Assembly: GCF_012027635.1 (NCBI RefSeq) | Contig: NZ_SNUS01000001.1 | Location: forward strand, 496,001-560,000 | Direction of reading: 5' to 3' | DNA from: Thermococcus sp. 21S9 | GTDB lineage: Archaea > Methanobacteriota_B > Thermococci > Thermococcales > Thermococcaceae | DNA: 64,000 bases | In this document: one piece after another, positions 1 through 64,000 of the stretch | Position numbering within the stretch: position 1 is the first letter of the stretch | How the letters are laid out: each line of letters opens with the position of its first letter | Position numbers and translations under genes: made by a program | The notes under the pieces: generated by a model | The model's input: the letters and a program-made list of their open reading frames with translations, nothing else | Database searches by the model: none | Told to the model about the DNA's origin: nothing

Positions 1-948
1 TTCAAGGAGAAGCCGAAGGTAATCGTCATCAGCAGGGCCGAGGCGATAAGGCTCTTCGGGCCCGAAAGCCAGAACGAGGAGGAGCTGAAGGTTCAGGAGC
101 TCACATACAAGATGACCCTCCTTCTGCCGGGGAACTACTCTTTCATCAAGGCGAAGGAGGAGCAAAGCGCCGGCTGGATTGCCCTCACGGTTGGAAACAC
201 AATCTACGTCATCGAGGAGAACTTCGAGGGAAACCCAGCGATGGCGAAGAGGGCTTTGGCGCATGAGCTTACGCACGTGTTGCAAAAGCAGTGGTTCGAC
301 GCAAAGTACGGTGCCAGCACCTTCGACGGGACTCTCGCGGTGAGGGCACTGGTTGAAGGCGATGCAGATTTGGTTGCGGACCTTTACTGCGAGCGGAACG
401 GGATTCCCATATACAAGATACGCTCCCTCAGCGGGAACCCGCTAACGGACATCGGCATCTTCCCCTACGTCTTCGGCGACCCATTCGTCCGCTACCTCTA
501 CGAAAAAGGTGGCTGGGAACTTGTAAACGAGGCCTACAGGCACTATCCCGTCTCAACGGCCCAGATAATGCACCCCGAGCTCTATCTGGAGAACGTGACT
601 CCGGTAAACGTTTCGCTGAGCGTTCCGGCCAACTGGAGCGTCATGAGGGACGACAGGATGGGTGAGTTCTACGTCTATGTCCTCCTCAGGGACGTTGCCA
701 AGCTCGACAACGGGACCGCGTGGAACGTTTCGAGCGCGTGGCTCGGCGACCACCTAATCCTCGCGACCAACGGAACCGACTACGTCCTCCTCTGGAAGGT
801 TGAGTTCTCCAGCGCAAAATCCGCGAAAACCTTCGCCGAAACCCTCAAGAGCCTCGCCGAAAAGGACACCTACGCGAAGGTCACAATCACCCTCGACGGA
901 AAGACCGTCACCCTAAAAGCCGTGAGGAGGGTCAGAGTTGAAGCTTAG
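1..948 (+). CDS. HExxH metalloprotease-like protein, 5' end cut off
   Basis: The reading frame is open from the first base, so the N-terminus lies outside the window. The visible 315 residues contain HELTH (bases about 265-279), a zinc-binding HExxH motif, followed about 30 residues later by an EGDAD segment that could supply the third (Glu) ligand of a gluzincin-type peptidase. The C-terminal third is rich in N-x-S/T sequons (for example NVT, NVS, NWS, NGT), which suggests an extracytoplasmic, glycosylated location. Function is inferred from the motif only; substrate unknown. Its last 11 bases overlap the next gene. Confidence 0.7.
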   Translation, partial: FKEKPKVIVISRAEAIRLFGPESQNEEELKVQELTYKMTLLLPGNYSFIKAKEEQSAGWIALTVGNTIYVIEENFEGNPAMAKRALAHELTHVLQKQWFDAKYGASTFDGTLAVRALVEGDADLVADLYCERNGIPIYKIRSLSGNPLTDIGIFPYVFGDPFVRYLYEKGGWELVNEAYRHYPVSTAQIMHPELYLENVTPVNVSLSVPANWSVMRDDRMGEFYVYVLLRDVAKLDNGTAWNVSSAWLGDHLILATNGTDYVLLWKVEFSSAKSAKTFAETLKSLAEKDTYAKVTITLDGKTVTLKAVRRVRVEA

Positions 949-2068
949 GTGTCCAATCTGCGGTAAGACCTATGAGAAGCCCGTCCAGAGGTGCGAGTGC
1001 GGTGAACCTGTCGAGTTCGAGCTCTTTGAGGGAGAACCCTACATCGGAAAGAGCGTCTGGGAACGCTTTTGGGACTTCTGGCCGGTTGAGCCGGTCCTTG
1101 AGCTTTCGCTCGGCGAGGGCGACACCCCGCTTGTGAAGTCGAAGCTCGGCGAGGAGTTCGGCGTTAAGCTATACCTCAAGAACGAGACCGTCAACCCGAC
1201 CTGGAGCTTCAAGGACAGGGGCACCTTCCTCGCGATGAGCTACGCCCTCAAAGCAGGCTACGAGACCGTTGGGACTGTCTCGACCGGAAACATGGCGGCG
1301 AGCGTCTCGGCTTACGCTTCACGCTTCGGGTTGAAAGCTAAAATTCTCGTCTCCGAGAGCGCAAGCGACGAGAAACTAAAGGCCGTCTCGGTCTACGGCG
1401 GGGAAGTGATAAGGGTCCTCGGGGACTACGGGAGGCTCTACTTTGAAAGCCTAGAACTCGGCGAACGGCTCGGGGTCTACTTCATGAACTCCGACAACCC
1501 CTTCAGAATCGAGGGTTACAAGAGTATCGCGTTTGAGATAGCCGAGGAGCTGACCCCTGACTACGTGCTAATTCCAACCAGCTCGGGCGGTCTTTTCAGG
1601 GGAATAGCCAAAGGCTTCATCGAGCTTTACGAGAATGGGCTTATTGAAAAACTCCCAAAGCTGATAGCGGTTCAGGCCGAGGGCTGTTCTCCGATATGCC
1701 GGGCCTTCCGCGAGGGGAAGGAAAAGGTGGAGCGCTTCGAGAACCCGAGAACGATAGCGAAGGCAATAGCGAACCCCTACCCGCCGAGCGGGAATGCGGT
1801 TCTGAAACTCCTGAGGGAGTTCGGCTGGGGTTGCGTTTCAGTTTCGGACGATGAAATCAGAAAAGCCCAGGAAAGGCTCGCCCTCGAAGGCCTCTTCGTC
1901 CAGCCGGCGAGCGCGACGGGAATAGCAACTCTGGAAAAGCTCGACCTTCCAGAAGGAGCCAAGGTCGTCTCGATTCTCACCGGTTCTGGATTGAGAACGC
2001 TGAAAGATGCCCCGGCAGGGGAGATAACGGAGTGCCCGCTCGAGGGGCTTGAAAACTGTCTGAGGTGA
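938..2068 (+). CDS. thrC: Threonine synthase (PLP fold type II)
   Basis: Converts O-phosphohomoserine to threonine in the cytoplasm. The 376-residue protein starts with a zinc-ribbon-like Cys set (C5, C8, C19, C21), as in many archaeal threonine synthases, then a fold-type II PLP domain. K92 in the SFKDRG motif is the expected Schiff-base lysine, and a glycine-rich phosphate-binding segment (SSGG) lies near residue 220. The start is TTG at 938, preceded by GGAGGG; it overlaps the upstream gene by 11 bases. A related PLP enzyme such as cysteate synthase cannot be fully excluded from sequence alone. Confidence 0.85.
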   Translation: MKLRCPICGKTYEKPVQRCECGEPVEFELFEGEPYIGKSVWERFWDFWPVEPVLELSLGEGDTPLVKSKLGEEFGVKLYLKNETVNPTWSFKDRGTFLAMSYALKAGYETVGTVSTGNMAASVSAYASRFGLKAKILVSESASDEKLKAVSVYGGEVIRVLGDYGRLYFESLELGERLGVYFMNSDNPFRIEGYKSIAFEIAEELTPDYVLIPTSSGGLFRGIAKGFIELYENGLIEKLPKLIAVQAEGCSPICRAFREGKEKVERFENPRTIAKAIANPYPPSGNAVLKLLREFGWGCVSVSDDEIRKAQERLALEGLFVQPASATGIATLEKLDLPEGAKVVSILTGSGLRTLKDAPAGEITECPLEGLENCLR

Positions 2069-2073
2069 TTGAG

Positions 2074-2862
2074 ATGCTCGTCGGAATAGGCCTGATGCCC
2101 CACGGAAACCCCGTTCTTGAGCCCCCAGACGAGAAAACCGAGAGGCTCGCGGAAGTCCTGAGGAGAATCGGAGAGGAGTTCAGGGGTGTGGACTCCTACG
2201 TCCTGATAAGCCCGCACAACGTCAGAATGAGCGACCATCTCGGCGTCATTCTCGCTGAAAACCTCGTCTCGTGGCTCGGCTTTGAGGGGAAGGAACTGCC
2301 CGGCGAGTGGAAAACCGATAGGGAGCTGGCGGAGAAGATTTACAGAGCCGAGAAGGAGGCGGGAATGCCAGTCGTTGACCTGAACTTTGCATCGCTACGC
2401 GGTGAATACTCGCGCTGGCCCCTGAGCTGGGGTGAGCTGATTCCGCTCCAGTTCCTCGAAAGGAAACCGCTCGTCCTGATGGCGCCATCGAGGGGAGTTG
2501 GCAGGGAAACGCTCGTCCGCTTTGGCGAAATCCTCGGCGAGGTCCTTGAGCGGGAGGGGAAGAGGGTTGCGCTGATAATCAGCGCGGACCACGGGCACGG
2601 GCACGATGAAAACGGCCCCTACGGGAAGGTGAAGGAGAGCGAAATCTATGATAGGCTGATAATGGAGCTGATTAACGAGAACCGCCTTGAAGAGCTTCTC
2701 AGCATCCCCGAGGAACTCGTTAGGAAGGCCCTCGTGGACAGCTACTGGCAGATGCTGATAATGCTTGGAGCCATGAGAAAGGCAGAGTTCGAGCTGAAGG
2801 CGAGCGCATACGCCTGTCCAACTTACTTCGGAATGGCCGGGGCGCTGTGGGTGCGGAAGTGA
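2074..2862 (+). CDS. LigB-fold class III extradiol dioxygenase-like protein
   Basis: A 262-residue protein of the class III extradiol dioxygenase/MEMO-like superfamily. Early His in MPHGN, a second His in SPHN and a late DHGHGHD segment are at the places where the family holds its metal ligands. The start is set at ATG 2074 because GAGGTGAT sits five bases upstream; a GTG at 2065, overlapping the thrC stop, is a possible longer start but lies inside that ribosome binding site. It is cotranscribed with thrC by position. The true substrate in archaea is unknown; aromatic ring cleavage is not implied by the context. Confidence 0.7.
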   Translation: MLVGIGLMPHGNPVLEPPDEKTERLAEVLRRIGEEFRGVDSYVLISPHNVRMSDHLGVILAENLVSWLGFEGKELPGEWKTDRELAEKIYRAEKEAGMPVVDLNFASLRGEYSRWPLSWGELIPLQFLERKPLVLMAPSRGVGRETLVRFGEILGEVLEREGKRVALIISADHGHGHDENGPYGKVKESEIYDRLIMELINENRLEELLSIPEELVRKALVDSYWQMLIMLGAMRKAEFELKASAYACPTYFGMAGALWVRK

Positions 2863-2864
2863 AG

Positions 2865-2874
2865 GTTTAAATGC
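2865..2874 (+). promoter_or_regulatory. TATA box of vapBC
   Basis: GGTTTAAATG lies about 31-40 bases before the vapB start and is the only AT-rich archaeal TATA-like element in the 42-base gap. GGTGATTCC directly precedes ATG 2905 as ribosome binding site. Confidence 0.45.
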
Positions 2875-2904
2875 TCCACTTCTCTTCATGTTTATGGTGA
2901 TTCC

Positions 2905-3165
2905 ATGTCATCTACAAAACATGTGCAGACCGAGATTGATGAGAGCCTGTACTCAATGCTCAAGGCTCTCTCACTCAGGGAGGGGAAGCCCATAAAGGAG
3001 ATACTCCGGGAGGCCATAGAGGAGTACCTCAAGAGAAACGCGGGAATAACAGAGGAGGAAGTGGAAAAAGACCCAATCTGGAAGGCATTCGGCGCGGTGG
3101 AGCTTAAGGGCAGGAAGACGAGCCACGATGAGGACTGGGGAGTGGTCGAATGGCGAAGCCACTGA
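2905..3165 (+). CDS. vapB: VapB-type antitoxin, ribbon-helix-helix
   Basis: An 86-residue protein whose first 45 residues read as a ribbon-helix-helix (CopG/MetJ-like) DNA-binding domain: a short beta segment (VQTEIDESLY) followed by two helices including EGKPIKEILREAIEEYL. The charged, likely flexible C-terminus would bind the toxin. It overlaps the PIN-domain toxin gene by 16 bases, the usual order antitoxin-toxin. Expected to repress its own promoter with the toxin. Confidence 0.8.
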   Translation: MSSTKHVQTEIDESLYSMLKALSLREGKPIKEILREAIEEYLKRNAGITEEEVEKDPIWKAFGAVELKGRKTSHDEDWGVVEWRSH

Positions 3166-3578
3166 GGCCAGAGCTGTTCTACATGGACACGAGCGCCATG
3201 ATAGCTCTCCTCGTCAGGGACGACCCGGAGCACGAGCGGGCCTTGAGCTTCTTTAGGGACGCCGTTAGGGAGGGGTCGGTTTTCGTAATCGGTAGGCCCA
3301 CGCTGATGGAGTTCCTGAACGGCGTTGCAAAGCACGTTGGAAAGGACGTTGCCGAGGAGCAGTACCGCCTCTACACCGCGAGCAGGTTCATCTTCATCGA
3401 GAAGGAAACCGAAGCGGACTGGGAACGGGCCTGGGAGCTTTTCTTCAAGTACCGCGACCAGCAGGGAATAGACTTATTCGACAGCTTAGCTTTCGCAATA
3501 ATGGAGAGGCTTGGAATCAGGAAGGCGTTCACCTTCGACAGCGACTTCGCGGTTCACGGCTTCGTCATGGCCCCATAG
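3150..3578 (+). CDS. vapC: VapC-type PIN-domain toxin
   Basis: A 142-residue PIN-domain ribonuclease, the toxin partner of the upstream antitoxin. The acidic residues of the PIN active site are visible: D13 in MDTSAM, E in LMEFLNG, D in IDLFDSLAF and D in FTFDSDF. The start ATG 3150 is preceded by GGGGAGTGG. RNA target unknown. It ends one base short of the convergent alaX stop. Confidence 0.82.
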   Translation: MAKPLRPELFYMDTSAMIALLVRDDPEHERALSFFRDAVREGSVFVIGRPTLMEFLNGVAKHVGKDVAEEQYRLYTASRFIFIEKETEADWERAWELFFKYRDQQGIDLFDSLAFAIMERLGIRKAFTFDSDFAVHGFVMAP

Positions 3579-3579
3579 A

Positions 3580-4038
3580 TTAAAGCACCTCAAAACTAAT
3601 CTCCAAAAGCTCCCTGCTCCTCCTGAAGCGGACCTTCCTGATTCTTATTTTCCCAATTTCGCCCGTCGTCTTCGTGTGCTCCTTATTGCACGCGTTGACG
3701 TTCCAGCCCTCGATGACGACCACCTTGAGGGTTCTAACTTCCTCGGGAACCGGAAACAGGTCGTACATGTCCTCTCCAAAGCGCTTCTCCGCTTCCTCAC
3801 GCGGAAGCTCGTAAACTTTAACCGGAACGTTCTCCTTAACTTTCTCGTTGGCGAGGCGTTCTATTTCAGCGATTTCCTCGGGCGTTGGCTTCCGGTCGAA
3901 CTTAACTGCCAGAACCCCGCGGTTGCCTTTAACGTAGGTCGAGGCCGTCCACTTGGCCTTTTCGCCGAGAACCTTCACAACCGCACCCTTGACCACGTGG
4001 AGTGCCGTGTGAGTTCTAACCTCAATATTCCCTTCCAT
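3580..4038 (-). CDS. alaX: Alanyl-tRNA editing protein AlaX (small form)
   Basis: A trans-acting hydrolase that removes serine (or glycine) mischarged onto tRNA-Ala. It is a stand-alone version of the AlaRS editing domain. The zinc ligands are in place: H10 and H14 (THTALH) and C117 and H121 (NACNKEHT). The start at 4038 gives 152 residues, close to the Pyrococcus short AlaX; a more upstream ATG at 4080 would add 14 residues unlike the family. Transcribed toward vapC. Confidence 0.88.
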
Positions 4039-4245
4039 GACAATCCCCGAAAGCGTCTTCGGCAATCGTTTATTAACCAATCGGGTAATCTGGAAACGGC
4101 GGAGATTCAGCGTTTTTTGAAGGTTTTTCAGGAAACGTCAGATGATTTCGAAGGAGTTACGTAAAAGTCTTTCATCACTAAACGAAAACCGTTATAAGTG
4201 TAAAGGGCAATACACCAGCGGACAAAGTTTTAGAGGTGAACGAAA

Positions 4246-5595
4246 ATGGCCGAGAAGAAAAAGAAGAGAGTTCTTATTCTTGGAGCGGCCGGAAGGGACT
4301 TCCACAACTTCAACGTGTTCTTCAGGGACAACCCCGACTACGAGGTCGTGGCCTTCACCGCAACCCAGATTCCGGACATCGAGGGCAGGATTTACCCGCC
4401 CGAGCTCGCCGGTGAGCTCTACCCGAACGGCATTCCGATATGGAGCGAGGACGACATGGAGAAGATAATCAAGGAGCACGACATCGACATCGTCGTCTTC
4501 GCCTACTCAGACGTTCCGCACGAGCACGTCATGCACCTCGCGAGCAGGGCCCACTCGGCCGGCGCCGACTTCTGGCTCCTTGGACCCAAGAGTACCATGC
4601 TCAAGAGCACCAAGCCCGTCGTTGCCGTTACTGCCATAAGAACCGGCTGTGGAAAGAGCCAGACCAGCAGAAAGGTCGCCCAGCTCCTCCAGGAGATGGG
4701 CTACAAGGTCGTTGCCATAAGGCACCCGATGCCATACGGTGACCTGAGGAAGCAGGTCGTTCAGAGGTTCGCCACCTTCGAGGACCTCGACAAGTACGAG
4801 TGCACCATCGAGGAGCGCGAGGAGTACGAGCCCTACATCGAGCGCGGTATGGTTGTCTACGCGGGCGTTGACTACGAGAAGATTCTCCGCGAGGCCGAGA
4901 AGGAGGCCGACATAATCCTCTGGGACGGCGGAAACAACGACTTCCCGTTCTACGAGCCCGACCTCTGGATTACGGTCGTTGACCCGCACAGGCCCGGCCA
5001 CGAGCTCAAGTACCACCCCGGTGAGACCAACTTCAGGGCCGCTGACGTCATAATCATCAACAAGATTGACACCGCCAACAGGGACGACATCCAGACCGTC
5101 CGCGAGAACATCGAGAAGATTAACCCGAACGCCACCGTCATCGAGGCTGCCTCGCCGATATTCGTTGACAACCCCGAGCTCATCAAGGGCAAGCGCGTTC
5201 TCGTCGTCGAGGACGGTCCGACCCTCACCCACGGCGGTATGAAGTACGGAGCCGGCTACGTTGCAGCGAAGAAGTTCGGAGCGAAGGAAATCATCGACCC
5301 GAGGCCCTACGCCGTCGGCTCAATCGTCGAGACCTACAAGAAGTACCCGCACCTCGACCTCATTCTGCCGGCCATGGGCTACGGCAAGAAGCAGATTAAG
5401 GAGCTCGAGGAGACCATCAACAGGGCAGATGCGGACGTGGTCATCATGGGTACCCCCGTTGACCTGCGCAGGTTCATGAACCTCAACAAGCCGGCCGTCC
5501 GCGTCAAGTACGAGCTCGAGGAAATCGGCCAGCCCAAGCTCAAGGACGTCCTCGAGAACTGGGTCAAGAACTGCGAGAAGCTCAAGAAGGAGTGA
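4246..5595 (+). CDS. Cyclic 2,3-diphosphoglycerate synthase-like P-loop NTPase
   Basis: A 449-residue soluble protein. Residues 8-120 form a Rossmann-like region, and residues 133-140 (TGCGKSQT) are a Walker A loop, with NKID (near residue 277) resembling a G4 motif. Overall it matches the family of archaeal cyclic 2,3-diphosphoglycerate synthetase, which makes a thermoprotective solute from 2,3-diphosphoglycerate. Whether Thermococcales use it that way is not settled; a GTPase of other function is possible. TATA-like CGTTATAAGTG near 4189 and GAGGTGA before the start support its own transcript. Confidence 0.7.
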   Translation: MAEKKKKRVLILGAAGRDFHNFNVFFRDNPDYEVVAFTATQIPDIEGRIYPPELAGELYPNGIPIWSEDDMEKIIKEHDIDIVVFAYSDVPHEHVMHLASRAHSAGADFWLLGPKSTMLKSTKPVVAVTAIRTGCGKSQTSRKVAQLLQEMGYKVVAIRHPMPYGDLRKQVVQRFATFEDLDKYECTIEEREEYEPYIERGMVVYAGVDYEKILREAEKEADIILWDGGNNDFPFYEPDLWITVVDPHRPGHELKYHPGETNFRAADVIIINKIDTANRDDIQTVRENIEKINPNATVIEAASPIFVDNPELIKGKRVLVVEDGPTLTHGGMKYGAGYVAAKKFGAKEIIDPRPYAVGSIVETYKKYPHLDLILPAMGYGKKQIKELEETINRADADVVIMGTPVDLRRFMNLNKPAVRVKYELEEIGQPKLKDVLENWVKNCEKLKKE

Positions 5596-5626
5596 AGTTT
5601 TTAACCTCCACTCCTAATTTTTCTTC

Positions 5627-5878
5627 ATGTTCGACGTGGTCATCGGAATCTGGGGTGTGATTTGGGCTCTCAACATCGCGGGCTTCGCGTGGGTTACCTA
5701 CGACGTCGTTAAGAATCAGAAACTTATGCCAGAATCAGAGAGGCTCGTCTGGATTTTCATGGCGTTTCTGTTCGGTTCGCTCATCGCCCTCGTCTACGCC
5801 ATCTCAATTAAGCTGAGCGGGAAGTACGAGGAGGTCGAGCTCGAGGAGAACGAAAACGAAGAGGTCAAAGTGTGGTAG
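5627..5878 (+). CDS. Small two-helix membrane protein, unknown
   Basis: An 83-residue protein with two hydrophobic helices (about residues 4-24 and 42-62) and a very acidic C-terminal tail (EEVELEENENEE). The gene has its own TATA-like GTTTTTAACC just upstream at about 5597. Topology suggests a hairpin in the membrane with the acidic tail in the cytoplasm. No family recognised. Confidence 0.7.
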   Translation: MFDVVIGIWGVIWALNIAGFAWVTYDVVKNQKLMPESERLVWIFMAFLFGSLIALVYAISIKLSGKYEEVELEENENEEVKVW

Positions 5879-5911
5879 AAAGCCTTTTATGGTGAAAGGC
5901 CCAACCTAAAT

Positions 5912-5955
5912 CGCCCGGGGAGCACCGCCGAAGGCGGAGTCAATGAACTCGGGCG
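5912..5955 (+). ncRNA. Candidate structured RNA with three-way junction
   Basis: In the 206-base spacer between two convergent genes, CGCCC (5912-5916) pairs with GGGCG (5951-5955), enclosing a perfect hairpin CCGCC-GAA-GGCGG (5925-5937) and a second possible hairpin AGT-CAATGA-ACT. A TATA-like CTTTTATGG (about 5884) sits 25 bases upstream, where an archaeal promoter would be, and CCCCCTTTT follows at about 5964. No protein frame and no known riboswitch or C/D-box motif was recognised. Strand is inferred from the TATA-like element. It could instead be a 3' UTR or terminator structure. Confidence 0.35.
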
Positions 5956-6084
5956 GGTTATTACCCCCTTTTCACGGTGTTTGAGGTTTCAATGCATGGC
6001 AGAAAAGGCACCTTTGTAATGATGTTATAATTCCTGAGAAGCGCAAATTTTCAAGATTTATAAAGGTGTGAGAACCAGAAGTCC

Positions 6085-6495
6085 TCACTCTCCAACGACC
6101 TGCACTATAACGCGCCTGTGCCTTGGCCTCACATCAAGCTCGACGAAGAAAATCTGTTGCCAGGTTCCGCGAACGAGCCGGCCGTCTATGACGGAAAAGC
6201 ACTCGCTCGCACCGAGAAGGGTCGCGCGCAGGTGACTGTGGGCGTTGTCGTCTATCCGGTCATGGAGGTAGCCGGCGCCTTTTGGTATCAGCTCCATCAA
6301 CGCCCTCTTAAAGTCCTCCAGAAGGCCCGACTCGTGCTCTATCGTAACTATCGCGCCCGTTGCCCCAGGCACGAAGACCAGAACGTGCCCGTTCTGGATT
6401 CCGGACTCTTCGACAACCCTCTCAACCTCGGCAGTTATGTCCACGAGGTCAATCTCGCCCCTCGTTGAAAACCAGAGCTCCTTGCTGTAAATCAT
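6085..6495 (-). CDS. yjbQ: YjbQ/UPF0047 family protein, secondary thiamine-phosphate synthase
   Basis: A 136-residue protein of the YjbQ family; the family hallmark DDNAHSHLRATLLG is present, and its His residues form a metal/phosphate-binding pocket. Family members can weakly make thiamine phosphate, which fits the location directly behind a ThiR-type regulator with an ATGA overlap (6492-6495). GGAGGTGATG precedes the start. The physiological role of YjbQ is still uncertain, so the thiamine link is partly inference from context. Confidence 0.85.
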   Translation of the reverse strand: MIYSKELWFSTRGEIDLVDITAEVERVVEESGIQNGHVLVFVPGATGAIVTIEHESGLLEDFKRALMELIPKGAGYLHDRIDDNAHSHLRATLLGASECFSVIDGRLVRGTWQQIFFVELDVRPRHRRVIVQVVGE

Positions 6496-7379
6496 TTCAT
6501 CACCTCCAACAGGGCTTTAACCTTCCCGACGACGTCGAGGGGATTCCTACCGAAGACGTAGGCGAGTGGTTCAACGCCCTCCCCACCCCAGTCGAGGACG
6601 AAATCGGGGGAATCGTTCTCGAAGAGACCGGCTATTCGTTTTATTGCCTCCTCGTCGCTCAGACCACCGGTTCTAACCTCTGCATAACGGAACGGCAGTT
6701 TCCTAATGGCTTTGGCCACGTTTTCATCAAGCCTGACGTTCATGACGCTCCGCACTTCCGGGGCCTTCCCTGAGACCGAAAGGATTAGGGAAGCGGTAAA
6801 CTTACTCGCTCCGGGTTCAGGGGGGAGGGCATAAGGCCGGCCCTTGACGAGGGTTATCCTCCCGGGAATCGCGATTACGTCGGCTGGACTCTTCGCTCCG
6901 GGGGGCGCGTAGGCCAAGTTGCTCCTGACCTCCGGGATAAGCTTCGAAAGTCCCGGCAGGGAGATAAGCTCGCGGAGGGCCAGCCTCATCTCCTCGAGGG
7001 CCATCGACTCCCGGGGAGCGAACAGGGACCTGCAGGTTTCTTCGCTCACTCCCGAGTACAGGGCGTAGTGCCTGCACAGGTCGCCGGAGGAGAAGAGCTC
7101 AAAGAGCCTCCTTGAGGTGAAAGTTATTATTTCATCCTTCGATGCGCCTGAAAGGATTAAACTCGCGATTTCCTCGGCGATACCGTCGAGAAGCGATGCG
7201 ACCTCCTCTGGAGGACGCTTGTACGTGCCCCCAAGGTACTTGCTCACCATCGCCTGCGTTATGCCAAGGTAACTCGCTATCCTCGACTGTCTGAACCCCT
7301 CACGGTAGAGGATTCCCGCTATCCGCGCGCGCAGATACGGCATAAGCTCTTCGGCAATGTAAACGCTCGGCGTCTTCAT
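6492..7379 (-). CDS. thiR: ThiR-type regulator: HTH plus ThiN domain
   Basis: A 295-residue two-domain protein. Residues about 18-50 (RQSRIASYLGITQAMVSKYL) are a helix-turn-helix, and residues about 120-295 resemble the ThiN thiamine-phosphate synthase domain found in bifunctional archaeal ThiDN. In archaea, HTH-ThiN proteins (ThiR) sense thiamine phosphate and repress thiamine genes; the ThiN part is then a sensor. First gene of the thiR-yjbQ operon and divergent from pyrB. A direct repeat next to its TATA box suggests autoregulation. Confidence 0.8.
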   Translation of the reverse strand: MKTPSVYIAEELMPYLRARIAGILYREGFRQSRIASYLGITQAMVSKYLGGTYKRPPEEVASLLDGIAEEIASLILSGASKDEIITFTSRRLFELFSSGDLCRHYALYSGVSEETCRSLFAPRESMALEEMRLALRELISLPGLSKLIPEVRSNLAYAPPGAKSPADVIAIPGRITLVKGRPYALPPEPGASKFTASLILSVSGKAPEVRSVMNVRLDENVAKAIRKLPFRYAEVRTGGLSDEEAIKRIAGLFENDSPDFVLDWGGEGVEPLAYVFGRNPLDVVGKVKALLEVMK

Positions 7380-7392
7380 ACCATCACCCTAA

Positions 7393-7420
7393 AACCAGGT
7401 TATTGGATGTTCTAACCAGG
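7393..7420 (-). promoter_or_regulatory. Direct repeat AACCAGG, possible ThiR operator
   Basis: AACCAGG occurs at 7393-7399 and again at 7414-7420, exactly 21 bases apart (two helical turns). The second copy abuts the probable TATA box of thiR (ATTTAAAC on the minus strand, about 7420-7428), and the first lies near the expected transcription start. The arrangement fits a repressor site for autoregulation; the factor is inferred. Confidence 0.4.
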
Positions 7421-7458
7421 GTTTAAATCATTGACTCAACACATAGATGTCAAAAAAG

Positions 7459-8433
<975 letters not shown>

Positions 8434-8889
8434 ATGCCCGAGCTGAAGGTTGAGGTAATTCCCGAGGGAACGGTAATAGACCACATTCCGGCAGGAAAGT
8501 GGCTCAAGGTCATCGAAATCCTCGGCCTGACGAAGCCGAACGGGGGGACCCTCCTCATAGCCTCGAACGTTCCGAGCAGGAAGCTCGGCAGGAAGGACAT
8601 CGTGAAGGTCGAGGGACGCTACCTCAGCGAGGAAGAGGTGAACAAGATTGCACTCATCGCGCCGGACGCTACCGTCAACATCGTCAGGGACTACAAGATA
8701 GTGGAGAAGTTCAAGGTCTCGATTCCGGACGAGATAGTCGGAATTCTCACCTGCCCGAATCCAAACTGCGTCAGCAACCACGAGTACGTTAAACCGCGCT
8801 TCAAGGTCGAGAGCAGGGACCCGCTCAAGCTCCGTTGCCACTACTGCGAGAGAACGATTGAGGGAGATGAAATCCTGGGGAACCTTTGA
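8434..8889 (+). CDS. pyrI: Aspartate carbamoyltransferase, regulatory subunit
   Basis: A 151-residue regulatory chain. The N-terminal half is the nucleotide-binding domain; the C-terminal half carries the four zinc cysteines (CPNPNC and CHYC, residues about 109-141) that hold it to PyrB. Expected to give allosteric control by nucleotides. The start codon follows the pyrB stop directly. Confidence 0.95.
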   Translation: MPELKVEVIPEGTVIDHIPAGKWLKVIEILGLTKPNGGTLLIASNVPSRKLGRKDIVKVEGRYLSEEEVNKIALIAPDATVNIVRDYKIVEKFKVSIPDEIVGILTCPNPNCVSNHEYVKPRFKVESRDPLKLRCHYCERTIEGDEILGNL

Positions 8890-8896
8890 TTGCAAA

Positions 8897-8902
8897 TTTT
8901 TT
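8897..8902 (+). terminator. T-run terminator after pyrI
   Basis: Six consecutive T residues begin eight bases after the pyrI stop codon in an AT-rich gap. Runs of T are the usual intrinsic termination signal in Thermococcales. No hairpin is seen. Confidence 0.35.
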
Positions 8903-8939
8903 CCACAACTTTTAATAACTTTCACTTCAATCCACCACT

Positions 8940-10202
8940 ATGAAGCGCTGGCAGGCCTGGATAGTTCCGTTAATCATCATTCTCCTCATCACCACCTACG
9001 GCGTTCACCACTTCGAAAACTCCAACGTTGAAAACCAGACCAACCCCGGAGAAAGCGCCGTTCCGGGAAGTCTCAATCACACGGCCGAGAACCATTACAC
9101 AAACACCTCAGAGGAAGGAAAGGGCATAAACAATACCAACACAATGGCCAACAATTACTCCGGCTATGAACTCCTCATTGAGCGCTATCCTTCCCTCAGG
9201 AACGTCCTTGAGAGGGCCCGTAACGTCTCCGAGAAGTTTCCTGACGTGAACTATCCGGTAAGGGTATTCGCGAGCATCGCGGAGAGGAGAAACCTGACCG
9301 GGGCGGAGCTTTCCATTCTCAACCTCACCCTCCATGCCGACCTCTGCTACTTCTCCCTGAACGGAACGCCACGGGAGAGCTACTACGTCGTTTCATTCTC
9401 AGACCTCCACCCTCGTGGCGTCCCCCACCTCGACTGCCCCAATTTCACGAGCCCGCTCCCCTTCGTCTACTACCGGGGCAGGGGCTTCCAGTACTACCCT
9501 GTCACCGCCTCAAATTGGGCCTACCACTACCTCAAAGGGGAAAAGGTGAGGGAAGCCGAGGCGATACTGAACGCCATGCTCCCGCTGAGGGAAACGCGGA
9601 GGTTCAACGGAAGGCCCGTCGCGCTCTTCAACGTCTACTTCGCCCCGCCGGATACCAACGTAACGCCACCCTGGGTTTCGTCCTTCTCGCAGGGAATGCT
9701 CGCGGGCCTCTACGCGTGGCTCTACAACGAAACCGGCAACGAGACGTACCTCACCGTCGCGCGGGAGCTCTTCAACTCCTTCTACCTACCGCTCGGGGAA
9801 GGTGGCTTCGTCGAGAACACGAGCTACGGCCTCTGGTTCCTGGAGTATCCATTCAGGCCGGATTTCCTCGTCCTGAACGGCCACATCATCACGATGAAGG
9901 GACTCTGGCTGTATTACCGCTTCACTGGAGACGGGAGGGCGGTGGAGCTCTTCCAGAGGGGTGTCGAAAGCGTCAAGCGGGCTCTTCCCCACTGCGAGGC
10001 AAATAACTGGAGCCTCTACGCGGTGAACGGACCGCCGGCGAGGGAGGACTACCACAGGCTTCACGTGAGGCTCCTTGTCTGGCTATACGTCAGAACGGGC
10101 GACGGGATTTTCTTGGGGTACGCCGAGAGGTGGAACGGCTACCTTGAGCAGAGGGGACTCGAGCCGGAGAACATTACAGAGCTGTTAAGGGCGGACGGTT
10201 GA
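8940..10202 (+). CDS. Secreted D-glucuronyl C5-epimerase-like protein
   Basis: A 420-residue exported protein. Residues about 5-23 are a hydrophobic signal or anchor helix, followed by an Asn/Thr/Ser-rich linker with about five N-x-S/T sequons within 55 residues. The rest resembles the alpha/alpha-barrel of D-glucuronyl C5-epimerase C-terminal domains: FSQGMLAGLYAWLY, then ARELFNSFYLPLGEGGFV, then VLNGHIITMKGLWLYYRFTGD. Likely acts on an extracellular glycan; substrate unknown. TATA-like CTTTTAATA lies about 23-31 bases before the ATG and no ribosome binding site is seen, so the message may be leaderless. Confidence 0.65.
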   Translation: MKRWQAWIVPLIIILLITTYGVHHFENSNVENQTNPGESAVPGSLNHTAENHYTNTSEEGKGINNTNTMANNYSGYELLIERYPSLRNVLERARNVSEKFPDVNYPVRVFASIAERRNLTGAELSILNLTLHADLCYFSLNGTPRESYYVVSFSDLHPRGVPHLDCPNFTSPLPFVYYRGRGFQYYPVTASNWAYHYLKGEKVREAEAILNAMLPLRETRRFNGRPVALFNVYFAPPDTNVTPPWVSSFSQGMLAGLYAWLYNETGNETYLTVARELFNSFYLPLGEGGFVENTSYGLWFLEYPFRPDFLVLNGHIITMKGLWLYYRFTGDGRAVELFQRGVESVKRALPHCEANNWSLYAVNGPPAREDYHRLHVRLLVWLYVRTGDGIFLGYAERWNGYLEQRGLEPENITELLRADG

Positions 10203-10225
10203 AAGGCTAATAAAGAGAAGAGAGC

Positions 10226-10843
10226 TTAGAAGGCTTCCCCCTCCTCCACAACCGCGCCCTCAACGCCGAGGTGGGGGAGCCTTTTGAGAACCGGAACCGC
10301 AACCGCAAGGCTTAGGAAGACGTCTATGGCACTCTGAACCGCGTTTGGCAGGCCTATAGCCACCCAGAAGGGAACGTGAGTCCAGTTCTCGACGGCCTGA
10401 ACGACCTGCTCCTTCGGAAGACCGAGCCATATAGGAAGGGCCACGTAGTAGTTCAACAGGAGCATAAGCGGAACCCGTATGGCAACGCCGACGATGTACG
10501 CGACGGCACCGAAGAGGAGCAACCTGCGCGGGTTCCGGAAGTCCAGACCGACCGTTCTCCTCGCGAACTCAAGGCCGAGTATGACGGCGAAGGTTGCCGT
10601 TACCTTCATCATCGCCCCGAGCCAGCTCGCAGATGAAACCACGCTGAGGCCTATGAAGAGCAGGCCGAGGGCGAAGAGGCTTCCCCAGAAGCCAAGGATG
10701 AAGTAAACGATTACTATCGGCACGGCGACGATGTCAATCTTCATGCCCCAGACCGTCGGGAAGTCTATCGGGGCGACATCGAGAAGGAGCGCGAGGCCGA
10801 GCATCACACCTGAAATCGCTATCTCCTTGGGCCCGATTTTCAT
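10226..10843 (-). CDS. ECF transporter S component, riboflavin-like
   Basis: A 205-residue integral membrane protein with about six hydrophobic helices. The N-terminal pattern (a first helix ending in a Pro-rich turn, then MKIDIVAVPIVIVYFILGFWG) resembles the RibU type of energy-coupling-factor substrate-binding subunits. The start ATG 10843 has GGTGG a few bases upstream; a TTG at 10873 would add ten residues with no ribosome binding site. A palindromic operator lies upstream. Vitamin specificity (riboflavin favoured) is inference. Confidence 0.65.
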   Translation of the reverse strand: MKIGPKEIAISGVMLGLALLLDVAPIDFPTVWGMKIDIVAVPIVIVYFILGFWGSLFALGLLFIGLSVVSSASWLGAMMKVTATFAVILGLEFARRTVGLDFRNPRRLLLFGAVAYIVGVAIRVPLMLLLNYYVALPIWLGLPKEQVVQAVENWTHVPFWVAIGLPNAVQSAIDVFLSLAVAVPVLKRLPHLGVEGAVVEEGEAF

Positions 10844-10862
10844 CCCCACCACCGACCCAAGT

Positions 10863-10904
10863 TTGTTCCACAATTTTAAAATCTTTGTTCCAAAAAAGGA
10901 ACAA
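10863..10904. promoter_or_regulatory. Palindromic operator TTGTTCC-N6-GGAACAA with third half-site
   Basis: TTGTTCC (10885-10891), six A, then GGAACAA (10898-10904) form a perfect 20-base inverted repeat. An extra TTGTTCC half-site sits at 10863-10869, 22 bases (two turns) away. The sites flank the probable TATA box of the ECF gene (about 10872-10882) and precede the TATA of the rightward gene (about 10910-10916), so one regulator could control both. A riboflavin-responsive regulator such as RbkR is one guess. Confidence 0.55.
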
Positions 10905-10937
10905 TCTTCTTAAAAGCTCCCAGGATAAGGGAGCCCG

Positions 10938-11741
10938 ATGTTCACACCGGAAGCAATATCTAAGCTCGTTCGAGAGATAAGGCTTGAGCACGGCCTTCCG
11001 GAGAGCCCCTTCAGGATAGACGAGGTCCGCTACGACCCGAAGGGGGACAAGCTCTTCATAATAGCCCACGACAGAACCGATAAAAGCGTCGTCATCGGCA
11101 ACAGCCTCGTTATCGGGAAGCTCCGCGAGAGGCTCGGGGTCAGGCAGGTTACCGTCTATTCAAACCTCGACCTTGAGATAAAGCGGAGAAAGCTGGACGA
11201 GGCTGAAAGGCTCCTTCCCAAAGAGCTTGAGTTCCTAACGCCGATAATCGAGGCGGAGCGGAAGTTCCCGCCCAGGGCGTGGCCTGAAGTTAGGGGAAAC
11301 CTGAAAACGCTCGTCTTCCTGAGCTTCTCCGCTAAACCGCTCCTCGGCTTTGTCAAAGCCCTCTATCTTCCGTATGGGGCAATCGGGCTGAAGTATAGTT
11401 TTCCAAGGCTCGAGTACGAGGCCGTTGAGGGGGACCTCAGGGAGCTGTTCTTTCCCGACGAGGACAAACTCGCGAGAATTGCCAGGGAAAGGGGCGCAAG
11501 GCTTGTCTTAGCGGATTTTCCATTCCCGCTGAGCGAGAAGGGTGGAGTTTACCTCCTCAACCCCTTCAGGCTTCTCCACATCGGCTTCTTCGAGCTGAAA
11601 TACCTTTTTGGATTCGAGTTCCCCACGATGGTCGATGAGGAGACCCTCCTTGAGTTCGTCGCTAAACTCACCTACGACGGCCTCATGGAGTCGACAGATG
11701 GGGCCAAGGTTGTATGGCGCTACTGGAGGCGGAGGAGATGA
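10938..11741 (+). CDS. Conserved unknown protein
   Basis: A 267-residue soluble-looking protein that I do not recognise. It is basic at the C-terminus (WRYWRRRR), with a segment AHDRTDKSVVIG near residue 44 and no membrane helix or signal peptide. It is divergent from the ECF gene across a shared operator and overlaps the downstream kinase gene by the ATGA motif (11738-11741), so it is likely translationally coupled to it. There is no ribosome binding site; a TATA about 25 bases upstream suggests a leaderless message. Confidence 0.7.
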   Translation: MFTPEAISKLVREIRLEHGLPESPFRIDEVRYDPKGDKLFIIAHDRTDKSVVIGNSLVIGKLRERLGVRQVTVYSNLDLEIKRRKLDEAERLLPKELEFLTPIIEAERKFPPRAWPEVRGNLKTLVFLSFSAKPLLGFVKALYLPYGAIGLKYSFPRLEYEAVEGDLRELFFPDEDKLARIARERGARLVLADFPFPLSEKGGVYLLNPFRLLHIGFFELKYLFGFEFPTMVDEETLLEFVAKLTYDGLMESTDGAKVVWRYWRRRR

Positions 11742-12313
11742 TAATCGGGGTCGTTGGAAAGATTGCCGCCGGAAAAACGACAATCGCTAAATTCTTCGAA
11801 GAGAAGGGCTTCTGCAGGGTTTCCTGCAGTGAACCTCTGATTGACCTGCTGACCCACAAAGTTTCCGACTACTCCTGGATTCCGGAACTGCCAGAGAAGG
11901 CCGAGCCAACGCGTGAGAAACTCATAGAGTTCGGGAAGTACCTGAAGGACAAATACGGTGGGGACATACTGATTCGCCTCGCCGTTGACAAGAAGAGGAA
12001 CTGCCAGAATATCGTCATAGATGGCGTCCGCTCGCGGGAGGAAATCGAGGCAATAAAGAGGCTCGGCGGAAGGGTCATCTACGTCGAGGCAAGGCCGGAG
12101 ATAAGGTTCGAGCGCCTGATGAAACGCAAAGCCAGCAAAGACAGGGGAATCAAGACATTCGAGGACTTCAAGGAGATGGACGACGCCGAGGAGAGGCTCT
12201 ACCACACGAGCGAACTGAAGGGCCTGGCTGACTGCGTCATAGTCAACGAGGGAACCCTTGAGGAGCTGAGGGAGAATGTGGAGCGGATTATTGAGGAGCT
12301 GAGCAAGGCTTAA
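11738..12313 (+). CDS. UPF0200 family nucleotide kinase-like protein
   Basis: A 191-residue P-loop protein starting MIIGVVGKIAAGKTT, with Walker A at residues 7-15, a DGVR segment after the central strand and an arginine-rich lid region (ERLMKRKAS). This matches the archaeal UPF0200 group, related to dephospho-CoA and adenylate kinases. The substrate is not known; Thermococcales use an unrelated GTP-dependent dephospho-CoA kinase. Start at ATG 11738 (ATGA overlap with the previous stop, GGAGG upstream) rather than ATG 11714. Confidence 0.8.
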   Translation: MIIGVVGKIAAGKTTIAKFFEEKGFCRVSCSEPLIDLLTHKVSDYSWIPELPEKAEPTREKLIEFGKYLKDKYGGDILIRLAVDKKRNCQNIVIDGVRSREEIEAIKRLGGRVIYVEARPEIRFERLMKRKASKDRGIKTFEDFKEMDDAEERLYHTSELKGLADCVIVNEGTLEELRENVERIIEELSKA

Positions 12314-12437
12314 AGGGAGTTGGGAGTAAGGGGAACCGGTTGGAAAGTAGGTGAGGTAGTTTTAGATGAAGGCCGTTCTTAGCTTTAAAGTCCTCATGTC
12401 CAAATACCTCCCAAAAAAATCGTGCTGGGTGAGTAAG

Positions 12438-13013
12438 ATGAACCTCCTAATAGTAGCCCCCTGCTTGTTGAGTCCCTTCTACGTCTACCGCGGGCCGAAG
12501 GAGAAGGAATACCTCACGGCAAGAGAGCTGAGAAAGCTGATTGGAGAGCTCGGCGAGGAATGGCAGGTTCTTGCCTACCCCTGCCCCGAGTTCGAGCTGA
12601 TTGGCTGGCCGAGGCCTCCGATGGGAAGGGAGAGCTTTGAGAGACTCGGCATGCGCGAGAGGGTTCAGGTCGTAGCGGACTTCATAGGAAGAATTCTGAC
12701 TGAAGAGAAGCCGGAGCGGGTAATTTTTATCGGCGTTAAAGGCTCCCCAACCTGCGGTGTCTTCCACACAACTTCGAACGACCCTGATTCCTTCGACTAC
12801 GGCTTGATTCCGGCGTTCTTCTACATGGACAAGGAGAAGAGGCTTGAGGAGAGCAGGAAAATCATCGAGCGCTTTTCCTTCGAGGTTAAGGAAGGGCCGG
12901 GACTGCTCTTCGAGGAGCTCATGGAGCGCTTCCCGGAGGCGGAGTTTTTAGAGTTCGACAAGGACGACGTTGAGGAGAGCGTTGAAAGGCTCAGAAAGGC
13001 CCTGAAGTCCTAA
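12438..13013 (+). CDS. DUF523/TudS-like cysteine protein
   Basis: A 191-residue protein with three spaced cysteines in contexts that resemble DUF523 proteins: an N-terminal APC followed by LLSPF, a YPCPEFELIGWPRPP segment, and a GVKGSPTCGV segment. In thiouracil desulfurase (TudS) of this family three such cysteines bind a [4Fe-4S] cluster. The likely role is sulfur chemistry on small molecules, but this is inference. The start at 12438 is supported by GGGTGAG; a TATA-like CTTTAAAG lies at about 12382. Confidence 0.6.
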   Translation: MNLLIVAPCLLSPFYVYRGPKEKEYLTARELRKLIGELGEEWQVLAYPCPEFELIGWPRPPMGRESFERLGMRERVQVVADFIGRILTEEKPERVIFIGVKGSPTCGVFHTTSNDPDSFDYGLIPAFFYMDKEKRLEESRKIIERFSFEVKEGPGLLFEELMERFPEAEFLEFDKDDVEESVERLRKALKS

Positions 13014-13423
13014 AGGGCCACCAGAATCGCGCCGAGAACTATGAGGAGCGCGCCGACCGCTGTTTTCACGTCCATCCTGCTCCCGAGGATGAGCCACGAA
13101 AGGAAGATTGCCAGCGCGACGCTCGTCTTGTCTATTGCAACAACCGCCGGAACACGGCCGGCTTTAACGGCCATGAAGTAGAAGAGCCACGATAGCGCGC
13201 CTGCTATCCCTGAAAGCGCTATGAATAATAGCGCCCTTCCCCCCAACGGTTCCCGCGTTACACCGCTCACGAGGGCAACGCCGACGAGGAAGACAGCCAT
13301 TATGACGGCCCTCACGGCGGTCGCGAGCGTTGGGTTGACATCCCTGAGGCCTATTTTTCCGAAGATTGGAACGAGGGAGGCGAAGAAGGCAGAGAGGAGG
13401 GCGTAGATGAGGTAGGTTTTCAT
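13010..13423 (-). CDS. EamA-domain membrane protein, half-size transporter
   Basis: A 137-residue protein with about five hydrophobic helices that match one EamA (drug/metabolite transporter) domain; full DMT transporters have two. It would need to dimerise. Its stop overlaps the convergent upstream-coordinate gene by four bases. It follows the phosphohexomutase gene by one base and is likely in its operon. Substrate unknown. Confidence 0.75.
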   Translation of the reverse strand: MKTYLIYALLSAFFASLVPIFGKIGLRDVNPTLATAVRAVIMAVFLVGVALVSGVTREPLGGRALLFIALSGIAGALSWLFYFMAVKAGRVPAVVAIDKTSVALAIFLSWLILGSRMDVKTAVGALLIVLGAILVAL

Positions 13424-13424
13424 C

Positions 13425-14774
13425 TCAAGCCCGCTCCACCGCGCTCCTGACGAGCCTCTCCGCCTTCTCCATCAGCTCCTTCGCCTTCTCCTCCGTGTGG
13501 GCCTCGAGGGTTATGCGCATTATCGGCTCGGTTCCGCTCGGCCTGAACAGAATCCACCAGTCGGAGTTCTCAATCCTTACCCCGTCAATATCAATCAGCC
13601 TCTCGTAGTCGAAGCTCTTCAAAGCTTCCTTCGCTATGATTTCCATCGCCTTAGCTTTCTTCTCGTTGGGGCAGGGTATCTTCGCCCTTAGAGTTACGTA
13701 GCGCGGGACCTCCTTTGCGAGCTCGCTTATCGGCCCGAGCCTGTCAATCATCTCGAGGACGAGCGCCCCCGCGAATATCCCGTCCGGCGTCAGGTTCCAC
13801 TGGGGGATTATCCACGTCCCACTCGGCTCGCCACCAAAGACTCCCCCGTGTTTAGCCAGTTCATCGGCCACCGCTACATCGCCAACGCGCGTCCTTATCA
13901 CTTCCCCGCCCAGGGGCCTGACGTAGTCGTCCAGAGCGAAGCCTGCATCGACGGTGGTGACTATTTTGCCCCTCCCGAACTTCCTGAGCATGTAGCCCGC
14001 TATAAGCGAGAGCATGACCTCGTACTCAACGAAGTCACCCTCGTCGTCCACCACGCCGATTCTGTCGGCATCGCCGTCGTGCGCTATCCCAACGTCCGCT
14101 TTCATGACCCTAACGGTTTTCGCCAGCCCTGAGAGGCTCTTCGCGTTCGGCTCAAGTTCACGAACGAAGAAACCGCTCGGGTGGGAGTTGAGCGAAATAA
14201 CCCTGTTTCCAAGCTCGCGCTGGAGGTATGGGCTGAGGATTGAGCCGGCGCCGTTGCCGGAATCGACAACAACGGTATAGGAATCGTTGAGCTTTACCAT
14301 TTCGAGGGCCTTCATTATGTACTCCTTTCTGGGGTCGGCCCTCCTGAGCGTCCCAATCTCGTTCCAGGGAACCTTTCTAAAGTTCCCGGATTCGAGGATT
14401 CTCTCGAGTTCAGCCTCCATGTCCGGAGTGTAGGCCATTCCGTTGGACTGCCACACCTTTATCCCGTTGTATTCCGGAGGATTGTGTGAGGCGGTTATCG
14501 TAACGCCCGCATCGGCTTCGTAGAGCTTTATTGCAAAGCCAGTGAGCGGTGTTGGGGACAGACCTATGTCTATCACCTCGACGCCCGTGCTTAGAAGCCC
14601 GCTGATTAGAGCCGACTTGAGGGTCTCACTGCTCGTTCTCGTGTCCATTCCGACGACGACTTTTCCCCCCTCGAGGTACGTTCCAAGGGCCTTTCCGACC
14701 TTCAGGGCCAGCTCGGGGGTAACGCACTCATTGAAGAGTCCCCTGATTCCGCTCGTGCCGAAGTACCTGCCCAT
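13425..14774 (-). CDS. Phosphohexomutase (phosphoglucosamine mutase / phosphopentomutase type)
   Basis: A 449-residue member of the alpha-D-phosphohexomutase superfamily. The phosphoserine loop [11 protein letters not shown] (about residues 93-103), the metal loop DGDADR (about residue 237), the sugar loop GEPSG (about residue 315) and the phosphate loop RPSGTEP near the C-terminus are all present. Superfamily members interconvert 6- and 1-phosphates of glucosamine, mannose, glucose or pentose; which one applies cannot be read from sequence. Start chosen at ATG 14774 behind GGGTGATG. Confidence 0.85.
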
Positions 14775-14835
14775 GAGCATCACCCGACCAAAGGCGTATA
14801 TACGATGGCCCGATATAACCCTTTTGGGTGGTAGT

Positions 14836-15261
14836 ATGGAGGACTCTGCCTACGCTCGGGGCGTGCTCGCGTTTTCTATCTCTGCCGTAGCGGTGCTTAT
14901 GTTCGTCGGCCTCTACTTTGACGTCAGGATAACGCTCATCGCCCTGCCCCTCTTGGTCTTCCTCACCGTCGTCTACCTCGGCTGGAGCGCCAACAAACAG
15001 CTGAACAGGGGCGAGATGAGGCGGGCGATAGCGGGAACTCTCGTGGCCACTTTCATAGTCCTCGTCCTCGGGAGCGGATACGTCAGCTTATCCCCGGAGC
15101 TGAGGAACTACTTTCTGGGCGTCATCTCAACGATAATAGGCTTCTACTTCGGCTACCGCGGACGGGAAACTGAAGAGGAGAGAATGGAGCGCCTTGTAAG
15201 GGCTTTGGCGCAGGATGAGGGGATAGAAAATGAAGGCCGGAAAAAGGAAAACTCCGGCTAA
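14836..15261 (+). CDS. Membrane protein of unknown function
   Basis: A 141-residue protein with about four hydrophobic stretches (roughly residues 8-25, 30-48, 65-83 and 90-105), followed by a charged, helical cytoplasmic tail ([15 protein letters not shown]). The start at ATG 14836 is preceded by GGGTGGTAGT; the frame stays open further upstream, but that part overlaps the mutase gene. No family recognised. Its stop codon directly abuts the stop of the convergent exported-protein operon. Confidence 0.7.
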
Positions 15262-15645
15262 TCACTTCTTCACGAGCCGGTATATGCCGACCGAGACCGT
15301 GTAGCCCTCCACGTTAACGGGCGCCTTGTAGTCAACCCGCACCTGAAACGGCACGCTGGAGCCGTATATCAGGCTGTCCGTCTCAGATTCGGTCAGGACG
15401 TTGCCGTTCTCGTCGAGTATCGTTATCTTCTCGACAGTCCCCTCGCTCTCGGCCGTTATCTTGTACTTTCCCGGCTCGAGAACGTGGCTGAGGTAAAAGA
15501 CGTCTCCGCTTACCGTCTCGGTCTTGACCTCGACCGGGACCTTGTCGTAAGCGGTTTCGTAGTAGTACTGCATTCCGAAGATTACCGCGACGCCGAGGAA
15601 GATGAGCAGGAAAAATCCAACCACCAGTTTCTTCAGGATTCCCAT
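15262..15645 (-). CDS. Membrane-anchored extracytoplasmic protein, unknown
   Basis: A 127-residue protein. Residues about 8-26 are a single hydrophobic anchor; the remaining 100 residues are beta-rich and probably extracellular (VEKITILDENGNVL, FQVRVDYKAPVNVEGYTVSVGIYRL). It is the last gene of a three-gene exported-protein operon. The start ATG 15645 has GGGGGTGAG as ribosome binding site; a GTG at 15654 lies inside that site. No family recognised. Confidence 0.7.
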   Translation of the reverse strand: MGILKKLVVGFFLLIFLGVAVIFGMQYYYETAYDKVPVEVKTETVSGDVFYLSHVLEPGKYKITAESEGTVEKITILDENGNVLTESETDSLIYGSSVPFQVRVDYKAPVNVEGYTVSVGIYRLVKK

Positions 15646-15650
15646 TTTTC

Positions 15651-16325
15651 TCACCCCCTTTCGGTCGGTTCCTCGCTCACCGCGCCGGCGAGTTCATCTG
15701 AGGTAAGATTTCCCTCCCACGCGAGGAGCAGGTTCTCGCTCGATATTGAGAAGGTGGCATTCCTCTCGCCGACGTAGGTGATGCTGACTCTCTCGACCCA
15801 GGGCGCGTCCTCGAGAACGGCGAAGGCCATCTTGAAGTAGTCCTTCCAGAAGGAATCCGCGTCCGCGAGGTATTCGAGCGAAACGCTGGCGGTCTCGTTG
15901 GTTACCGTTACGTCAATCACGTTCACGTCGAAGACGCCGAGGTCTGTCCGTATCCTGAACTCCGGCGTCCTGATGTCCTCGAAGGCGTAGCTTCCGTTGG
16001 TCCTTTCGAGCCTCAAAACCGGCTCCCCGAGGTAGTAAGCGTCCACCCTCGTCGCGTTCCTCTCGACCGCAACCCTGTAAAGCAGACCCGTGAGGTTTTC
16101 GTTGACGGCCGGAACGTCCAGCCTGACGTAGGTGCCCCCATTTAATGTCGAAACGCTGACGTTGCCCGGTATCTCTGGGGCGGGCGTTGAGGTTGAAGTC
16201 CTGTTGCTCTTCTCCCCGGTGAGGTCATTCACGGCCGAGCGGACGTCGTCCGGGGAGATGTAGCCGTTGACGTAGGCGTAGGCCCCAAGGAGGAGCAGGA
16301 TTAAGAGGAGGGCCTTTCCCTTCAT
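15651..16325 (-). CDS. Exported protein, unknown, middle gene of operon
   Basis: A 224-residue protein with an N-terminal signal or anchor (residues 4-20), a Thr/Ser/Pro-rich linker (NRTSTSTPAPEIP) and a beta-rich domain with about seven N-x-S/T sequons. It overlaps the upstream gene by the ATGA motif and has GGAGGGGAGG before its start. No enzyme motif is visible. Together with its neighbours it looks like part of a surface complex; this is inference. Confidence 0.7.
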   Translation of the reverse strand: MKGKALLLILLLLGAYAYVNGYISPDDVRSAVNDLTGEKSNRTSTSTPAPEIPGNVSVSTLNGGTYVRLDVPAVNENLTGLLYRVAVERNATRVDAYYLGEPVLRLERTNGSYAFEDIRTPEFRIRTDLGVFDVNVIDVTVTNETASVSLEYLADADSFWKDYFKMAFAVLEDAPWVERVSITYVGERNATFSISSENLLLAWEGNLTSDELAGAVSEEPTERG

Positions 16326-17668
16326 ATCCTCCCCTCCTCGAAGAGCTGGTTGATGTAGAACCTTATCCTCGCCTCCTGGTCGGAGTACTTCCCACCGGAG
16401 TTCCTGTTGAGCATATGAACTCTGTTCATGCCCTGCGTCGTGTCCATGACCTCGTCAACGGTGTTCCGTATGACCTCGCTGTACTTCAATCCCATCTTCC
16501 GGTAGCGGAGTGCCGTTTCCGCGGTCTTCCTGAACTCCCACTCGTAATCCTGCGCGAGGGTCTTCTTTATCGCCAGACCCATCGACGATAGAACCGTCTC
16601 GATTGGTTTGGTGGCCACAGAAGTCGGAACCGCGTTTTTGTAGGGTGAGAGGGCCTTTTCCCTCGCCTCAATCGAGTTCATCTTGTTGTAGAGCGACGCG
16701 CTCTTCCCGTCCACGTGGAGGTCTTTGGCCGTCTTCCTGACCGATTCGCTTTCGTTGAAGACGAGCGAGTCCTTGTAGCCCTTAACGTAGTCCTTGAAGA
16801 GGCCGAGCGGGCTGGGCAGGAGCGATGAGGCGCCGTCGATTAGGGAATCCAGGGCTTTGTTGCCGTAGTACTTGGCCTTCCAGCCGAGGGCGGTGCTGGC
16901 CTTTCCGGAGCCGAGCTTCACCAGTTTTCCGCTGGGGGTTTGGACCTCTATCGAATCCCCGAGCGAAGCTATCCTCGCGGTAGTCTTGTCCATTCTCTCC
17001 CGCGCCTCCGGGCTGAGACCGCCAACCGGATTCCCAACCGAGTGACCGCTCCCCTCTGAAACGTTTCCCTGGCCACTCGAAACGTTCTCGGGAACGCGGA
17101 CGGTGTTTCCCTCGAACTTGCTCAGGTAGAGATTGAAGAGCCTTGGAAGCAGTGAGCTTATATCGCACGGGGGCGAGTAGCTTGTCTGGTAGTATCTGGT
17201 CGAGTAGTGGGTGTTCAGCGTGACGATGTAGTCTCCAACAAGGGCATAATAGGAGTACCAGTAAACCGTCTGGTCTTGATTGGAGTCCTCGTAGTCGTAC
17301 TCCTCGACCTGGAGGACGACGAAGTAGTCATCATCACCCGAAACCTCGTAGTGAAGGCGGTAGGTTTCCACGTCCTTATCCTTGCGCCCCATAAAGTCTT
17401 GGTAATACGCCTTAAACTCCTCCCCCGCACGGCCGTCCGGATAATACGTCGCCATCAGCGTTATCACGGTGTACGGCTCGTGGTCGTTGAGGCATATAAA
17501 GTCCTGGTACGAGTTGGAGCCCCCGTCGGTAGTGCTACCACCCCCTGCGTAGCTTATTCTGAGCCCCAGGGAGGAAGCTTCCTCCGGCGTTACACTGGGA
17601 AACTCCGGGGTGGCCAGGACAAGGCCAGTGCTGATTAGGAGAACGAACAACGCGAAAAGCCTTCTCAT
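16322..17668 (-). CDS. Large exported protein, unknown, first gene of operon
   Basis: A 448-residue secreted protein. Residues 1-19 form a signal peptide (MRRLFALFVLLISTGLVLA), then an aromatic- and acid-rich domain with many Tyr residues (about residues 20-180), a linker with sequons and glycine, and a helical, basic C-terminal half (residues about 220-448). Two isolated Cys (near residues 59 and 168) could form a disulfide. Start set at ATG 17668 because GGAAGTGG precedes it and the signal peptide begins there. No family recognised. Confidence 0.7.
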   Translation of the reverse strand: MRRLFALFVLLISTGLVLATPEFPSVTPEEASSLGLRISYAGGGSTTDGGSNSYQDFICLNDHEPYTVITLMATYYPDGRAGEEFKAYYQDFMGRKDKDVETYRLHYEVSGDDDYFVVLQVEEYDYEDSNQDQTVYWYSYYALVGDYIVTLNTHYSTRYYQTSYSPPCDISSLLPRLFNLYLSKFEGNTVRVPENVSSGQGNVSEGSGHSVGNPVGGLSPEARERMDKTTARIASLGDSIEVQTPSGKLVKLGSGKASTALGWKAKYYGNKALDSLIDGASSLLPSPLGLFKDYVKGYKDSLVFNESESVRKTAKDLHVDGKSASLYNKMNSIEAREKALSPYKNAVPTSVATKPIETVLSSMGLAIKKTLAQDYEWEFRKTAETALRYRKMGLKYSEVIRNTVDEVMDTTQGMNRVHMLNRNSGGKYSDQEARIRFYINQLFEEGRI

Positions 17669-17793
17669 TTTTCCACTTCCCAAACAACCCATCTCGCGGA
17701 AGAGAAAAGCGGGACAGGGCCGTTTCTAAGAGTTACGCGCCCAATCGTAATAAGACTTTCGGAGAAGAAAATTCGAAGAATTCCAAAGGAAAG

Positions 17794-18576
17794 CTACGAA
17801 CCGGCCCTCAACTTCTCCGCCAGCTCGACGAGCTTTCTGGCCCTCTCAAGGGAAACCTCGTTCTCAACCTTTCCGTCGCGCTTGAGCCATGTGCCGACGA
17901 TGAAGGCATCCGCGTGCTTCCACAGCTCGGGCAGGTTGTCGTAGGTCGTTCCCGAGCCGACGACGACCGGAATGGGCGAGATTCTCTTCGCGAGGGCGAG
18001 CTTTTCCAAATCCACGGGCTTTCCGGTTGCCTTTCCGCTCACCACTACCGCATCGGCCAGACCGCGCTCGACGGTGTCCCTTATCGCGTCTTCAAAGTCG
18101 AAGAAGTGGACCGCGTGCTTGACGTGGACGTCTGCGAAAACCTTGATTCCGCTTGGAAGGAGTTTCCTCAGCCTCGCAAGCTCGTGGGCAATGCCCTCGA
18201 TGATTCCCTGGTCGGTGTAGGCGACGCCACTCAGCACGTTAACCCTTATGAAGTCCGCTTTAATGGCGTAGGCTATTGAATAGGCCGATATCCCGTCGTT
18301 CCTGAGGACGTTAATCCCGACCGGAACGCTCACCTCGTCGCGAATGGCCTTGGCCACAGCTGTGAATGAAGCAACCGTCACCTTGTCAACGGTCTTTGGG
18401 AACGGAACGTCGCCGAAGTTCTCAATCATTATCGCGTCGAAGCCAGCCTCTTCAAGGGTCCTGGCGTCCCTCAGGGCGAGTTCGATGACGGTCTCAAGGT
18501 TACCGTCGTAGAGGTACGAGCCGGGAAGGGGCTTGAGGTGAACCATGCCGATGAGCGGTTTCCTCTCGAAGTCCAT
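17794..18576 (-). CDS. BtpA/SgcQ family TIM-barrel protein
   Basis: A 260-residue cytoplasmic protein of the BtpA family: it starts MDFERKPLIGMVHLKPLPGS, has EEAGFDAIMIENFGDVPF near residue 50, and ends with GSGTTYDNLPELWKHADAFIVGTWLKRDG, the barrel phosphate-site pattern. BtpA was linked to photosystem I biogenesis in cyanobacteria, which cannot apply here; the archaeal role is unknown and probably a nucleoside or sugar-phosphate enzyme. Start at 18576 is supported by GGAGGTG. Confidence 0.8.
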   Translation of the reverse strand: MDFERKPLIGMVHLKPLPGSYLYDGNLETVIELALRDARTLEEAGFDAIMIENFGDVPFPKTVDKVTVASFTAVAKAIRDEVSVPVGINVLRNDGISAYSIAYAIKADFIRVNVLSGVAYTDQGIIEGIAHELARLRKLLPSGIKVFADVHVKHAVHFFDFEDAIRDTVERGLADAVVVSGKATGKPVDLEKLALAKRISPIPVVVGSGTTYDNLPELWKHADAFIVGTWLKRDGKVENEVSLERARKLVELAEKLRAGS

Positions 18577-18667
18577 ACCAACACCTCCCAAACCGTAGGG
18601 GGCTTCTCCTTAAACGGTTTCCGGCAGGTTAATATATTCAACCGCCAAATTAGGTTAGGTGTTATCC

Positions 18668-19240
18668 ATGGGAGAGCCCGAACTTCCAAAGGCCCTCGGG
18701 AAGGTTATTGACCCCGGGGAGCGAGTTCTTTACTCGGTCAAGAAGAAGGTAAGCCTCGAAAAGCCCAAGTGGCTTCTCGTTACGGACAGGAGGATTATCT
18801 ACCTCGATGAGAAGATTCTCGGGAGGTACGACGTCAGGGCGTTGCCCTATCAGAAGCTCGAGAGGGTCACGGTCAAGCTCGGCATAATGAGCTCAGAGTT
18901 CATAATAGAGGGCGAGGAGAGCATAACGCTGAAGCTCGGCTGGATGGACAAGGAGGAGGCCAGAAAGACAATAAACGCCATCAAGGAGGCCCTCAACGCG
19001 ATAGCGGTCGAGCCCGTGAGTATATCGGTCAAGAAGGGCCTCACCAGCGAGGAATGGGTTCTCAACAAGCCTAAGGAGCTCGTCACGAGAACGGCCCCAA
19101 TCTCTCACACTGCACCGGTTCAGGAGAAGAAGGAAGACCCGATGGACAGGCTGAAGAAGCTGAAGGAACTCTACGACATGGGCGTCATAAGCCAGGAAGA
19201 GTACGAGGAAAAGCGGAAGAAACTGCTGGAAGAGATTTAG
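18668..19240 (+). CDS. PH-like domain protein with SHOCT tail
   Basis: A 190-residue protein. Residues about 10-110 resemble a bacterial PH (bPH) domain (KWLLVTDRRIIYLDEK then EEARKTINAIKEAL). Residues about 155-190 (DRLKKLKELYDMGVISQEEYEEKRKKLLEEI) are a clear SHOCT short helical domain, often found at protein termini as an oligomerisation module. Function unknown. The start ATG 18668 follows GGTTAGGTG. The stop overlaps the convergent gene by four bases. Confidence 0.75.
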   Translation: MGEPELPKALGKVIDPGERVLYSVKKKVSLEKPKWLLVTDRRIIYLDEKILGRYDVRALPYQKLERVTVKLGIMSSEFIIEGEESITLKLGWMDKEEARKTINAIKEALNAIAVEPVSISVKKGLTSEEWVLNKPKELVTRTAPISHTAPVQEKKEDPMDRLKKLKELYDMGVISQEEYEEKRKKLLEEI

Positions 19241-19875
19241 AGGATTACGACCTCCTTCCCGAGGAGCTCTCTTCTCGATGTTTTTACAACGCCGAGAACA
19301 TAGCCCCTTTCCGTGGGGTAAAGTGCCAAGACTGTCGTTGCGATTTCCCTGAACAGCGCCCCAAAGCCACCGGACTTAGATGCCATGACGTCGGAGTTGA
19401 CGAGGTACAGGGCTATCCTGTCCTTCTTCCCAACGAAGCCCGCGACGTTGCGGATTAACCTGAGGAGCTCCTTGTCGGTCAGAACGAGAAAGAGCTTGTG
19501 GAAGCCAAGAACCGGGTTCAGCATAAGGTCGTTGGAAACCTTGGAGTATATCCTCTCGTAGTAGCGGAAGTCGATTGAGTGCCTGTCAACGTCGATGGTG
19601 CCTATGACCCTACCGGCACTTCTGGAACCGCCTATTTTCACCACTGGAATGTCCTCGAAGCCAGATAGGTCAAAGCCAAGAACGTCGAGCCTCGCCAGAA
19701 CCTCTGGGAAAGTGTCGAGAACGTCATCAACCAGAACTGCCCGTCCCCTGTCCAGTGCCCACCTGACGAGCAACCACAGGAGGAGCTCGTAGGGAGAATC
19801 CTGCGTGTATTCAATGAGCACGGTTTCACCGGGCTTGAGAAGGGATAGAATCTCATCGAGTTCATTGTTGGTCAT
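19237..19875 (-). CDS. DUF257 family protein
   Basis: A 212-residue soluble protein resembling the DUF257 family that is almost restricted to Thermococcales. The pattern looks like a RecA/DUF835-type alpha-beta fold without a Walker A motif: GETVLIEYTQDSPYELLLWLLVRWALDRGR, then VLVDDVLD, then FLVLTDKELLRLIRNVAGFVGKKDRIALYLVN. The start at 19875 has GGGGAT upstream; a longer frame to 19926 is unlikely. Function unknown. Confidence 0.7.
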   Translation of the reverse strand: MTNNELDEILSLLKPGETVLIEYTQDSPYELLLWLLVRWALDRGRAVLVDDVLDTFPEVLARLDVLGFDLSGFEDIPVVKIGGSRSAGRVIGTIDVDRHSIDFRYYERIYSKVSNDLMLNPVLGFHKLFLVLTDKELLRLIRNVAGFVGKKDRIALYLVNSDVMASKSGGFGALFREIATTVLALYPTERGYVLGVVKTSRRELLGKEVVIL

Positions 19876-19922
19876 GGGGCATCCCCTAAGGATAAGGTTA
19901 GCCCGAAAATATAAAAACATTA

Positions 19923-21206
19923 TCAAACGAGCCTTCCCTCGACGAGGCCCCTTGGCGAGACGAAGCTCGAAATCCTCTCAACTTTTCTACCCGGTTTCAG
20001 CGTTCTGAGAAGCTCGAAGACGTTGCCGACGAGCATGTTGTCCTTGAAGGGCTTCAACTCGCCGTTCTCAATCACGTAGCCAAGCTCGACCGTCAGCGAG
20101 AAGTCACCGCTTACAGGATTGGCCGTGTGCTCGCCGAAGACCTTCCTGACGATGACCCCCTCGTAGTCCTCGAGGCTCTCATCGCCGGGCTCGAGAATCA
20201 GGTTGCTAGTACCGATGTAAGGAACGCTCCTGAAGGTCCTCAGCGCGTTTCCCGTGCTCTCCATGCCGAGGAAAGAGGCGTAGGTGTGGTCGAGGAGGAA
20301 GTTCCTAACTATTCCGTCCCCGACGAGAACCGTCCTCTGGCCCGGAACGCCTTCCCCGTCGAAGGAGTAGCTCCCAGGGAGAGCCGGTAGGGTCGAGTCG
20401 TCCACGAGCGTGAAGGAACCTATCTCGTCGCCGGGCTTCGAGAACCTGCTCCTGCCGTGGTAAACCTCGTCGCCGTAGAGGTTGCTCAGGAAGACCTCTA
20501 TGAGCGAAGCCAGAGCGTTGGGCTCCAGAACGAGCTCTCCCGAGTAGGATTCGAGCTTTTTTGCTCTGGCGCTCAGCCTCGCCTCGTCAACCGCTTTCTC
20601 AACTGCGCGCTCGAGCTCCTCAACCGGCTGGAGTGAGGTGAAACTCTGCCTGTAGGAACCGGTTCCGGGCGGTTCGCTGATGACCGCGTAGGCAGAAACG
20701 CCCATGTAAGTCGAACGCTCCTCAAGCTCGATTCCGTTGGAGTTGACGACCCCGCTCGTCCCGACAGCGAGGGAGAGCGAACCCGAGAGCGTCTCCTCCC
20801 CCTTCTTCTCCTGCATCAGCTCAGCGTATTCGAGGGCGAGCCTATGAGCCTCCTCAAAGGGAATCTCGTCTATTGTTCTGTCGTAGATTCCCCTGACGCG
20901 GTTCACCCTTCCACTGGCCGGAAAGCCCCTGAAGGGAACCTCGCTTATCTTCGCCAGCTTTACCGCCCTCTCAACCAGCTTCTTAAGCTCCTCCTCGCTT
21001 GGATGAAGCCCAGTGATATAGGAAAAGCCGAGCCTGCCCTTTAACCCGACCCTGAGGCCTATTCCAGAGTAGAACTTCCGCTGGGAGCGCTCAAGGGTTT
21101 CCCTCTCGATTCTGAACGAGCCCGAGCGCCCGAACTGGTAAAATACCTCCCACTCGACGTTTTCGCTTTCAAGGAGCTTCACGAGCCTCTCAACGGCCTC
21201 AATCAT
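19923..21206 (-). CDS. pmbA: TldE/PmbA family metalloprotease subunit
   Basis: A 427-residue protein of the TldE/PmbA family, the partner subunit of TldD. TldD/TldE form a heterodimeric protease that degrades unfolded or peptide substrates and matures some peptides. The gene overlaps tldD by four bases (ATGA). The subunit lacks an HExxxH motif, as expected for the non-catalytic partner. Confidence 0.87.
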   Translation of the reverse strand: MIEAVERLVKLLESENVEWEVFYQFGRSGSFRIERETLERSQRKFYSGIGLRVGLKGRLGFSYITGLHPSEEELKKLVERAVKLAKISEVPFRGFPASGRVNRVRGIYDRTIDEIPFEEAHRLALEYAELMQEKKGEETLSGSLSLAVGTSGVVNSNGIELEERSTYMGVSAYAVISEPPGTGSYRQSFTSLQPVEELERAVEKAVDEARLSARAKKLESYSGELVLEPNALASLIEVFLSNLYGDEVYHGRSRFSKPGDEIGSFTLVDDSTLPALPGSYSFDGEGVPGQRTVLVGDGIVRNFLLDHTYASFLGMESTGNALRTFRSVPYIGTSNLILEPGDESLEDYEGVIVRKVFGEHTANPVSGDFSLTVELGYVIENGELKPFKDNMLVGNVFELLRTLKPGRKVERISSFVSPRGLVEGRLV

Positions 21207-22564
21207 CTCAATCCCCCCACGAGGGCCCTCGTGAGTATATGTGGCCCGCCGTCGTCAACCGGAACCCACTGGCCCTTTCCGCAGTAGCCCGGAAACTCAA
21301 CGCGCGTGTCGTTTCCGATGGCCCTTATGTTCTTCAAAACGTCGAGGATTTTGCCCGAGAGCGCGACGTCGCGGACAGGTTCCTTAATCTCACCGTTCTC
21401 CACGATGTAGCCGAGCTTCGCCCCGAAGGTGAACGTCCCGTTGGCGGTGTCAACTTCACCACCCTTGTCGCCGAGCATGTAGAGGCCGTTCTTAACCTCC
21501 TCAAGGATTTCCTCGAAGGACCAGTCGCCGGGCTCAACATAGGTGTTGCCCATCCTCACGAGGGGCTGATGGGAGTAGCTTTCGGCCCTCGCGTGGCCAT
21601 TGGGTTCGAGGCCGAAATACTCAGCCGTCTCCCTGTCGTTGAGGTAGCTGACGAGAACGCCGTCCTTGATAATCTCAACGCGTTTGGCTTTAATCCCCTC
21701 GTCGTCGTAGGGGTAGCTCCCGAACTTGCCAGGTAAAGTGGGGTCGTCAACGACGTTCAAACCCTCGACCGCTATCCTCTCTCCCAGCCTTCCAGCCAAG
21801 ATGCTGTCGCCGTTCTTGACGGAGTCCGCCTCGACGGCGTGGCCGAGGGCTTCGTGGATGAAAACCCCCGTCAGCTCCGGGTCGGCTATGACGTCCATCT
21901 CTCCGGAGGGTGGTGAAGATGCCCTCAGAAGCTCAAGGGCCTTCTCCTTTACGTGGGCCGTCCAGTGGTCAAGATTAATCCCCTCGATTAACTCCCAGCC
22001 AAGGGTTCCTCCGAAGCTCTTCCAGAAGTCCTGCATCTCGCCGTTTTCCCTGGCCGTTACCGAGAAGCCGAGCCTTATCCTGGGCACGACGGTTCTTATC
22101 TCGCTCCCGAGGGAGTTGAAGTAGAAGGTCTCGACGATTGAGTCGCCGTAGTTAACGCTCCTGCTGACGATTTTCTCGCCCCTGAGGAGGCCGTCGATTT
22201 CCTTGACGAGCGAGAGCTTCTCCTCGATGTCGATTTCCGTGAAGGGCTTCTTGACCTTAAGTTCGACCTTGTCTCTCACGGGCTCGCCGAGGTAAATCTT
22301 CGCGTCCCCCCGGGAGAGCTTGGCTATCTTCATCGCCGTTTCTATTGCCTTCTCAAAGCGCTCGCGGTCGTTGGCGCTCGAAAAGCCCCACGTCCCGTTG
22401 AAGGCCCTCGCGCCGATGCCGAGCTCGGAATTGCTCGAGAGCTCCCTCAGCTGGCCGTTGCTCATGACGAGCCTCCTTGATGTGACCTTAACGAGCCTGA
22501 TTTCATAGTAATCGAGGCCGTGTTTTCTCGCGAGCTCCTCAGCCTTTTTAATCAGCCACTCCAT
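21203..22564 (-). CDS. tldD: TldD family metalloprotease, catalytic subunit
   Basis: A 453-residue protein with the zinc motif HEALGH at residues 237-242, followed by AVEAD, as in TldD. It carries the active site of the TldD/TldE protease. Start set at ATG 22564 behind GGTGAG; the open frame runs further to 22627, but a TATA-like GATATAAGG at about 22594-22602 would place transcription inside that extension. First gene of the tldD-tldE operon, divergent from the tandem winged-helix regulator. Confidence 0.9.
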   Translation of the reverse strand: MEWLIKKAEELARKHGLDYYEIRLVKVTSRRLVMSNGQLRELSSNSELGIGARAFNGTWGFSSANDRERFEKAIETAMKIAKLSRGDAKIYLGEPVRDKVELKVKKPFTEIDIEEKLSLVKEIDGLLRGEKIVSRSVNYGDSIVETFYFNSLGSEIRTVVPRIRLGFSVTARENGEMQDFWKSFGGTLGWELIEGINLDHWTAHVKEKALELLRASSPPSGEMDVIADPELTGVFIHEALGHAVEADSVKNGDSILAGRLGERIAVEGLNVVDDPTLPGKFGSYPYDDEGIKAKRVEIIKDGVLVSYLNDRETAEYFGLEPNGHARAESYSHQPLVRMGNTYVEPGDWSFEEILEEVKNGLYMLGDKGGEVDTANGTFTFGAKLGYIVENGEIKEPVRDVALSGKILDVLKNIRAIGNDTRVEFPGYCGKGQWVPVDDGGPHILTRALVGGLR

Positions 22565-22646
22565 ACTCTCACCGCAGGGCATAAAAGGGGAAGGCCTTAT
22601 ATCACTTGCCATAGAGGGATGAACCACAGGGTTTAAGGGTTGAAAG

Positions 22647-23156
22647 ATGGAGCGGAGAAACGAGATACTGAACTACATCCGAAACAGGCCCGGCGTGACG
22701 TTCAGAGAGCTGGCAAGGGAGCTGGGACTGGGCATCGGCGACCTTCAGTACCACCTCGGAAAGCTCGAAAAAGATGGTAAGGTGTTTTCACGGAAGGTTG
22801 GCAGGAGGCGCTACATCTTTCCGGCCGGCTTCGAGGAAGAGGCTCAGAGACTGCTGATGGCGATATCAACGGAGACGAGGAGGAAGATACTGCTCCTGCT
22901 GATGGAGGGCCCAATGAGTCAGGGCGAGCTGGCAGAAAAGATTGGGGTCAGCCAGCCAACGGTGAGCTACCATATGCGTGAACTCGAGAAGCTCGGCGTC
23001 GTGAAGGCCGAAAGGACCGGAAAGAGCGTGATATACACGATTAACTACGACCCGGAAACCCTGGTGAGACTGATTAGGGACTACAGGCCGGGACTGTGGG
23101 AGAGGCTGGCAGATAGCCTTATAGACCTCCTCGCTGGAATGGGTGAGGGTGAATGA
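22647..23156 (+). CDS. Tandem winged-helix transcriptional regulator
   Basis: A 169-residue protein with two winged-helix domains: residues 1-55 (VTFRELARELGLGIGDLQYHL) and residues about 75-140 (MSQGELAEKIGVSQPTVSYHMRELEKLGVVKAERTGKSVIY, ArsR-like). No ligand domain is visible. It is divergent from tldD by 82 bases and overlaps the next small membrane-protein gene by ATGA, so it may sense a membrane signal with that partner. Targets unknown. Confidence 0.82.
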   Translation: MERRNEILNYIRNRPGVTFRELARELGLGIGDLQYHLGKLEKDGKVFSRKVGRRRYIFPAGFEEEAQRLLMAISTETRRKILLLLMEGPMSQGELAEKIGVSQPTVSYHMRELEKLGVVKAERTGKSVIYTINYDPETLVRLIRDYRPGLWERLADSLIDLLAGMGEGE

Positions 23157-23407
23157 TGGAGATGCTACTGGACATAGCGACAATCATGCTGGCACTGGCG
23201 CTGGTCGTGGTGAGCTATTTAGCGTACCGCAAGAGCCACCTAAGGGCCACCCTGTACCTGACGCTGGCCTTCCTGCTCTTTGCATTCAAGAAGGTCGTCG
23301 AGATTTCAGCGGAGAGCAAGGCGCTGGGAAGGGATATCGGCTTAATCGTCGATTCCCTTGAGGTGCTCGTCCTCCTGCTGTTCTTCCTGGCCCTGTGGAG
23401 GCGTTAA
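23153..23407 (+). CDS. Small membrane protein coupled to the regulator
   Basis: An 84-residue, almost fully hydrophobic protein with three predicted helices (about residues 5-25, 32-50 and 62-82). It is translationally coupled to the upstream winged-helix gene (ATGA overlap), a layout repeated in archaeal regulator plus membrane-partner pairs. No family recognised. Confidence 0.7.
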   Translation: MMEMLLDIATIMLALALVVVSYLAYRKSHLRATLYLTLAFLLFAFKKVVEISAESKALGRDIGLIVDSLEVLVLLLFFLALWRR

Positions 23408-23464
23408 ACCCTTGAACCAAAAACGCTTTATTTGGCTTCTCTAATTCTCCAAACGGGTGAAAGG

Positions 23465-25393
23465 ATGAAGAGAGCGGTCGTTTTAGTTCTGGCAGTGCTC
23501 CTTCTGCTCCCGTTAGCAACGCCAGTGATGGCCCAGTGTCCGAGCGAGGGACACACTGTGATAATGCACGCTCCCGCGGTTGCCAAGACCTCAACCGGCG
23601 AGCTGACAGGAGTTGTCACCGAGTTCGTGATTACAGTGACGCCGGGACACGGACACGTGTACATAGAGACGTGGCCACTGGCACAGGTTGACATGCAGGC
23701 CAGCGCGAGACTCGCGGCTCAAGTCGCGGGAAGGGTTCTAGGGGTCAACATGAGCCACTACGACGTTTTTATTCAGGTTCGCGCGAACACATCAATCATC
23801 GGCGGTCCCTCAGCAGGAGGAACTATGACCGTCGGCATCATCGCCGCCCTTATGGGATGGAAGATTAACCCCAATGTCATGATGACGGGAATGATTAACC
23901 CGGACGGCAGTATCGGTCCAGTTGGTGGAATCCTTGAGAAAGCCGCTGCAGCTCACGAAGCGGGCGTCAAGCTCTTCCTGATTCCAGAGGGCCAGAGGAT
24001 TCAGTACGTCCAGGAGACCCAGAAGAAGGAGGTCGGCGGTGTCATTGAGATAAACACCGAGACCAAGCCGGTTGACGTCGTCAAGTACGCGGAGGAGCGC
24101 TGGGGTCTCAAGGTCGTTGAGGTCAAGGACATATACCAGGCCGTCTACTACTTCACCGGCCACAAACTGCCGAGGCCCAAGGCTCCCGAGAACGTTAAGA
24201 TTGACACCTCGTTCCTCAAGAACGACGCCCTGAGCGACTACAAGAACACAACCGAGTACTACCAGAGGGTTATGAAGGAACTGAAGGAGAGCAACGTCGG
24301 CTATGACACATACATGACGCTCCTGACGGCCCTCACCAACGCGGGTCAGCTACTGAACCAGTCAAAGGAATACATAAACGAGGGCATGTACTACACCGCC
24401 CTGAGCAAGGACTTCCAGGCGAGGATAGTGATAAGGCACGTTGACTGGTACCTCAAGACGAACACGCCCCAGCAGGTTGAAGAGCTCCTGAAGAACACGA
24501 GCAAGACAATTAAGAGTGCCGAAGCCTACGTCGAGAACCAGAGCATACGGGGAATCACCATGCTCCAGGCAGTGGCGGCAGCCGAGCAGAGGGTTGAGGA
24601 CGCGAAGAGCAGTCTCGACCAAGCGTGGAAGTCCTACTACTCAGGCGACTACTGGGACGCGATAGGAAAGGCGGCCTACGCCTACGAAAGGGCAAAAACC
24701 GCAATCCTGTGGACGGACCTTGGAAAGCGCTTCGCCAAAGGCGAACCAATCAAAAAGGACCTCATCCGGACAACGGCAAGGGACTACATAGACGAGTCCG
24801 ACCTGATAGTTGCCTACATCGAGTCCATGTACGGCGACGTCCTCGGCAACAGCCTCACCGATACAATAGAGAAGGCCCAGCAGTACTACGACGACGGCAA
24901 GTACTCGGCGGCGCTGTTCACGGCCATGCAGGCGCGCGTTCAGGGCGAGGTCTTCCTTGACACACTCGCGATAACCAACTGGACCGTGCTCATGGACAAG
25001 CTCAACATGGTCAAGGGCGATGCCAAGACCGCGATAGGAATCGCAGAGGAGAAGGGAGTAACTCCGATACTTGCCATAGCCTACTACGAGTTCGCCCAGA
25101 GCTTTGAGGAGCTCGCGAAAAAGAACCAGAGCATCGACGACCTCCAGACGGCGATGACCTTCTACATGTACGCCAAGGAAACCGCGAACCTGTTCCTCTC
25201 AACGCCTCTCAATCCGGTTCCAAAGGTGCCAGCCGGGAACTCAACGATTCCTGAGGTAAGCGTCCCGACTGCAACCAGCTCCCCAGCCCAGAGTTCCACC
25301 GGCTCTGCAACGGGCGAGGCAGACTACGGGCTCATCGGCCTCTTCGCGATAGTTGCCTTCGTCGTCGGTCTGGCGGTTGGAAGGAAGCTTTAG
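23465..25393 (+). CDS. Secreted Lon-type (S16) serine protease
   Basis: A 642-residue exported protein. Residues 1-23 are a signal peptide (ending VMA-Q). Residues about 30-220 are a Lon proteolytic domain with S116 in GGPSAGG and K159 in GGILEK, exactly 43 residues apart as in Lon. There is no AAA+ ATPase domain, so proteolysis would be ATP-independent and outside the cell. The middle is helical (several 30-40 residue helices), and a C-terminal helix (about residues 618-640) anchors it to the membrane after a Ser/Thr/Pro linker. Start ATG 23465 behind GGGTGAAAGG. Confidence 0.8.
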   Translation: MKRAVVLVLAVLLLLPLATPVMAQCPSEGHTVIMHAPAVAKTSTGELTGVVTEFVITVTPGHGHVYIETWPLAQVDMQASARLAAQVAGRVLGVNMSHYDVFIQVRANTSIIGGPSAGGTMTVGIIAALMGWKINPNVMMTGMINPDGSIGPVGGILEKAAAAHEAGVKLFLIPEGQRIQYVQETQKKEVGGVIEINTETKPVDVVKYAEERWGLKVVEVKDIYQAVYYFTGHKLPRPKAPENVKIDTSFLKNDALSDYKNTTEYYQRVMKELKESNVGYDTYMTLLTALTNAGQLLNQSKEYINEGMYYTALSKDFQARIVIRHVDWYLKTNTPQQVEELLKNTSKTIKSAEAYVENQSIRGITMLQAVAAAEQRVEDAKSSLDQAWKSYYSGDYWDAIGKAAYAYERAKTAILWTDLGKRFAKGEPIKKDLIRTTARDYIDESDLIVAYIESMYGDVLGNSLTDTIEKAQQYYDDGKYSAALFTAMQARVQGEVFLDTLAITNWTVLMDKLNMVKGDAKTAIGIAEEKGVTPILAIAYYEFAQSFEELAKKNQSIDDLQTAMTFYMYAKETANLFLSTPLNPVPKVPAGNSTIPEVSVPTATSSPAQSSTGSATGEADYGLIGLFAIVAFVVGLAVGRKL

Positions 25394-26655
25394 CCCGGAA
25401 GGGCCTTCACTCCCCTCTTCTTTAACAGCTCGACCTCCCACTCGGCAAGGCTCGGGCAGACGGTACAGCCGAGACGGTAGAAACCCTCGTAGTAGAGCGG
25501 ATGAAGCTTAAAGCCCCTCATGAGTATGAAGAGCTGAACCATGAACCCGCTCCAGAACTTTATCGGCATGGCCTCAAGGATTCTTCCGAAGTCCGTCTTC
25601 CTTTCAACAACCGGTGGTTTAAGCCGTCTCCTCGCGCTCTCCCCGTCCCTGTCCCCAACGAGGAGAACCGGGTTTTCAAACTCCGAAACGACCGAATAGA
25701 GGGCCTCAACCTTCTTTTTGGTGCACCAGCGGTTCCGATGGGTCGGCATGCCGTATTTTTCGATGGGCATCGGGACGTCGACGCGAATAAGGTTTATCCC
25801 GAGCCTTTTCGCGAGCTCCTCGACATATTCGTCCGTCCCGGGCATCTCGTACTCCATTCTGACGTAGACCGCCGTAACCTCGTCGAAAACTTCCTTCGCT
25901 AAAATAAGTGTGGCCGTCGAGTCCTTCCCCCCGCTCCACGGAACGACGATGTCGTAGTCCTCAAAAGCCCTGAGGAAAGCCTTCGATGCGCTGGCAAAGG
26001 CCTCTATGTATTCCCTGTTGGCAGAGATGAGCGAGTCAAGGGAAACGTCCTCGGTGCAGGGACACCTCCAGAGGACCTCCGTCGGAAAGCCGAGCTTCTT
26101 GCTCACCTCGGCAACCTTGTTCGGGCCGGAGTAATAGACCTCCTGGTTCATAGTCTTCCTCAGAACGAGCGAGTTCTCGCCGAGCTCGACGTCGAGGAGA
26201 GAGCGCATGGCCTTTCTGAAGCCGTCGCCAATGGCTAAGTAAATGTCGTAGTCCGGGTTAATTTCGATGCCGAAGGGGTTCTCGGGGTTGAGGGCGTAAG
26301 TGCCATTCCACTCGATGCCGAGGCGAAAGCGGGCCTTTATCTCCTCGATGTGAGAGTAAAGCTCGTCAACGCGCATGTTCCTAACGCGCTTCGTCCTCAG
26401 AACCCTCGCGTAGAAGGGCTTTCCGGACTCCCTTAGAACCGGCAAAAGCTCCTCCATGAGGTCTTTCTCCTTCTCGCCGAGGAGGAGAACCGGGATGTAA
26501 GGCCCTTCAAGAACCCTCTCAAGGTTCTCAATGACGTCCTCCTTGGTTCTGCCCCCGCCGAGGCTCTCAACCCTCAGAAAGCCCCCGTAGTTTCTCTCGT
26601 TTATGTAGCTTAGAGCCTTCGCGTCCTTTCTGGCCCGGGCTATGAGCGCGAACAT
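25390..26655 (-). CDS. PP-loop ATPase, PAPS reductase-like
   Basis: A 421-residue protein with a PP-loop SGGKDST near residue 245, the adenylation signature of the PAPS reductase/FAD synthetase/thiolase group. Cys residues occur as CPC (near residue 200) and as CTVC near the C-terminus, so a metal or Fe-S site is plausible. The N-terminal 190 residues are a separate alpha-beta region that I do not recognise. Family members activate tRNA bases or sulfur carriers; substrate unknown. The stop overlaps the convergent protease stop by four bases. Confidence 0.72.
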   Translation of the reverse strand: MFALIARARKDAKALSYINERNYGGFLRVESLGGGRTKEDVIENLERVLEGPYIPVLLLGEKEKDLMEELLPVLRESGKPFYARVLRTKRVRNMRVDELYSHIEEIKARFRLGIEWNGTYALNPENPFGIEINPDYDIYLAIGDGFRKAMRSLLDVELGENSLVLRKTMNQEVYYSGPNKVAEVSKKLGFPTEVLWRCPCTEDVSLDSLISANREYIEAFASASKAFLRAFEDYDIVVPWSGGKDSTATLILAKEVFDEVTAVYVRMEYEMPGTDEYVEELAKRLGINLIRVDVPMPIEKYGMPTHRNRWCTKKKVEALYSVVSEFENPVLLVGDRDGESARRRLKPPVVERKTDFGRILEAMPIKFWSGFMVQLFILMRGFKLHPLYYEGFYRLGCTVCPSLAEWEVELLKKRGVKALPG

Positions 26656-26746
26656 GGAAGGGGTTAAAAGGGGGAAGCTTAAAAGTCTTCGCGCCGATGA
26701 GGAAAACTCCCTGCCCTGAGCCGTGATGAGACCGGCTTTACCGAGG

Positions 26747-27856
26747 CTACACCAGCGACGCGAGGAACGCTCTGTAAACCTCCTTCACCCTTCTCATCGA
26801 CGAAACGCTCACCCACTCGTCGCTTGCGTGCCAGTTGCCCCCTTCCGGCCCGAAGACGAAAGTGGGCTTGCCGAGGTAGGTCGCGAAGTAGTTGAAGTCG
26901 CCGACGCTCCTGCCGTAGGTCACCTCCGGGTCGAGGCCCGTTACAGAGAAATACGCCCTCTTGAACAGTCGAACCTCGTGGAGGTTCTCCCTAATCACGT
27001 AGGGGAGCATGTCCGGCGTTGGCCTCGGGAACTTCTCGATTTCGAGCTCAGCTTTAACGCCAACCCTGTCCGCAAGCTTTCTCAGCTCGGCCTCAACGCG
27101 CTCCCAGTCCTCGCCCACGACGGTGTGCCTGTCGATTATCGCCTCCGCATAGTCAGGAACGCTCAGTCCGTCGGCTTCGCCGTTCATGTAGAGCGTGCAG
27201 TACGAGCCCCTGCCGAGCTTTATGTGGCTCTTCGTTTTTATCCGCCCAAGGTTCGAAACGAGCTTCGCCAGCTCCTCGATGGCGTTTACTCCCAGCCCGG
27301 GCCTTGCGGCGTGGGCCTTCTTTCCCTTGGCCCTAACTGTGATTACGAAGCGCCCCCTCGCGCCGAGCATCAGCCTCTCACGTGTCGGCTCCGCCACGAG
27401 AACCAAATCGGCGTTCTCAAGCTTTCCGCTCTTTATCAGCCCCCACGTTCCGCGCGAGTAACCTTCCTCGTCGCTGACGGCGGTGAAGATTAGGTTCGGC
27501 CTCTCCCGCTTTGAAAGCTCGCCCATCTCAATGAAGAGGCTCAGCAGAACAGCCAATCCGGCTTTCATGTCCGCGCTTCCAAGGCCGTAGAAGCGGTCAC
27601 CGTCAAGCTCGCCCTTCGGGTTCCTCGTCCAGCCCGGCGAGAGGTTCACTGTGTCCATGTGGCCGTTGAGCACTACCGTTAGGCCCCTGCCGGGGAGATA
27701 TGCCAGCACGTCGTCGCCAAAGCCCTCAACAGGAAGTGTTTCAACATCGAAGCCATGCTCCTCCAGCAGGGACGCTATGAAACGCGAGATTTCCCCTTCC
27801 CTGCCGAAGGGAGACTCGATGGCAACGAGCTTTTTGAGGAGTTCAAACTCGTCCAT
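26747..27856 (-). CDS. M20 family metallohydrolase (ArgE/DapE-like)
   Basis: A 369-residue di-zinc amidohydrolase. The family landmarks are GHMDTV (near residue 80), GLGSADMKAG (near residue 105), SDEEG (near residue 140), a dimerisation domain in the middle and GNWHASDEW near the C-terminus. Substrates in this family are N-acyl amino acids or small peptides; acetylornithine or LysW-lysine hydrolase cannot be told apart, and there is no lysine cluster nearby. The start ATG 27856 overlaps the upstream gene by 14 bases. Confidence 0.82.
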   Translation of the reverse strand: MDEFELLKKLVAIESPFGREGEISRFIASLLEEHGFDVETLPVEGFGDDVLAYLPGRGLTVVLNGHMDTVNLSPGWTRNPKGELDGDRFYGLGSADMKAGLAVLLSLFIEMGELSKRERPNLIFTAVSDEEGYSRGTWGLIKSGKLENADLVLVAEPTRERLMLGARGRFVITVRAKGKKAHAARPGLGVNAIEELAKLVSNLGRIKTKSHIKLGRGSYCTLYMNGEADGLSVPDYAEAIIDRHTVVGEDWERVEAELRKLADRVGVKAELEIEKFPRPTPDMLPYVIRENLHEVRLFKRAYFSVTGLDPEVTYGRSVGDFNYFATYLGKPTFVFGPEGGNWHASDEWVSVSSMRRVKEVYRAFLASLV

Positions 27857-28394
27857 CCCTATCACCAACCAGTTCCTTAACAAACTCTGAAAACCTTGCC
27901 TTTCGCTCAAAACGCTTGGCTTTTTCCAGCTCACTGCGTAGAACAGATAGGTTGCCTTCGATTTCAGCTGACAGGTCCTCCAGAAGGGCCCGCATATCGG
28001 AGTCTTCAACCTTCTGGGCGAGGTACCTTGAGGCCCTTAGCTGAAGCTCCTCCAGTTTTATAGCCTCTGTGAGCGCTGTAATATAATCCTCAACCGTCTC
28101 GAGAGGCATGTCAACGGGCTCCCCGGAGGTTTCAGAGGATATGGCCTCAGGATACAGCTTGAGGGCAATCCTGCAGAGTTCTTCAACCTGACGGCCCTTG
28201 GTCTCAACGAACCGGGAGAACTTTATACGCCCGTATCCCTTTGGAAGGGACTCACGCATCGTTGCGTACACCGCCAGAACCCGCCTTGATGTGGAGATTA
28301 GGTAACCCATGACATCTTCCGGGGGAAGACGGGACACAATCCTCAGCAACTCCATCGGGTCGTCGGACTCAAAAAACTCCTCACGGGAGCCCAT
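27843..28394 (-). CDS. Degenerate ferritin-like helical protein
   Basis: A 183-residue all-helical protein. The segment EAIKLEELQLRASRYLAQKVEDSDMRALLEDLSAEIEGNLSVL (about residues 115-155) reads like the second half of a rubrerythrin/ferritin-like bundle, but the His expected after the Glu (ExxH) is replaced by Asn, and the corresponding first-half His is also missing. A di-iron site is therefore unlikely. It precedes the M20 gene with overlap. The family assignment is an inference from pattern. Confidence 0.5.
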   Translation of the reverse strand: MGSREEFFESDDPMELLRIVSRLPPEDVMGYLISTSRRVLAVYATMRESLPKGYGRIKFSRFVETKGRQVEELCRIALKLYPEAISSETSGEPVDMPLETVEDYITALTEAIKLEELQLRASRYLAQKVEDSDMRALLEDLSAEIEGNLSVLRSELEKAKRFERKARFSEFVKELVGDRDGRV

Positions 28395-28439
28395 GGCATC
28401 ACCATAGAGAGTTGGAGAAGGTGCGTAAAAACGTTTTGT

Positions 28440-28517
28440 TGGTGGACCGGGCGGGATTTGAACCCGCGGCCTCCGCCTTGCGAGGGCGGCGCTCGTACCA
28501 GGCTGAGCTACCGGCCC
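28440..28517 (-). tRNA. tRNA-Ala (CGC)
   Basis: Full cloverleaf with acceptor GGGCCGG/CCGGTCC containing the G3:U70 pair that identifies alanine tRNA, anticodon CGC in the loop CTCGCAA, T-loop TTCAAAT and a genome-encoded CCA (28440-28442). A TATA-like CTTTTTAAAAC lies about 30-40 bases upstream on the minus strand (near 28550). No intron. Confidence 0.97.
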
Positions 28518-28670
28518 ACTCCCGGTTATAGTGGAGTGCCCGGGGTTTTAAAAAGTTTTGGTATGTCCATCGCTCAGGGGTGACCGCTCTCATCACCCCC
28601 TCAGGAGGGCTTGGGCGTCATCATCGCTGGGCTTAAAAACTCGCCGGACCTTTTAACCCTGGTGGTTGAG

Positions 28671-29420
28671 ATGCGCTTCATCCCGCTCATCGTCGCAAGG
28701 CCGGAGGTTCAGATGGCGATAGACGAGGCGATAATGATTGCCAGAATCGAGGGAAGGGTTCCCGACACGGTAAGGCTCTACGCCTTCTCGCCGAGCTCCG
28801 TAACGATAGGTCGCTTCCAGAGTGTAAGGCATGATGTCAACCTTGAAGAAGCCAGAAAGCTCGGCATTCCCGTCGTGCGCAGGATAACCGGCGGAGGAAG
28901 CGTCTTCCACGATGAGTTCGGCGAGATAACCTATTCGGTCGTCGTTGGTGAAGACCTTCACCCGGCTTTGAGGAACGTCGAGACGAGCTACCGCTATCTG
29001 GCTGGCCCGCTTGTGGACGCTTTAGAGAACCTTGGCCTTAAAGCGGGCTTCTCCGGGCTGAACGACATCGTCGCCAACGGGAAGAAGATAAGCGGTTCGG
29101 CGCAGACGAGGAGGAAGGGGGTAATCCTTCAGCACGGGACGTTCATGTATGCAACGAGGCTTGAAATCCTTGGGAAGGTGTTAAGGGTTTCTAAGGCGAA
29201 ACTCGCTGACAAGGGCGTTTCGAGTATCTGGGAGCGCGTTACAACCCTGGAGCGCGAGGGAATAAAGCTGAACCGCTGGGAGGCCTACGAGCTGTTGAGG
29301 GAGAGCTTTTTCAACGCCTTCGAGCTTGAGGAGGGCGAGCTGACCGATTACGAGCTTGAGCTGGCGGAAGAACTCATCGAGAAGCGCTACGGAAATCCAG
29401 AGTGGAACGAGATGCGTTAA
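28671..29420 (+). CDS. Lipoate-protein ligase A family protein
   Basis: A 249-residue biotin/lipoate ligase-fold protein: an arginine/glycine-rich motif RRITGGGSVFHD near residue 72, GLNDIVANGKKISGSAQTRR near residue 128 (lysine of the active site) and HGTFMY soon after. Attaches or transfers octanoyl/lipoyl groups to carrier proteins such as GcvH-like domains. The start ATG 28671 is preceded by GGTGGTTGAG; the open frame begins at a TTG 60 bases earlier, which is unlikely. The C-terminal extension (residues about 190-249) looks like the small accessory domain. Confidence 0.82.
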   Translation: MRFIPLIVARPEVQMAIDEAIMIARIEGRVPDTVRLYAFSPSSVTIGRFQSVRHDVNLEEARKLGIPVVRRITGGGSVFHDEFGEITYSVVVGEDLHPALRNVETSYRYLAGPLVDALENLGLKAGFSGLNDIVANGKKISGSAQTRRKGVILQHGTFMYATRLEILGKVLRVSKAKLADKGVSSIWERVTTLEREGIKLNRWEAYELLRESFFNAFELEEGELTDYELELAEELIEKRYGNPEWNEMR

Positions 29421-30055
29421 GGGAGCTCCCATTTCTCACTTATTCCAAACTCCCTCGCCAGCTCGTAGAAGAGTTCGTCCTCGCCGAGCTCCTCTCTGAG
29501 CTTCTCAAAGTTCTTCATAAGCCTCGGAAGCCTGCCCTTCGAGCGTCTCAACATCGAGTTGCCGATTTCGAGGGCGAAGCGCAGGTAGTCGTCGCTGGCC
29601 ATTACCCTCCCGTCCCTGCCGAGTGGGGCGGTTAGATACTCGGTGGCGTTTATCTCGACGAGGTAGCGGTTGGAGATTACCTTGAAGGTCGTGTACTTGA
29701 AACCGCTGGCAAGGCCCAGCTCGTGGAGCCTCTTTGCTTTTTCAAGGTCCTCAGCGACAACGTGGAAAATCGGGGGCTGGCTCTTGAGGAATATCAGTCC
29801 CTCCTTGGCATTCTCCAGGGCCTTCTTGGCCTCGGGAAACGTCATCTCGCGATGAACCTTAATCAGCCACCTGCTCAGGGGTTTTGCTCCTAAAGCGGGC
29901 TCCTCGATGATTCCTATTCTGCCGGAGCAAGAGCTCGTCGTGTAGATTCCCCTGATGGAGTTGATGAGCAGGAGGAGGTCTATTATGTCCTCGTCAACCT
30001 TACCCTCTCTCATCGCCGTGAAGAGGCTGACCAGCGCTTCCCGCTTTGCCTTCAT
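29417..30055 (-). CDS. taw3: Wyosine methyltransferase Taw3 (TYW3 family)
   Basis: A 212-residue protein that N4-methylates the tricyclic wybutosine precursor at G37 of tRNA-Phe. The family signature TTSSCSGR (about residues 39-46) with preceding INSIRGIY is present, as are the conserved segments REMTFPEA and the substrate loop region. Cytoplasmic. The stop overlaps the lipoate ligase stop by four bases. Not in an operon with other wyosine genes here. Confidence 0.85.
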   Translation of the reverse strand: MKAKREALVSLFTAMREGKVDEDIIDLLLLINSIRGIYTTSSCSGRIGIIEEPALGAKPLSRWLIKVHREMTFPEAKKALENAKEGLIFLKSQPPIFHVVAEDLEKAKRLHELGLASGFKYTTFKVISNRYLVEINATEYLTAPLGRDGRVMASDDYLRFALEIGNSMLRRSKGRLPRLMKNFEKLREELGEDELFYELAREFGISEKWELP

Positions 30056-30160
30056 TCCCCGGCCCCCGGTGAGGTTTTCAATCGGTGTTTAACTGCACGC
30101 GCGCCCTAATCTCGGGTGAAGGCGGGATTTGCCACCTCTGCTCCCGCCATCTGACGAAAA

Positions 30161-30170
30161 CTTTATAAAG
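30161..30170 (+). promoter_or_regulatory. TATA box of tRNA-His
   Basis: CTTTATAAAG is a perfect palindrome centred about 32 bases before the tRNA-His 5' end, the expected TBP-site distance for a short leader. The gap upstream to Taw3 holds no other gene. Confidence 0.55.
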
Positions 30171-30196
30171 CTAACCCAAAAGCTTAAGCTGGACGT

Positions 30197-30274
30197 GGCC
30201 GGGGTGGTGTAGCCTGGTCAGCACAGGGGACTGTGGATCCCCTAGCCCGGGTTCAAATCCCGGCCCCGGCCCCA
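30197..30274 (+). tRNA. tRNA-His (GTG)
   Basis: Cloverleaf with acceptor GCCGGGG/CCCCGGC, anticodon GTG in loop CTGTGGA, T-loop TTCAAAT and encoded CCA (30272-30274). The G at 30197 is the encoded G-1 that pairs with discriminator C73, a known identity element of histidine tRNA. Confidence 0.97.
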
Positions 30275-30962
30275 TAACAGCCCTTTCTGACGAAAGCGCT
30301 GGCGGAAAATTGGGTGCTTTTTTGAAATTCAACAGGTTGCAAGGAGTTTCTTTTTGACTTGCTTTTTCAAGAGTGTTTCATTTCCCAAACGGCGTCCTTC
30401 GGACGCCAAAAATGAGTTGAAACTGTTTCACTGGGTCCCTTTAATGTTAAACTTGCGTTGAACTCTCCAATTCGAGAGTGCACGACTGGTTTTTTGCTCG
30501 TTGGTGAAAAGGGCACTCTTTGGTCAAACTTTGCGCAGGCGAACAAACTTTACTTAGCAAAGTTTGACCAAGGTTTGTAGCTCCTTTTTAGAGGCTACGT
30601 TTTGGGAGATTTTCTTATCTAATGGCTGTTTGGAGCATGAGAACTTTATCAACTTGCTCTTCTGTTGTTGGTTTAACTTTAAACCGACGCCCGGAGGGCG
30701 TCAGGGAAGGTAAACCCCTTTGAGAGGGTTGTTTTGGTTGGTTCTCTATTGTAAAGCTCGATTTTACAGGCAAAATCTGCTCTACTTGGGCCGTTGGGTA
30801 AAGAGCTACTAACTTTTGGTGAAGCTTTTTCCAAAAGCTTCAGCGCTGGCGGAGAAACTTTTCTTGTGAAAAGTTTCATCAAAATTAGGCATGCTTTCTG
30901 AGAGGGTTCGTCTCCGTAAAGGGGTTTGCTTCTAATTTTCGAGCTGACGGATAATGTTTCAC
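30275..30962. repeat. Hairpin-rich mosaic spacer A next to tRNA-His
   Basis: This 688-base stretch has no convincing gene. It holds many perfect short hairpins: GGCGTCC-TTC-GGACGCC (30391-30407), CAAACTTT-N7-AAAGTTTG (30544-30566), GACGCCC-GGA-GGGCGTC (30686-30702), AAGCTTTT-TCC-AAAAGCTT (30822-30840) and a 10-base stem at 30854-30877. The 12-mer AGCGCTGGCGGA occurs at 30295 and 30842. Three segments are shared with the spacer at 50822-51348 (see findings). It is more AT-rich than the flanks. Confidence 0.65.
30445..30498 (-). repeat. Repeat module M1, copy A
   Basis: Read on the minus strand, this 54-base block matches 50947-51000 (plus strand) at 44 of 54 positions with no gap, including an identical core CAGTCGTGCACTCTC. 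Five of eight differing codons are synonymous when read in the plus-strand frame starting at 30446. Probably a degraded relative of the open frame in copy B, because a TGA at 30413 interrupts it. Confidence 0.7.
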
Positions 30963-30966
30963 TCAT
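30679..30966 (-). CDS. Doubtful 95-residue open frame inside spacer A
   Basis: The ATG overlaps the DUF835 stop as ATGA, the pattern of a coupled gene, but the frame runs through several palindromes of the spacer and shares the segment KLLEKA-(S)-PKV with the opposite open frame at 51043-51080. Composition (many Ser, Lys, Pro) looks non-globular and no family is recognised. Either a lineage-specific peptide or a chance frame. Confidence 0.2.
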   Translation of the reverse strand: MSETLSVSSKIRSKPLYGDEPSQKACLILMKLFTRKVSPPALKLLEKASPKVSSSLPNGPSRADFACKIELYNREPTKTTLSKGFTFPDALRASV

Positions 30967-31796
30967 CCCTTGCTGAGCATCTTCTCAAGCTCTTCGATGG
31001 GTTTTAGCTCGGAGACCAGCATGTTGAACGTCTTCTCATCGAGGGCTTCCCTCTCTATTGAGACGAGCAGGATTCCCCTGTTGAGAGTCGCAAGGTCCCG
31101 CAGGCTGGCTATAAACTTCAAAACGCTCTCGGGCTTGTTCTCAAGGAGAAGGTACTCCACACAGTCAATGAGTATGACCTTATCCAGGTTCGTTGATTCG
31201 AGGAACGTCTTGAGGTTCTCAAGGAGGTAGGGAAGCCTCGTCGGGTCGACAGCCTCGTCGTGTTTGACCTTTGAGACCCATAGAACAGGGACTATTTTCA
31301 AGCCGAGCCTCGAGCGGAAGACCTCCGGAGGGTCACGGGTGACCGCTATTCCAGGGAGGTGCCTGTGCTTGGTCAGCTCTACGAAGAGTTGCTCCGCTTT
31401 CTCACTGCTTCCCCAGTAGGCCCCGTATGCTATCTCCTGGCTCGGCTCCGTTGCTATTGGCACGATGATGTACTGACCCCTTGCAAATGGCAGGTACAGC
31501 ATCACGGAGGAGAGGAACAGCAGGAGGGCCCCGATGGTCAGGAGAATCGACCTGACGATTACGTACGTCTCGTTGCCGTAGAGAACCGAAGTCCGAAGGA
31601 GCACCCCTATAAACTCGGCAACGACGACGAGAACGAAGGCACCGATGAGGAGGTTGAAGACACGGGTGAAGTACTTAACCCGAAGGTTCTGTTTGACGCT
31701 CTTCTCGACGGTGAGCAACATTATGACTATGGCAAGGGAGAGCAGTAAGACAGTGAGGTCCCTGAGGAAGTAACCCAGCGAGAGCACGTGAAGCAT
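30963..31796 (-). CDS. DUF835 protein with N-terminal membrane helices
   Basis: A 277-residue protein with three hydrophobic helices (about residues 5-30, 45-65 and 80-100), then a cytoplasmic DUF835 domain (residues about 125-270: WGSSEKAEQLF, then LPGIAVTRDPPEVFR, then VILIDCVEYLLLENKPESVLKFI). DUF835 is a RecA-like fold lacking a Walker A loop and is abundant in Thermococcales; function unknown, perhaps sensing. The start ATG 31796 is preferred; GTG 31814 is possible. TATA-like TTTAAAAA is at about 31838. Confidence 0.75.
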   Translation of the reverse strand: MLHVLSLGYFLRDLTVLLLSLAIVIMLLTVEKSVKQNLRVKYFTRVFNLLIGAFVLVVVAEFIGVLLRTSVLYGNETYVIVRSILLTIGALLLFLSSVMLYLPFARGQYIIVPIATEPSQEIAYGAYWGSSEKAEQLFVELTKHRHLPGIAVTRDPPEVFRSRLGLKIVPVLWVSKVKHDEAVDPTRLPYLLENLKTFLESTNLDKVILIDCVEYLLLENKPESVLKFIASLRDLATLNRGILLVSIEREALDEKTFNMLVSELKPIEELEKMLSKG

Positions 31797-31875
31797 GTAT
31801 GTACGTTGATGCACAGGTTTTTAACGGTTTCGTGGGATTTTTAAAGGGTTGGAGGATTTATCCATGGTGGTTCCG

Positions 31876-32403
31876 ATGTCATGGAAGGAGAAGCTTGGTT
31901 TAGTCCATATTTACACCGGAAACGGAAAGGGTAAGACAACCGCCGCGTTCGGTCTGGCCGTTAGAATGCTCGGCTCCGGCGGAAAGGTCGCGATAGTTCA
32001 GTTCATGAAGGCCCCGAAGGTCTACGGTGAGCAGAAGAAGATTGAGGAGTGTGGGGCCTTGATAGAGTCCTTCGGCCTGCCAAAGTTCGTTCACGGGAAG
32101 CCGGAGCCAGAGGACATAGAGGCCGTTAAGAGAGCCCTCGCGAGGGCGAAGGAGCTCGTTTCAAGCGGTGAATGGGATTTGGTGATACTCGACGAAATCT
32201 GCGTTGCCCTCGGCTTCAACATGCTGGACGTGGAGGAAGTCAAGGGACTCATAAAGAGCAAAGCCCCGAAAACCGAGCTCGTCCTAACTGGTCGCTACTG
32301 TCCGGAGGAGCTGTTCGAGCTGGCCGACTACGTCACGGAGATGAGGGATGTAAAGCACCCGTACCAGAAGGGAATCGTCGCGAGGAGAGGCGTTGAATAC
32401 TGA
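31876..32403 (+). CDS. cobA: Cob(I)yrinic acid a,c-diamide adenosyltransferase
   Basis: A 175-residue CobA/BtuR/CobO-family enzyme that transfers the adenosyl group of ATP to the corrinoid cobalt. It has a P-loop GNGKGKTTAAFG near residue 14, an ILDEI strand and a TGRYCPEEL segment. Start at ATG 31876 behind GGTGGTT; ATG 31864 and 31849 are alternatives, but a TATA at about 31838 places the message start near 31863. No other cobalamin gene is adjacent, which suggests corrinoid salvage. Confidence 0.85.
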   Translation: MSWKEKLGLVHIYTGNGKGKTTAAFGLAVRMLGSGGKVAIVQFMKAPKVYGEQKKIEECGALIESFGLPKFVHGKPEPEDIEAVKRALARAKELVSSGEWDLVILDEICVALGFNMLDVEEVKGLIKSKAPKTELVLTGRYCPEELFELADYVTEMRDVKHPYQKGIVARRGVEY

Positions 32404-32506
32404 AGTCCACTTCAAGAACCGAAAAGCTTTTTAGTTAGGAAAGCTTAAGATAAGCCGGGGAGATTTTAGTAACAATTTTTTAGGATAATCGAAAGGGGGT
32501 GATAGA

Positions 32507-32758
32507 ATGAGCGAGCTGATTCAGCAGATTGTTCAGGTTCTCAAGGAGCAGGTCGTTCAGGACACCGTCGTTCCCAGGAACATAAGGCGCGCCGCCGAGC
32601 AGGCAATAGAGGTTCTCCTCGACGAGAGCAAGGAGCCCGCGGTTAGGGCGGCCGATGCCATAGCCATTCTCGAGGAGATTAGTGAGGACCCAAACATGCC
32701 CATGCACACCAGGACCATAATCTGGGAGGTTCTTGGAGCACTTGAGCAGGTTAAGTGA
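32507..32758 (+). CDS. UPF0147 family protein
   Basis: An 83-residue, all-helical archaeal protein of the UPF0147 family, recognisable from [37 protein letters not shown] and the ending [22 protein letters not shown]. Members are small, abundant and often single genes; function unknown. GGGGGTGAT precedes the start. TATA-like CTTTTTAG lies near 32429. Confidence 0.85.
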
Positions 32759-32775
32759 GCCTTTGATTTTTCCGC

Positions 32776-33333
32776 TCATTTCCTGCTCAGGTACCAGAGC
32801 TTGGCGCTCTCCTCGACCAGCTCCGCCTTGTAAAAAGCTTCCCTCAGGCTTTTTCCGACGGTCACGATTCCGTGCTTCGCCATTAACACCGCGTCCGCTT
32901 TCTTCAACGCCTCTGCCGTGACTTCTGCCAGCTCCTCAGTTCCAGCGGGTCTGAAGGGCGCTATCGGAATTCTCCTGAGGTAGATTTCCGCCTCGGGCGT
33001 TATTATCGGCAGTTCGCCTTCGAGGAGGGTCGAGGCAACTATCGAGTAAGGCGGGTGAAGGTGGGCTATTGCCCTAACGTCCGGCCTGATTCTGTAAATC
33101 GCAAGGTGGAGCCTGTACTCGGAGGAGGGCCTAACGCCAGAGCGCTGGTTCCCGCCGAGGTCTATCACGGCCACCTGCTCCTCCGTCATCTCGTCCATCA
33201 CCGCCCCGGTCGCCTTGATGAACACCAAATTCCCGACGCGGACGCTCAGGTTCCCGCCGAAAGCGGCGGTTAAACCGCGCTCGTGGGCCTTCCTCGAGTA
33301 GAGGACGAGCTGGCGTTTTGCTATTCGGCTCAT
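32776..33333 (-). CDS. Class II aldolase (fuculose-phosphate aldolase-like)
   Basis: A 185-residue zinc aldolase of the FucA/RhaD/adducin family. The motifs are GGNLSVR near the N-terminus, SSEYRLHLAIYR, the zinc pair in HLHPPY (near residue 90) and a third His in MAKHGIVTVG. It cleaves sugar phosphates to DHAP or glycolaldehyde phosphate; in archaea it has been linked to salvage of 5-deoxy sugars. The start at 33333 follows GAGGTGAT; a GTG at 33342 lies inside that site. Confidence 0.8.
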   Translation of the reverse strand: MSRIAKRQLVLYSRKAHERGLTAAFGGNLSVRVGNLVFIKATGAVMDEMTEEQVAVIDLGGNQRSGVRPSSEYRLHLAIYRIRPDVRAIAHLHPPYSIVASTLLEGELPIITPEAEIYLRRIPIAPFRPAGTEELAEVTAEALKKADAVLMAKHGIVTVGKSLREAFYKAELVEESAKLWYLSRK

Positions 33334-33343
33334 GGGAATCACC

Positions 33344-33592
33344 TCATATCTCTTTCAGCATATCAATGAGTTCCTCCTTGGGTATTCCATTCCAAAGGGC
33401 AACCTTGTTTAAAATGTCGTTCAATGTACCCTTTGCGATTTCTCGGTGATACGGGACCGTTATCTTATGGGTCCCCACTGGGGTTTGCTTTTCGAGCCTA
33501 ACGTGACTACCCCGCTGTCTCACAACGCGATATCCAAGCTTTTCGAGGAGCTTTATCAGCTTTTCCCCACTAACTACTGGCAGTCTGCTCAA
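33344..33592 (-). CDS. hicA: HicA-type mRNA interferase toxin
   Basis: An 82-residue HicA protein with the double-stranded RNA-binding-like fold: GEKLIKLLEKLGYRVVRQRGSHVRL, whose His is catalytic, followed by ITVPYHREIAKGTLNDILN. The start is TTG at 33592 and overlaps the antitoxin gene by 23 bases. Cleaves RNA when free from HicB. Confidence 0.85.
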   Translation of the reverse strand: MSRLPVVSGEKLIKLLEKLGYRVVRQRGSHVRLEKQTPVGTHKITVPYHREIAKGTLNDILNKVALWNGIPKEELIDMLKEI

Positions 33593-33794
33593 CGCGGGAC
33601 ACCTCGAATTGGGATAGCGTTAGAACAACGATTTCCTCTCCCCTTTCGATTTCGTCTTCGAAGTGTACCTCAACGGCCTCCCTTATGTTTTCCATGAGTT
33701 CATCGAGAGTCTTTCCCTGGGTGAAGATGTCATCGTCTATGCCCTTGGCGCACCAGTACTCACCGTCGAAATATACCTCGAACTTGACTATCAT
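33570..33794 (-). CDS. hicB: HicB-type antitoxin
   Basis: A 74-residue partial RNase H-like HicB domain: FDGEYWCAKGIDDDIFTQGKTLDELMENIREAVEVHFE is the family pattern. It lacks the C-terminal DNA-binding domain of longer HicB proteins. The order hicB-hicA is the reverse of the classical E. coli order but common. GGTGAGAGC precedes ATG 33794. Confidence 0.85.
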   Translation of the reverse strand: MIVKFEVYFDGEYWCAKGIDDDIFTQGKTLDELMENIREAVEVHFEDEIERGEEIVVLTLSQFEVSRVEQTASS

Positions 33795-33827
33795 GCTCTC
33801 ACCGTCTGTTTTTCGTTGGCACGGTAC

Positions 33828-34394
33828 TTAATCTTTGACCTTAACCCCGTAACCGCAGTCCAGACAGAGAGCCTTCTTACCGCGCCACGCGAGCTCACCG
33901 CCACAGAGGGGGCACGTGTCAAGGTTTCCGGCATCTTTCCAGCGCTCGAAGGTTTCGCTATCAATGACGAGGTAAACCCCGTCCTTTTCCTCCTCGAAGT
34001 CACCCAGAACTGGATTGCTTTCGAGCTCTTCCGTCTCAAGGTTCACTATCACCGGCTCAAGGCCGATGTTGCCCTCGTACTCCAAATCGTTCGCGGGCAG
34101 TATCTCAAGGATTAGCGAGTTGAGCTTTCTGTCGTGGTACGCTATGACCTCAAGCGCGTCGCTAACCTCTCCGCTCGCTGGGATTACGTCAACGACCAAA
34201 CTTTCCCTCGGGAAGAGCAGTACTACGACGTCCCTGCTCCTGAAGAGTGCCAGGCCCTTTCCAGTGTAGAGCTCTTCAAGGCCGAGCTCCTTCAGAAATT
34301 CCCTGACCTCGTCTCCGCTTGGAAGGCGCTTTTCCGTGACCATGACGTCCATCATCTTCTTCGCGAGTGGAACCGCGACGGTTATCGGCTCCAT
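33828..34394 (-). CDS. Conserved protein with C-terminal zinc ribbon
   Basis: A 188-residue protein. The first 160 residues are alpha-beta, with no family I recognise; the last 30 hold CPLCGG and CLDCG, a four-cysteine zinc ribbon. Start at ATG 34394, preceded by GGGGGAGAT; the open frame continues upstream through tRNA-Tyr, which cannot be coding. The TATA palindrome at 34428 serves this promoter. A nucleic-acid-related role is plausible because of the ribbon. Confidence 0.72.
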   Translation of the reverse strand: MEPITVAVPLAKKMMDVMVTEKRLPSGDEVREFLKELGLEELYTGKGLALFRSRDVVVLLFPRESLVVDVIPASGEVSDALEVIAYHDRKLNSLILEILPANDLEYEGNIGLEPVIVNLETEELESNPVLGDFEEEKDGVYLVIDSETFERWKDAGNLDTCPLCGGELAWRGKKALCLDCGYGVKVKD

Positions 34395-34427
34395 TATCTC
34401 CCCCACCGCTGAAGTTCGGGGGAAAAA

Positions 34428-34435
34428 TTTATAAA
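34428..34435. promoter_or_regulatory. Palindromic TATA box shared by tRNA-Tyr and divergent gene
   Basis: TTTATAAA is its own reverse complement. It lies about 34 bases before the leftward start codon at 34394 and about 40 bases before the tRNA-Tyr 5' end, and no other TATA-like element is visible in the 80-base divergent gap. Confidence 0.55.
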
Positions 34436-34474
34436 CCTGCCCCGGGGATAATGGTTCGGGCCAAGCAGTAGGGT

Positions 34475-34552
34475 CCCGCGGTAGCCTAGCCTGGGAGTGG
34501 CGGCGGACTGTAGATCCGCAGGTCCCCGGTTCAAATCCGGGCCGCGGGACCA
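34475..34552 (+). tRNA. tRNA-Tyr (GTA)
   Basis: Cloverleaf with acceptor CCCGCGG/CCGCGGG, giving the C1:G72 pair typical of archaeal tyrosine tRNA, discriminator A, anticodon GTA in loop CTGTAGA, and an encoded CCA (34550-34552). No intron is seen. Confidence 0.97.
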
Positions 34553-34693
34553 CCAGAATTCTAAGCGCTTCTTGAAGTCTTAACAACAAAAATCGCTGAA
34601 TGGCGTTTTAATTCGTCGTTCTCTGAGAAACATATAAAAGGGCGTTTAAAAACTGCCTAACGGTCCAAAAGTGGAAAGAAAAATCCCCTCGGT

Positions 34694-35119
34694 TCACTTC
34701 ATCCTCTCAAGGATTATCGCGGGGCAGACCTTGGTGACGCCCTCAATCCTGCCGATTTTGTTGGAGATTATGTCGGAGAGGTCCTCGCCGTCCTTGGCCC
34801 AGACCTCGGCCATTATCATGTGGTCACCGCTCGTGAGGTAGACGTGCCTCACGAAGTCGAACTCCTTGAGCTTGCTCGCGACCTCAAAAATCTTCTCCGG
34901 CTTGGTGTCTATCCCGGTTATGCTCACGAGGTTGTAGCCAAGCTTGGAGGGGTCAACCACTATCGTGTACTGCTTGATTACCCCTGCTTCTTCAAGTGCC
35001 TTGACTCGTTTCCTAACAGCGGTCTCGCTTATACCGAGCACCTTCGCTATCTCGGTGAAGGGCGTCCTTGCGTCCTTGGTGAGCATATCAAGTATAATCC
35101 TATCCCTCTCGTCCAGCAT
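34694..35119 (-). CDS. lrpA: Lrp/AsnC family regulator LrpA
   Basis: A 141-residue Lrp-type regulator: an N-terminal helix-turn-helix (residues about 15-50, [23 protein letters not shown]) and a C-terminal RAM/ligand domain. It closely resembles the P. furiosus LrpA I remember, which represses its own promoter. The start at 35119 follows GGTGGTGGATT; TATA-like CTTAATAAGG lies at about 35155. Confidence 0.87.
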
Positions 35120-35180
35120 AATCCACCACCTAAGTTCTAATTACGCACCCATCCCTTATTAAGGTATCGGTCTTTTTGGT

Positions 35181-36437
35181 TCAACTATCGAACTTCTTTA
35201 ATTCAACGACGGCCTCGACGTGGGGCGTGTGCGGGAACATGTCGAGACCGACGGCGCTTTCGACGCGGTATTTCTCCTCCAGCGCGGAAAGGTTTTCGGA
35301 TAGCGTTTTCGGGTTGCAGGATACGTAGATTAGCCTCTCAGGTTCGTCTTTTAAGATTTTCCGGATTAGCTTCGGATGGAGGCCCGCCCTCGGCGGGTCG
35401 ACTATCACGGTGTCGTAGTTTGAGAGGTCCTCCACGTCCCTATCGCTCCCCACCCTGAACTGGGCGTTTACCCCGTTCAGCTCGGCGTTTTTGTTGGCCA
35501 TCTCAACCGCGAAGGGGTTAACTTCAATTCCCTCAACGGCAAAGCCCCTTCTGGCGAGGTAAACGCCGAATGTGCCGACGCCCGAGTAGAGGTCAAGGAC
35601 TTTCTCACCGTCTGCAAGCTCCGCCACTTTCCGGACGAGGTTGACGGCCTGATAGCTGTTGGTCTGGAAGAAGCTGTTGGGATGTATGAGGTAAACCACG
35701 TCGTCGAGTTTTTCCCGCATGAATGGCTCGCCCCAGAAGCGCTCGACGTCGCCGTAGGAAACGTCGCTCTCGCTCCTGTTGACGCTCCAGTAGAGCGATG
35801 TGGCGAAGGGGAAGTAGTCAGGAAAGGACTCCGGGAGGGTTCCCTCCTTCGTCACGAGGTTCACCATGAGCTCGCCGGTAAATTTCCCCTCGCGAATGAC
35901 GACGTAGCGCAGAAAGCCCTCGTTCTTCCGTATGTCATAGAGCGAAAGCTTCTCGTCTTCGATGAACTCCCGCAGGGCTTTCAAAACTTTTCCGCTCGCC
36001 TCGCCGAAGACGGGGCACTCGTCTATATCAACCGCCTCCCACCACGTCCCGTATCGCCTGAACCCTATCCCAGTTGTCGAAATGACAACATCAATTCTGT
36101 TTCTATGGCTGTATATCTTTGGTGAGGGAATAACCTCGACGTCAAGACCGAGATACTTTGAGAGTTTTGATGCCTTAAAGCGGAGCTGTTCATCATAGGG
36201 CAGGTGCTGGAGCAGACAGCCACCGCATCTCCCGAAGTAGGGACATTTCGGTTTGATTCTGATTTCAGATGGCTCGACTAGCTCAAATTCAGTCGCTATG
36301 AGCTTTCTCTTTTTTCTCCTCCACTTCCTGACTTCCACGAGGTCCCCGGGTGCCGTGTGCGGGACGAGGATTTCCCGCTTTCCCGCCCGAAGAACGCCAA
36401 GCCCATCGTCGCTAAGCCTTTCGATAACTCCCCTCAT
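35181..36437 (-). CDS. RumA-family RNA m5U methyltransferase
   Basis: A 418-residue SAM-dependent methyltransferase. It has a TRAM domain (residues 1-55), a [4Fe-4S] cysteine set in CPYFGRCGGC (near residue 65) plus a fourth Cys in DECPVFG, the catalytic fold with DLYSGVGTFGVYLAR, DPPRAGLH and the catalytic-loop YVSCNPKTL. In Pyrococcus, one relative makes m5U54 in tRNA and another modifies 23S rRNA; which this is cannot be decided. The start at 36437 is supported by a TATA (TTTATAAG) at about 36458; the open frame runs further upstream. Confidence 0.85.
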   Translation of the reverse strand: MRGVIERLSDDGLGVLRAGKREILVPHTAPGDLVEVRKWRRKKRKLIATEFELVEPSEIRIKPKCPYFGRCGGCLLQHLPYDEQLRFKASKLSKYLGLDVEVIPSPKIYSHRNRIDVVISTTGIGFRRYGTWWEAVDIDECPVFGEASGKVLKALREFIEDEKLSLYDIRKNEGFLRYVVIREGKFTGELMVNLVTKEGTLPESFPDYFPFATSLYWSVNRSESDVSYGDVERFWGEPFMREKLDDVVYLIHPNSFFQTNSYQAVNLVRKVAELADGEKVLDLYSGVGTFGVYLARRGFAVEGIEVNPFAVEMANKNAELNGVNAQFRVGSDRDVEDLSNYDTVIVDPPRAGLHPKLIRKILKDEPERLIYVSCNPKTLSENLSALEEKYRVESAVGLDMFPHTPHVEAVVELKKFDS

Positions 36438-36557
36438 GGCCGGCGATGCTCGAGATTGCTTATAAACCTGCCCATTTATGGCCGTTTGTACGTTCGCCAA
36501 AACTGTCCACGGAAGGTTTATTTAGTTCGAGAGCGTACTATTATCGGTGCCGGGTTC

Positions 36558-36773
36558 ATGTTCGGGCGCCGTAAGGATATAGTCTATAAGGTTTTGGCAA
36601 CCAAGAAGAGGGCCGTTGCCCTGCAGAACCTCAGCGCGGAGCTTGAAACGCCCGCTCCGGCCCTGCTCAAGACCGTTCGGGAGCTGGAGTCCGAGGGCCT
36701 CGTTGAGGTCTTCTACGGCCGTGATAAGGCGGCCATCATGGTGAAAGCCAAGACGCTTGAGGACTATATTTGA
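36558..36773 (+). CDS. Small winged-helix protein
   Basis: A 71-residue protein with a helix-turn-helix pattern (residues about 15-45: RAVALQNLSAELETPAPALLKTVRELESEGLVEVFY) that matches a compact winged helix. The start ATG 36558 is chosen because upstream codons belong to the divergent methyltransferase region. It lies 45 bases before the MinD-like ATPase gene on the same strand. Confidence 0.7.
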   Translation: MFGRRKDIVYKVLATKKRAVALQNLSAELETPAPALLKTVRELESEGLVEVFYGRDKAAIMVKAKTLEDYI

Positions 36774-36818
36774 CCTTCAATCATTTTCTTTGAATCAACG
36801 GGACTGGAGAAATGCTTT

Positions 36819-37646
36819 ATGGTTGCGATAGTTGTTACTGGGCGAGGCGGGGCCGGGAAGACGACGATGACGGCGAACTTATCGACGTACTTCTCCGGCA
36901 TGGGGCTTCAAACCCTCGCGATAGACGGCGACCTTTACCTTCCGAAGCTCGCCTTTCACTTCGGGATATACAACCCGATAACGAACCTCCACACCCTTCT
37001 GAAGAATGAGGACTCAAAACTTGAGGAGTCCATATACCGGGATGTAAGAACGGGCGTTGACGTTCTCCCGGGGAGCTCAAAGCTCTACGACATCCTCGAC
37101 ATAGACCAGCGACGGCTCAGACAGATAGTCATGGACGTGCAGGCGAGGTATGACGTCACCCTCATTGACTCCCCGGTAGGAATTCCCTTCGACACAATCT
37201 CCACCTTTAGGCTGGCCCAGTATCAGCTAATCATAATCGAGGTGGAGAGGGGGCCAATCCACTCCTTTCACAGGATGGTGGAGAACGAGGTCGAGAAGCT
37301 CAAGGCCCTCGGCGAGGCCTACGGCCTAAAGGTCGGCGTGCTGATAAACAAGGTTCGCGAGGCCGAGCCCGTGATAGACGGCATAGTGAACTTCCTGGAG
37401 GGTAGCTTTGACGTCCCTGTGGTGGGTATAGTTGCACACGACCCGGCGGTTCCCGCGAGCCAGAACGAGGGAATCCCCGTTATAGCGTTTTCACCGCACG
37501 CAAGGGCGTCAAAGGATATAACGACCGCGGGGAAAGTCCTGAACGAGTGGGTCTTCGGAAGAAGGGAAAAGAAGGGCTTCTGGGAGAGGATAAAGGAGGC
37601 GTTCTTCTCAATCTTTCATGGAATTCCTTCTGGCAAAAAGTTCTGA
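36819..37646 (+). CDS. MinD/ParA-like ATPase
   Basis: A 275-residue deviant Walker A ATPase: GRGGAGKTT at residues 8-16, DGDLYLPK near residue 37, and [10 protein letters not shown] as the Walker B/switch II segment. The usual signature lysine of the deviant loop (KGGxGKT) is replaced by Arg (R9). The C-terminus ([14 protein letters not shown]) forms an amphipathic helix like the membrane-targeting sequence of MinD. It may position a partner at the membrane. The 3' end overlaps pyrE by 39 bases. Confidence 0.78.
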
Positions 37647-38156
37647 GACGTTAACGAGGGGCTCAAAAAGGTAACCGCTGAGGTTTTCCTTAGCACCTTC
37701 CTCCCTGTCCACGACAACGAGGATAGCCGATACTTTCGCCCCCTGGCTCTCAAGAACCTTCGCCGAGCGGAGGACGCTTCCTCCCGTCGTTGTCACGTCC
37801 TCGACGAGGAGAACTCTCTCTCCAGGCTTCACCTCACCCTCAATCTGACTGCCCGTGCCGTGTCCCTTCGGCTTTTTCCTGACTATCACGAGGGGTTTTC
37901 CAGTTTCGAGCGAGAGGGCAGTTGCTATTGGAACCGCGCCGAGCTCCGGACCGGCAACGCGGTCGAATTCAACTCCAAGTTCCTCGGCTTTCTCCTTCAT
38001 GAGTTCGGCGATGAGTTTCAGAGCTTGGGGATTCGTGATGAGCTTCTTGACGTTGATGTAGTAGTCGCTCTCCTTTCCGGAGGTCAGAACGAAGCGACCG
38101 AAGAGAATCGCCCCCTCCCTGAAGAAGGCCTCGATGAGCTCGTCTTTCTTTCCCAT
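37608..38156 (-). CDS. pyrE: Orotate phosphoribosyltransferase
   Basis: A 182-residue enzyme that joins orotate to PRPP, giving OMP in pyrimidine synthesis. Landmarks are [19 protein letters not shown] (near residue 19), KKPKGHGTG (catalytic loop) and the PRPP-binding [13 protein letters not shown] (near residue 115). The start ATG 38156 is preceded by GGTGG. Convergent with the MinD-like gene and overlapping it. Confidence 0.92.
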
Positions 38157-38279
38157 TGAAACCACCGGTGGGTTTTGGCAGAGTCTCTTAAAAATGTGAT
38201 GGAATTAAAGGCCAAATTGACACGAAACAATCAACCGAAAACCTTAAGTTACCACTATCAAAAGTTAGCCGGTGGTCGA

Positions 38280-39065
38280 ATGATTGGTGAACTGCTCGTT
38301 GTCGGCTACGTACTCATCGCGCTCGCGGTTGGGGTTAGCGTGTTTCTCAAAACACTGTCCTGGCTCTCGGAGACGGACAGGGCAATATTCCCCTTACCAC
38401 TCCGCTCGGTCGTGGGATGGGGAATTCTGGCGTTCTTGGTTGCCCTCACCCTTGAGGGCCTCGCATTATACCCGTTTTGGGGTACTCCCACGGCCCTCCT
38501 AATCCTCGCCCTCGTGGTGGGTCCCATCGAGGAAGGGGCAAAGCTAATTCCATTCATCGCCAAAAAGGACGAGAGCGTACTGACCAGGTGGCACCTCACC
38601 ATAAAGACGGCCCTGGCCTTCGGCTTCATAGAGGCGGTCATGTACTTCATACTCCTCGTCTCGATGGGGAACCTAATCGGCGCCCTCTTCAGGACGATAG
38701 TCATCATGTTCCACGTTGCCTGGACAGCGATAGCACTGGAAGAGGCTCTCAGGGGGTCCCTCGCGAGGGGCTACCTCAAGGCGTCCATCATCCACAGCCT
38801 CTATGATGCACCCCTCCTGCTGTTGTACACCAGCGGAGCCCTTGCGGGCGTCGTTGCCCTCGTAAGCGTTGTTGTTCTCGTGTACCTCCACAACTCCGTT
38901 GATGGTGCCTTCGAATTCGCGGTGAGCTACGCGAGGAAAGCCGTTGCTCGGAGGTCTGACGTTGATAACGCCGAGGAGTACTCGGAAGAAACGCCGATGG
39001 AAAACGGTGAGAGGGCGGAAAATAAAGAAGAGGAGGACTCTTGGGAACTCACCTCTTCGCCTTGA
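38280..39065 (+). CDS. PrsW-family intramembrane protease
   Basis: A 261-residue membrane protein with about seven helices. Residues expected for a glutamic/CAAX-type intramembrane protease are visible: E84-E85-x2-K88 in [10 protein letters not shown]118 in [10 protein letters not shown]145 in MFHVAW and H172-x3-D176 in IHSLYDA. The acidic cytoplasmic tail (residues about 225-261) is unusual and might bind a partner. PrsW cleaves anti-sigma factors in bacteria; archaea have none, so the substrate is unknown. GGTGGTCGA precedes the start. Confidence 0.75.
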
Positions 39066-40728
39066 ACCTCTCCTGGAGCTCGTAGAGCTGGGCAACCCTC
39101 TCTATGGTATCGGCCTCCTCCGGGCTTTTATCTTCCCTCAAAGCAACGTAGCGTGGGAAGCGAAGCGCGAAACCGCTCTTGTACTTGGGGCTCTTCTGTA
39201 TCTCCTGATACGTTACTTCGATGACGACCTTGGGCTCAATCTCGACGAACTTGCCCTCTTCACGGACAATCAGGGGCTTGAGCATCTTGGTGAACTCGAC
39301 CAAATCTTCATCGGTGAAACCGCTTCCAACCTTGCCCACAGGGACGAACTCACCGCTCTCGGGGTCGTACGCCCCCACGAGGAACGAGCCGAGCAGGTGC
39401 GCGCGCCTTCCCTCGCCCCACTCCGCTCCGATAATGACGAGGTCGAGGTTCTCCATCGTGGGCTTAATCTTCAGCCACTTCTTACCACGGTTTCCTGGCT
39501 CGTAGACTGAATCTAGCCTCTTCGCCATCAGACCTTCGTGACCGAGCTCGAGGGCCCTCTTGTAGAACTCCTCGGCCTCGTCGACCTTCTTCGTAACGAG
39601 CTGTTCGGCGAGCTTTATCTTATCGCCCTCCTCGACGTTCTCCTCGAGCTTCCTCCTCCTCTCGGCGAACTTCGTGTCGATGAGGCTCTCCCCATCAACG
39701 TAGAGGATGTCGAAGAGGTTGAGCTCGAGCGGAATCTTCTCAATCATCTCCTCGATGTTGTACTTCCGCCTAAAGCGTCTCAGGACGTACTGGAATGGCC
39801 TCGGTCTACCGTTCTCTCCGACCGCAACAAGCTCGCCCTCGACTATGACCTTAGAAGGCTTCAGCGAGGCCTTTACAGCTTCAACTATCTCGGGAATCGA
39901 GCGTGTGACGTTCTCAAGCCTCCTCGAGTAGATTATCACCTTATCCCCGTCGCGATGGATCTGAACTCTCGCCCCGTCGTACTTAATCTCGAAGGCCGCT
40001 TCACCGCCCATCTCTATCAGGGCTTCCTTGACGCTGGTGGCGTTTTGGGCGAGCATCGGCCTTATCGGCTTCCCAATCTGTATGCTGACCTTTGAGAGCC
40101 CCTCGTTCCCCTCGAGCTTCGCTATTTTAGTCACGTAGCCGAAGTCGCTCGTGAGCATGTAGGCCCTCTCGACGAGCTCTGGCTTCACCTTGAAAGCTTC
40201 TGCTATGGCATCGCGCAGGATTCCCTCGGCGACGCCGGTTCTCATCGTCCCGAGGACGGTTCTTGCCAGGTACTTCCCCTCCTCGGGCGTCGCGTCCATG
40301 AAGAGGTTGGCCAGGTACTTCATCTTCCTGTCCTGGCTTCCCTCTCCGCTCGCCTCGGCGACCTTGACAAAGGTGCTGTAGACGCGCTTTATCGTGAGGG
40401 GCTGGCTGAAGAAGCTCTTCTGCTTCCTCTTCTTGAGGGCCAAGGCCACGCTCTCGCCTAAATCTCCGGTGTCCTTAATCGAGTTCTCGATTTCCTTCTC
40501 GGGGACGCCGGTTGCCATCGAAACGGCCCTTATGAGAAGTTTTTCCCCGACGCCAAGCTCGCGTTCGTCCCAATCGGGGAAGACCTTGCCGAGAATCAGG
40601 TAGGGAACTATCTCGAGCAAATCATCGGGCGTTTTCTTGAGGAAGTCCGCGACGAATTTGGTCTTGAGCGTTTTGAGCGTGGTCTTCTCCAGCCTCCGGT
40701 AGAGTTCGGCCAGCTCGGAGTACCTCAT
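39049..40728 (-). CDS. lig: ATP-dependent DNA ligase
   Basis: A 559-residue archaeal replicative ligase: N-terminal DNA-binding domain (1-210), adenylation domain with the AMP-accepting K249 in EIKYDG, and OB-fold domain from about 420. The numbering K249 matches the P. furiosus enzyme. Seals Okazaki fragment nicks. The start ATG 40728 is preceded by GGGTG; the open frame begins 27 bases further upstream. Cotranscription with pantoate kinase is likely (48-base gap). Confidence 0.95.
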
Positions 40729-40776
40729 GTCACCCACTCTCACCACCGAAACCAATACGGCGAGGGGGATAAAAGG

Positions 40777-41679
40777 TTAGCCCACCCACCTCCCGACCTT
40801 CGGCTTCCCCTCGTGGATTTCGGCAACGTCGTACGGAACATCAAGGTCAGCCAGAAGGGCCTTCGCGTTTTCAAGCTCCTTCTCCTGAACGAGCGCAAAG
40901 AGGCCCTTCCCGAGCATTATCATTGAGCTCGGGTTCTTCAGGACCCTGTCGAGCTCCCCCGCCAGTTCAAGGAGCTCGCCGGTGAGCAGACCCGTCCTCT
41001 CGGCGAAAGCCCTCGCCAAGACCATGAGCCTCTCGGGCGTTGGCTCCTTCAGGAGTTCCTCCAGAGCCTTCCTTCCCTCGATTTCTATCGCCCTCACCAT
41101 GTCGCCGTCGAGAACCTCTTTAGTCGAGAGCTTCCCGAGGGGAACTACAAGAACGCGGTAGTCCTCGAAGAAGAGGTTGTCAACGACGCCGATTCCCGGC
41201 CCGCCGGCTCTAAGGCGGACTTCAATTCCCCCGGCGAGCTGGGCAATGACGTCGCCGAGACCTCCCCTGTGGGTCACCTCGGCTTCATGCGCTATCTGAG
41301 ATGCCTTAAGCCACGTTCCCCCGAAGGCGTAGCTCAGCGCTAAAGCCGTGCCGAGGGCACCGCCGGCGCTGTTGCCGAAGCCGTGGCCGTTGGGGAAGTC
41401 GAAGTACTGCCATATCTCGACCTCGCCGAGGAAATCGGAAGGAACGAGCCTTTCGGCGACGGAGTAGCTGATTACCGCATCTTCCCTCTTCACGGGCTCG
41501 CCGTTAAAGGCGATGTGGATATGTCTCTCCAGCGTTCCGGTCTCTATGCTCGCGAGGACGTTTGTTCCCTTGTCAAGGTTGATTCCAGCGCCGAGGGAGC
41601 CAGCCTTGAGCGGGTCCTCGTGAAAGACGGGGACGAAGAAAGCCGTTATGTGGGCGGGAACGAATGCCCTGATGAGCAT
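40777..41679 (-). CDS. Pantoate kinase
   Basis: A 300-residue GHMP-fold kinase that phosphorylates pantoate in the archaeal coenzyme A pathway. Landmarks: RAFVPAHITAFF at the N-terminus, the ATP loop GFGNSAGGALGTALAL (near residue 100) and the C-terminal GHMP segment. In T. kodakarensis the orthologue is adjacent to DNA ligase, as here. The start at 41679 follows GGAGGTG; a GTG just before it is less likely. Confidence 0.88.
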   Translation of the reverse strand: MLIRAFVPAHITAFFVPVFHEDPLKAGSLGAGINLDKGTNVLASIETGTLERHIHIAFNGEPVKREDAVISYSVAERLVPSDFLGEVEIWQYFDFPNGHGFGNSAGGALGTALALSYAFGGTWLKASQIAHEAEVTHRGGLGDVIAQLAGGIEVRLRAGGPGIGVVDNLFFEDYRVLVVPLGKLSTKEVLDGDMVRAIEIEGRKALEELLKEPTPERLMVLARAFAERTGLLTGELLELAGELDRVLKNPSSMIMLGKGLFALVQEKELENAKALLADLDVPYDVAEIHEGKPKVGRWVG

Positions 41680-41747
41680 CACGACACCTCCAGAAGGAGT
41701 TGAGCCGGGCTTTTAAAAGGGTTTAGAAGGGGCAAAGAAAGAAAGAG

Positions 41748-43355
41748 TCACTCTTCGACCACGTATATTGGGACTTTGCCGTGCGGAACGCCGTACTTCT
41801 TGCCGTACCACTCGCTGAGGACGTACCAGGCTATTATGAGCAGTACGAAGCCTATGCCAAGCAGGATGAGGGCGTTCCTGAGGCCAAGGCCGAAGAGCAC
41901 GTAGAGCACGAGGCCGACGCTGGAAGCGGTTACGGCGTAGGGTATCTGGGTCGTAACGTGGTCTATGTGGTCGGAACCGCTGAACATCGAACTCATGATT
42001 GTTGTATCGCTTATCGGGGAGCAGTGGTCGCCGAAGATACCACCGGCAAAGACGGCACCGATGCTGGCGAAGACCTCCGGACCGACGTTTCCGGTGACTC
42101 CATAGGCGAGGGGTATCGCTATCGGGAGCATTATGCTGAAGGTTCCCCAGCTGGTTCCCGTTGTGAAGGAAATGAACATCGAGATGAGGAACACTATCAG
42201 CGGAACCCAGCCTCCGCTGACTCCGGCGCTCTTGGCCAGGTCAACGATGTACGGCGCGGTTCCGACGGCGTCGGTGGCGCTCTTGATACTCCAGGCGAGG
42301 AGCAGTATCGTGTTGGCTATGACCATCTGCTTCATACCGCGGATTATGGCGTCCTCAGCTTCTTCAATCGTCATCTGCCTAGTCGCGAGGACGAGGGCGA
42401 ACGCGACGACGACCATTGAGAAACTGCCCCAGAGCAGTGCGAGGGCTGAATCGGAGTTTCCAAGGACGTTCATGAGCCCGCCTTCGGTGTAGGCCTCGCT
42501 TCCTCCTCCGGTGTACCACATTCCGTACAGGGTAACGAATATCAGCGTGAGTATCGGCCATATGAAAATGTGTACGCTTCCGCCCTCCTTGGGCTGTCCA
42601 AGGTCAACCTCGGTTGTCATCAACGGCTTTGCACCGTCGCGGAGAACCTTCCCGGTGGTCCTGGCGCGCATTTCGGCCTTGAGCATGGCACCGTAGTGCC
42701 TGTGGAAGAAGGCCACGAGGAACACGAGGATTATCGCCAGAATCGAGTAGAACCTGAAGGGAACGCTGTGCATCCATGCGCCGTAAGCTCCTCCGACCGA
42801 GGTCAAATCAACGTTGAGCTTGTTGAAAGAGTCCCCTATGAGGCCGACCTCGTAACCAATCCACGTTGAGACGACCGCTATTCCCGCGACCGGCGCGGCT
42901 GTTGAGTCGTCTATGTACGCCAGCATCTCCCTGGAAACGCGCGTCCTGTCGGTTATGGGCCTCATGGTGTTTCCGACGATGATGGTGTTGGTGTAGTCGT
43001 CGAAGAATATCAGCACGCCAAGGAGCCAGCCCATGACCGAAGCTCCCCTGCTCGTCCTTACCTTACTCGCCAGGGCGCGTCCAACGGCAAAAGCACCGCC
43101 GGACTTGTATATCAGCCCAACGCCCGCACCAATCAGGAAGTCGAATAGCAGTATCTTAACGTTCCAATCGTCGGTGGCGTTTCCAACAATCCAGTCCAGG
43201 GTCTGAGTTGTTCCCGCTATTGGGTTCCATCCCGAGGCCATGACTCCTCCAATCCATACACCTGCGAACAGTGCGAGAATAACCCTCTTCGTCCATATTG
43301 CCAGAACAATCGCAACCAGCGGTGGAAGCAGGGACAACACTCCAAAGTCCGTCAC
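41748..43355 (-). CDS. nhaC: NhaC-family Na+/H+ antiporter
   Basis: A 535-residue membrane protein with about 11-12 helices. It has FFDDYTNTIIVGNTMRP and SGGWVPLIVFLISMFISFTTGTSWGTFSIMLPIAIPLA, both typical of the NhaC (Ion Transporter) group, and GDHCSPISDTTI near residue 435, also found in NhaC relatives. Exchanges Na+ for H+ at the membrane. TATA box at 43396 on the minus strand. Confidence 0.88.
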   Translation of the reverse strand: MTDFGVLSLLPPLVAIVLAIWTKRVILALFAGVWIGGVMASGWNPIAGTTQTLDWIVGNATDDWNVKILLFDFLIGAGVGLIYKSGGAFAVGRALASKVRTSRGASVMGWLLGVLIFFDDYTNTIIVGNTMRPITDRTRVSREMLAYIDDSTAAPVAGIAVVSTWIGYEVGLIGDSFNKLNVDLTSVGGAYGAWMHSVPFRFYSILAIILVFLVAFFHRHYGAMLKAEMRARTTGKVLRDGAKPLMTTEVDLGQPKEGGSVHIFIWPILTLIFVTLYGMWYTGGGSEAYTEGGLMNVLGNSDSALALLWGSFSMVVVAFALVLATRQMTIEEAEDAIIRGMKQMVIANTILLLAWSIKSATDAVGTAPYIVDLAKSAGVSGGWVPLIVFLISMFISFTTGTSWGTFSIMLPIAIPLAYGVTGNVGPEVFASIGAVFAGGIFGDHCSPISDTTIMSSMFSGSDHIDHVTTQIPYAVTASSVGLVLYVLFGLGLRNALILLGIGFVLLIIAWYVLSEWYGKKYGVPHGKVPIYVVEE

Positions 43356-43395
43356 GATTTTTCACCTCCGGAAATTCAACCCCGAAGTTTCTTCG

Positions 43396-43405
43396 ATATA
43401 TATAA
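43396..43405 (-). promoter_or_regulatory. TATA box of nhaC
   Basis: ATATATATAA lies about 41-50 bases before the nhaC start codon and is the strongest TATA-like element in the upstream gap. GGAGGTGAAAAATC precedes the start codon. Confidence 0.5.
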
Positions 43406-43600
43406 GTCTTTCTCGAACTTTTTTGTCAATTGTTGGAATTCCACCGAAGTACCCTCAAAAATCCGCGAACGTTGGTAGCCAGTCCAAAGCTCTAACGTGC
43501 ATGTAGGGATACCTAAGTATATTATAGAGCATTGAACCAATAAAAACCTTTCCCAAAAGTGTTCCAGCACGGGACGTGCAATATGGATAAAACCAAAAAT

Positions 43601-43628
43601 CGTAACATTTGCAACCGTAAAATTTGCA
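43601..43628. repeat. 15-base tandem repeat CGTAAxATTTGCA
   Basis: CGTAACATTTGCA (43601-43613) is followed by CGTAAAATTTGCA (43616-43628): two copies at a 15-base period with one mismatch. It sits in the 290-base gap between the uracil-DNA glycosylase gene and nhaC, which otherwise holds only the nhaC promoter. May be a binding site or chance. Confidence 0.45.
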
Positions 43629-43645
43629 GAAACGTGAAGGGGACC

Positions 43646-44233
43646 TCAGACAATTTCCTCGAGTATTTTCGCCAGTTTGACGAAGTCCTTCTCAAGCTCC
43701 TCCCGGATTGGAGGCCGGTACAGTGCCGCGGCCGGATGATACATGGGCATTATGATTATCTTCCCGAAGATGGTCCTCGCTTCGAAGGTTTTTCCGTGAA
43801 TTTTGCTTATCGGCTCGGGTTTGAACCCGAACTTCTCCAGTATGTAGCGCATCGAGTGCCTGCCGAGGGGGACTATGACCTTCGGCATTATTATGTCAAT
43901 CTGCCTGTCGAGGTAAGGGGCACAGGCTTTAATCTCCTCCTCCGTCGGGTCGCGGTTTTCCGGTGGGCGACATTTGACAATGTTGGTGATGTAAACCTCG
44001 TCCCTGCTCAGGCCTATCCCTGCGAGGAGTTCGTCAAGGACCTTTCCTGCCCTGCCCACGAAAGGTAGCCCTTTCTGGTCTTCCCAGTAGCCCGGCGCCT
44101 CACCGACGAACATAACTTTGGCGTCGTAGCTTCCAGAGCCGGGAACGGCGTTCGTCCTGAGCTGGCCAAGGGGGCACTTCTGACAGTTCCTGATTTTCTC
44201 TTCGAGCTTTCTCATGAGCTCTTCCTTTCCCAT
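43646..44233 (-). CDS. Type-4 uracil-DNA glycosylase
   Basis: A 195-residue archaeal family 4 UDG that excises uracil from DNA. [4Fe-4S] cysteines are C17 and C20 in NCQKCPLG plus two more (VKCRPPENRD and KACAPYL). The motif GEAPGYWEDQKGLPFVGRAG near residue 45 is the activation loop, and MPMYHPAAAL near the C-terminus is the intercalation loop. GTGATG precedes ATG 44233. Overlaps its upstream neighbour. Confidence 0.93.
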   Translation of the reverse strand: MGKEELMRKLEEKIRNCQKCPLGQLRTNAVPGSGSYDAKVMFVGEAPGYWEDQKGLPFVGRAGKVLDELLAGIGLSRDEVYITNIVKCRPPENRDPTEEEIKACAPYLDRQIDIIMPKVIVPLGRHSMRYILEKFGFKPEPISKIHGKTFEARTIFGKIIIMPMYHPAAALYRPPIREELEKDFVKLAKILEEIV

Positions 44234-44238
44234 AGGCA

Positions 44239-44589
44239 TCACGTCAGCGTTTTCTGACTGAGGAATGCCTTCAGGAACTCGCTCCAGGCCGTGTAAAAGC
44301 CTCTCTCATAGTCGTCACGGAAGTCCTGGTTTGCAAGCTTCGAGTAGTTCTCAAGCAACTCCTCGGCCCTCTCCCTGTCGTTGGCCGATATCAGCTGAAC
44401 AACGAGCGAATCTGCGTCGTTGTCCTTGAGGGCGTTCATTATCCCCTCAACGGCCTTTGAATAGCCCCTGCCCCACTCATCGTTGCCCGCTATCTTCATT
44501 AACTTCTCCATGTGACCCTTGGCCCTGCTGAAGTCCCTTCTGAGGAGGGCCCTCACGAACATTTCCATCCTCATCTCTCGAGCCGGCAT
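44239..44589 (-). CDS. Conserved helical protein upstream of UDG
   Basis: A 116-residue, all-helical, mixed-charge protein that I do not recognise. It overlaps the UDG gene region at its 3' end (its stop is 3 bases before the UDG start), so the two are transcribed together; a repair-linked role is possible but unproven. The start at 44589 is preceded by GGGGTGGTAG. Confidence 0.65.
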   Translation of the reverse strand: MPAREMRMEMFVRALLRRDFSRAKGHMEKLMKIAGNDEWGRGYSKAVEGIMNALKDNDADSLVVQLISANDRERAEELLENYSKLANQDFRDDYERGFYTAWSEFLKAFLSQKTLT

Positions 44590-44734
44590 TCTACCACCCC
44601 ACTGGCTTCATCGGAAGGGCTTTTAACCTTAGCCCGATTTCCCACATCTGGGTCATACCTATGAAGGAAAATCTTCATATTTACGCAAAAGCTTTTATAC
44701 CTCCCCGTTGGATTAGGGGTAGCGGTGATGAAAG

Positions 44735-46501
44735 ATGGCCGAGAACATCGGTGAGGTACCGAGCGGTGAAAAAGAGTTTGAACAGCTCACCAGAAGGCTC
44801 AGGGATATAGTCGAGTTCCCTGAAATAAGCGAGGAAGAGTTTGAGGAGATGCTCAAAACCGCGAGCAGGGTTTATGGTGGCCCGTTGCCCCATAGGACGT
44901 ATTCTCTCTGCCCTGAGACGAGACGTGTGGTTCCAGCCCTTGTGTGGGAGAAGGACGGCAGGGTGTGGATAACCAAGCGCTGTCCCGAGGGAATGATAAC
45001 CGACCTCTACTACGAGAGCGTTGAGCAGTACTACCGCTTCCAGCGCTGGAAGTACGACTTCAAGCTCAAGAGCGTCAACGTTGAGAACTCCGGTGTTAAC
45101 TGTCCCTTTGATTGTGGTATGTGCGCCAGGCATCGCTCCCATACGAACCTGCTCAACATCGTTCTAACAAACCGGTGCAACCTGTCGTGCTGGTACTGCT
45201 TCTTCTACGCCAAGGAGGGCCAGCCGATTTACGAGCCGACTCTCGAGCAGATTAGAATGATGCTCCGCAACGCCAAGAAGCAGTATCCTGTTGGAGCGAA
45301 CGCCGTCCAGTTCACCGGCGGTGAGCCGACCCTCCGCGACGACCTCATCGAGATTATCAAGATTGCGAAGGAAGAAGGTTACGACCACGTCCAGCTCAAC
45401 ACCGACGGAATAAAGCTCGCCTTCGAGCCCGAACTCGTGAAGAAAATACGCCAGGCGGGAACCAACACCCTCTACCTGAGCTACGATGGAATGACGCCCC
45501 AGACCAACTGGAAGAACCATTGGGAGATTCCGCTCATCTTCGAGAACGTGAGGAAGGCTGGAGGGCCGGGAATAGTCCTCGTGCCGACAACGATTAGGAA
45601 CGTCAACGACCACGAGCTTGGGGCCATAATCAACTTCGGTCTCAACCACCTCGACATAGTGAGGGGTGTTAACTTCCAGCCGATTTCCCTCGTCGGAAGG
45701 GTTCCCAAGAAGGAGCGCCAGAGGTTCAGGATAACGATTCCGGGAGCGATAAAGCGCATAGAGGAACAGACCAACGGCGTAATCGAGATGGACGACTGGT
45801 ACCCGATTCCGATAGCAGGGCACATAGCGAGGTTCTTCGAGGCGTTCTCCGGTTCGCGCTACTACATGACGAGCCACTACTGCTGTGGTGCCGCGACGTA
45901 CATCTTCCTCGACCGCGAGAACAAGCGCGTCGTTCCGATAAGCAAGTTCCTCGACGTTGAGGGCTTCGTCGAGTACCTCGAGGAGAAGGCGGAGGAGATA
46001 GAGAAGTGGAAGAAGCTCGGCAAGCTCCAGAAGCTCAAGCTTGGAACCGAGATATTCCTCAAGTTCCGCTCGTTCTACGACGACAAGTACGCCCCGAAGG
46101 GTCTCAAGGTGCTCGACCTCATAAAGAACGCTTTCGTCCACGGCAACTACGACGCCCTCGGAAAGTTCCACGAAAACGCCCTGTTCCTCGGTATGATGCA
46201 CTTCATGGACGAGTACAACTACGACGTGGAGAGGGTTGAACGCTGTGTCATCCACTACGCCCTGCCCGACGGAAGGGTCGTGCCCTTCTGTACCTTCAAC
46301 GTGATTCCAGAGCTCTACCGCGACAAGGTGCAGGCCCAGTTCAGCTACACCTGGGACGAGTGGAAAGCCCTTCACCCCGACTGGGACTACTGGAGCGACA
46401 AGTATAGGAGAACCAAGGAGTTCGTCGAGAAGATGAAGAAGAGCGAGGTTTACAGGAAGACGTACATCGACATAGAGGACTACTTCGGGCTGAGGAACTG
46501 A
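44735..46501 (+). CDS. tes: Tetraether lipid synthase (Tes), radical SAM
   Basis: A 588-residue radical SAM enzyme. The SAM cluster motif is C148-x3-C152-x2-C155 (CNLSCWYC), and a preceding CPFDCGMC (C123, C127, C130) would hold an auxiliary cluster. FTGGEPTLRDD is the GGE motif and TNWKNHWEIPLIF follows in the barrel. This is the family that joins two archaeol tails to form GDGT tetraether membrane lipids, and the family member in T. kodakarensis lies in the same gene order as here. Own promoter: TATA-like GCTTTTATACC at 44691, ribosome binding site GGTGATG. Confidence 0.85.
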   Translation: MAENIGEVPSGEKEFEQLTRRLRDIVEFPEISEEEFEEMLKTASRVYGGPLPHRTYSLCPETRRVVPALVWEKDGRVWITKRCPEGMITDLYYESVEQYYRFQRWKYDFKLKSVNVENSGVNCPFDCGMCARHRSHTNLLNIVLTNRCNLSCWYCFFYAKEGQPIYEPTLEQIRMMLRNAKKQYPVGANAVQFTGGEPTLRDDLIEIIKIAKEEGYDHVQLNTDGIKLAFEPELVKKIRQAGTNTLYLSYDGMTPQTNWKNHWEIPLIFENVRKAGGPGIVLVPTTIRNVNDHELGAIINFGLNHLDIVRGVNFQPISLVGRVPKKERQRFRITIPGAIKRIEEQTNGVIEMDDWYPIPIAGHIARFFEAFSGSRYYMTSHYCCGAATYIFLDRENKRVVPISKFLDVEGFVEYLEEKAEEIEKWKKLGKLQKLKLGTEIFLKFRSFYDDKYAPKGLKVLDLIKNAFVHGNYDALGKFHENALFLGMMHFMDEYNYDVERVERCVIHYALPDGRVVPFCTFNVIPELYRDKVQAQFSYTWDEWKALHPDWDYWSDKYRRTKEFVEKMKKSEVYRKTYIDIEDYFGLRN

Positions 46502-46513
46502 GGGGGTGATTAA

Positions 46514-46813
46514 ATGGTCGTCAATCCCGATAAGAAGCTCACCAGGCTTGAGCTTGAGTTCGATAAGGGGAACTGGGAACTCGCAACGGCCAAGCAGTAC
46601 GAGCTCCTGACGAAGGCTGAGGTATGGCGGGCCTTCCTCAACAGCTACACCGGCAGGGGCTTCGTGGTCTTCGATGAGGAGGCCCTTTCACGGGACGAAA
46701 TCCTCGAGTCACTTAAGGACCTCAACGCCAGGGTCCGCGGGGAAAGGAAGCTGACCGTCGAAGAGCTCATAGAGTCCAGCTACTCCTGGAACAACATACT
46801 CGGAAGGGTCTAA
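46514..46813 (+). CDS. Small unknown protein behind Tes
   Basis: A 99-residue alpha-beta protein that I do not recognise (residues 14-35 VWRAFLNSYTGRGFVVFDEEALSRDEILESL; no Cys, no membrane helix). It follows tes by 12 bases with GGGGGTGAT as ribosome binding site, so it is cotranscribed. A partner or regulator of Tes is an inference. The spacer after it (46814-47008) holds only weak TATA-like and T-rich sequence. Confidence 0.7.
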   Translation: MVVNPDKKLTRLELEFDKGNWELATAKQYELLTKAEVWRAFLNSYTGRGFVVFDEEALSRDEILESLKDLNARVRGERKLTVEELIESSYSWNNILGRV

Positions 46814-47008
46814 CTGCCTTTTCCATTCGTTCTCTTTTACTCCATGATAATCGTCGCGTAACATTTTCTCCCAGGAACCAAACGGCCGATTTTTCCATTC
46901 TTAATTTTCTCCGAAACGTAATAGCCTACATAACCTCCTACACAAAACCGATTTAACTTTTAACGCCGTAACTTTCCCAGCTGTAGCTGAGGTTAGGGGG
47001 TGGGCGAG

Positions 47009-49318
47009 ATGCAATTCCGCAAAAAGATACTCCTAACTATGGTAGCAGCGGTTCTTGTCACGCTCCTCCTTGGGGCAACGATTGTTGGGTACTCAACGAT
47101 GAAGATGAAGGGGCAGATTCACACGGTCCTGAACGACCAGCTCAACGACCAATTGCCCAAGATGATGGACCAGGGCATTCAAAAGCCCATCGAGGAAGAG
47201 GCGGGCACCATCTCAGTTGGCGCCGCAAAGCTCGGAGCGAAACTCTTCGATGACTACTTCGAGAAGATGAAGATAATGGGAACCGTTGCCACCCAGGCGG
47301 TTCAGGTGGCCTACTCCGAGTACCCTTACGGCAGTCCCGAGTTCAGGGAGTTCCTGCTGAACAGGTTCAAAGCTATCAAAGAGCTTGACCCCAACGTCGC
47401 CAACGTCTACTTCGGCTCGGCCACTGGAGACATGTTCATATATCCAGTCGTCCAGCTCCCAGAGGGATACGACCCGAGGAAGAGGCCCTGGTACCAGGAA
47501 GCGGTGGCGAAGAACGGTCCCGTCTGGACTGAACCCTACAAGGACGCCTCAACGGGGAAGTGGATTGTCACGTATTCCGAGCCCGTTTACGTTAACGGAA
47601 AGCTCGTAGGAGTCATAGGCGTTGACGTTTTTGTATCCACGCTCATCGAGCAGGCCAAGGAGATAAAGATTGGCCAGAGCGGTTACATAGCGATAATCAA
47701 CCAGCAGGGAACCGTCATAGTCCATCCTAACGAGAGCCTTGTCCAGAAGTTGAACATCAACGACGTTGATTCCCTGAAGCCCCTGGCAAACATCCTCAAG
47801 TCCGGAAACGACTCCGGGTGGGTTGTCTACGAGTTCCAGGGAGTTATCAAGGTCGCAGGCTACCAGAGGATGAAAACGACCGGATGGATAGTGCTGGCCA
47901 TTGTTCCCCTCCACGAGCTAACGGACCCGCTCACCAACTCCATCGAGGCCGTTCTCAAGCAGAGCACCGAGAAGATAACGGCACAGATTACCACGACCCT
48001 TGACAACGCCATCAGGGATTCAATGCTCGGCTCACTGCTCGCCGCCGCGGTGGGATTGGTCATGATACTCGTGGCCTACAAGATTCTCAACGACACCCTC
48101 AAACCGCTCGAGAAGCTCAGGGACGTTGCCCAGGCCCTTGCCGAAGGCCGGCTGAGTGAGGTAAACAGGAAGCTCAAGCAGATTCGCTATCTGGAGGACG
48201 ACGAGATTGGCGCGCTTATCAAGGCCTTTGAGGCGGTAGGAAAAGACCTCGTGGGAACGCTGAACGCAATAGCAACAAAACTCGAACGTCTCGCAGAGGG
48301 TGATTTAAGCAACGGCCTTAGCATGGAGGCCAAGGGTGAACTCAAGGAAATCCTTGAGGACCTCCGCGATACCACCCACAAGCTCAAGGGCTTGATAGGG
48401 GAAATAGTGGCGGTCACCGACGAACTCGAAAAGAAGGCAAACATTCTGGCACAGATATCGAGTGATGTTACCGATGCGATTAATCAGGTTAACGAAGCCG
48501 TCCAGCAGGTCAGCATCGAGGCGCAGAGACAGCAGGAGAGCATCAACGAGATAACCGAGGGAATGCGCTTCGTTGCAGAAACCAGCGCCGAAAGCGTCAG
48601 GGCCATAGAAGAGTTTGAGGGGGCGGTTAACGAAGTCGTCAACATCGCCACGGAGGGCAGGGAGAAGGGTGAAATCTCAGCCCAGCAGATAGAGAGCATA
48701 CAGGAGATGATGAACGACATTGAAGGCGCCGTCAGCAAGATAGCGGAGATGAGCAGGAGTATTGAGGAGATTACGGATGTGATTACGAACATTGCTGAGC
48801 AGACTAACTTACTTGCCCTCAACGCGGCTATTGAGGCGGCAAGGGCTGGAGAGGCAGGCAGGGGCTTTGCGGTAGTTGCCCAGGAGATTAGGAAGCTTGC
48901 TGAAGAGAGCAAGCAGGCCGCTGACAACATCAAGAACATCATCGACCAGATTACGAGTGAAATTCGGGACGCTGCGGAGAGAACCGAGAAAGGTGTCAGA
49001 GTTGTAGGTGAGAGTGCCGAGACCCTCAGGGAGACCGTTACTTACCTCACAAACATTGCAGACCTCCTCCAGGAGGCCAGTGGCAGAATGGGCGAAGTGA
49101 AAGAACAGGTCCTCAGGACGCAGGAGGAGGTTGATAAGGCGTTGCGTGCTTTGGAGAATTTGGCTGCGAGTGCTGAGGAAACGACCGCCAGTGCGGAGGA
49201 GGTTAGTTCTGCCGTGGAGGAGCAGACTGCGGCAACGGAAGAACTCGAAAGGGCTGCGAAAGACCTCAAAAACATCGTTGAACAGCTCAGAAACATCATC
49301 AGCAAATTTAAACTCTGA
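47009..49318 (+). CDS. Methyl-accepting chemotaxis protein
   Basis: A 769-residue receptor: N-terminal helix (residues about 10-32), a dCache_1-type extracellular sensor ([37 protein letters not shown] near residue 160 is the hallmark), a second membrane helix near residue 345, a HAMP domain and a long helical signalling domain with the conserved hairpin [36 protein letters not shown] (about residue 600). Signals to CheA/CheW outside this window. The start ATG 47009 is behind GGGGGTGGG; a GTG 9 bases earlier is unlikely. Ligand unknown. Confidence 0.93.
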
Positions 49319-49392
49319 CGGCTTCTCCATATTTTCCCTTTCTCCAGACCCCTTCCGAAAGGTCTTTTTGGGGAAGTGCGCACCCTTAAACC

Positions 49393-49731
49393 ATGAAGCC
49401 ATATCGAGGACTGGCGATAATATTCGGTTTCTACGCGCTCGGCGAGATGGTCAGTTCTGGCCTTAACCTTCCTGTCCCGGGTAGCGTTCTCGGGATGCTG
49501 TTCCTGCTCTCGGCGCTTCTGAGCGGTGCCGTGAAGCTCGAATGGGTTGAAAACGAGGCCGAGCTCTTCGTGAAGAACATGAGCGTCCTCTTCATCCCGC
49601 CGGGAGTCGGGATAGTCACCTACCTCGGCCTGATAAAGGCCCAGCTCGTTCCGATATCGGTCGCTCTGGTTCTCAGCTTCATCGTTACGCTCTTCGTGAC
49701 CGCAAAAACCGTGGAGGTCGTTCGGAGATGA
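49393..49731 (+). CDS. lrgA: LrgA/CidA family membrane protein
   Basis: A 112-residue protein with four helices. The family pattern (PVPGSVLGMLFLL, then FIPPGVGIVTYL) is intact. Overlaps lrgB by four bases (ATGA). In bacteria LrgA/CidA control murein hydrolases or transport of small acids such as pyruvate or glycolate; archaea lack murein, so a transport role is favoured. Confidence 0.85.
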   Translation: MKPYRGLAIIFGFYALGEMVSSGLNLPVPGSVLGMLFLLSALLSGAVKLEWVENEAELFVKNMSVLFIPPGVGIVTYLGLIKAQLVPISVALVLSFIVTLFVTAKTVEVVRR

Positions 49732-50399
49732 ACCCCTACGGAATAGCCCTGACGCTCGCGGTGTTCTACGTCTTCTCGGAGCTCCACGCGAGGAGAAAGG
49801 CGTTCTACACGAACCCGGTCCTGCTCTCGATAATCACAATCGCAGTAATCCTCAAGCTTGGAAACGTTTCCTACGAATCGTACATGGAAAGCGCGGTCTT
49901 CCTCAAGTTCCTGCTCGGGCCTGCCGTCGTGAGCCTGGCAATCCCGGTCTACAAGAACAGGGCGCTTATAGCCAGGTACGCAAAAGAAATCTCGCTGGGA
50001 ATTCTAATTGGTGGCACCACCGCAATACTGAGCGCCTACTGGACGGCCCAGGTACTCGGCGCGAGCGAAACCGTCCTTCGGAGCATAGCCCCCAAAAGCG
50101 TGACGACTGCCATAGCCATAGGCGTGAGCGCGAAGATAGGTGGAATCCCATCGCTGACGGCGGTTCTGGTGATAACGACCGGACTGCTCGGCAACGCTTT
50201 CGCGCCAGAGTTATTGGACCTCTTCGGAATTAGGGACAGAATAGCGAGGGGTCTGGCAACGGGGGTTTCCTCACACGGCCTTGGAACGGCGAGGATAATA
50301 ACCGAGGATGAACTGGCCGGAGCCGTGAGCGGGTTAGCCATGGCCCTGAACGGGGTCTTTACCGCCATCCTTCTTCCGTATCTCATCAAAGTCATCTAA
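49728..50399 (+). CDS. lrgB: LrgB family membrane protein
   Basis: A 223-residue protein with about six to seven helices and the LrgB hallmarks APKSVTTAIAIG and GVSSHGLGTARI. It is the partner of LrgA, acting in the membrane. Its 3' 66 bases overlap the convergent tfx-like gene. Substrate unknown; glycolate/pyruvate export or uptake is inferred from the family. Confidence 0.87.
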   Translation: MNPYGIALTLAVFYVFSELHARRKAFYTNPVLLSIITIAVILKLGNVSYESYMESAVFLKFLLGPAVVSLAIPVYKNRALIARYAKEISLGILIGGTTAILSAYWTAQVLGASETVLRSIAPKSVTTAIAIGVSAKIGGIPSLTAVLVITTGLLGNAFAPELLDLFGIRDRIARGLATGVSSHGLGTARIITEDELAGAVSGLAMALNGVFTAILLPYLIKVI

Positions 50400-50801
50400 G
50401 ATGCACTCGCTGACGCGAAGCCTGTCGTTGGCGTCGAGGAAGAGAGTGAAGTCCCTCTTCGCCAGCCTGTCCTCAACGGGGGCGTGCTCGACGAGAAATG
50501 CTATTATCTCCGCCGTGCTGTATGGCACCTTAACCCCGAGCTCGTCGGCCTTCCTGAAGAGCCTGTCCGGAACCTCGAATATGTCGTCGCCCCGCTTCAC
50601 CTCAACGCTGACCTTTGAGTTAATCTGCTCCCAGAGAAGAAGGGTGTTCCTAGCCTTTTCAACCTTTTCCAGGGCCCTTCTCTCCAGTATACTAACGTTG
50701 GCCCTGCTCGTGCCGAGGAGCTCGGCAATCTCGCTCTGTTTAAGGCCTCTCGCGCGGAGACGGAGAATCTTAATCTGCTGTTCGGTCAAAAAGCTCTTCA
50801 T
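50334..50801 (-). CDS. Tfx-family DNA-binding protein
   Basis: A 155-residue protein: the N-terminal helix-turn-helix (residues about 10-45: TEQQIKILRLRARGLKQSEIAELLGTSRANVSILERRAL) matches Tfx, an activator of a molybdenum operon in methanogens, and the C-terminal domain (YSTAEIIAFLVEHAPVEDRL) also fits. The start ATG 50801 has GGTG upstream. It overlaps lrgB at the 3' end. Confidence 0.85.
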   Translation of the reverse strand: MKSFLTEQQIKILRLRARGLKQSEIAELLGTSRANVSILERRALEKVEKARNTLLLWEQINSKVSVEVKRGDDIFEVPDRLFRKADELGVKVPYSTAEIIAFLVEHAPVEDRLAKRDFTLFLDANDRLRVSECILDDFDEIRKKDGGKDPVQGHG

Positions 50802-50834
50802 TGTAAACACCAAAGCTTAACAGAACATAGAAGG

Positions 50835-51092
50835 TTAAAAGTTTTTTTGCTCGGCCTCTGACAAGGTCGGCAAACAAGCTTTGAGAAAGCTTGGCCAACA
50901 GCCTTTAAGAAAGGCTGGCAAAAAGAGCGCCCTTTCTCCCCAGAGAAGCAAAAAGTCAGTCGTGCACTCTCTAATTGAAGAACTCAGTGCGAGTTTGACA
51001 CTAGCGTCCAAAAGGCGCCTCCTTAGAGCGAAACACTCATCAAGCAAGCTTTTGGAAAAAGCTTGACCAAAAGTTTGTGGTTCTTTTAACAA
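50835..51092 (-). CDS. Doubtful 85-residue open frame inside spacer B
   Basis: The frame opens at TTG 51092 and contains VKLALSSSIRECTTDFLLLWGERA. The same peptide pattern (VKLALNSPIRECTTGFLL) can be read from spacer A in a disrupted frame, and most differences between the two copies are synonymous. It is rich in Leu, Phe, Ala and Arg, with no ribosome binding site. Either a small, mobile, Thermococcales-specific gene or a relic of one. Confidence 0.25.
   Translation of the reverse strand: MLKEPQTFGQAFSKSLLDECFALRRRLLDASVKLALSSSIRECTTDFLLLWGERALFLPAFLKGCWPSFLKACLPTLSEAEQKNF
50947..51000 (+). repeat. Repeat module M1, copy B
   Basis: Plus-strand match to the minus strand of 30445-30498 at 44 of 54 positions without gaps. 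The shared core is CAGTCGTGCACTCTC; the match weakly extends upstream toward 50930 (AGAGYGCCCTTT). Confidence 0.7.
51046..51075 (+). repeat. Repeat module M2, copy B
   Basis: This 30-base segment matches the minus strand of 30811-30840 at 29 of 30 positions. It includes the hairpin AAGCTTTT-GGA-AAAAGCTT and the following ACCAAAAGTT. Confidence 0.7.
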
Positions 51093-51316
51093 GTGCTCTA
51101 TTATGAGTGTTTGCGCTTTTAATGGGCTCTTGTAGAATGCGAATTCCTCGATTTTGGAAGCTTTCTCACGCGGGTTACATTTTCCCGCGCTCCGGAGGAG
51201 TGCTTTTTAGAGAACCTCCCATTATGAGGGCCTTCTTAAAGGGAATTCTCTCAAGAAAATGGCCGTTTGAAAGCGCAAACTCCTTAGAATTGCATTCTTA
51301 GAGGAGAATCACGAAC

Positions 51317-51341
51317 CTTGGTCAAACTTCGCGCAGGCGAA
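51317..51341 (+). repeat. Repeat module M3, copy B
   Basis: This 25-base segment matches 30519-30543 on the same strand at 23 of 25 positions (GGTCAAACTTYGCGCAGGCG). It forms most of the hairpin next to tRNA-Gly. Confidence 0.65.
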
Positions 51342-51348
51342 GTTTGTG

Positions 51349-51426
51349 TGGTGCGGTGGCCGGGATTTGAACCCGGGTTACCGGCTTGGGAGGCCGGTGT
51401 CCTGGACCAGGCTAGACTACCACCGC
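51349..51426 (-). tRNA. tRNA-Gly (CCC)
   Basis: Cloverleaf with acceptor GCGGTGG/CCACCGC, anticodon CCC in loop CTCCCAA, T-loop TTCAAAT, discriminator A and encoded CCA (51349-51351). Its promoter TATA lies inside the end of the upstream methyltransferase gene. Confidence 0.97.
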
Positions 51427-51439
51427 ACGCCCGTTATTC

Positions 51440-52072
51440 TTAAGGGGAGGGAGCTTTAAAAGTTTTACTCTCAGCAGGCTTCCGCGCGACGATTAAACGG
51501 ACGATTCCGCGGTAATAGCGCTCCTCGCGCTCGATTTCAAAGTGCTTCGAGACCAGTTTATGCGTCTCCCTGAGAGGGTCGTCATCGAGGAGTAACCTCA
51601 ACGGCAACTTCAGGGGAAGGAGAAACAGGTAGTTGAGCAGAACCGAGTCGCTCTTCGTGTGCTCGAGGAAAACCGCCCTTCCACCTGGCTTTAAAACGCG
51701 GAGGATTTCCTTCATTCCCTTCTCCGGGCTCGGAACGGTGCAGAAGACGAAGGAGCTCAGAACGGTGTCAAAACTGTTGTCCGGGAAGGGAAGTTTCTCA
51801 ACGTCGGCAACCTCAAAACAGGCATTCAGGTTAAGCTTTCTGGCTTTCTCCCGGGCAATTTCAAGGGCCTCGGGAACGGCATCTATTCCACAGAGCTCAA
51901 CGTCTTTTGGATAATAGCGCAACGTTTTCCCGACGCCAACGCCGACCTCAAGGGTTCTCCCCGCCACAAAGGAAACCGCCCTCTTCCTTAGCGGACAGAA
52001 AAACCTGTCGAGGGGTTTCTCAAGGGTCTCGTAGTGTCTCGCTATGCGGGAATACTTCTCCCTGAACGACAT
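51440..52072 (-). CDS. Class I SAM-dependent methyltransferase
   Basis: A 210-residue methyltransferase-11-type protein: TLEVGVGVGKTLRYYP (SAM loop, near residue 40), CGIDAVPEALEIAREKA (acidic residue for ribose), VADVEKLPFPDNSFDTVLSSFVFC and EILRVLKPGGRAVFLEH. Substrate unknown; the C-terminal part is hydrophobic and could face a lipid or quinone. Its last codons overlap the tRNA-Gly promoter. Confidence 0.8.
   Translation of the reverse strand: MSFREKYSRIARHYETLEKPLDRFFCPLRKRAVSFVAGRTLEVGVGVGKTLRYYPKDVELCGIDAVPEALEIAREKARKLNLNACFEVADVEKLPFPDNSFDTVLSSFVFCTVPSPEKGMKEILRVLKPGGRAVFLEHTKSDSVLLNYLFLLPLKLPLRLLLDDDPLRETHKLVSKHFEIEREERYYRGIVRLIVARKPAESKTFKAPSP
51454..51463 (-). promoter_or_regulatory. 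tRNA-Gly TATA box inside a coding sequence
   Basis: On the minus strand ACTTTTAAAG reads as a TATA box 28-37 bases before the tRNA-Gly 5' end. It coincides with the codons for K-T-F-K near the C-terminus of the methyltransferase, upstream on the same strand. Confidence 0.5.
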
Positions 52073-52130
52073 GGTCTAACTTGGGAAGAGCTTTTAAAAA
52101 GTTGAACTCAAAGCCGGGCGGTGAGAGAGC

Positions 52131-52766
52131 ATGCCGTACCTCGTCATAGAGCACCTCGAGGAGATAAGCGACTGGCTCTGGCTTGAATACAGGCACGTGG
52201 CCAAGTGGTGGAAGGATAAGCTGATTTTCACCAACGTTCTGCCCGAGGAGAGGGAGAAACTCGCGAAGCTCGGGAGCGTCATAGGTGAAAGTGTCACGAA
52301 GTTCCCCTTTGACCGCTCAAAAATCATAGTCCTCGACCTTCAGGCGGAGGAAGAGCTGAAGCCAGAAGACATCGAGGAGGACACAATAATAGTCGTCGGC
52401 GGAATCCTCGGCGATGCCGTTCCAAGGGGAAGAACCAGGGAGTTCATAACGTCGAAGATGGAAGGCGTTAAGGTCAGGCACATCGGAAAGCCCCAGTTCT
52501 CGATTGACGGGGCAAGCATAGTGGCCAGGCTAATCGCGGACGGCAAAAGGCTTGAGGAGATTGAGTACGAGGAGAACCCGACGATAAGGCTCGACGAGTT
52601 CAGCGAGATAACGCTCCACTACGCTGTTCCGAAGCTGGACGGGAGGCTTTTGCTCACGCCGGGCCTCATTGAGTTGCAGAAGAGGGAGCTCGGCTACATC
52701 GAGGCGGACGGGGAAATAAGCGACGAGGAACTAATCAAGTTCTTCGAGGGGAAGAGGGAGCTTTAA
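52131..52766 (+). CDS. SFM1-type SPOUT methyltransferase
   Basis: A 211-residue protein resembling the SFM1 family: MPYLVIEHLEEISDWLWLEYRHVAKWW at the N-terminus, DTIIVVGGILGDAVPRGRTREFI (SPOUT knot, near residue 86) and EITLHYAVPKLDGRLLLTPGLIELQKRELGYI. In yeast Sfm1 methylates an arginine of ribosomal protein uS3; the archaeal substrate is not known. The 3' end overlaps the convergent gene by 36 bases. Confidence 0.8.
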   Translation: MPYLVIEHLEEISDWLWLEYRHVAKWWKDKLIFTNVLPEEREKLAKLGSVIGESVTKFPFDRSKIIVLDLQAEEELKPEDIEEDTIIVVGGILGDAVPRGRTREFITSKMEGVKVRHIGKPQFSIDGASIVARLIADGKRLEEIEYEENPTIRLDEFSEITLHYAVPKLDGRLLLTPGLIELQKRELGYIEADGEISDEELIKFFEGKREL

Positions 52767-54131
52767 ACCCGCCATCTCATAAACCTCAATTCCATTCTTT
52801 GAGTAAACGAGCACGTACCTCCCACCGACCATCTCCCTCAGTCTCTTCAGGTAGAGCCTTCCGTGATACGTCCTCACGTCCACGAACACCAAATCCGGCT
52901 TAATCCCCGCGGGATAGACGTAGACGTTTTCCTTAACCGCCAGGGCCGGATAAAAAGCCGGCTGGGTGTAAACCGAGAGATTGGTCTTCAAGAGTGCATC
53001 AACAACTGTCCAGGCGGTTTTATAACCCGGCATGGGTTCAAGAACGGAATAGTGGACGATTGAAAGCGGTTCCTCAGGGATTTCCCTTGCAATGGGCATC
53101 GTAGCCCAGGAAGCTAGAAGACCAACGGCGAGCAGAACGGGAAGGACCTTTCTCAGTTCGAGCTCCTTCAGGGCGAATACCGCGCCAACGAACGAGAGTG
53201 GAAGGAGCATGTACGGGTAATGGAAGCCGAAGGTGTACTGGCTCGGTCTTGAAGCTAAGAGGTTCTCAAGCCACGGAAGAGTCAGGAGAACCCAGTTCCG
53301 GGGAAGGAAGAGCGGGAGAAGGCCAAAACTCAGGTTGAAGAGGAGGAAGTAGGCGAGCTTCTTTCCGGTCAGGTGAAAGTGCCTGTACAGGTGACCGTAT
53401 AGGTAGCCGTTTCCGAAGTGAGGGATAACGAGTTTGATGACGATGAGGCCGTAGATGACCGCCAGCCCCGCAAGGAATACAAAGCGGAGGTTTTTCCGGA
53501 GGTTTTCGACGGAAAAGCCGTGGCGGAGGGCCCACCACAGCGAGAGCGATAAAACACCGATGAACGCGTCCTCCTTGGTCAATAGTATCAGAGCCGTCGT
53601 GGCGTAGAAGCCGATGACGTTCCCGTCGATGAGGAAGTAAACGGCGAGGAGAAAGAGCGGAACGGCCAGAGATACGGGGTGGAACTCGAAGAGATTTATT
53701 CCAATGAGAGACGAGTTGAAGGCGTAGAGCGCCGTCAGCGCAATCGCCGTTCTCTTATTCAGGACCTTTTTGGCAAGCAGGTAGGCGATTAGGACTGAAA
53801 AACCAAGGGCAAGGCTCTGAATTGCCAGGAGGGTCTTCGTGGACGGAAAGAGTTTGAAAACGGGAACGAGGAGCAGGAGAATCGGCTGGAAGTGAACGCC
53901 AAAGTGATTGGTGACACCGTAGAGTTGCCACTCGACGGTGTTGAAAAGGGGTCTCCCGGTGAGGAAACTCGATAGGGACTGGGTGAAGATTCCGAGGTCA
54001 AGGCTCGTGTATTTGAAGTACTCGAACTTCAGGAAACTTAAACGAACCATAACGAGCGAATAAACTGATGCAATGAGAACCGCGGTGATATCGTAAGGGG
54101 ATAACTGAATTTTAAATTCAAGTTTCACCAT
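52731..54131 (-). CDS. DUF2079 membrane protein (GT-C-like)
   Basis: A 466-residue protein with about 10-11 membrane helices and a soluble C-terminal region. Characteristic DUF2079 segments are YTSLDLGIFTQSL (near residue 42), NHFGVHFQPILLLLVPVF and YTFGFHYPYMLLPLSFVG. The family has a GT-C glycosyltransferase-like layout and probably uses a polyprenyl-phosphate sugar donor, but no reaction is shown. Confidence 0.75.
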   Translation of the reverse strand: MVKLEFKIQLSPYDITAVLIASVYSLVMVRLSFLKFEYFKYTSLDLGIFTQSLSSFLTGRPLFNTVEWQLYGVTNHFGVHFQPILLLLVPVFKLFPSTKTLLAIQSLALGFSVLIAYLLAKKVLNKRTAIALTALYAFNSSLIGINLFEFHPVSLAVPLFLLAVYFLIDGNVIGFYATTALILLTKEDAFIGVLSLSLWWALRHGFSVENLRKNLRFVFLAGLAVIYGLIVIKLVIPHFGNGYLYGHLYRHFHLTGKKLAYFLLFNLSFGLLPLFLPRNWVLLTLPWLENLLASRPSQYTFGFHYPYMLLPLSFVGAVFALKELELRKVLPVLLAVGLLASWATMPIAREIPEEPLSIVHYSVLEPMPGYKTAWTVVDALLKTNLSVYTQPAFYPALAVKENVYVYPAGIKPDLVFVDVRTYHGRLYLKRLREMVGGRYVLVYSKNGIEVYEMAGLKLPLPLEELD

Positions 54132-54159
54132 CAGACATAGTTAAAGTGTGGGTTTAAAA

Positions 54160-54456
54160 TTATTTCGTCCAATCCTCTGAGAGAAGGATTATTTCTTCGC
54201 GGACCCTGGCCCGGTCGGCCTTGTCAACGACGAGAAACACCTCCTGAACACTTCCATCGCTCTTGGCGACGAGCTTAAGGCCGGTCTGCGTTTCCCGCGT
54301 CACCTTAATCTCAAATCCCCGGGAATCGCTTGCGTAAATCCTGCCCGGGATTACCTTCTTGACGCCGGGAATCGAGGCTATCTCCTCGAGCGGTTTCTCA
54401 AGGCCCTTGAGGAAGTGGTGCTCCCTCTTGACGCCTTTGCGGAAGTACTTGGGCAT
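54160..54456 (-). CDS. DUF2103 protein
   Basis: A 98-residue basic protein resembling DUF2103 (KYFRKGVKREHHFLKGLEKPLEEIASIPGVKKVIPGRI). The family is described as a predicted metal-binding protein; the His pair (HH near residue 13) is consistent with this. Single gene, divergent from the toxin-antitoxin pair. Confidence 0.65.
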   Translation of the reverse strand: MPKYFRKGVKREHHFLKGLEKPLEEIASIPGVKKVIPGRIYASDSRGFEIKVTRETQTGLKLVAKSDGSVQEVFLVVDKADRARVREEIILLSEDWTK

Positions 54457-54536
54457 GGACGTAGATTCAACCCGGGACTTTTAGCTCTTGCGCAAGGCTT
54501 AAGTTATCCTCGATGTCAAACTACATCGGTGGGAGA

Positions 54537-54809
54537 ATGGAGGACCTGTGGATTGTTAAAGAGTTTGAAAAAGTGGCGGAGTTAATGCCAGAGAAAGCCC
54601 TCCGCCTTATAAAGAAGGACCCCGACCTCTTAAAGGAAATAGTAATCTCAGCGTATCTTGATGAAATCATAAGCCTCGGAAAAGCCGCAGAGGTCCTCGG
54701 GGTAACGAGGGAGGAGCTTATGGAGGAGTTTAAAAAACGGGGAATCCCCATCAGAACTCCCGACAGAGAAGACGTTCTCTCAGAGGTGGAGGTTATAACG
54801 TGTTTGTAG
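54537..54809 (+). CDS. UPF0175 family antitoxin
   Basis: A 90-residue protein with the UPF0175 pattern: a helical N-terminus and a helix-turn-helix near residue 50 (SLGKAAEVLGVTREELMEEFKKRGIPIR). Overlaps the PIN-domain gene by 10 bases, the usual UPF0175/DUF3368 module. The start ATG 54537 is behind GGTGGGAGA. Confidence 0.78.
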   Translation: MEDLWIVKEFEKVAELMPEKALRLIKKDPDLLKEIVISAYLDEIISLGKAAEVLGVTREELMEEFKKRGIPIRTPDREDVLSEVEVITCL

Positions 54810-55282
54810 TGGACACAACGGTGTTGTCCAATTTTGCAAAGACGAATTCGATGGACGTTCTTGGGAAAATTCTCAGTGAAACAGCGCTAACAACTCCCCA
54901 CGTTGTTGAGGAATTTATGGTGGGAGTTAAGCGAGGCAGGTATCCTCCAGTTGAAATCACCCTACATATCGCAGAGCTCACTCCTGAGGAAGAAAGATTA
55001 TACCAGCTCCTTCGCGCGAAGCTGGGAAAGGGAGAATCATCTTGCATAGCTGTCGCAAAACACAGGGGGTTAATTTTGCTCAGCGATGACTACGACGCGC
55101 GAAAGAAGGCGAGACTGCTTGGGGTCAAAGTGTCGGGGACGATAGGAGTTCTCGTGCTTGGAGTCAAGAAAGGCATTCTGACGTTGGAAGAAGGCAATGA
55201 GTTGCTGGAGAAAATGATTGAAACAGGCTTCTACTCTCCCGTGAAAAGACTTGAAGAAGTTATGCCCGCTTCCTCACCTTGA
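54800..55282 (+). CDS. DUF3368 PIN-like toxin
   Basis: A 160-residue PIN-like ribonuclease of the DUF3368 group: D5 (FVVDTTVLSNF), E (VVEEFMVG), GKGESSCIAVAK with its acidic residue, and LLSDDYDARKKA as the last acidic cluster. GTG start at 54800, in the overlap with the antitoxin. The 3' end overlaps arcS by 23 bases. Confidence 0.8.
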   Translation: MFVVDTTVLSNFAKTNSMDVLGKILSETALTTPHVVEEFMVGVKRGRYPPVEITLHIAELTPEEERLYQLLRAKLGKGESSCIAVAKHRGLILLSDDYDARKKARLLGVKVSGTIGVLVLGVKKGILTLEEGNELLEKMIETGFYSPVKRLEEVMPASSP

Positions 55283-56966
55283 CGGCAACGCCCTTCTTTG
55301 CCCTAATCATCTCCTCTCCAGCGAGAACGGCCTTGCCGACGCCGACGACCTTCTCGTCCCTCACGACGCCGACTATGTCGTCGGGGCGAATCCTCTCGTC
55401 GGCCTCGTTCACGCCGACCGCGAAGACGTCACCGCGCAGGTCGAAGTCAATCTTCACCCAATAGGCTTTGAGGGAGTCGTAAATCCTCTGCATTCCAAAG
55501 GGCGTGACGCTTATGACACCTTCTCTAAAGGTTCCCGTCTGCTGGTTCTCAACGAAGAGGCGGAGCATTTTAGAGCCTTTAACGTGGCCGTTATCGGGAA
55601 GGACGGCCTCTCCTGCTCCAGCGCCAAAGTAGAAGTCGAAGACCTTCCTTATGTTCTCGAAATAGCGGTAGGTCCTGTCCTCCTTCGTCCCCTCAAGGTG
55701 GAACTCCCTCAGGGTCTCGGTGAGGGACTTCAGGCTTTCCCTGCTCGTCGTTCCACCCTCGACACGGGTGAATATTATCTCCCTACCCGAGAGCTCTCCC
55801 GCGAGCCTCGCTATCTCGACGTAGGCCTCGTCGAGGTGCGCTACTATCGGAACGTCCTTCGGGTACTTCTCGAGGGTCTTCGCGAGGAGTTCGGCGGCCG
55901 GCTTAATCTCCTCCTCGCTCCAGTGGCCGGTGACGACTATGTCGTACTTTGCCAGCCACTCCCACTCCCTCGGAACGACGCCGAAGGGTGAAGTGAGGAT
56001 TAGCTCGTGAACCCTGGCCGTTCCTGAGCCTAAAGCTTCCTTCACGGCGCGCCTGTAGAGGGTGTGCGAGCGGGAGAAGGAGTAGGGCTTCTTGGCCGAG
56101 CATGGGAAGAGAAGAACCAGCTCGGTGTTCTTCGGAGGAGTGAAGCGCTCGAGGACGCGGGAGTGCCAGCGCTTGACCTCGGGCCTCCTAATCGAGGCGT
56201 CGCTGATGAAATAGACCGTCTCCTTCTGAATCGGCGTGTACTTCTCAAGGTAATCGGCGTGCTCCAAATCCGCTATGCGGAGAATTCCCGCGTGGTACTG
56301 GGTGTAGAACAGGTTCTCCACGAGGTAGCGGAGCTTACCGTTCTCAAGGGCCTTTCTCACAAGGAGTATCGTCTCTCTCGCGAAGTCGAGGGAGTTGGGT
56401 TCCTTGCCCCAGAGGAACGGGCTGTACTGGGTGAAGCCCTTGCCCTCGAAGTCGTAGAGCTTGAGCGAGCGCGTGTCAAAGGCGTCAACACCCAGGTAAA
56501 CTGCTAACGGATAGAAGAACGGCTCCAAATCCGCTATAATCATCAGGTTGGGGAACCTCTCGCGGAGCGCGCGGAGGATTTTAACGAAGTAGCGGTACTC
56601 CTTGACGAGGATTTTGGAGTTGCCGAGGTAGACGGCATCGAAGTTGTGGCGCTCGATTATTTTGAAGAACTCCTCGAGGTACTCGGTTCTCCTCAGGGCT
56701 GGCAAATAGAAGGCGTTGAAGCCTTCATAATTAACGCTCCAGAGCCTTCCAAGGGCCTTCTCGATAACTTCAGCGGGAGTGTAGAAGCCAAGCGGAATTG
56801 AGGGGGCAAGGTTGAAGTCGTAGTCGCCGGGCTCGTCAGGGTGGAAGAAGGAGTTGAAGGGGGAGAGCGTGAAGTCTACCTCTGCCAAGGCGGGGGTCCT
56901 GAAGGAGTAATCCCCTAAGCGAACTAACCCAAGCCTGCCGGGACCTTCGTGTTTGATGACTTCCAT
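55260..56966 (-). CDS. arcS: Archaeosine synthase subunit ArcS
   Basis: A 568-residue protein that converts preQ0 at position 15 of archaeal tRNA into archaeosine (with a lysine or ammonia donor and, in this lineage, a radical SAM partner). The ArcS-specific motif PCSAKKPYS is at residues 288-296; the N-terminal region is a degenerate transglycosylase-like barrel, and residues about 495-568 form a PUA domain. The start ATG 56966 overlaps the upstream gene's stop region. The partner gene is not in this window. Confidence 0.87.
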   Translation of the reverse strand: MEVIKHEGPGRLGLVRLGDYSFRTPALAEVDFTLSPFNSFFHPDEPGDYDFNLAPSIPLGFYTPAEVIEKALGRLWSVNYEGFNAFYLPALRRTEYLEEFFKIIERHNFDAVYLGNSKILVKEYRYFVKILRALRERFPNLMIIADLEPFFYPLAVYLGVDAFDTRSLKLYDFEGKGFTQYSPFLWGKEPNSLDFARETILLVRKALENGKLRYLVENLFYTQYHAGILRIADLEHADYLEKYTPIQKETVYFISDASIRRPEVKRWHSRVLERFTPPKNTELVLLFPCSAKKPYSFSRSHTLYRRAVKEALGSGTARVHELILTSPFGVVPREWEWLAKYDIVVTGHWSEEEIKPAAELLAKTLEKYPKDVPIVAHLDEAYVEIARLAGELSGREIIFTRVEGGTTSRESLKSLTETLREFHLEGTKEDRTYRYFENIRKVFDFYFGAGAGEAVLPDNGHVKGSKMLRLFVENQQTGTFREGVISVTPFGMQRIYDSLKAYWVKIDFDLRGDVFAVGVNEADERIRPDDIVGVVRDEKVVGVGKAVLAGEEMIRAKKGVAVKVRKRA

Positions 56967-56971
56967 GGGCA

Positions 56972-57877
56972 TCACACGAGGTTGTAGCGCTGGAGGAGCA
57001 ACAGTTCGTCGAGGGTGAGCTTCTCACCGCGCTTGAACTTCTCAAGGGCCTCAACTGCCCTCTCGAAGCTTGCGTCCTTCTTGGAGCGCATCCTTGCGAC
57101 GAGCCTGTAAGCTATGAGCTCCTTGTGCTTCTCGTCGTACTCGCGAATCTTCTTCTCGATGGCGCGGAGCTCCCTCCTGACCTCCCTAACCTTCTCGCGG
57201 AGCTCGACGACCTTGGCGTGGTACTCGTCGGCCTCCTTCTTGACCTCGTCGGCCTTGTTGAAGGCCTGAATCATCTGCTCGTGGTACTGCTGGCTCTGGT
57301 TGGCGAGCTTCTGTATCTCAAGGCTTATGGCCTTCCTGGCCTTCTTGAGCTGGTCAACCTTCTTCCTCGTCTCGACGAGCTTCTTGTGGAACCTGTCGGC
57401 CTGCTGGATTATCTCAAGCTCGGTCGCGAGAACCTGTATCTGGTCGACTATCTGCTTCTCCCTCTCGGGGGTGATGTTCGGGTTGGTCTGGAGCTCCCAC
57501 TCGAGCTTCTCTATCCTCTCCTGTATCTTCTCCGGAGGCATGCGGAGCCTTCTGAGCTGGTTGTACTCGTCCCTCTTCGTCCTGTACTCAAGGATTTCCT
57601 GGTAGAGGAGGTCGAGCTTGGCGTTGATTTCCTCCCTGTTCTTCTTGAGCTCCTTTATCTTCTGGTTTATCTCGTCCCTCTTCGCCTTGTACTCCCTGCC
57701 CTTCTGCCTCAACTGCTGGACTTCCTTGTTCTTCTCGTCCCTCTTCTGAATCCAGGTCTGGAGCTCCTTCTCGAGCTCATCAAGTTTGGCCCTTATCTCG
57801 TTTCTCTCCTTTTCAAGGGCCTCCAATTCTCTCTTGATTCTCTTAATCTCCTCTGGGTCCACTTTAACCGTTGGCAT
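56972..57877 (-). CDS. Long coiled-coil protein (COG1340-like)
   Basis: A 301-residue protein that is almost entirely heptad-rich coiled coil (Glu/Lys/Arg/Leu) with no globular domain, matching the widely conserved archaeal COG1340 type. Its role is unknown; its operon position before arcS suggests it is coexpressed with the tRNA enzyme. The start is set at ATG 57877 (M of MPTVKVDPEEI), with GGGGTAAGAG upstream. Confidence 0.75.
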   Translation of the reverse strand: MPTVKVDPEEIKRIKRELEALEKERNEIRAKLDELEKELQTWIQKRDEKNKEVQQLRQKGREYKAKRDEINQKIKELKKNREEINAKLDLLYQEILEYRTKRDEYNQLRRLRMPPEKIQERIEKLEWELQTNPNITPEREKQIVDQIQVLATELEIIQQADRFHKKLVETRKKVDQLKKARKAISLEIQKLANQSQQYHEQMIQAFNKADEVKKEADEYHAKVVELREKVREVRRELRAIEKKIREYDEKHKELIAYRLVARMRSKKDASFERAVEALEKFKRGEKLTLDELLLLQRYNLV

Positions 57878-57998
57878 CTCTCTTACCCCTCTCCCATTTT
57901 TAGAACAGCTCTGTTCACTCCAAACATCTGGACTGAAAAATGCAAGACCCAATAAAAACTTTTTGGCCGAAATCGAAAAGGAGTAAAAGGAAAGTAAC

Positions 57999-58844
57999 TC
58001 ACTTCGAGTTCTCGGCCTTCTGGGGGTAGGGCATGAACTCCACCGTTCCCCTCTGTCTCATCGGTTGCTTGTAGAGCTCCATGAGGGCGTAAACTTCCTC
58101 GGGAACGTCGGTGCTCACGTGGAGGCCGAGCTCTTTGGCGTGCTCGTAGGTAATCGGGTAGTCGTGCGTCCACCTGCCCTCGGTGAGTATCTGTGCCAGC
58201 TCTCTCGCTTTCTCCTCGCCGTACCTGTCCTTGAGGAGGTGGTAGACGAAGTCGCGAACCTGCTTTATGGCCTTCTCAGCCACGTCGGCAAGGATTAGCG
58301 TCTGGTCGTCCACCTTTTCAACGCCCTTCTTCTCGACGGCCCTGACTATGCTCGGTCCCGGGTACTGGCCGAGCTGTGGGTCGACCGGGCCGAGAACCGC
58401 GTGCGGGTCCATTATTATCTTGTCCGCCGCGAGGGCTATAAGCGTTCCACCGCTCATGGCGTAGTGCGGGACTATCACGCGGGTCTCAGCAGGGTGGTCC
58501 TTAAGGGCCTTGGCTATCTGGGTCGCCGCGAGGACGAGTCCCCCTGGCGTGTGGATTATCAGGTCAATGGGCTTGTCCTTGGGGGCCATTCTGATAGCCC
58601 TGAGGATTTCCTCGCTGTCTTCCATGCTGATGAAGCGGTAGAAGGGTATGCCAAAGAGTCCTATGCTCTCCTGCCTGTGAATCATCGTTATTACCGTCGA
58701 GCCCCTGTTGCGGGAAAGCCGTTGGAGGATTCTTGCCCTAGCTATCTGAAGGCTCCTGTACTGCATCTGAGGCCATAGGAGCAGGTACAGGAAGAAAAGC
58801 CACCATATAAGCGAGCCAAAGAACCCGCTTGCCGCGTCGCTCAT
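57999..58844 (-). CDS. SDH/ClpP-fold membrane serine protease
   Basis: A 281-residue protein with an N-terminal membrane helix (residues about 10-28), then a Clp/crotonase-fold domain. HTPGGLVLAATQIAKAL and YAMSGGTLIALAADKI (catalytic Ser region, near residue 128) are the hallmarks of the SDH family of archaeal and bacterial membrane serine proteases. Probably oligomeric, with the active site in the cytoplasm. Substrate unknown. Confidence 0.8.
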   Translation of the reverse strand: MSDAASGFFGSLIWWLFFLYLLLWPQMQYRSLQIARARILQRLSRNRGSTVITMIHRQESIGLFGIPFYRFISMEDSEEILRAIRMAPKDKPIDLIIHTPGGLVLAATQIAKALKDHPAETRVIVPHYAMSGGTLIALAADKIIMDPHAVLGPVDPQLGQYPGPSIVRAVEKKGVEKVDDQTLILADVAEKAIKQVRDFVYHLLKDRYGEEKARELAQILTEGRWTHDYPITYEHAKELGLHVSTDVPEEVYALMELYKQPMRQRGTVEFMPYPQKAENSK

Positions 58845-58891
58845 GTTATCACCTAATAGAAAAAGATGGAGGAGTATTTATAGGCTTTGGT

Positions 58892-59836
58892 TCAGTCCTT
58901 TACAACCTGGGTTCCCGTCTTCCCATCGAGGGCCTCCACTGCTTTATCGAGCGAGGCTATTATTCCCCTCTCACCTCCCCACTCGACGAACCTTATCACC
59001 GCCAGAACCTTCGGCCCCATGCTTCCCTTCTTGAAGTGGCCTTCCTCGTAGTACTTCCTCAGCTCCCCGACGGTAACCCTCTCAAGCCACCTCTCGTCCG
59101 GCTTACCGAAGTTTATTGCCGCGCCGTTGACGTCGGTGAGAATCATGAAGATATCGGCCTTGACTTCCTCCGCCAGCTTCTCCCCGGCCAAATCCTTGTC
59201 TATGACAGCCTCGACGCCCTTCAGCCTTCCGTCCTCCTCCACAACGGGAACGCCACCGCCACCGCTCGCGATGACTATGAAGCCCTTCTCCACCAGGTCC
59301 TGAATTACGGGGGCCTCGACGTGCCCCTTGGGGTCAGGGCTCGGCACCACCCTTCTCCAGCCCCTTCCGGAGTCCTCAACGACAACCCAGCCCTTCTCCT
59401 TCGCGAGCTTTTTGGCGGTCTCCTCGTCGTAGAAGGGCCCGACGGGCTTGCTCGGGTTCTGGAAGGCAGGGTCGTTCTTATCCACCAGCGTCTGGGTCAC
59501 TATCGTTGCGACTGGCCTCTCAATCCCGCGCGCGCGGAGCTCGTTGATTAGGGCCTGCTGTATCATGTAGCCAATCTGCCCCTGCGTCATTGCTCCGGCC
59601 ACGTCCATCGGTTGAGCTGGAATGCCGTAGACCTGCTGGCCCGCGTCCATGTGGAGGAGCAGAGCACCGACCTGCGGGCCGTTTCCGTGTGTTATAACGA
59701 CCTCGTAGCCCTTCTCGATTATATCCGCTATCTGTCTGGCCGTCTTTCTCACGTTCTCCATCTGCTCCTCGTAAGTGCCTTTTTGACCTCGCTGGAGGAT
59801 TGCATTACCGCCAAGGGCTATGACGACTCTCTTCAT
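58892..59836 (-). CDS. arcC: Carbamate kinase (carbamoyl phosphate forming)
   Basis: A 314-residue amino-acid kinase family member starting [22 protein letters not shown] near residue 51 and [15 protein letters not shown] near residue 210 bind phosphates. P. furiosus uses the orthologue (cpkA, also 314 residues) to make carbamoyl phosphate for pyrimidine and arginine synthesis, which would feed pyrBI here. The start at 59836 has AGGAGGTGATG upstream; the longer open frame to 59899 is unlikely. Confidence 0.92.
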
Positions 59837-59978
59837 GAGCATCACCTCCTGGGATGAAGGATTCTGTGCCCGAGCATAAAAACGTTCGTTAGGCCCCAAC
59901 GGTGTTCATTTGAAAAAGGTTCGGTGAGTGGTGAACTTAATTGGCAAACGTAAAGAAAAATAGCGGAAGGGCTTTCCT

Positions 59979-61241
59979 TCACAAATACCATTCCGAAAAG
60001 CTTCCGAGACCGAGTCTCTCAAGCGTCCTCATCACGCCCAGCGCTATCCCCTCAACCTCTATCCCGCCGGGGGGCTTGTAGGCATCGCCGACGACGTAAA
60101 CATCCTTTACCGGAAAGTCCTCGACAACCTGACCGCTGGCGACCCTGTTCACGGGGTTTCCGTCGAGGTAGGTCTGAACGAGAAGGATTTCGCCCTCGCT
60201 ATCGAGGTTCGGGAAGATTCTGTAGATGTCCTCAATGCCCTTCCTCCGCTCGGCCTTGACGTTTTTACTCTGCAAGGCGTGGTGGAGCATTATCAGGGTG
60301 TAACCTTCCCTGGCAAGCTCGGGACTGAGCGAGGAGGGCTCGTTGTAGCCGTTTATCCTCTCTGTGTCGAGGGTAAACACGACGGTGTTACCTATCCTCG
60401 GCTTCCCTTTCAGGGCGACGTTGTATTTAATGCCCTCGCTCGGCTTCAGCGAGTCAACGCGCTTCAGGTAATCGCTGTCGAAGTTGTCCCTCCCAATCAG
60501 CTCGACGGTCTCATTTATCCCAATGTTGGAAACGAGAACGTCATAGGGGAACTCCTCGCCTTCGGCGGTGATTGCCTTCTTCTCCTCAACATCGACTTCA
60601 ACAACTCTCTTCCGCGTTAGAACCCTGCCCCCGTTCCGCTCGACGATTCTCGCGAGTTCGTTAGTTACGGCGCTACAACCGCCCCTGATAAGTCCCGGTC
60701 CGCCCCATTTAAGCGCGGCCTTGATTTCCCTCGCCAGCTCTCCGGCCGGGACGTCGAGGACGCTGTCGGCCCAGCCAAGGAAGCTCCTGATGAAGAGGTC
60801 AACGAACTCGTTGTCGCCTATCTTCTCCCGAATCCACTCGCGCCCGCTCATCTCGGCCTCTTCTCCCTCTGGGAGTTTGTTCCTCTTCACGTCGAGGAGC
60901 AACTTCGTCGCTTTGGCCTTCTCGGTGAAGCTCAAGTACTTCCAGCCCTCGCGGTAGTGGAACGTTCTGCCCCCATAGAAAATCATGCCCTTCGGGTTGG
61001 AGTTGACGATTTGAACGTTTGCGTTGAGGAGCTTGAGGAGATAAGCTAATGGCCCGTCCTCGCCGTGGGGGAGCATGTGGAAGGCACCGGTGGAGAGACC
61101 AAAGCCCATGTACGGAAGGTTCGCGAAGCGTCCGCCGATTTTTGGTGACTTTTCGAGAACGGTAACATCATAGCCGTTCTTGGCGAGAAATGAAGCGGTT
61201 AAGAGCCCGCCGATGCCCGACCCTATGACCACAGCCCTCAT
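59979..61241 (-). CDS. Phytoene desaturase-like FAD oxidoreductase
   Basis: A 420-residue flavoprotein: GSGIGGLLTASFLAKNGYDVTVLEK (dinucleotide-binding loop, residues about 7-30), KIGGRF soon after and a C-terminal VYVVGDAYKPPGGIEVEGIALGV FAD segment, as in COG1233 (phytoene dehydrogenase-like). Thermococcales are not known to make carotenoids, so the substrate (perhaps a prenyl lipid) is open. Confidence 0.75.
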   Translation of the reverse strand: MRAVVIGSGIGGLLTASFLAKNGYDVTVLEKSPKIGGRFANLPYMGFGLSTGAFHMLPHGEDGPLAYLLKLLNANVQIVNSNPKGMIFYGGRTFHYREGWKYLSFTEKAKATKLLLDVKRNKLPEGEEAEMSGREWIREKIGDNEFVDLFIRSFLGWADSVLDVPAGELAREIKAALKWGGPGLIRGGCSAVTNELARIVERNGGRVLTRKRVVEVDVEEKKAITAEGEEFPYDVLVSNIGINETVELIGRDNFDSDYLKRVDSLKPSEGIKYNVALKGKPRIGNTVVFTLDTERINGYNEPSSLSPELAREGYTLIMLHHALQSKNVKAERRKGIEDIYRIFPNLDSEGEILLVQTYLDGNPVNRVASGQVVEDFPVKDVYVVGDAYKPPGGIEVEGIALGVMRTLERLGLGSFSEWYL

Positions 61242-61286
61242 TCTACCACCGGGAAGAGAAGAGAGGGGAAATATAAAAGGGTGTCG

Positions 61287-63245
61287 TCAGAGCCTCCACT
61301 CAACTCCAAGAATCTCGCTGTAGGTCTCTAAAACCCTGCTCAAATACTCCTTTGCCGTGCCAACCTTGTCAAGCCTGAACTTCTCGGCCCACTTCTCGTT
61401 TCCGAACTCCTCACTGCCGGCCGAAACGAGGTCTATGACACGCATGCTGTCCCAGAAGACCGGGGTGTAGCCGGCCTTCCTCGCGTACTCGATGAGCCTC
61501 TTGAGCTGTCTCTTCGCGTGCTCCTCCATGTCGATGTTCTGGCCGTAGGCGTCCATGAAGAGCGCCTTCAAGACCGGCTTCATCCAGCCCCTGTGGAAGC
61601 GACACCAGCCGACGTTGTCGTACCAGAACTCCCATAGGGCTGAAGCGATTATTCTCTGCGCCAGCTCCTCCGGCTCGAGGAAGACGCCGAACTGGTAGAA
61701 GGTCCAGTAGCGACCCTGAATCGGGAGCGGTATGTAGTTGCCTATCGCCCAGTACATCGTGGGCGTCATCTCGCCGTCCTCGCCGAGCGGAGTGAAGACC
61801 GCGTAGTCCTTGAAGCTCTCGCCGTACTTGAGCCTGTCCTTGAAGCGCTCGTCGAAGATTACGCTCGCCTTCCTCTTGCCGAGACCGATTATCCTCGCTA
61901 TCTCGTTCTCGCCGAAGGCTACGCGGTGTGCCAGTTCAGCCACGAGCCTGGCGTTGACCTCGCTCGCCTCGACAGGACGCTCGATTAGGGCTTCCTTCGT
62001 GAACTCCGGATTTCCGCTTAGGCCGACCTCCTCTGGCTTGAGGAGCCCGCGGTGGATAAGCTCAAGAACCCACGCGGCGGTTCCTCCGAACTCTATCGCG
62101 TCGAAACCCATAGCATCGACGGCGTGGACGCTTATGTCGCTGGCGCGGAGGCTTATGCTTCCGCTGAGCGGTCCGTTGGCCTCGTAGGGCTCGTACTCGA
62201 CGTGGTGGCCGTTGCGGTACTTCTTGCAGACCACAGGACAAGGTTCGCCACAGGTCGTCCAGTTCTTGGGCTTTATTGCTTCCTCGTTGAAGGGCTCCCA
62301 GTAGTGCTTCATTATGTTCTCGTGGATTTTTATGCGCTCCTCCTTCGGAATGTAGGGCATCTGCCAGTTGAGTATCGGAACGAAGTCCCCTTCGGCCGGA
62401 TAGTTTCCGCCGAAGGTTCCGCCGGTGTTGAGCTTTGGATTGAAGCGATACTTGGTGGTCTTCTCGCTTACGACCTCGTTGTAGGGCTTCTTGTGGACGC
62501 CCTCGACTATGCCTTTCGCCGTCCTGAAGTTAGAGATGTCCTCGCCCGGGAATTCCCTCTTCCTCGGCTTTCCGCCGAAGATTATGCCCACAACGTTGTG
62601 AGCCCTCAGCAGAACGCTTCCAGAGCCACCCCTTGCGGCCCAGTCCTCGCTACCGACGAGGCGCTGGCCCTTCCTGAGGGCCTGAGAGAATATCGCACCG
62701 TAGTTGGTGTTGAGGGAAGCTGGACCAACGACCGCTATCCGGTACTCGAAGTCAAAGCGCCCTCCAAAGGCCTCTATGAGGTACTGGGTGAGAGCATAGA
62801 CACCCTCCTCGCCCTTGTAGTCTCTCCAGACCTCGATGACCTTCTCGAGCTCAATCTCGTGGAGCTCAACTTTAATGTTCTCGCCGTCGTTGTAGAGGAG
62901 AACAACAACTGGCTTCTCGGCCCTGCCCTCGAAGGTCACGAAGTCAACGCCAACGTTCTTGAAGGCGTAGGCGGCACCGCCCATTGCCGAGGGGAACAGC
63001 GTGCCGTAGAGGGGTGAGCGGAAGAAGAACATGAGCCTGTGTGCTCCAGGAAGGGCCGAACCCGAGAACGGCCCCATTCCCATCACGACGACGTTCTTCG
63101 GGTCATAGGGGTCAATGGAATGAGTCCCGAGTGCCTCGTGAAGCTCAAGACCGTAATCTATGACGCCGTAAACGTTATCCTTCTCGTATTCCTCGCTTTC
63201 AACCCTTCTCTCGTCCAGCTTGAGCCGGAGAACCGTGAACTTCAT
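61287..63245 (-). CDS. gor: Glyceraldehyde-3-phosphate:ferredoxin oxidoreductase
   Basis: A 652-residue tungsten-pterin enzyme of the AOR family. It oxidises glyceraldehyde-3-phosphate to 3-phosphoglycerate with ferredoxin, replacing GAPDH/PGK in Thermococcales glycolysis. Visible: [4Fe-4S] cysteines in TCGEPCPVVCKKY (near residue 300) plus a C in VGWCRFH near the C-terminus. The N-terminus MKFTVLRLKLDERR and the length fit GAPOR better than AOR or FOR. The start at 63245 is behind GGGGTGGGACC. Upstream has a TATA and a TGM-like operator. Confidence 0.85.
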   Translation of the reverse strand: MKFTVLRLKLDERRVESEEYEKDNVYGVIDYGLELHEALGTHSIDPYDPKNVVVMGMGPFSGSALPGAHRLMFFFRSPLYGTLFPSAMGGAAYAFKNVGVDFVTFEGRAEKPVVVLLYNDGENIKVELHEIELEKVIEVWRDYKGEEGVYALTQYLIEAFGGRFDFEYRIAVVGPASLNTNYGAIFSQALRKGQRLVGSEDWAARGGSGSVLLRAHNVVGIIFGGKPRKREFPGEDISNFRTAKGIVEGVHKKPYNEVVSEKTTKYRFNPKLNTGGTFGGNYPAEGDFVPILNWQMPYIPKEERIKIHENIMKHYWEPFNEEAIKPKNWTTCGEPCPVVCKKYRNGHHVEYEPYEANGPLSGSISLRASDISVHAVDAMGFDAIEFGGTAAWVLELIHRGLLKPEEVGLSGNPEFTKEALIERPVEASEVNARLVAELAHRVAFGENEIARIIGLGKRKASVIFDERFKDRLKYGESFKDYAVFTPLGEDGEMTPTMYWAIGNYIPLPIQGRYWTFYQFGVFLEPEELAQRIIASALWEFWYDNVGWCRFHRGWMKPVLKALFMDAYGQNIDMEEHAKRQLKRLIEYARKAGYTPVFWDSMRVIDLVSAGSEEFGNEKWAEKFRLDKVGTAKEYLSRVLETYSEILGVEWRL

Positions 63246-63260
63246 GGTCCCACCCCTTTG

Positions 63261-63277
63261 TATCACTCTAAGTGTTA
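63261..63277. promoter_or_regulatory. TGM-like operator (Tgr/TrmBL1 site) of gor
   Basis: TATCAC-TCTAA-GTGTTA differs at one position from TATCAC-N5-GTGATA, the Thermococcales glycolytic motif bound by Tgr/TrmBL1. It lies downstream of the gor TATA box (ACTTAAATA on the minus strand, about 63293-63302), the position at which the regulator represses glycolytic genes in the absence of sugar. Confidence 0.7.
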
Positions 63278-63292
63278 GCTAAGGTTCGAACG

Positions 63293-63302
63293 TATTTAAG
63301 TT
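63293..63302 (-). promoter_or_regulatory. TATA box of gor
   Basis: On the minus strand AACTTAAATA lies about 48-57 bases before the gor start codon, just upstream of the TGM-like operator, and is the only strong TATA-like element in the gap. Confidence 0.45.
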
Positions 63303-63395
63303 TTTCCTGTTGCGCTGAGGGCACGGAGAAGATGAACAGAACTGAGCATTGAATGAGATTGAAAGGAAATCGAAGAAGGAAGAGAATCGGGGGAA

Positions 63396-64000
63396 TCACT
63401 CGATGTCCTCAAAGCGCTCCTCAAGCCTCTTCAGCACGCCCGGCAGGGTGGTGTACTCCATGTCCTCGAGCGGGAGCCTGTGGGGCTCGAACGGGCCGTG
63501 CCTGCGCATGTACTCGGTAATCTCGAGGGCCTTCTGCCTGGCGTAGTCGTAGGCCGGGTCGTCGAAGAGGTCAACCGGGCCGACGAGCTTTCCTTCGGGG
63601 CTTATCTGCCAGCCGAGCGCGACGACGCGCGGGGGTCCGTCGAACCTGGTCGGGTTGGCGTAGTTCATCGGAACGGGCATTATCGGGCCGTTGTGGGAGC
63701 CCCTCATCCATCCGCTGACGAGGTGCGGGAACGCGAAGGGCTCGAGGACCTCACCAAGGGCCGGAAGTCCGCTCTGGGCCCTGACTATGGCGACCGGGTC
63801 GTCCTTGCCAACGTACTCGCCGGCAATCTCGTAGAGCTTCTCGGTGCTGACAACAGCTACCGGCTCGTCCTTCGGGAGCGGGTGGCCCTCCTTCGGGTAA
63901 ACGCGCTTGATGACGTACCTGCTCTTAGCTCCAATGAGTGCGAGAAGGTCGTAGACTTCCTCAGGGGTGTTGAGTATGACGCGCTTGTGCTTGAGGATGT
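63396..64000 (-). CDS. fbp: Fructose-1,6-bisphosphate aldolase/phosphatase, C-terminal part
   Basis: The frame is open to the window edge, so the N-terminal half is missing. The visible 201 residues contain GWMRGSHNGPIMPVPMNYANPTRFDGPPRVVALGW and YDYARQKALEITEYMRRHGPFEPHRLPLEDMEYTTL, which are characteristic of the bifunctional archaeal FBP aldolase/phosphatase. This is the key gluconeogenic enzyme, next to the glycolytic gor gene. Its own promoter is outside the window. Confidence 0.88.
   Translation of the reverse strand, partial: ILKHKRVILNTPEEVYDLLALIGAKSRYVIKRVYPKEGHPLPKDEPVAVVSTEKLYEIAGEYVGKDDPVAIVRAQSGLPALGEVLEPFAFPHLVSGWMRGSHNGPIMPVPMNYANPTRFDGPPRVVALGWQISPEGKLVGPVDLFDDPAYDYARQKALEITEYMRRHGPFEPHRLPLEDMEYTTLPGVLKRLEERFEDIE

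Follow-up and report, generated by a model that had tools for sequence, protein, structure and literature searches.

Arrays of a hairpin-rich non-coding repeat anchored at the 3' ends of tRNA genes in Thermococcus sp. 21S9 and related genomes

We analyzed a 64,000-nucleotide stretch of the Thermococcus sp. 21S9 genome (GCF_012027635.1, contig NZ_SNUS01000001.1, positions 496,001 to 560,000, hereafter the window), in which two spacers without clear genes each touch a tRNA 3' end. Using ARAGORN, tRNA-His(gtg) was located at 30198-30274 (+) and tRNA-Gly(ccc) at 51349-51426 (-). Spacer A fills 30275-30962 and is followed by a protein gene at 30963-31814 (-), while spacer B runs from 51348 leftward to about 50803. 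The first-pass annotation had reported that the two spacers share three segments, and this was confirmed: M1 (30445-30498 minus and 50947-51000 plus) is identical at 44/54 positions, M2 (30811-30840 minus and 51046-51075 plus) at 29/30, and M3 (30519-30543 and 51317-51341, both plus) at 23/25. Dinucleotide-shuffled spacers reached at most 22/30 and 31/54 in eight shuffles per window length, against 29 and 44 observed. The perfect stems it noted are also present, with 13 inverted pairs in spacer A and 9 in spacer B, and no Rfam family other than tRNA was found in the window. The annotation had further described M1 and M2 as inverted and rearranged. We found that the inverted placement mostly reflects that tRNA-Gly is on the minus strand. 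Read away from each tRNA, M1 is the body of the same module type, M2 is the closing hairpin of a module, and M3 is a near-palindromic hairpin that matches in either orientation, whereas the order differs because the two spacers hold different modules.

To resolve this organization, we delineated the modules with nhmmer profiles, naming the apparent types alpha to epsilon. Array A (+) is alpha-epsilon-delta'. It opens 3 nt after the CCA end of tRNA-His with a type 1 cap hairpin (CAGC-C-CTTTC tgac GAAAG-C-GCTG, 30278-30301), which begins module alpha (30278-30539, 186 bits; covariance model R1 match at 30358-30536). Alpha holds M1 and a central G+C-rich hairpin at 30391-30407 (GGCGTCC ttc GGACGCC). 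Module epsilon (30520-30855, 279 bits) holds M3 at its start, M2 at its end and a central hairpin at 30686-30702 (GACGCCC gga GGGCGTC), and is followed by a truncated distal module, delta' (30842-30965, 53-58 bits). Array B (-) is gamma-alpha'. Its type 3 cap hairpin (CAAACTTCGC ctgc GCGAAGTTTG, 51323-51346) lies 2 nt after the CCA end of tRNA-Gly, module gamma (51044-51348, 255 bits) has M3 at its start, M2 at its end and a central hairpin at 51187-51203, and the truncated distal module alpha' (50903-51051, 63 bits with model R1) holds M1.

To determine whether the two spacers belong to a larger family, we searched the 21S9 genome by blastn, which gave 46 matches for spacer A and 31 for spacer B, and found intergenic sequence shared between loci at 19 places. 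Iterated nhmmer profiles started from the five apparent types converged on one set of hits, and therefore the family is one superfamily of ~260-300 bp modules, found on both strands because each module is a pseudo-palindrome. In the 21S9 genome there are 44 modules (~10 kb) in about 20 arrays of 1-4 copies, and six genomes hold 23-57 modules each, 5.5-13.6 kb in total. A covariance model of the 181-position core found 49 matches in the 21S9 genome, at 18 loci that were all already known. The same model gave matches in 72 of 94 family genomes: 58/61 of the same genus and, in five other genera that we label g8 to g12, 2/3 of g8, 0/9 of g9 (probably Pyrococcus), 5/13 of g10, 7/7 of g11 (weak) and 0/1 of g12. 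Two near-complete genomes of the genus, G003 and G019, had no module match, although G003 still has three cap-hairpin motif matches. A motif scan of genome contigs mostly returned chance matches in unrelated bacteria, and only the Thermococcales loci were used. The copy number and distribution support the first-pass proposal of a family of repetitive elements that settle beside tRNA genes. Terminator hairpins alone cannot explain a conserved body of ~180 nt, which the core model recovers at up to 166 bits.

The anchoring is strict. All 12 exact matches of the first hairpin motif in the 21S9 genome lie 1-3 nt after a tRNA CCA end, and 17 of the 18 loci found by the covariance model begin at a tRNA 3' end. 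Nearly all arrays start 1-9 nt after the CCA end of a tRNA gene, across six genomes the first module usually starts 1-5 nt after it, and 103 of 109 arrays open with a ~10-bp hairpin. Three cap types occur: type 1 (CAGC-C-CTTTC..GAAAG-C-GCTG), type 2 (GAAACTTTGC..GCAAAGTTTC) and type 3 (CAAACTTCGC..GCGAAGTTTG). Interestingly, the few arrays without a tRNA whose anchor could be identified start at the 3' end of another small RNA: box C/D sR36 in three genomes (positions 12498, 1930 and 10491 of our loci L249, L389 and L264), H/ACA Pab160 in one (L384, 1942), and a conserved ~70-nt RNA-like sequence at four loci. The last of these includes the single exception in the 21S9 genome (1490.76 kb; L086 ~3563-3633, also L383, L376 and L400). 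This sequence is 88-99% identical across genomes, with an upstream TATA-like motif, a GATGA kink-turn-like motif and a G+C-rich stem. It has no Rfam match, and we infer that it is probably an H/ACA-like RNA. One three-module array (~727500-728439 of G008, another of the genomes compared; L269) has no recognizable small RNA at either edge. Apart from this array, the rule is a position immediately 3' of a stable small-RNA gene.

Other sequences were noticed at the same addresses. A second, G+C-rich repeat (GAAAGACAAGGGGGCTCCGCCCCCTTATCTCTCTGTACTCTCAAACCCCC) also sits directly behind tRNA genes, at the end of the Val-cac array of the 21S9 genome (~1114324-1114520), in the tRNA-Gln(ttg) and tRNA-Lys(ttt) 3' flanks of genome G005, and behind tRNA-Val(tac) of G008. 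A ~40-bp insert with two small hairpins (GACGTCGAGCTTTGCTCGACGCAAGGGACGAAAGTCCCGC) lies inside the loop of type 3 hairpins, in the Pro-cgg and Arg-gcg arrays of the 21S9 genome and the Val(cac) and Leu(tag) 3' flanks of G008, as a nested small element. We also noticed an intron-containing tRNA at 197525-197632 of the 21S9 genome, called Ser(aga) by ARAGORN with a 30-nt intron, that is probably another tRNA misread, possibly elongator Met.

The position of the arrays raises the possibility that they are functional 3' elements of small-RNA genes, such as terminators, 3'-end processing signals or insulators that stop read-through from strongly transcribed genes, kept by selection and homogenized by gene conversion. 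Consistent with this idea, nearly every array starts at a small-RNA 3' end, a run of T4 lies within 70 nt in 89/111 array-bearing tRNAs against 50/124 without an array, and the hairpins are conserved and covary. However, half or more of the tRNAs of each genome and all surveyed tRNAs of G044 (a g9 genome) lack the arrays, a given tRNA has one in some species and not in others, a terminator needs tens of bases rather than 300-1100, and there is no strand preference in folding or G-U pairing. We consider this explanation unlikely, although it is the strongest of the alternatives.

We next asked whether the structure is conserved. MAFFT alignment with RNAalifold on whole alpha modules gave little consensus structure, whereas in the trimmed core 6 of 12 consensus pairs show compensatory changes (for example G-C 22 / A-U 10 and C-G 24 / U-A 15), and the cap stems vary in step. 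Mean folding z-scores are -4.2 for the sense strand and -4.8 for the antisense strand, against -0.7 for control DNA. G-U and A-C pairs are equally rare, with 4 and 4 in the cap stems and 8 and 6 in the core, and the loops exist in reverse-complemented form (ctgc/gcag, caa/ttg). These observations point to hairpins selected at the DNA level rather than a strand-specific RNA, although in the absence of expression data this is not conclusive. The modules might instead be transcribed and act as structured RNAs co-expressed with tRNAs, like E. coli rtT RNA downstream of tyrT, and the strong folding, the covarying stems and the position behind tRNA promoters would agree with this. This reading is doubtful because the antisense strand folds as well as the sense strand, G-U and A-C pairs are equally rare, the orientation of modules within arrays is mixed, no Rfam family is matched, and the T. 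kodakarensis and T. onnurineus transcriptome passages that we consulted do not describe such RNAs.

To examine the turnover of the arrays, we compared the same tRNA genes between species. At a given tRNA the array is present, absent or of another cap type (for example, Arg(ccg): type 1, none, type 2, type 2). In G008 and in G011, whose length suggests T. kodakarensis, most proximal modules are closer to another copy in the same genome than to copies in other genomes (18/22 and 15/18). In G005, tRNA-Ile and tRNA-Gly(tcc) share 96% identity from +1 to +298, exactly one module, although the tRNA bodies differ. The proximal module outscores the distal one in 47 of 53 arrays, and proximal modules are more intact (279 versus 193 bp). 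This fits addition at the tRNA side and decay outward, where the copying itself is inferred. No transposase (RAYT-type genes were not looked for), no target-site duplication (at the right edges inspected and with diverged filled/empty pairs) and no recent insertion between otherwise identical strains was seen.

Integrative elements of the pT26-2 and pTN3/TKV types use the 3' end of tRNA genes as attB in Thermococcales (PMC6972569, PMC8371274), and the arrays could be their remnants. However, no repeat of the tRNA tail was found within 2.2 kb downstream in any of 269 tRNAs, and arrays also lie behind sR36 and Pab160. In addition, there was no similar DNA in the plasmid and phage collections searched with spacer A, in the plasmids searched also with a delta-type array, or in IMG/VR viral contigs searched with two cap motifs. 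We regard this origin as improbable.

We then examined whether the arrays coincide with chromosome breakpoints. The gene behind spacer A lies behind tRNA-His, -Trp, -Gly(tcc), -Gly(ccc) or a Gln/Trp pair in different species. A first comparison of filled and empty sites by tRNA identity was confounded by tRNA swaps, and a looser neighbor test was replaced because 2.5-kb flanks overlap other tRNAs, so we scored conservation of the immediate neighbors in six genomes. The 3' neighbor is the same gene in 68/475 comparisons with an array and 258/601 without (14% versus 43%), and it lies behind a different tRNA in 113/475 and 43/601. The 5' neighbor is far steadier, but it is also somewhat less conserved when an array is present (214/337 versus 464/597, 64% versus 78%), so a general synteny bias could contribute. 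These comparisons are not independent. Per tRNA species, array frequency correlates with loss of the 3' neighbor (rho -0.55, p 0.00025, n 39) but not significantly with loss of the 5' neighbor (rho -0.19, p 0.28, n 36). Arrays could accumulate at breakpoints rather than cause them, and some swaps of the gene behind spacer A involve species with no module there now. When we tested whether distal modules follow the downstream gene and proximal modules follow the tRNA, there was only a weak excess (9 hits against 4.0 expected; 32 against 19.1), so that array-to-array crossover is not shown at the sequence level. Sequence affinities hardly track either the tRNA or the downstream gene, so that the order of events cannot be read directly. 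The coincidence with 3'-side synteny breaks, and the mosaic modules with truncated distal pieces, could also mean that the arrays are passive debris, in which breaks at tRNA 3' ends caused by integrases are repaired with scraps of similar DNA. Defined module boundaries with capped hairpins at a fixed 1-5 nt offset, full-length proximal modules and covarying stems are not expected of random scraps, and this explanation also seems unlikely.

A published laboratory inversion in T. nautili provides a link to experiment. Cossu et al. (PMC5495485) mapped an inversion, which arose within tens of generations, to a 176-bp segment shared by two tRNA-Gly genes, and attributed the homology to the tRNA genes and the "strictly conserved sequences immediately following"; the repeat family is not described in the passages we consulted. 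In the genome that we identify as T. nautili from its published length of 1,976,356 bp, the two tRNA-Gly loci agree from tRNA nucleotide 38 to +135 except for one base at +45. If that base is the sequencing error corrected by Cossu et al., the segment is 41 bp of tRNA plus 135 bp of this repeat, namely a type 3 cap hairpin, the same cap type as in spacer B, and the first part of a module. Their primer upstream of BD01_1976 matches exactly 52 bp upstream of tRNA-Gly(ccc) in the 21S9 genome (window 51478-51500), which identifies the anchor of spacer B as the orthologue of this gene, and in T. nautili the gene behind spacer A follows the other tRNA-Gly. Thermococcus chromosomes are so shuffled that even close relatives are hard to align, and Cossu et al. 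could not explain why natural inversions end at pairs of unlike tRNA genes (Leu/Thr, Leu/Gly), because unlike tRNAs did not recombine in vitro. A repeat shared behind unlike tRNAs would offer a direct answer, although this remains a suggestion for those genomes.

Taken together, we favor, with moderate confidence, the view that spacers A and B are arrays of a non-coding repeat family of Thermococcaceae, structured at the DNA level, for which we found no description in the open-access literature searched, although this does not prove novelty. Each module is an imperfect palindrome with a covarying central hairpin and smaller hairpins at both ends. In this view, modules spread by copying, through an unidentified enzyme, into the small-RNA 3' end, a site where insertion is tolerated because the element brings its own T-run, and new modules push older ones outward. 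The resulting dispersed near-identical copies would act as crossover sites for homologous or integrase-assisted recombination, which swaps the genes behind tRNAs and shuffles the modules. The family shows that something in archaea recognizes, or is tolerated at, the 3' ends of small-RNA genes as a class. It is possible, but more tentative, that it represents a new class of archaeal mobile repeat that recognizes the 3' ends of stable small-RNA genes in general (tRNA, box C/D and H/ACA RNA), inserts hairpin-capped modules there, and thereby lays out the recombination sites that set the pace and pattern of chromosome rearrangement in Thermococcus.

The family can be compared with several known systems. 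Like the REP/BIME and REPIN elements of bacteria, which are associated with RAYT transposases (PMC2817692, PMC3116915), it is composed of non-coding palindromic repeats in intergenic space that are combined into mosaics, vertically persistent and lineage-homogenized. However, REPs are 20-40 bp palindromes, often with a conserved GTAG/CGTC tag, scattered between protein genes, whereas the modules here are ~260-300 bp and start at the 3' end of tRNA or sRNA genes. MITEs and palindrome-associated elements derived from IS families are likewise small, non-autonomous, foldback-capable and multi-copy, but here no terminal inverted repeat shared by copies together with a target-site duplication was found at the edges inspected, both ends of a module differ although terminal hairpins are present, and insertion is confined to small-RNA 3' ends. 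We therefore do not assign the family to either group. Integrative elements at tRNA attB sites (pT26-2, pTN3, TKV and SSV types) use the same chromosomal address, but they encode an integrase and duplicate part of the tRNA at the far end, a duplication that was not found here. The rtT RNA/tyrT tandem repeats of E. coli also lie directly downstream of a tRNA gene; in the arrays described here no tRNA pieces are repeated and dozens of small-RNA genes are involved. Finally, eukaryotic retrotransposons that target tRNA genes, such as Ty elements and Dictyostelium TRE, similarly use tRNA flanks as a safe haven (PMC5911963), while the elements described here encode nothing recognizable and begin within a few bases of the RNA 3' end.
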